From contig PMBM01000187.1 in assembly GCA_003153855.1 (NCBI GenBank), positions 12,958 to 25,615 of the forward strand: a stretch of DNA of 12,658 bases, given 5' to 3'. Source of the DNA: Propionibacteriaceae bacterium. Lineage in GTDB: Bacteria > Actinomycetota > Actinomycetes > Propionibacteriales > Propionibacteriaceae. The position numbers were made by a program, and so were the translations under genes. Below, in pieces: positions 1-12,658 of this stretch. Under the pieces are notes generated by a model, which searched no databases, was not told the DNA's origin, and worked only from the letters and a program-made list of their open reading frames with translations. Positions within the stretch are counted from its first letter, which is position 1. The number at the start of each line of letters is the position of its first letter.

Positions 1-2
1 TG

Positions 3-1472
3 GTCGCCGTGAAGGACGGCACCCTCCCGGAGTCGGTCCTCGACGAGCGCGTACGGGCGGTGCTGCGGCTGGCCACCCAAGGCGCGCATGTCCTCGACCT
101 CGACGAGTCGTACGACGCGGACGCCCACCATGCCCTCGCACGTCGCGTCGCCGGCGAGTCGGCTGTGCTGCTCACGAACGACGGCCTGCTCCCGATCGCG
201 CCCGGTACGAAGGTCGCGGTCATCGGCGAGTTCGCCCGTACGCCCCGCTACCAGGGCGCCGGCTCGTCCCAGGTGAACCCGACGCGTGTCCTCGCGCCGC
301 TCGAGGCGCTCAGCGAGGTGTTCCAGACGACCTTCGCCCCCGCCTACACGGTCGACTCGTACGAACGAGACGACGCGCTCGTCGCGGAGGCCGTCGCGGC
401 CGCCCGAACGGCCGACACGGTCGTCATGCTCATCGGCCTGCCCGGCCCCGAGGAGTCCGAGGGCTTCGACCGTACGCACATGAACCTTCCGGCGAACCAG
501 CTCGCAGCGCTGGCCGCAGTGGCGAAGGCCAACCCCAAGGTCGCCGTGGTGCTCGTCAACGGCTCCTCGGTGGTGCTCGGCGACGTCGCGCCGCACGCGT
601 CGGCCATCCTCGAAGCCTGGCTCGGCGGTCAGGCCGGTGGCGGCGCGATCGCCGACATCCTGTCGGGCGCCGTCAACCCGTCCGGCCGTCTCGCGGAGAC
701 GCTCCCTCACCGCCTCGAGGACAGCTCCTCGTACCTCAACTTTCCCGGCGGCTGGCAGAAGGTCCTGTACGGCGAGGACGTGTTCGTCGGCTACCGGGGC
801 TACGACGCGAGCCACACCGACGTCGCGTTCCCGTTCGGCTACGGCCTGTCCTACACCTCCTTCGCACTGTCCGATCTCGAGGTGGCCACCAGCGGCTCCG
901 TCGCCACGAACGACCTTGCGGCTGCGGTGTCCGTCACCGTCACCAACACCGGCAGGACAGCCGGCAGCCACGTCGTCCAGGTGTACGTGTCCGACCCTGT
1001 CGCCTCTCTTCCCCGGCCGCCCCGCGAGCTCAAGGGCTTCACGAAGGTCGCGCTCGACGCCGGCGCATCGAAGCGCGTCAGCATCGACCTCGACCAGCGC
1101 GCGTTCTCGTTCTGGCTGGAGTCGCTGCACCGGTGGGTGGTGGAAGCCGGCGACTTCGTCGTCGCCGTCGGACACGACTCCCGCGACCTGCCGCTCACCC
1201 GGACCATCACGGTGGACGCCCCGCCTGTCGCGGCGCCGCTGACCGAGTGGTCGACCTACCAGGAGTGGATCGCCGATGACGAGGGTCGCGCGCTGCTCGA
1301 CGAGGCGGCCGCTGCCGGCCAGCCGGACCTCAGGGCGTACGGCGACCTGGTCGAGGTGATCGGCAACTTCCCGCTCATGTCGCTCACGACGTTCGTCGGC
1401 ATGTCACCTGATCACGACACGGTCAAGCAGATGGCCGCCACCTGGGCCGAGCACCACGGAGCCACCACATGA
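3..1472 (+). CDS. GH3 beta-glucosidase-like glycoside hydrolase, 5'-truncated by window edge
   Basis: This is the C-terminal part of a family 3 glycoside hydrolase, which would release sugars from beta-linked glycosides. The frame is open to the first base, and the first residues (AVKDGTLPESVLDERVR) are the usual end of the GH3 N-terminal barrel. The true start and the nucleophile Asp therefore lie upstream, and the GTG at 9 is only an internal codon. Counting from that codon, the GH3 C-terminal domain spans about 45-280, with the acid/base loop ESEGFDR at 149-155 (Glu151 is the likely acid/base). A fibronectin-III-like domain covers about 305-400, including a PRPPRELKGF stretch. An acidic tail of about 80 residues with no domain I recognise follows. 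The stop overlaps the next start (ATGA), so the two genes are translationally coupled. I see no signal peptide in the visible part. Substrate specificity cannot be read from this fragment. Confidence 0.93.
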   Translation, partial: VAVKDGTLPESVLDERVRAVLRLATQGAHVLDLDESYDADAHHALARRVAGESAVLLTNDGLLPIAPGTKVAVIGEFARTPRYQGAGSSQVNPTRVLAPLEALSEVFQTTFAPAYTVDSYERDDALVAEAVAAARTADTVVMLIGLPGPEESEGFDRTHMNLPANQLAALAAVAKANPKVAVVLVNGSSVVLGDVAPHASAILEAWLGGQAGGGAIADILSGAVNPSGRLAETLPHRLEDSSSYLNFPGGWQKVLYGEDVFVGYRGYDASHTDVAFPFGYGLSYTSFALSDLEVATSGSVATNDLAAAVSVTVTNTGRTAGSHVVQVYVSDPVASLPRPPRELKGFTKVALDAGASKRVSIDLDQRAFSFWLESLHRWVVEAGDFVVAVGHDSRDLPLTRTITVDAPPVAAPLTEWSTYQEWIADDEGRALLDEAAAAGQPDLRAYGDLVEVIGNFPLMSLTTFVGMSPDHDTVKQMAATWAEHHGATT

Positions 1473-2041
1473 ACCCTCTCGCGACGGTCGTCGCCATGCT
1501 CGTCACCCCCGTAGGCATCGCGCTGCGGGGACGACGGGCCGGCAGCGAGCACAGTGTCGCCCGACGGTCCGAGCTCGCTCGCACGGAGTGGTCCGCGATC
1601 ACGCTGACGAGCACCTCGTTCCGTCCTGACGGCGAGATCCCCTTGCGCCACGCCGGCCGCTGGTTCGGCGACAACATCTCGCCGCAGCTGGCCTGGACCC
1701 GCCCACCGGTACGCACCAAGGCCCTGCTCATCGTGGCCGAGGACATCGACGCCCCGAGCAAGGACCCGATCATCCACGTCGCCGCGTTGCTCGACCCCAC
1801 GCTACGGACGGTGTCGGAGAACGAGCTCAACCGACGGAAGACCGCGCCCGGTGTGAAGCTGCTGGACGCACGCGGCTACCAGGGCCCGCGCGCGCTCCCC
1901 GGCCACGGCGACCATCACTACGTGTTCCACCTCTTCGCGCTCGACAAGGTCCCGTCGGGCGAGACGCTGTCGCGAGCGATCGAGTCGGCGTCCGGTCACG
2001 TGATCGCGCACGGCGAGCTGACCGGTACGTTCCGAGGCTGA
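1469..2041 (+). CDS. YbhB/YbcL-type PEBP (Raf kinase inhibitor-like) protein
   Basis: This 190-aa protein belongs to the phosphatidylethanolamine-binding protein fold, YbhB/YbcL bacterial branch. Visible signatures are SFRPDGEIPLRH followed by GDNISPQLAW, the ligand-pocket motif AEDIDAPSKDP (the family's DPDAP), IIHVAALLDP, and GYQGPRALPGHGDHHYVFHLFAL-like C-terminal residues. The core matches the family's usual length of about 150-160 residues. An extra N-terminal piece of about 35 residues begins with a hydrophobic run (PLATVVAMLVTPVGIAL) followed by basic residues, and could be a membrane anchor. The ATG overlaps the stop of the GH3 gene, which fixes the start by coupling. Bacterial PEBPs have no settled biochemical role, so the link to glycoside breakdown rests on context only. 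Confidence 0.9.
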   Translation: MNPLATVVAMLVTPVGIALRGRRAGSEHSVARRSELARTEWSAITLTSTSFRPDGEIPLRHAGRWFGDNISPQLAWTRPPVRTKALLIVAEDIDAPSKDPIIHVAALLDPTLRTVSENELNRRKTAPGVKLLDARGYQGPRALPGHGDHHYVFHLFALDKVPSGETLSRAIESASGHVIAHGELTGTFRG

Positions 2042-2065
2042 CTCACTCCACCGACAGCGCCGAGC

Positions 2066-3346
2066 TCACTCCGCCAACGGCAGCGAGACCGCCACGGTGG
2101 CGCCGGGGAGCCCGGGCGGGCTCGTACGGAAGGTGCCGCCGAAACCCCGGACGAGCTTCTCGACGATCTCCAGACCCACACCGGTACGACCGACCACCTC
2201 GCGTCCCTGCGACGAGCCCTCTTGGAACCCGGGGCCCTGGTCCGCGATGACGAGTACGGCGCCGTCGCCGCTCTTCGACAACGTGACGCCGAAAGCCACA
2301 CCCTCGGCCGTATGGGCGAACACGTTGTCGATGCAGATGTCGATGAGGTCCACGAGGTCGCTCGCCGGCATCTGGACGCGTACGGGCTCCACGGGCAGCT
2401 CCTCGTGGAACGGGCGGTTCTGGTCCTCCGCGAGAGCGCTCCAGAACGCGACCCGCTCGCGGACGACCTGCGTGGCGTCGCAGTTGACGACAAGGTCGTC
2501 CCGGACGCCGCGCCGGGCTTCCTTGACGATCGTGTCCACGGCGCGCTGCACCTCGGTGAGGTGGTCGCTGAGGCGCGCGGACAGCTCAGGGTCCGGAACG
2601 GCCTCGGCGTCGAGCCTGAGCGCGGTGATGGGCGTACGGAGGCGATGGGCCATCTCGCCGATCGCCGCCCGTTCGGCCGCGAGGAGCTCCGTGATGCGGT
2701 CGGCCAGTCCGTTGAGCGCTTCGGCGAGCTCTCGGGTCTCGGCGGCGCCGGCCGGCTCGGCCCGGGCGTTGAGGTTCCCGCTGCGGAGCTGGTGCGCGAC
2801 CGAGGCGACCTCTCGCAGGGGGCCACTGATGCGTCGCACCACCATCGAGGCGGCGATCACCGAGATCAGTGTCAGACCGACACCGATGGCCACGGCGGTG
2901 AGCCAGGCCTCCCAGACCCCTTGCGTGAGAACGGCCCGACTGACCTTGGCGACCACGACGTACGTGCCGCTGCCCTCGACGACCACAGACCGTACGACGA
3001 CGCCACCCGAGGGGAGGTTCGCATCTTCGAACGGCGGGCCGGTCCGTCCGCGGACCACGACAGGGTCGTTGACGTCGATCGGCGACCCGTACACGTGGTC
3101 GTCCGGCGTGACGACGCTGGTGGCGCTGCGAGAGGTGCGGCTGTCGAGGCCGGCGATGAGGTCGGGCAGGCGAGGATCACTGTGGAGGCTCGTGATGAGC
3201 AGCTCGGCCCCCTGGGCCTCCTGCTCGGCAGAGCCCATGGCCCCGACCCGGGCGAAGCTCTGGATGAGAAGTGCCAGCGGGATGACGAACGCGAGGACCA
3301 CCACGGACGTGGTGGCGGCAACAAGCCAGACGATCTGTCGTCTCAC
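2066..3346 (-). CDS. Sensor histidine kinase
   Basis: This is a 426-aa membrane sensor kinase that autophosphorylates on His and passes the phosphate to the adjacent regulator. TM1 is at about 5-30. An extracytoplasmic sensor of about 110 residues (35-145) resembles no named domain I know. TM2 is at about 148-170, with HAMP at about 171-220. The H-box EMAHRLRTPITAL places the phospho-accepting His at 234. The ATPase domain has the N-box around Asn341 (DICIDN), the G1 box VIADQGPGF (366-374) and the G2 box GRTGVGLEI (386-394), so all catalytic elements look intact. The GTG start overlaps the stop of the response regulator gene (GTGA), so the two are co-translated. Its 3' end faces the PEBP gene with a gap of about 24 bp. 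The stimulus is unknown. Confidence 0.95.
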   Translation of the reverse strand: MRRQIVWLVAATTSVVVLAFVIPLALLIQSFARVGAMGSAEQEAQGAELLITSLHSDPRLPDLIAGLDSRTSRSATSVVTPDDHVYGSPIDVNDPVVVRGRTGPPFEDANLPSGGVVVRSVVVEGSGTYVVVAKVSRAVLTQGVWEAWLTAVAIGVGLTLISVIAASMVVRRISGPLREVASVAHQLRSGNLNARAEPAGAAETRELAEALNGLADRITELLAAERAAIGEMAHRLRTPITALRLDAEAVPDPELSARLSDHLTEVQRAVDTIVKEARRGVRDDLVVNCDATQVVRERVAFWSALAEDQNRPFHEELPVEPVRVQMPASDLVDLIDICIDNVFAHTAEGVAFGVTLSKSGDGAVLVIADQGPGFQEGSSQGREVVGRTGVGLEIVEKLVRGFGGTFRTSPPGLPGATVAVSLPLAE

Positions 3347-4032
3347 TCGTCACCAGGATCCGCCAGCCGAACACCCACCCCTCGAACGCTGTGCAGATAT
3401 TTCGGCTCTGCAGCCGTCTCACCGAGCTTGCGCCGCAGCCAGGACAGATGCACGTCGACGGTACGTTCCGCGCCCCCGTACGGCTGCTGCCAGACCTCGG
3501 CGAGCAGCTCGCGCTTCGTGACGACCTCACCGGCACGGGAGGCGAGGAGGAACAGCAGGTCGAACTCCTTGCGCGAGAGCTCGAGACGGTCGCCGTCCAG
3601 CGACGCCGACCGGGAGCGAGGGTCGATGGACAGCCCGGCGACGACGACAGGGCCGTCGCCACCGGCGGGGCGGCTCACCCGGCGGAGGACGGCGCGGATC
3701 CGCGCCTGCACCTGCTCGGTGCCGAAGGGCTTGACGACGTAGTCGTCCGCGCCGGCGTCCAGGGCCTTGACGACCGTACGGTCATCGTCCTGGGCGGTGA
3801 CGACGATCACGGGGACGTCGCTCACACCGCGCAGCATGCCCAGCATGCGCAGGCCGTCGACGTCAGGGAGGCCCAGATCAAGCAGGACCACATCGGGTTG
3901 TTCGGAGAGTACGAGGCGTAGCCCGGTCATCCCATCCGGGGCCACGGCCACCGCGTCTCCCTGGTCCTCGAGGGACCGTCGGAGCGCACGACGGATCGCT
4001 GCGTCGTCCTCTACGAGGAGGATCCGTGTCAT
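3343..4032 (-). CDS. OmpR/PhoB-family response regulator
   Basis: This is a 229-aa DNA-binding response regulator. The receiver domain spans 1-120, with the acidic pocket Asp9/Asp10, phospho-acceptor Asp52 (VVLLDLGLPDVDG), Thr79 and Lys101 (VVKPFG). The C-terminal winged helix covers about 130-225, with LELSRKEFDLL, a recognition helix around TVDVHLSWLRRKLG, and a YLHSVRGVGVRL wing. The frame is open upstream to 4113, but the ATG at 4032 begins exactly at the conserved MTRILLVEDD, so the upstream extension is rejected. A TAGGGT -10 element ends seven bases before this ATG, which suggests a leaderless mRNA. It is first in an operon with the kinase. Its target genes are unknown; the divergent secreted protein is the obvious candidate. 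Confidence 0.95.
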   Translation of the reverse strand: MTRILLVEDDAAIRRALRRSLEDQGDAVAVAPDGMTGLRLVLSEQPDVVLLDLGLPDVDGLRMLGMLRGVSDVPVIVVTAQDDDRTVVKALDAGADDYVVKPFGTEQVQARIRAVLRRVSRPAGGDGPVVVAGLSIDPRSRSASLDGDRLELSRKEFDLLFLLASRAGEVVTKRELLAEVWQQPYGGAERTVDVHLSWLRRKLGETAAEPKYLHSVRGVGVRLADPGDE

Positions 4033-4039
4033 ACGAAGA

Positions 4040-4067
4040 ACCCTAGTGGGATCGAATGAAGCCGCAA
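4040..4067 (-). promoter_or_regulatory. Promoter of the response regulator-kinase operon (leaderless)
   Basis: On the minus strand, TTGCGG (4067-4062) and TAGGGT (4045-4040) are separated by 16 bp. Both fit a housekeeping sigma-70-type promoter of actinobacteria. The A of the ATG lies eight bases after the -10 box, which is where transcription should start, so the mRNA is probably leaderless. The only purine-rich stretch upstream of the start (AGGG) is part of the -10 itself. The prediction is from pattern alone. Confidence 0.55.
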
Positions 4068-4103
4068 AGCCACCCCGATGTCCCAGAATGCGGGATTCTG
4101 ACC

Positions 4104-4109
4104 TAGTGT
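4104..4109 (+). promoter_or_regulatory. Candidate -10 element of the secreted-protein gene (leaderless)
   Basis: TAGTGT lies eight bases before the GTG at 4118, mirroring the TAGGGT/ATG arrangement of the divergent regulator gene. No ribosome-binding site precedes any candidate start here, which agrees with leaderless initiation at 4118. I do not see a convincing -35 hexamer at 16-18 bp, so activation by a bound regulator is possible. Confidence 0.35.
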
Positions 4110-4117
4110 TCATTCCT

Positions 4118-4846
4118 GTGAGGGGTTCTCAGGTTGCTGGAATAGCGGTCGGCTGGCTTGCCGTCGCGCTGTCGATGGCAGCCATCGGCTCCGCTTCCGT
4201 CGCCCGGCTGGGTGGCGACGTGGCCGAGCCGCGGGCCCAGATCACCGTCGCAAGGTCAATCAACACAGGGAACTCGGACGCATCGCCGGCTCCCGGCCCG
4301 GATACCTCGATGGTGATCGCCGCACTGACGCAGCCAGGATTTCGTACCGTTTCAGTCGCTCAGCCCGCGAAGCCCGTGACATCGGCCCGCTCCACCGCTG
4401 CACCAGTCAGGTCCAAGGCGTCCTCAGCAACGCCTCAGCCAACGCTGGCCGTCACCGTGGCTCCGGTCGTCACCGTCCCGGACGTCATCGTGGTCGGGAG
4501 CGAGCCATCGCCCAGCACGACGCCCGTCACGCCCACGCCCACGAAGACGAAGCCCGGCAAGGACCACTCCACCAAGCATCCATCGGCCGGCCAGACGACC
4601 GGCACGTCCGGGAACCCGGTTGTCGCAGCCGCCTCGGTCGCCACCTGGCGCCAGGCACAGGGCGTCATCCGGGCGGCCTGCGAAGGGACCACGCTCGCGT
4701 CCGTGCAGCTGAAGCCCGGCGAGGGCTACGAGGCCACCGAGCGTACGTCCCCGATCCGCGGCGCGATCACGTTCGACGGCCCTCGGAAGCTGTCGGTCCG
4801 GGTCAGCTGCACGGAGGGCACGCCGTCCTTCGAGATCCTGCACTGA
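4118..4846 (+). CDS. Membrane-anchored or secreted Ser/Thr/Pro-rich protein of unknown function
   Basis: This 242-aa protein was not recognised. The N-terminus VRGSQVAGIAVGWLAVALS followed by MAAIGSASVA is a signal peptide or single membrane helix (about residues 3-30). There is no lipobox Cys. Residues about 85-175 form a low-complexity Pro/Thr/Ser/Val linker with a Lys-rich patch (TPTKTKPGKDHSTKHP), typical of wall-spanning regions. A compact C-terminal domain of about 70 residues carries two Cys that could form a disulphide (AACEGT and RVSCTEG). In-frame alternatives are the ATG at 4088 and the GTG at 4106. I prefer the GTG at 4118 because it gives a clean signal peptide and sits eight bases after a TAGTGT box. 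It is divergent from the two-component operon with a gap of about 85 bp, so it may be a target or an accessory of that system. This is inference. Confidence 0.75.
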   Translation: MRGSQVAGIAVGWLAVALSMAAIGSASVARLGGDVAEPRAQITVARSINTGNSDASPAPGPDTSMVIAALTQPGFRTVSVAQPAKPVTSARSTAAPVRSKASSATPQPTLAVTVAPVVTVPDVIVVGSEPSPSTTPVTPTPTKTKPGKDHSTKHPSAGQTTGTSGNPVVAAASVATWRQAQGVIRAACEGTTLASVQLKPGEGYEATERTSPIRGAITFDGPRKLSVRVSCTEGTPSFEILH

Positions 4847-4908
4847 GGCGTCCGCCGACCTCCCCGTAGACTCGCCGAGGTCCATCCCCCGCATCGTCAG
4901 GACTAGGC

Positions 4909-6705
4909 ATGCGCTTCGTCACCCGGCTCCTCGCGACGGCTCGCGAGCTGTGGCCGAGCTATCTGGCCATCACGATCTGCTCGGCCCTCGGCGCGGGCAC
5001 GGCACTCGTCAGCCCCTTCCTCATCAAGGCGGCCACTGACCGCCTGGTGGCGATCTCCGCTGGAGGACCTCGCGTCATCACTCCTCTGGTGTGGCTGGCG
5101 GTGGGGCTGCTCGTCGTCGAGGCGGCCCGCAGCGTGATCTCCAACGTCGCCGGCTACCTCGGCGACGTGATGTCGGCACGGCTACGGGCGACGCTGTCCA
5201 CGCGGTACTTCAACCACCTGCTGCGGCTTCCCCAGAGCTACCTCGACAACGAGCAGACCGGCACGGTCATCGGCCGGCTCAACCGCTCGATCACCGAGGT
5301 CGCGCAGTTCCTCAACGTCTTCGCGAACAACATGTTCCCGATGATCCTGACGCTCGTCGCTTCGCTCGCAGTCATGACCTACTACTCGTGGCCGATCGCC
5401 GTGCTGGTCGTGCTCATGTACCCGGTGTTCACCTGGCTCACGGCGCTCACCTCGAAGAAGTGGCAGGTCATCGAGAAGGCGAAGAACGCCGAGATCGACG
5501 TCGCGAACGGTCGGTTCGCCGAGGCGGTCACGCAGCTCCGCGTGGTGAAGAGCTTCGTCGCCGAGATCCGCGAGCTGCGTCATTTCAGCAGCCGGTACAC
5601 CACGACGATCGGGCTCACCCGCCAGCAGTCCCGGTTCTGGCACCTCATGGACATCGCCCGCCAGGTCGCGCTCAACGTGATCTTCTTCGCGATCTACGTC
5701 GTGATCTTCATCCAGACGGCGTCCGGCTCGTACACGGTCGGCACGATGGTCCTGCTCGTCCAGATGGTGACGATGGCGCGGCAGCCCGTGACGGGCATGA
5801 GCTACCTCGTCGACACAGCTCAGCGCGCGGTGGCCGGGAGCCGTGACTACTTCGCGGTGATGGCCGAGCCTGTCGAGACCGACGTCCTGCCCGTCCCCGA
5901 CGCGACGCCGTGGGCGGCTGTCGAGGGTGCGCCGGCTGTGTCGTTCCGCAACCTCACGTTCGGCTACGCCGACGGTCCGGCGGTGCTCGACGGCGTCGAC
6001 TTCGACATCGCACCCGGCGAGCGGATCGCGTTCGTCGGCGAGTCCGGCGGCGGCAAGACGACGCTGGTGAGCCTGCTGCTCCGCCTGTACGAACCGCGCG
6101 CTGGCCGGATCCTCATCGACGGGCTCGACATCGCCGATGTCGAGCACGGTGCGGTACGGAACCACGTCGGCGTCGTCTTCCAGGACCCGTCCCTGTTCTC
6201 CGGCACGATCAGGGAGAACATCGCGTACGGGGACCCGAGCCGCGACACCGAGGATGCGATCGCGGATGCGGCCCGGCGCGCACACGTGCTGCCGTTCGTC
6301 GACAGGCTGCCGAAGCGATACGACACGGAGATCGGCGAACGCGGTCTCAAGCTGTCCGGCGGCCAGAAGCAGCGCGTGGCCATCGCGAGGGCGCTGCACA
6401 AGGACGCTCCGATCCTCGTGCTGGACGAGGCGACGAGCTCGCTGGACACGAAGGCGGAGCGGCAGGTACAGGCGGGCCTCGACGAGCTCATGACTGGCCG
6501 TACGACCCTGATCATCGCCCACAGGCTGTCGACGATCTCGACAGTCGACCGGATCGTCACCCTGCGCGACGGCCGCGTCGACGAGATCGGCACGCCGGAC
6601 GAGCTCGCCGTCAGCGGTGGCATCTACAGCGAGCTGCTCGCGCTCCAGGCGTCAGCCTCGAAGGCTGACCGGCGTCGCCTCGCCGCGTACGACATCGCAG
6701 GCTGA
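4909..6705 (+). CDS. ABC exporter half-transporter (fused permease and ATPase)
   Basis: This is a 598-aa type IV (MsbA-like) ABC exporter subunit that would act as a dimer in the membrane. The N-terminal transmembrane domain spans about 1-320, with hydrophobic helices near 15-40, 60-85, 135-160, 160-180, 245-270 and 275-300. The nucleotide-binding domain has Walker A GESGGGKTT (377-385), the Q-loop VFQDPSLF, the signature LSGGQ (482-486), Walker B ILVLDEA (502-508) with the catalytic Glu, the D-loop SSLD, and the H-loop His at 538 (IIAHRLST). All ATPase motifs are intact. AGGA six bases before the ATG is a modest ribosome-binding site. No partner half-transporter is adjacent, so a homodimer is likely. 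The substrate (drug, lipid or peptide) cannot be told from sequence. Confidence 0.95.
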   Translation: MRFVTRLLATARELWPSYLAITICSALGAGTALVSPFLIKAATDRLVAISAGGPRVITPLVWLAVGLLVVEAARSVISNVAGYLGDVMSARLRATLSTRYFNHLLRLPQSYLDNEQTGTVIGRLNRSITEVAQFLNVFANNMFPMILTLVASLAVMTYYSWPIAVLVVLMYPVFTWLTALTSKKWQVIEKAKNAEIDVANGRFAEAVTQLRVVKSFVAEIRELRHFSSRYTTTIGLTRQQSRFWHLMDIARQVALNVIFFAIYVVIFIQTASGSYTVGTMVLLVQMVTMARQPVTGMSYLVDTAQRAVAGSRDYFAVMAEPVETDVLPVPDATPWAAVEGAPAVSFRNLTFGYADGPAVLDGVDFDIAPGERIAFVGESGGGKTTLVSLLLRLYEPRAGRILIDGLDIADVEHGAVRNHVGVVFQDPSLFSGTIRENIAYGDPSRDTEDAIADAARRAHVLPFVDRLPKRYDTEIGERGLKLSGGQKQRVAIARALHKDAPILVLDEATSSLDTKAERQVQAGLDELMTGRTTLIIAHRLSTISTVDRIVTLRDGRVDEIGTPDELAVSGGIYSELLALQASASKADRRRLAAYDIAG

Positions 6706-6739
6706 CGCGTCCGTCGGTCCCGGGTCCCTGGGTGGGGCG

Positions 6740-6837
6740 CTGCCGGTTTCTCAAGGGATGTGGTCAAACCTGCACCTCCCATGGCAAATCTGCCGTGGGA
6801 GGTGCAGAAACGCCTACATCCCTTGGGAAACCGGCAG
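6740..6837. repeat. 98-bp near-perfect inverted repeat (palindromic element) between convergent genes
   Basis: Outer arms 6740-6761 and 6816-6837 pair over 22 bp with one T-G mismatch (a G-U wobble in RNA). Inner arms 6770-6786 and 6791-6807 pair over 17 bp with one G-U wobble and a loop of four bases (AATC). Between the two stems is a symmetric 8x8 internal loop (6762-6769 and 6808-6815). Four related boxes alternate in orientation: GGGATGT (6755), ACCTCCC (6774), GGGAGGT (6797) and ACATCCC (6816). AAA/TTT triplets recur at about 6748, 6767, 6787, 6809 and 6829. There is no T-run after the stem on either strand, so it is not a standard intrinsic terminator, although its place between two converging 3' ends would suit a bidirectional one. 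A REP/MITE-like repeat or structured RNA is equally possible. Confidence 0.9.
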
Positions 6838-6871
6838 TGGCAGCGGGACCGTCGAGCGCCGGCAGAGTCCG

Positions 6872-7195
6872 TCACTCGATGTGGAAGACCTCTTCGAGCT
6901 GTACGAACGACTCGTCGGCGGTCTTGTCGCCGATACCGTTGAAGAGGTGCTGTACGGACGCCTGCCAGCGGGCGTTGACCTCTTCGGCCGCCATGGCCTG
7001 CTGCGCCGCGGTCAGGCCGTCGGGCGTCTCGACGTAGCCGAACAGGGTTCCGTCCTCGGCGATGAACAGGGAGTAGTTGTTCCAGCCCGTACGGTGCAGA
7101 GCCTCCTGCATGTCCGGCCAGACGGCACGATGCCGCTCCTTGTACTCCTCGATGTGCTCCTGGGCTACCCGCGTCACGAATCCGACCCGCTGCAT
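6872..7195 (-). CDS. rhaM: L-rhamnose mutarotase
   Basis: This 107-aa protein is a member of the RhaM (YiiL) family, which interconverts the alpha and beta anomers of L-rhamnose and so feeds its catabolism in the cytoplasm. Tyr18 and His22 in YKERHRAVWPDM fall at the same positions as the active-site residues of the E. coli enzyme. GWNNYSLF, EDGTLFGYVE and the Trp in NARWQ are also family hallmarks. The length is normal (E. coli about 104). An AGGA seven bases before the ATG is a good ribosome-binding site. It follows the alpha/beta-hydrolase-fold gene by 18 bp on the same strand, so the two are probably one operon. No rhamnose isomerase, kinase or transporter lies in the window. Confidence 0.93.
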   Translation of the reverse strand: MQRVGFVTRVAQEHIEEYKERHRAVWPDMQEALHRTGWNNYSLFIAEDGTLFGYVETPDGLTAAQQAMAAEEVNARWQASVQHLFNGIGDKTADESFVQLEEVFHIE

Positions 7196-7213
7196 GTTCT
7201 GGTCCTCTCCGAC

Positions 7214-7858
7214 CTACGACGATTCCGTACCGAGCACCTGCGTGAGGATGTCGGCGAGCTCCTGTGGACGTTCCCGGACGACGTCGGCGCTCGCACCCTC
7301 GACCGTGAAGCCCTGTGCGCCCGCGATGCCCTTGACGAGCAGGTCCGCCGCGGCGACAGCCATCTTGTTGCCGGCCGCGGCCACGACCGTGGTCGGCGTC
7401 TCGATGCGACGCAGGTCGGTGGACAGGTCCAGCGCCATCATCGCCTCGAGCCCCTCGATCATCGTCTCCTTCGAGACGCCCGGGGCGAAGGACCTGGCCG
7501 GCGCCATCTTGAGCATCGCGCGCTGCACCCTCAGCGCGGTCCTCGGGGGCACGACCGGGGTGTCGACGAGGACGAGCCTGCCCACGCGCGCCGGCTCGTC
7601 GGCCGCGAAGCGCAGCGCAACCATGCCGCCGAGACCGGTGCCGCAGACGTCGACGACGTCGAGGTCGCGCAGCTCCATCATGTCGACGAGGTCGGCGACA
7701 GCGCCCGCGACGTCGAAGCCGCGTGAGTCGGTGGGCTTGAGGCCGCGCAGCCACGGCGCGTGGAGTGGCCGTTCAGGTCCGATCGCCGTCACGACGTCCT
7801 GCCACAGGGGCGGGTTCTGGCCTGCGCCGTGAAGGAGGAAGAGCGTACGAGTCGTCAC
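7214..7858 (-). CDS. Alpha/beta-hydrolase-fold protein lacking the catalytic triad
   Basis: This 214-aa protein has the alpha/beta-hydrolase fold: beta-strand plus HGAG oxyanion loop (TLFLLHGAGQNPPLW, 5-19), nucleophile-elbow region VCGTGLGGMVALRFAADEP (71-89), LVLVDTP strand (95-101), a short cap of about 50 residues, a TPTTVVAAAGNK strand (154-165) and an ERPQELADIL C-terminal helix (196-205). The usual G-x-S-x-G reads G-T-G-L-G, with Gly75 (codon GGT, 7636-7634) in place of Ser. The acid site after strand 7 reads GNKMA with no Asp. The usual GAGH His site reads GASA, and no His occurs after residue 33. It is therefore probably non-catalytic. The GTG at 7858 has AGGA seven bases upstream and is preferred to the in-frame GTG at 7876. 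It heads an operon with rhaM. Confidence 0.85.
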   Translation of the reverse strand: MTTRTLFLLHGAGQNPPLWQDVVTAIGPERPLHAPWLRGLKPTDSRGFDVAGAVADLVDMMELRDLDVVDVCGTGLGGMVALRFAADEPARVGRLVLVDTPVVPPRTALRVQRAMLKMAPARSFAPGVSKETMIEGLEAMMALDLSTDLRRIETPTTVVAAAGNKMAVAAADLLVKGIAGAQGFTVEGASADVVRERPQELADILTQVLGTESS

Positions 7859-7971
7859 GTTCCCATCCTGTCGCACCTGCGTGGTGGCCGCCGAATCCGC
7901 CCTGACCCTCCCGTGCTACGTTGCTTGAAAGCCGCATGAGCGGGTATCCGATCACGGGGACGTACCCATCG

Positions 7972-7979
7972 AGGAGGTG
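7972..7979 (+). promoter_or_regulatory. Strong ribosome-binding site for the GH13-fold gene
   Basis: AGGAGGTG, nearly the full anti-16S complement, ends eight bases before the ATG at 7988 and fixes that start. It is the strongest ribosome-binding site in the window, which implies efficient translation of the protein. The 129-bp divergent gap 7859-7987 must also hold promoters for both directions. TTGCTT (7921) with TATCCG (7945) is a weak candidate for the plus strand. Confidence 0.7.
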
Positions 7980-7987
7980 TCACAGCC

Positions 7988-9328
7988 ATGGCCTTGAGCG
8001 TCAGTACTCGCCGTCGTGACGCCATGCTGGACGACTCGTTCGTCGCGCCACCCCTCGCCGGACTGGTCATCTACCAGCTCAGGATCGACCCCGCGGCGGC
8101 ACCGGAGCTTCGCGCGGCGACGCTCGACAACGTCGCGGCCCTGGGCGTGACGGCGATCGAGCTGCTTCCCGCCCCCAACCTCGCGGACACTCCCGAGCAC
8201 TACGTACCGGCTCACGTCGCGGTGGAGCGCGCCTTCGGTGGCGCGAACGCCTTGCGGGAGCTCATCGCCGAGGCGCACCATCGCGGGCTGGCCGTGATCG
8301 TCAACATCGCGTACCAGAGCGCGGATCCGCTCGGAGACGTGGTGCTGGACATCACGCAGGACTCCGTACGGAGCGTCATCGTCAGAGAGGCGCTTCGCTG
8401 GCTGCGTGACACGCACGTGGACGGTGTCCGCCACGACATGGGCGCGTACACCGACCTGGTGGACGCGACGTCGGTGGCTCGTTCGGTCGGCTGGCAGCTC
8501 ATCCGTGAGATGAACGCCTCGATCCGCGAGGAGCACAGCAACATCGTCCTCATCGCCCTCGACGACCGCGGCGACGCGCGCGTCACCTCGATGGACGGGT
8601 CCGGGGCCCTCTTCCACACGCAGTGGGACATGCAGTTCGTCCACGCGATCCGGGAGTCTCTGGACGGTCGCCGCCCCATGGCCGACGTCCGCGACGCGAT
8701 CGGATCCAGCTTCGGCGACACCTATAGCCGCGTCATCTACGCACACTGCGCCGAGCTCATCGGTCGCGAGCCCGCCCCGACCATGGAGGCTCTGGACTGG
8801 GAGTCGGCCAAGCGCGTGACGCTCGGCGTGAGCATGGTCCTCACCTCGCCCGGCATCCCGCTGCTCTTCCAGGGCCAAGAGCTCGCCCACGGTGGCGAGG
8901 TGGGAGGCACGGCCGGCGGCGCCGGACTCTCGGACCTGGTGCGCGACCTCGTACGGCTCCGCCGGAACTGGTACGACACGTCGCGCGGCCTCCTGGGCCA
9001 TGGACTCGACGTCTTCCACTGCGAGGAGGAGAGCCGGGTCGTCGCGTGGCATCGCTGGGCCGACATCGGGCCCGGTGACGACGTGATCGTCGTGGCGAAC
9101 CTGTCGGGGAACTTCTATCCCGCGTACCCTCTCGGCTTCCCCGACGACGGGCTCTGGCGGCTGCGCTTCTCGAGCGACGACGCCCGGTACTGCTCGCTCT
9201 TCGGTGAGCATCCCTCGGCCGACGTCGAGGCGACGTTCAGGCCGGTCGATGCACAGCCCGCATCAGCAGAGGTCTCGATCGGACCGTACTCGCTGCTCGT
9301 CTTCTCGCAGGACCGCTGGCCGGTCTGA
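7988..9328 (+). CDS. GH13 alpha-amylase-fold protein with degraded active site
   Basis: This 446-aa protein follows the GH13 barrel (branching-enzyme/alpha-amylase type): a GLVIYQLRID start strand, LGVTAIELLPAPN (52-64), ELIAEAHHRGLAVIV (91-105), VDGVRHDMGAY (144-154), and TSPGIPLLFQGQE (286-298). A C-terminal beta-domain follows at about 350-446. The CBM48 N-domain of branching enzymes is absent. The nucleophile Asp150 and its partner Arg148 are kept. Region I, normally D-x-V-x-N-H, reads N106-I-A-Y-Q110-S111. The acid/base Glu of region III is Leu191 (LIALDD). The His-Asp of region IV appears as Ala255-Glu256 (YAHCAEL). Normal hydrolase or transferase chemistry is thus unlikely. The reading frame is intact and the ribosome-binding site is excellent, so it is not a decaying pseudogene. 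A binding or scaffold role is possible. Confidence 0.85.
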   Translation: MALSVSTRRRDAMLDDSFVAPPLAGLVIYQLRIDPAAAPELRAATLDNVAALGVTAIELLPAPNLADTPEHYVPAHVAVERAFGGANALRELIAEAHHRGLAVIVNIAYQSADPLGDVVLDITQDSVRSVIVREALRWLRDTHVDGVRHDMGAYTDLVDATSVARSVGWQLIREMNASIREEHSNIVLIALDDRGDARVTSMDGSGALFHTQWDMQFVHAIRESLDGRRPMADVRDAIGSSFGDTYSRVIYAHCAELIGREPAPTMEALDWESAKRVTLGVSMVLTSPGIPLLFQGQELAHGGEVGGTAGGAGLSDLVRDLVRLRRNWYDTSRGLLGHGLDVFHCEEESRVVAWHRWADIGPGDDVIVVANLSGNFYPAYPLGFPDDGLWRLRFSSDDARYCSLFGEHPSADVEATFRPVDAQPASAEVSIGPYSLLVFSQDRWPV

Positions 9329-9330
9329 GA

Positions 9331-9340
9331 CGAGATCTCG
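9331..9340. other. 10-bp perfect palindrome between convergent stops
   Basis: CGAGATCTCG is the only structure in the 20-bp gap between the GH13-fold stop and the converging hypothetical gene's stop. It is too short to be a convincing terminator on its own and is recorded only because nothing else occupies the gap. Confidence 0.25.
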
Positions 9341-9348
9341 ATGCGAGC

Positions 9349-9816
9349 TCAGCCGTTGGCGAGGTTCGCGCCGACCTCGTTGACGAAGGCGTCGATCGAC
9401 GGGTCCTGCCGTGTGCCGTAGTTGACGTGCCTGTCGCTGCGGTCCCAGCCGCACAGGTAGACGGTCGGCGCACCGGTGGTGATGTCGAGGCCGTGCTCCC
9501 ACGTGAAGTACGAGGTGTCGGCGGGGGTCGCGCCACGCACCACCATCACGGCATGGGCCTCAGCCGGCTCGACGGGTGCGGGGAGCGTGACGAGGACACC
9601 TGCGTAGTCGGGGCGCTGGACGACGTACGTCGCCAGTCCGACAGGGTCGATGCGGTCGCTCTCGGCGACGGATGCGTTGGCGTCGTCCCACATGGTCGCA
9701 AACTTCGGGCCGAGATCGACGGCGATCGCCTCACCGACGAGGTCGACGCTGTCATCGAGTGCCAGGTCGCGCAGAATGCGGTGAGCGAAGGCGTAGTGCA
9801 CAGTGCGGGGTGCCAT
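9349..9816 (-). CDS. Hypothetical protein, 155 aa
   Basis: I do not recognise this protein. It is acidic and soluble-looking, has no signal peptide or membrane helix, and carries a single Cys in VYLCGWDRSD. It seems alpha/beta mixed: a helical N-terminus (HRILRDLALDDSVDLVGEAI), strand-like stretches (YAGVLVTLPAP, AHAVMVVRG, TVYLCGW), and a C-terminal helix (SIDAFVNEVGANL). The ATG at 9816 has no good ribosome-binding site. It lies 64 bp downstream of the DUF1801 gene on the same strand and may be the last gene of the fadD operon or have its own promoter. Its 3' end is 20 bp from the converging GH13-fold gene. Codon use fits the neighbours, which supports it being real. Confidence 0.75.
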   Translation of the reverse strand: MAPRTVHYAFAHRILRDLALDDSVDLVGEAIAVDLGPKFATMWDDANASVAESDRIDPVGLATYVVQRPDYAGVLVTLPAPVEPAEAHAVMVVRGATPADTSYFTWEHGLDITTGAPTVYLCGWDRSDRHVNYGTRQDPSIDAFVNEVGANLANG

Positions 9817-9880
9817 GGGTCACACATTGCCACATCGAAGGCACCGTTGAGGTGATGCCGCACCGCTTCTGGGCCGTGTC

Positions 9881-10285
9881 TTAGTCGGCGTGCGTCACGA
9901 CCCGGGGACGTGGTTTGGGCTTCTTGGCGTTCGTCTCGAGGATCTCGGCGCAGCGAGCCTGCACGAGCTGGCTGATCGCGACCTCGGAGATCGGGGCGCC
10001 GAGCGGCAGTCTGAACGTCCCCTTCGCGGCGGTCAGACCGTCGACCGGGCCGAGCGTCTCGAGCACCTTGCCCACGACCACCGCGCTGTACGGGTACACA
10101 CCGAAGTGGCCCTTCGCGCGCATCACCGAGAGCAGCGGACGACCCTCCCAGATGAGAGCGGGCATCCCGTACGAGACTCCCTGCTCCGCCTCGGGTGCGA
10201 GGGTGCGCGCTGTTGCGTACGCGTCCCCGATGATCCGCGCGTCCTCTGCATCGAGCCCCGCGAGGTAGTCGTCGATCTCAGCCAT
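9881..10285 (-). CDS. DUF1801 (YdhG-like) domain protein
   Basis: This 134-aa cytoplasmic protein belongs to the DUF1801/YdhG family, a small alpha/beta fold sometimes annotated as an iron chaperone or YdhG/YjbR-like. Family features are the N-terminal IDDYLAGL helix, EQGVSYGMPALIWEGRPL (about 38-55), the GHFGVYPYS strand (63-71), and TFRLPLGAPISEVAISQLVQ (93-112), ending in a basic Lys/Pro/Arg tail (KKPKPRPR). The length is normal. GGGAGG lies four bases before the ATG, in the 15-bp gap after the fadD-like stop, so it is co-transcribed with that gene. Its exact role is not established for the family. Confidence 0.88.
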   Translation of the reverse strand: MAEIDDYLAGLDAEDARIIGDAYATARTLAPEAEQGVSYGMPALIWEGRPLLSVMRAKGHFGVYPYSAVVVGKVLETLGPVDGLTAAKGTFRLPLGAPISEVAISQLVQARCAEILETNAKKPKPRPRVVTHAD

Positions 10286-10300
10286 GGTGCCTCCCGATAG

Positions 10301-12124
10301 TCAGTCGCCCTCGTACAGCGCGTCGATGTGCTCGGCCGCCCCGGCGATGAAGGCCCCGCGACGCAGCTTGAGGGTGGCCGTGATGATACTGCCGCCGGGA
10401 GTGAGATCGGCGATCAACGGAAGGATCTTCCGCACCTGCTCGGCCCTGGAGACTCCCGCGTTGGCCCGGTCGACATCCCTGGTCAGCGCGTTGAGCACCG
10501 CCTGATCGGAGACCACGACGCCTTCCGGTGTCGCGATGATGCGTGCGATCTGCTCCGCCAGGTTGGGGCGGCCGTGACGCCGAGCCCAGTCGACGACAGC
10601 GTCCTGGTCGAGCAGGAGCAGGACCGACAGGTACGGACGACCGTCGCCCACCATGATCGCCCGCATGACGAGGCGGGACCTCTCGACCTGCTGCTCCCAC
10701 CTCTCGGGCGCGACCTTCTTGCCCCACGTCGTGACCAGCGCCGTCCCGAGCAGGCCGTGGACGGTGAGCCGTCCCTTGTCGTCGAGCGATCCGAGGTCGC
10801 CGGTACGGAAGAAGCCGTCGACCCACGAGTCCGCCACCGGTTCGAGGTAGCCCTCGGTGACGCCGATCCCCGCGACGAGGACCTCGCCGTCGTCGCTGAT
10901 CCGTACGGAAGTACCCGGCATCGGTCGACCCACGGTGCCCGGCCGGATGTCGCCGGGCCGGTTGCCGGTCGCCGACGCGGTCGTCTCCGTGAGCCCGTAC
11001 CCCTCGAGCACCGGGATGCCCTGCCCCCAGAAGTACCTGGCCAGTGCAGGGTCGAGCGGCGCGGCGCCGCACAGCAGCCACCGCAACCGGCCACCCATGT
11101 GAGCGCGCAGTCGCCGGTAGAACAGCCGGTCGAACACGGCGTGCTGGATGCGGAGCCATGGAGTGGGCTGTACGAAGGGATCATCCTGGCGCGCCTCGAG
11201 CAGGCGCCCCCACTGGATCGCGACCCTCTCGGCACGCGCGAAGAACCCGGAAAGGCCGGCCTTGGCCGCGCGTTCCCGCTCCCCGTCCCGGATCTTCTGC
11301 AGCAGCCGCGGCACCACGACCAGCACCGTCGGACGCAGCTCCACGAACGTCGCGAGGACGTGCGCGGGGTCGCCCTCGTGGACGATCGTCACCCCCATCG
11401 ACAAGGAGATGAGCTGTAGCCCGCGCGCCAGGACGTGCGCGAGCGGCAGCGCGACGATGGTGAGCTCGCCCTCGCGCAGGACCTCCCGGTACTCGTGCCC
11501 GATGTTGAGCCCCTGACGTACGAGGTTGCCGTGGGAGATGCGTACGCCTTTGTGCTCGGCCGAGACGCCAGACGTGAACATGATGGTGGCGAGGTCGTCG
11601 AGGGTGGCGACCCGGCACCGCGCGTCGATCACGTCGTCCCCCACGGCCACTCCCCTCTCCGCGAGGCAAGCCAGGTCGTCGGCGGACGAGTCCATCGTCC
11701 AGATGGGCACGGTGATGCCTGCCGCCTTGAGTGCCACCACCTGCGCCGCGCCTGCGGCGACGACAAGGACGGGCTTCACCTGGTTGAAGGTCGCAGCGAC
11801 CTGGGCGGGGGCGGACGTCTCGTACACCGGGACGACGATGCCGCCTGCGTACCAGACGGCCATCTCGACGACAGCCCACTCGTACCGCGTGGGCGCCATG
11901 ATCGCGACGCAGTCGCCGACGCCGACACCCTCGGCGACGAGGCCGGCGGCGAGCCGGCGCACCTCGTGGGAGAACGAGCGGGTGGTGACGTACTCGAGCC
12001 CACGGTCCGTCCGACGCACGAACGCGATGTGGTCGGGAGCGGTGCGGAGACGGTGCTCGAGCAGATCAGTCGTGTTCAGCACCCTTCGTGGCTCAACAGC
12101 CAGCGGCGTCGTCGCAGTACTCAC
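10301..12124 (-). CDS. Long-chain acyl-CoA synthetase (FadD-type) homologue with altered motifs
   Basis: This 607-aa protein belongs to the ANL adenylating superfamily and is closest in layout to actinobacterial long-chain acyl-CoA ligases, which activate fatty acids with ATP and CoA. Kept motifs include GDCVAIMAPTRYEW, LPLAHVLARG, the CGAAPLDP strand, A5 EGYGLTETTA, A7 FFRTGDLG, GKKVAPE, and the C-terminal TLKLRR with Lys586 as the catalytic Lys candidate. Two core motifs differ. The P-loop, normally TSGTTGxPKG, is TSGVSAEHKG (184-193). The A8 GRxK motif is GLLG (457-460), with Leu458 where the ribose-binding Arg is expected. The in-frame ATG at 12163 has no ribosome-binding site, whereas GGAGGGAGA precedes the GTG at 12124, so I chose GTG. 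It leads an operon with the DUF1801 gene. Confidence 0.9.
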   Translation of the reverse strand: MSTATTPLAVEPRRVLNTTDLLEHRLRTAPDHIAFVRRTDRGLEYVTTRSFSHEVRRLAAGLVAEGVGVGDCVAIMAPTRYEWAVVEMAVWYAGGIVVPVYETSAPAQVAATFNQVKPVLVVAAGAAQVVALKAAGITVPIWTMDSSADDLACLAERGVAVGDDVIDARCRVATLDDLATIMFTSGVSAEHKGVRISHGNLVRQGLNIGHEYREVLREGELTIVALPLAHVLARGLQLISLSMGVTIVHEGDPAHVLATFVELRPTVLVVVPRLLQKIRDGERERAAKAGLSGFFARAERVAIQWGRLLEARQDDPFVQPTPWLRIQHAVFDRLFYRRLRAHMGGRLRWLLCGAAPLDPALARYFWGQGIPVLEGYGLTETTASATGNRPGDIRPGTVGRPMPGTSVRISDDGEVLVAGIGVTEGYLEPVADSWVDGFFRTGDLGSLDDKGRLTVHGLLGTALVTTWGKKVAPERWEQQVERSRLVMRAIMVGDGRPYLSVLLLLDQDAVVDWARRHGRPNLAEQIARIIATPEGVVVSDQAVLNALTRDVDRANAGVSRAEQVRKILPLIADLTPGGSIITATLKLRRGAFIAGAAEHIDALYEGD

Positions 12125-12334
12125 GAGCGATCTCCCTCCATCCCCAAGCGATGGTGAGGTCATGGTTGACGATGTCGCAGCGGGCGCGCGGTGGGCCGCT
12201 CCTGCGTGAGGCGCCGAACACGCGGCCGCCGTTGTGACCTTTGTCGTAGAAGCAGCGAAGGCGCTGTTCTCCGTAGTTGAGCCACTTTACGACGACCTCA
12301 AGCCCACGCAAAGAGGCTTCGTTCTCAGGGGCTC
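12125..12334. other. Intergenic region between iolB end and fadD-like start; lower-GC stretch
   Basis: This 210-bp gap must hold the fadD-like promoter and any iolB terminator. Positions 12231-12340 are about 55% GC by my count, against about 69% around them. A short hairpin is visible (12251-12257 with 12262-12268, loop AAGG; five Watson-Crick pairs in its core), but it has no T-run. Short frames are open across it on both strands, but none matches a protein I know or has a clear ribosome-binding site. I call no gene here. Confidence 0.5.
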
Positions 12335-12658
12335 TCAGGTCTCCGCGCGTGGGTCGACGGGCAGGTCGGGCCACAGGCCGCGTACCCACGCCTGGTCGGG
12401 GTGGTCGCTGATCAGCCACTGCCGATCGGCGGCGGGACCGGCCATGACGTTCAGGTAGTACATGTCGTGACCAGGCGCCGCGACGACCGGTCCGTGCCAG
12501 CCGTGCGGTACGAGGACGGCGTCGCCCGTACGCACCTCGACGAGCATGTCGATCGGTCGCTCAGGGTCCGTCGACGTCGTCTGGTGGTAGCCGAAGCCGG
12601 GCGTACCCGACGGCGAGTCGGCGATCTCGTAGTAGTAGATCTCCTCGAGCTCCCGCTC
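12335..12658 (-). CDS. iolB: 5-deoxy-glucuronate isomerase, C-terminal part (5' end beyond window)
   Basis: These are the last 107 residues of IolB, which converts 5-deoxy-D-glucuronate to 2-deoxy-5-keto-D-gluconate in myo-inositol breakdown. The frame is open to the window edge. It reads ELEEIYYYEIADSP, then GFGYHQTT, then VRTGDAVLVPHGWHGPVVAA, then PGHDMYYLNVMAGP, and ends with WLISDHPDQAWVRGLWPD. These are standard IolB bicupin residues, including the metal-binding Glu and His positions of the C-terminal cupin. The gene enters from the right edge, so other iol genes are likely just outside. Nothing looks broken. Confidence 0.92.
   Translation of the reverse strand, partial: ERELEEIYYYEIADSPSGTPGFGYHQTTSTDPERPIDMLVEVRTGDAVLVPHGWHGPVVAAPGHDMYYLNVMAGPAADRQWLISDHPDQAWVRGLWPDLPVDPRAET

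Follow-up and report, generated by a model that had tools for sequence, protein, structure and literature searches.

MITEs, ERIC, BIME and other bacterial intergenic repeats are short, dispersed, palindromic pieces of intergenic DNA, and the REP sequences of the REP/RAYT system are palindromes of 20-40 bp with a GTAG or CGTC head. REP/RAYT is described as the known example of dispersed bacterial palindromes that are tended by a dedicated, vertically inherited enzyme (PMC8049555). Its palindromes are reported to be extragenic and to remain palindromic through complementary changes (PMC2817692; PMC8049555), and the RAYT genes are said to be single-copy (PMC8049555) and always flanked by two inverted REPs (PMC2817692). 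A further point of comparison is the homing endonuclease I-Bth0305I, which reportedly forms a dimer on a target almost 60 bp long (PMC3943268).

Here we analyse a 96-bp palindrome in a stretch of 12,658 nucleotides from a Propionibacteriaceae bacterium (the window, whose positions are used throughout), its copies elsewhere, and a gene of about 313 codons that such copies enclose. Taken together, hairpins and gene have the look of a system, so far undescribed, by which DNA hairpins are spread and renewed. Among the matches listed in the open-access literature, a coverage of titles and starts of abstracts with subscription journals mostly outside it, no description was found of the element or of AbiEi/Vsr genes with repeats.

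Structure of the window palindrome

An inverted-repeat search returned positions 6740-6837, with 47-nt arms (6740-6786 and 6791-6837) that are 83% complementary and separated by a 4-nt spacer. The features of the locus, with the 28-copy alignment of the next section referred to as A1, are the following:

4909..6705, + strand: left neighbour, an ABC transporter gene converging on the element (Pfam ABC_membrane, ABC_tran)
6716..6722, + strand: flank segment complementary to 6844-6850; the window copy (L056) scores 11 in the flank-complementarity test, whose overall trend is weak
6741..6836, no strand: 96-bp palindromic element, the core common to all full copies, from the gapless alignment of 28 own-genome copies
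6741..6761, + strand: left outer arm, partner of 6816-6836; 91.8% of cells paired over 28 copies
6755..6761, + strand: box 1 (GGGATGT), motif GGGA(T/G)GT
6762..6768, + strand: left hinge, an internal loop in the window copy; variable columns 22-28 of A1
6769..6786, + strand: left inner arm, partner of 6791-6808; both-side changes in 11 of 18 pairs
6774..6780, - strand: box 2, same motif
6787..6790, no strand: 4-nt loop; columns 47/50 without covariation (14 paired, 15.5 expected), columns 48/49 invariant A/T
6791..6808, + strand: right inner arm, from pairing and covariation over 28 copies
6797..6803, + strand: box 3, same motif
6809..6815, + strand: right hinge, variable columns, paired in some other copies
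6816..6836, + strand: right outer arm, from pairing over 28 copies
6816..6822, - strand: box 4, same motif
6844..6850, + strand: partner segment of 6716-6722 in the flank-complementarity test
6872..7195, - strand: right neighbour, an L-rhamnose mutarotase gene converging on the element (Pfam rhaM)

Watson-Crick pairs are formed at 40 of the 49 position pairs, and the two isolated mismatches within the stems are both T/G. A preliminary description made from the letters alone had recognised a near-perfect inverted repeat of two stems around a symmetric 8x8 internal loop; the stems stand, and the supposed loop is better regarded as a hinge, which is fully paired in other copies, for instance C129_4567. 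The same description had pointed to four GGGA(T/G)GT boxes on alternating strands, which are indeed present with centres 19, 23 and 19 bp apart, and to five AAA/TTT triplets every 19-22 bp, which start at 6747, 6766, 6786, 6808 and 6828. It had also remarked on the lack of a T-run, and none was found 3' of the palindrome on either strand. A chance palindrome was considered and rejected, given that the best 47-bp arm pair of the whole window has 39 pairs, against 28 for the best across 20 shuffles, and that the RNA fold has z = -11.4, with equal stability in none of 200 shuffles. The window has no Rfam match above the gathering score.

A family of elements of near-constant length

The proposal that the palindrome is a genome-wide intergenic repeat proved right. 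In the own genome (G000; 3.67 Mb, 77.8% complete) there are 28 full copies, and one more copy breaks off next to an assembly gap. The 28 copies align over 96 columns without a gap, with a mean column identity of 83%, and the unit is therefore 6741-6836. Model matches in other genomes mostly cover 96 positions as well, and a few range from 82 to 99. A weak additional match in G000 (C12:5113-5208, E 0.035) may be a decayed element.

Changes in the arms are compensatory. Among the 28 copies both sides have changed in 17 of the 39 pairs, which amounts to 81 cells where shuffles give 34.5 on average. Paired cells make up 91.9%, compared with 86.0% after shuffling and 37-44% when the partners are slid by one to three columns; in the central loop covariation ceases. 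The alternating boxes recur in other copies, which fits the earlier suggestion of a binding site for a multimeric protein. Seven of the 28 rows of A1 contain GTAG within the stem (columns 20-23), and no copy in A1 has a GTAG or CGTC head at the element end. Nested hairpins within each outer arm are no better than chance in the own genome (4.07 of 8 pairs, with 157 of 500 shuffled partners as high), and exceed 500 of 500 shuffles in the genus and in the remaining genomes. Beside some full copies the outer 15-20 bp alone are duplicated, sometimes in tandem (L057 after 3286, L074 after 4146, L128 before 4047 and L076 before 4033).

The family is present in the own genome and in six other genomes of the genus. 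In a family-level sample the element was found in 11 of 197 genomes, in an order-wide sample in at least 78 of 391 genomes and 8 of 40 genera, and in a class-wide sample of 394 in at least 14 genomes, all of the same order; the order- and class-wide model searches considered the best ten or so candidates per genome, which makes absences soft and copy numbers lower bounds. Among named records, the exact outer pattern occurs in 13 stretches, namely, eight in Nocardioides sp. 21Sc5-5, three in two Nocardioidaceae assemblies and two in two Propionibacteriaceae assemblies; viral contigs gave no match to it.

Placement at gene ends and probable action as DNA

Copies sit preferentially at the ends of genes. 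Of 137 placements, which rest on gene calls by a codon-score script and include two loci twice (L162 = L108, L172 = L120) and one weak second match in L182, 63 lie in convergent, 63 in tandem and 9 in divergent gaps, and 2 are undetermined; one copy overlaps a predicted gene. Gaps without an element are convergent in 73 and divergent in 106 of 504 cases, giving odds ratios of 5.2 for convergent and 0.27 for divergent gaps. In tandem gaps the copy lies nearer the upstream stop in 56 of 63, and in the own genome 11 of 28 copies occupy convergent gaps. Selection is the simplest explanation for the rarity of promoter-side copies, and by itself it may also account for the position at gene ends; the evidence for the alternative, a preference for terminator hairpins, is weak. 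Flank complementarity is slightly enriched (7.77 vs 7.33, with 1 of 500 permutations as high), and scores of at least 9 are reached by 42 of 133 copies, compared with 21% of cross pairs. This weak trend would suggest insertion inside terminator hairpins, and in the window the segments 6716-6722 and 6844-6850 may represent the stem of an earlier hairpin enclosing the element. Direct flank similarity, by contrast, gave no sign of a target-site duplication (own 7.18 vs cross 7.12, with 204 of 500 permutations as high).

Action as RNA should favour G.U over A.C mismatches. On the transcribed strand of the 63 tandem copies the two are about equally frequent (G.T 93, A.C 101; p = 0.62), so that RNA action of the hairpin, and with it the structured RNA that had been proposed, is not supported. 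An early G.T excess (82 vs 48) had seemed to indicate selection on RNA; it arose because copies had been oriented by similarity to the window copy, and it was gone once they were oriented by transcription. The best reading of these comparisons is that the element acts as DNA rather than RNA.

A partner gene enclosed by elements

A single gene of about 313 codons is directly flanked by two elements in G000, G005 and G002. In Nocardioides sp. 21Sc5-5, where the gene is at L163:6542-7483, one element comes after it, and the preceding gene lies between it and the second element. The site that has the whole gene in those three genomes is occupied in G004 (L136:4025-4476) by two elements around a 61-residue remnant of it.

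The protein is annotated in several sources as type IV toxin-antitoxin AbiEi family. Pfam places AbiEi_4 at its N-terminus, above the cut-off in one of four proteins, and the same four have no match in NCBIfam. Structure prediction gives an AbiEi-like DNA-binding half followed by a C-terminal half resembling Vsr and I-Bth0305I, and the residues D237, E248, D250 and K254 are conserved in 49 close sequences; a sequence match to solved structures returned none. The preliminary description had put forward a REP-type transposase as the mobiliser, and here it did not hold: the Y1 (HUH) tyrosine transposase profile PF01797 found nothing in the own genome or in 25 related genomes, and was positive in 5 of 14 control genomes. 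A RAYT as partner enzyme was thus rejected across the 26 genomes searched, and the gene found instead encodes a predicted nuclease.

Homologues occur in at least 289 of 391 genomes of the order (protein search over the best five candidates per genome, with soft absences), and one member alone has 2620 homologues at E<=1e-10. At E<=1e-5 there were none in 50,697 phage records, and 72,556 plasmid records gave four weak matches. The codon score of the gene in G000 is low, namely, 28 for 313 aa. Common neighbours were found for 59 of 435 locus pairs, and several groups of genomes carry the gene at a locus they have in common; in one block of ten loci the neighbours are 57-99% identical and most element types are different. 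Judged by these neighbourhoods, the gene appears to be vertically inherited and tends to stay at fixed chromosomal places.

The link between gene and repeats extends well beyond the window type. At 62 of 66 loci both sides of the gene carry a common repeat that outscores all shuffles, that is, at 28 of the 30 close loci (the best matches of a homologue search over 391 order genomes) and at 34 of 36 distant loci, which were picked by hand rather than at random from the match list, out of 40 regions, with L270-L273 outside the counts. The same test on neighbouring genes was positive in 2 of 55. The repeats themselves differ between loci (cross-locus median 25, own median 97.5). Among the close loci, palindromes above all shuffles lie on both sides at 17 of 30 and on one side at 7; the corresponding numbers for the distant loci are 8 of 36 and 13. 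Where close homologues have palindromes on both sides, the palindrome centres are within about 200 bp of the gene, so that there is little room for a second (toxin) gene between the repeats. At L256 (G224), a distant homologue is flanked by long palindromes of other sequence, about 109 and 98 bp in length. In the gene-flanking repeats of L206-L209 and L213, judged by eye, the outer boxes are direct and not inverted as in the scattered copies.

Element and gene also go together across genomes. The window-type element is found in 34 of 37 genomes with a close homologue, compared with 44 of 354 others. The element is missing from three genomes that have a close homologue, and three others have the element and no homologue at all, all of these being soft absences. 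In 20 of 24 genomes the scattered elements have their best match in the gene flanks of the same genome; in four they do not. As a test of prediction, a distant homologue was taken from G391, which is outside the 78 positives, and the repeat flanking it was searched in that genome and found at 15 further places with 87-95% identity: one is the gene's other flank, four are within 16 kb and ten are far away.

Element types and turnover at orthologous sites

Element sequence is specific to the species. The outer arms resemble GGTTTCTCAAGGGATGT in G000, are mostly GGTTCACCATGTTAAGT in G004 and G002, and are GGTTCATCATGTTAAGT in G003; mean identity of elements within a genome ranges from 0.665 to 0.82. 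In G005 (L107-L119) two types stand side by side, six of the 15 copies examined being of the GGTTTCTCAAGGGATGT kind and nine of the GGTTCATCATGTTAAGT kind, and this genome has perhaps been caught during a change of element type.

Many elements of differing type sit between orthologous genes. Across 28 element pairs with both flanking genes orthologous, which leaves small numbers for each pair of genomes, the identity at orthologous sites was 0.537 for G000/G003 (n = 3; random 0.53), where the flanking proteins are 92.7% identical, 0.545 for G000/G004 (n = 2; random 0.548), 0.595 for G000/G005 (n = 6; random 0.597) and 0.61 for G000/G002 (n = 1; random 0.56), whereas in the same-type pair G002/G004 orthologous copies reach 0.866 (n = 5; random 0.804). 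Sequence memory is thus lost at orthologous sites of differing type. Among the 63 gene pairs in the ortholog comparison, whose loci had been chosen around elements, 56 have an element on both sides and 7 do not.

At the window site, G003, G002 and G004 have the same two genes end to end with empty gaps of 21, 41 and 11 bp, respectively; G005 has a different neighbour there, and rhaM was not found in G006. In G001 the gap between rhaM and the ABC transporter gene (L279) holds an unrelated 22-bp tandem repeat in about three copies. Orthologous sites are thus found empty, kept or changed in type, so that element sites are gained, kept and rewritten. In another gap, between genes 4 and 3 of L067 (ortholog of L125:4293), G000 carries a decayed element of the type that G003 has in full length, as though a former population of hairpins were vanishing from this place.

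Proposed mechanism and rival explanations

We consider it likely that this is a two-part system, in which the gene of about 313 aa with its AbiEi/Vsr fold spreads and rewrites the dispersed hairpins of its own type. Sequence comparison establishes a family of near-constant size, pairing that bears no RNA signature, the position at gene ends, repeats flanking the gene and matching the scattered elements, conserved gene loci, and the loss of sequence memory at orthologous sites of differing type. From these we infer binding, cutting and copying, the last by either transposition or break-repair conversion. The protein would recognise both the repeated boxes, read by its AbiEi-like half, and its own element type in hairpin or cruciform shape, and a spacing of about 20 bp between boxes suits a dimer or tetramer; the nuclease half would cut the extruded hairpin or cruciform at the element; and repair would copy elements to new sites and overwrite old ones. 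A more specific and tentative version, which we hold to be somewhat less probable than its negation, is hairpin homing. Here the vertically inherited nuclease would cut at sites with a foreign or decayed hairpin, or with a terminator hairpin at a gene end, and the species-specific element then current would be written in by repair. In each genome tens of sites would thereby evolve in concert, many of them staying put, and each of many actinobacterial nuclease subfamilies would run its own hairpin population.

The most serious rival, although an unlikely one, is that the elements are binding sites serving the host (operators, terminator-side sites or parts of chromosome architecture) of a regulating AbiEi-like protein that neither cuts nor spreads, the shifts in type being drift in specificity followed by selection at every site. 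The predicted DNA-binding half, the conservation of boxes and length in the own genome and the way sites hug stop codons are all in its favour. It sits poorly, however, with a Vsr-like half whose D237, E248, D250 and K254 are invariant, with a window site that is empty in three congeners, and with elements that, between G000 and G003, G004 or G005, are no more alike at orthologous sites than at random, while the flanking proteins are 83-93% identical. Somewhat less probable still is a selfish or defence-type nuclease, akin to restriction or toxin-antitoxin systems, for which the elements mark self or anchor the gene and dispersal is a by-product. The family name given in several sources and the low codon score in G000 could be read in this way, but palindrome centres so close to the gene leave a toxin partner little space, and phage and plasmid records yielded no homologues and four weak matches, respectively.

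That the elements are structured RNAs or bidirectional terminators at gene 3' ends, with no dedicated enzyme, would account for the strong hairpin, the compensatory changes and the placement (convergent gaps in 63 of 137, and the upstream stop being the nearer gene end for 56 of 63 tandem copies). We nevertheless regard it as very improbable, since G.U is not in excess of A.C, a T-run and a match at the Rfam gathering score are both absent, and the near-constant length, the species-specific type and the link to a nuclease gene are left unexplained. It is hardly credible, finally, that the elements are ordinary REPs or BIMEs that owe their mobility to a RAYT, or MITEs that belong to a classical insertion sequence; dispersed extragenic palindromes, a gene flanked by matching copies and GTAG inside the stem of some copies recall such elements, but PF01797 was not found in any of the 26 genomes searched, against 5 of 14 controls in which it was, the copies in A1 lack a GTAG head at the element end and measure 96 bp rather than 20-40, and no target duplication was seen.

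If the two-part reading is true, palindromes tended by a dedicated enzyme would have arisen more than once, here with a protein that is unrelated to RAYT and has a predicted fold known from homing endonucleases and from Vsr repair, and a function would be suggested for a large protein family that is labelled antitoxin. Nature would also provide an example of a DNA-binding protein whose target sequence seems to shift jointly at many places, making recognition and copying directly testable.

Comparison with known systems

Of the systems described, MITEs, ERIC and BIME share with this family the short, dispersed, palindromic and intergenic nature of the DNA, and differ from it in the near-constant 96-bp length, the species-specific sequence and the nuclease-like gene of its own. 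With the EDxHD homing endonuclease I-Bth0305I and with Vsr, the likeness lies in the predicted fold of the C-terminal half; here, however, the predicted nuclease is joined to an AbiEi-like half, resides in bacterial chromosomes and is associated with dispersed non-coding palindromes instead of an intron. The AbiEi antitoxin of type IV toxin-antitoxin systems, in turn, differs by the extra Vsr-like half, the repeats on both sides and the lack of a visible toxin gene between the repeats.

The closest resemblance is to REP/RAYT, with which the system shares dispersed extragenic palindromes, a gene flanked by two copies of its own type, vertical inheritance and complementary changes. It is unlike REP/RAYT in having an AbiEi partner with a predicted Vsr fold, Y1 not being found, and a 96-bp element that carries four boxes and lacks a terminal GTAG head. 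The habits of REP/RAYT are present and its enzyme was not found in the 26 genomes searched, and therefore the system is REP/RAYT-like in behaviour, not a member. In the literature covered, neither the protein nor the element was found linked to a described system of this sort; if the kind is defined by its habits, the system would count as a further form of REP/RAYT.
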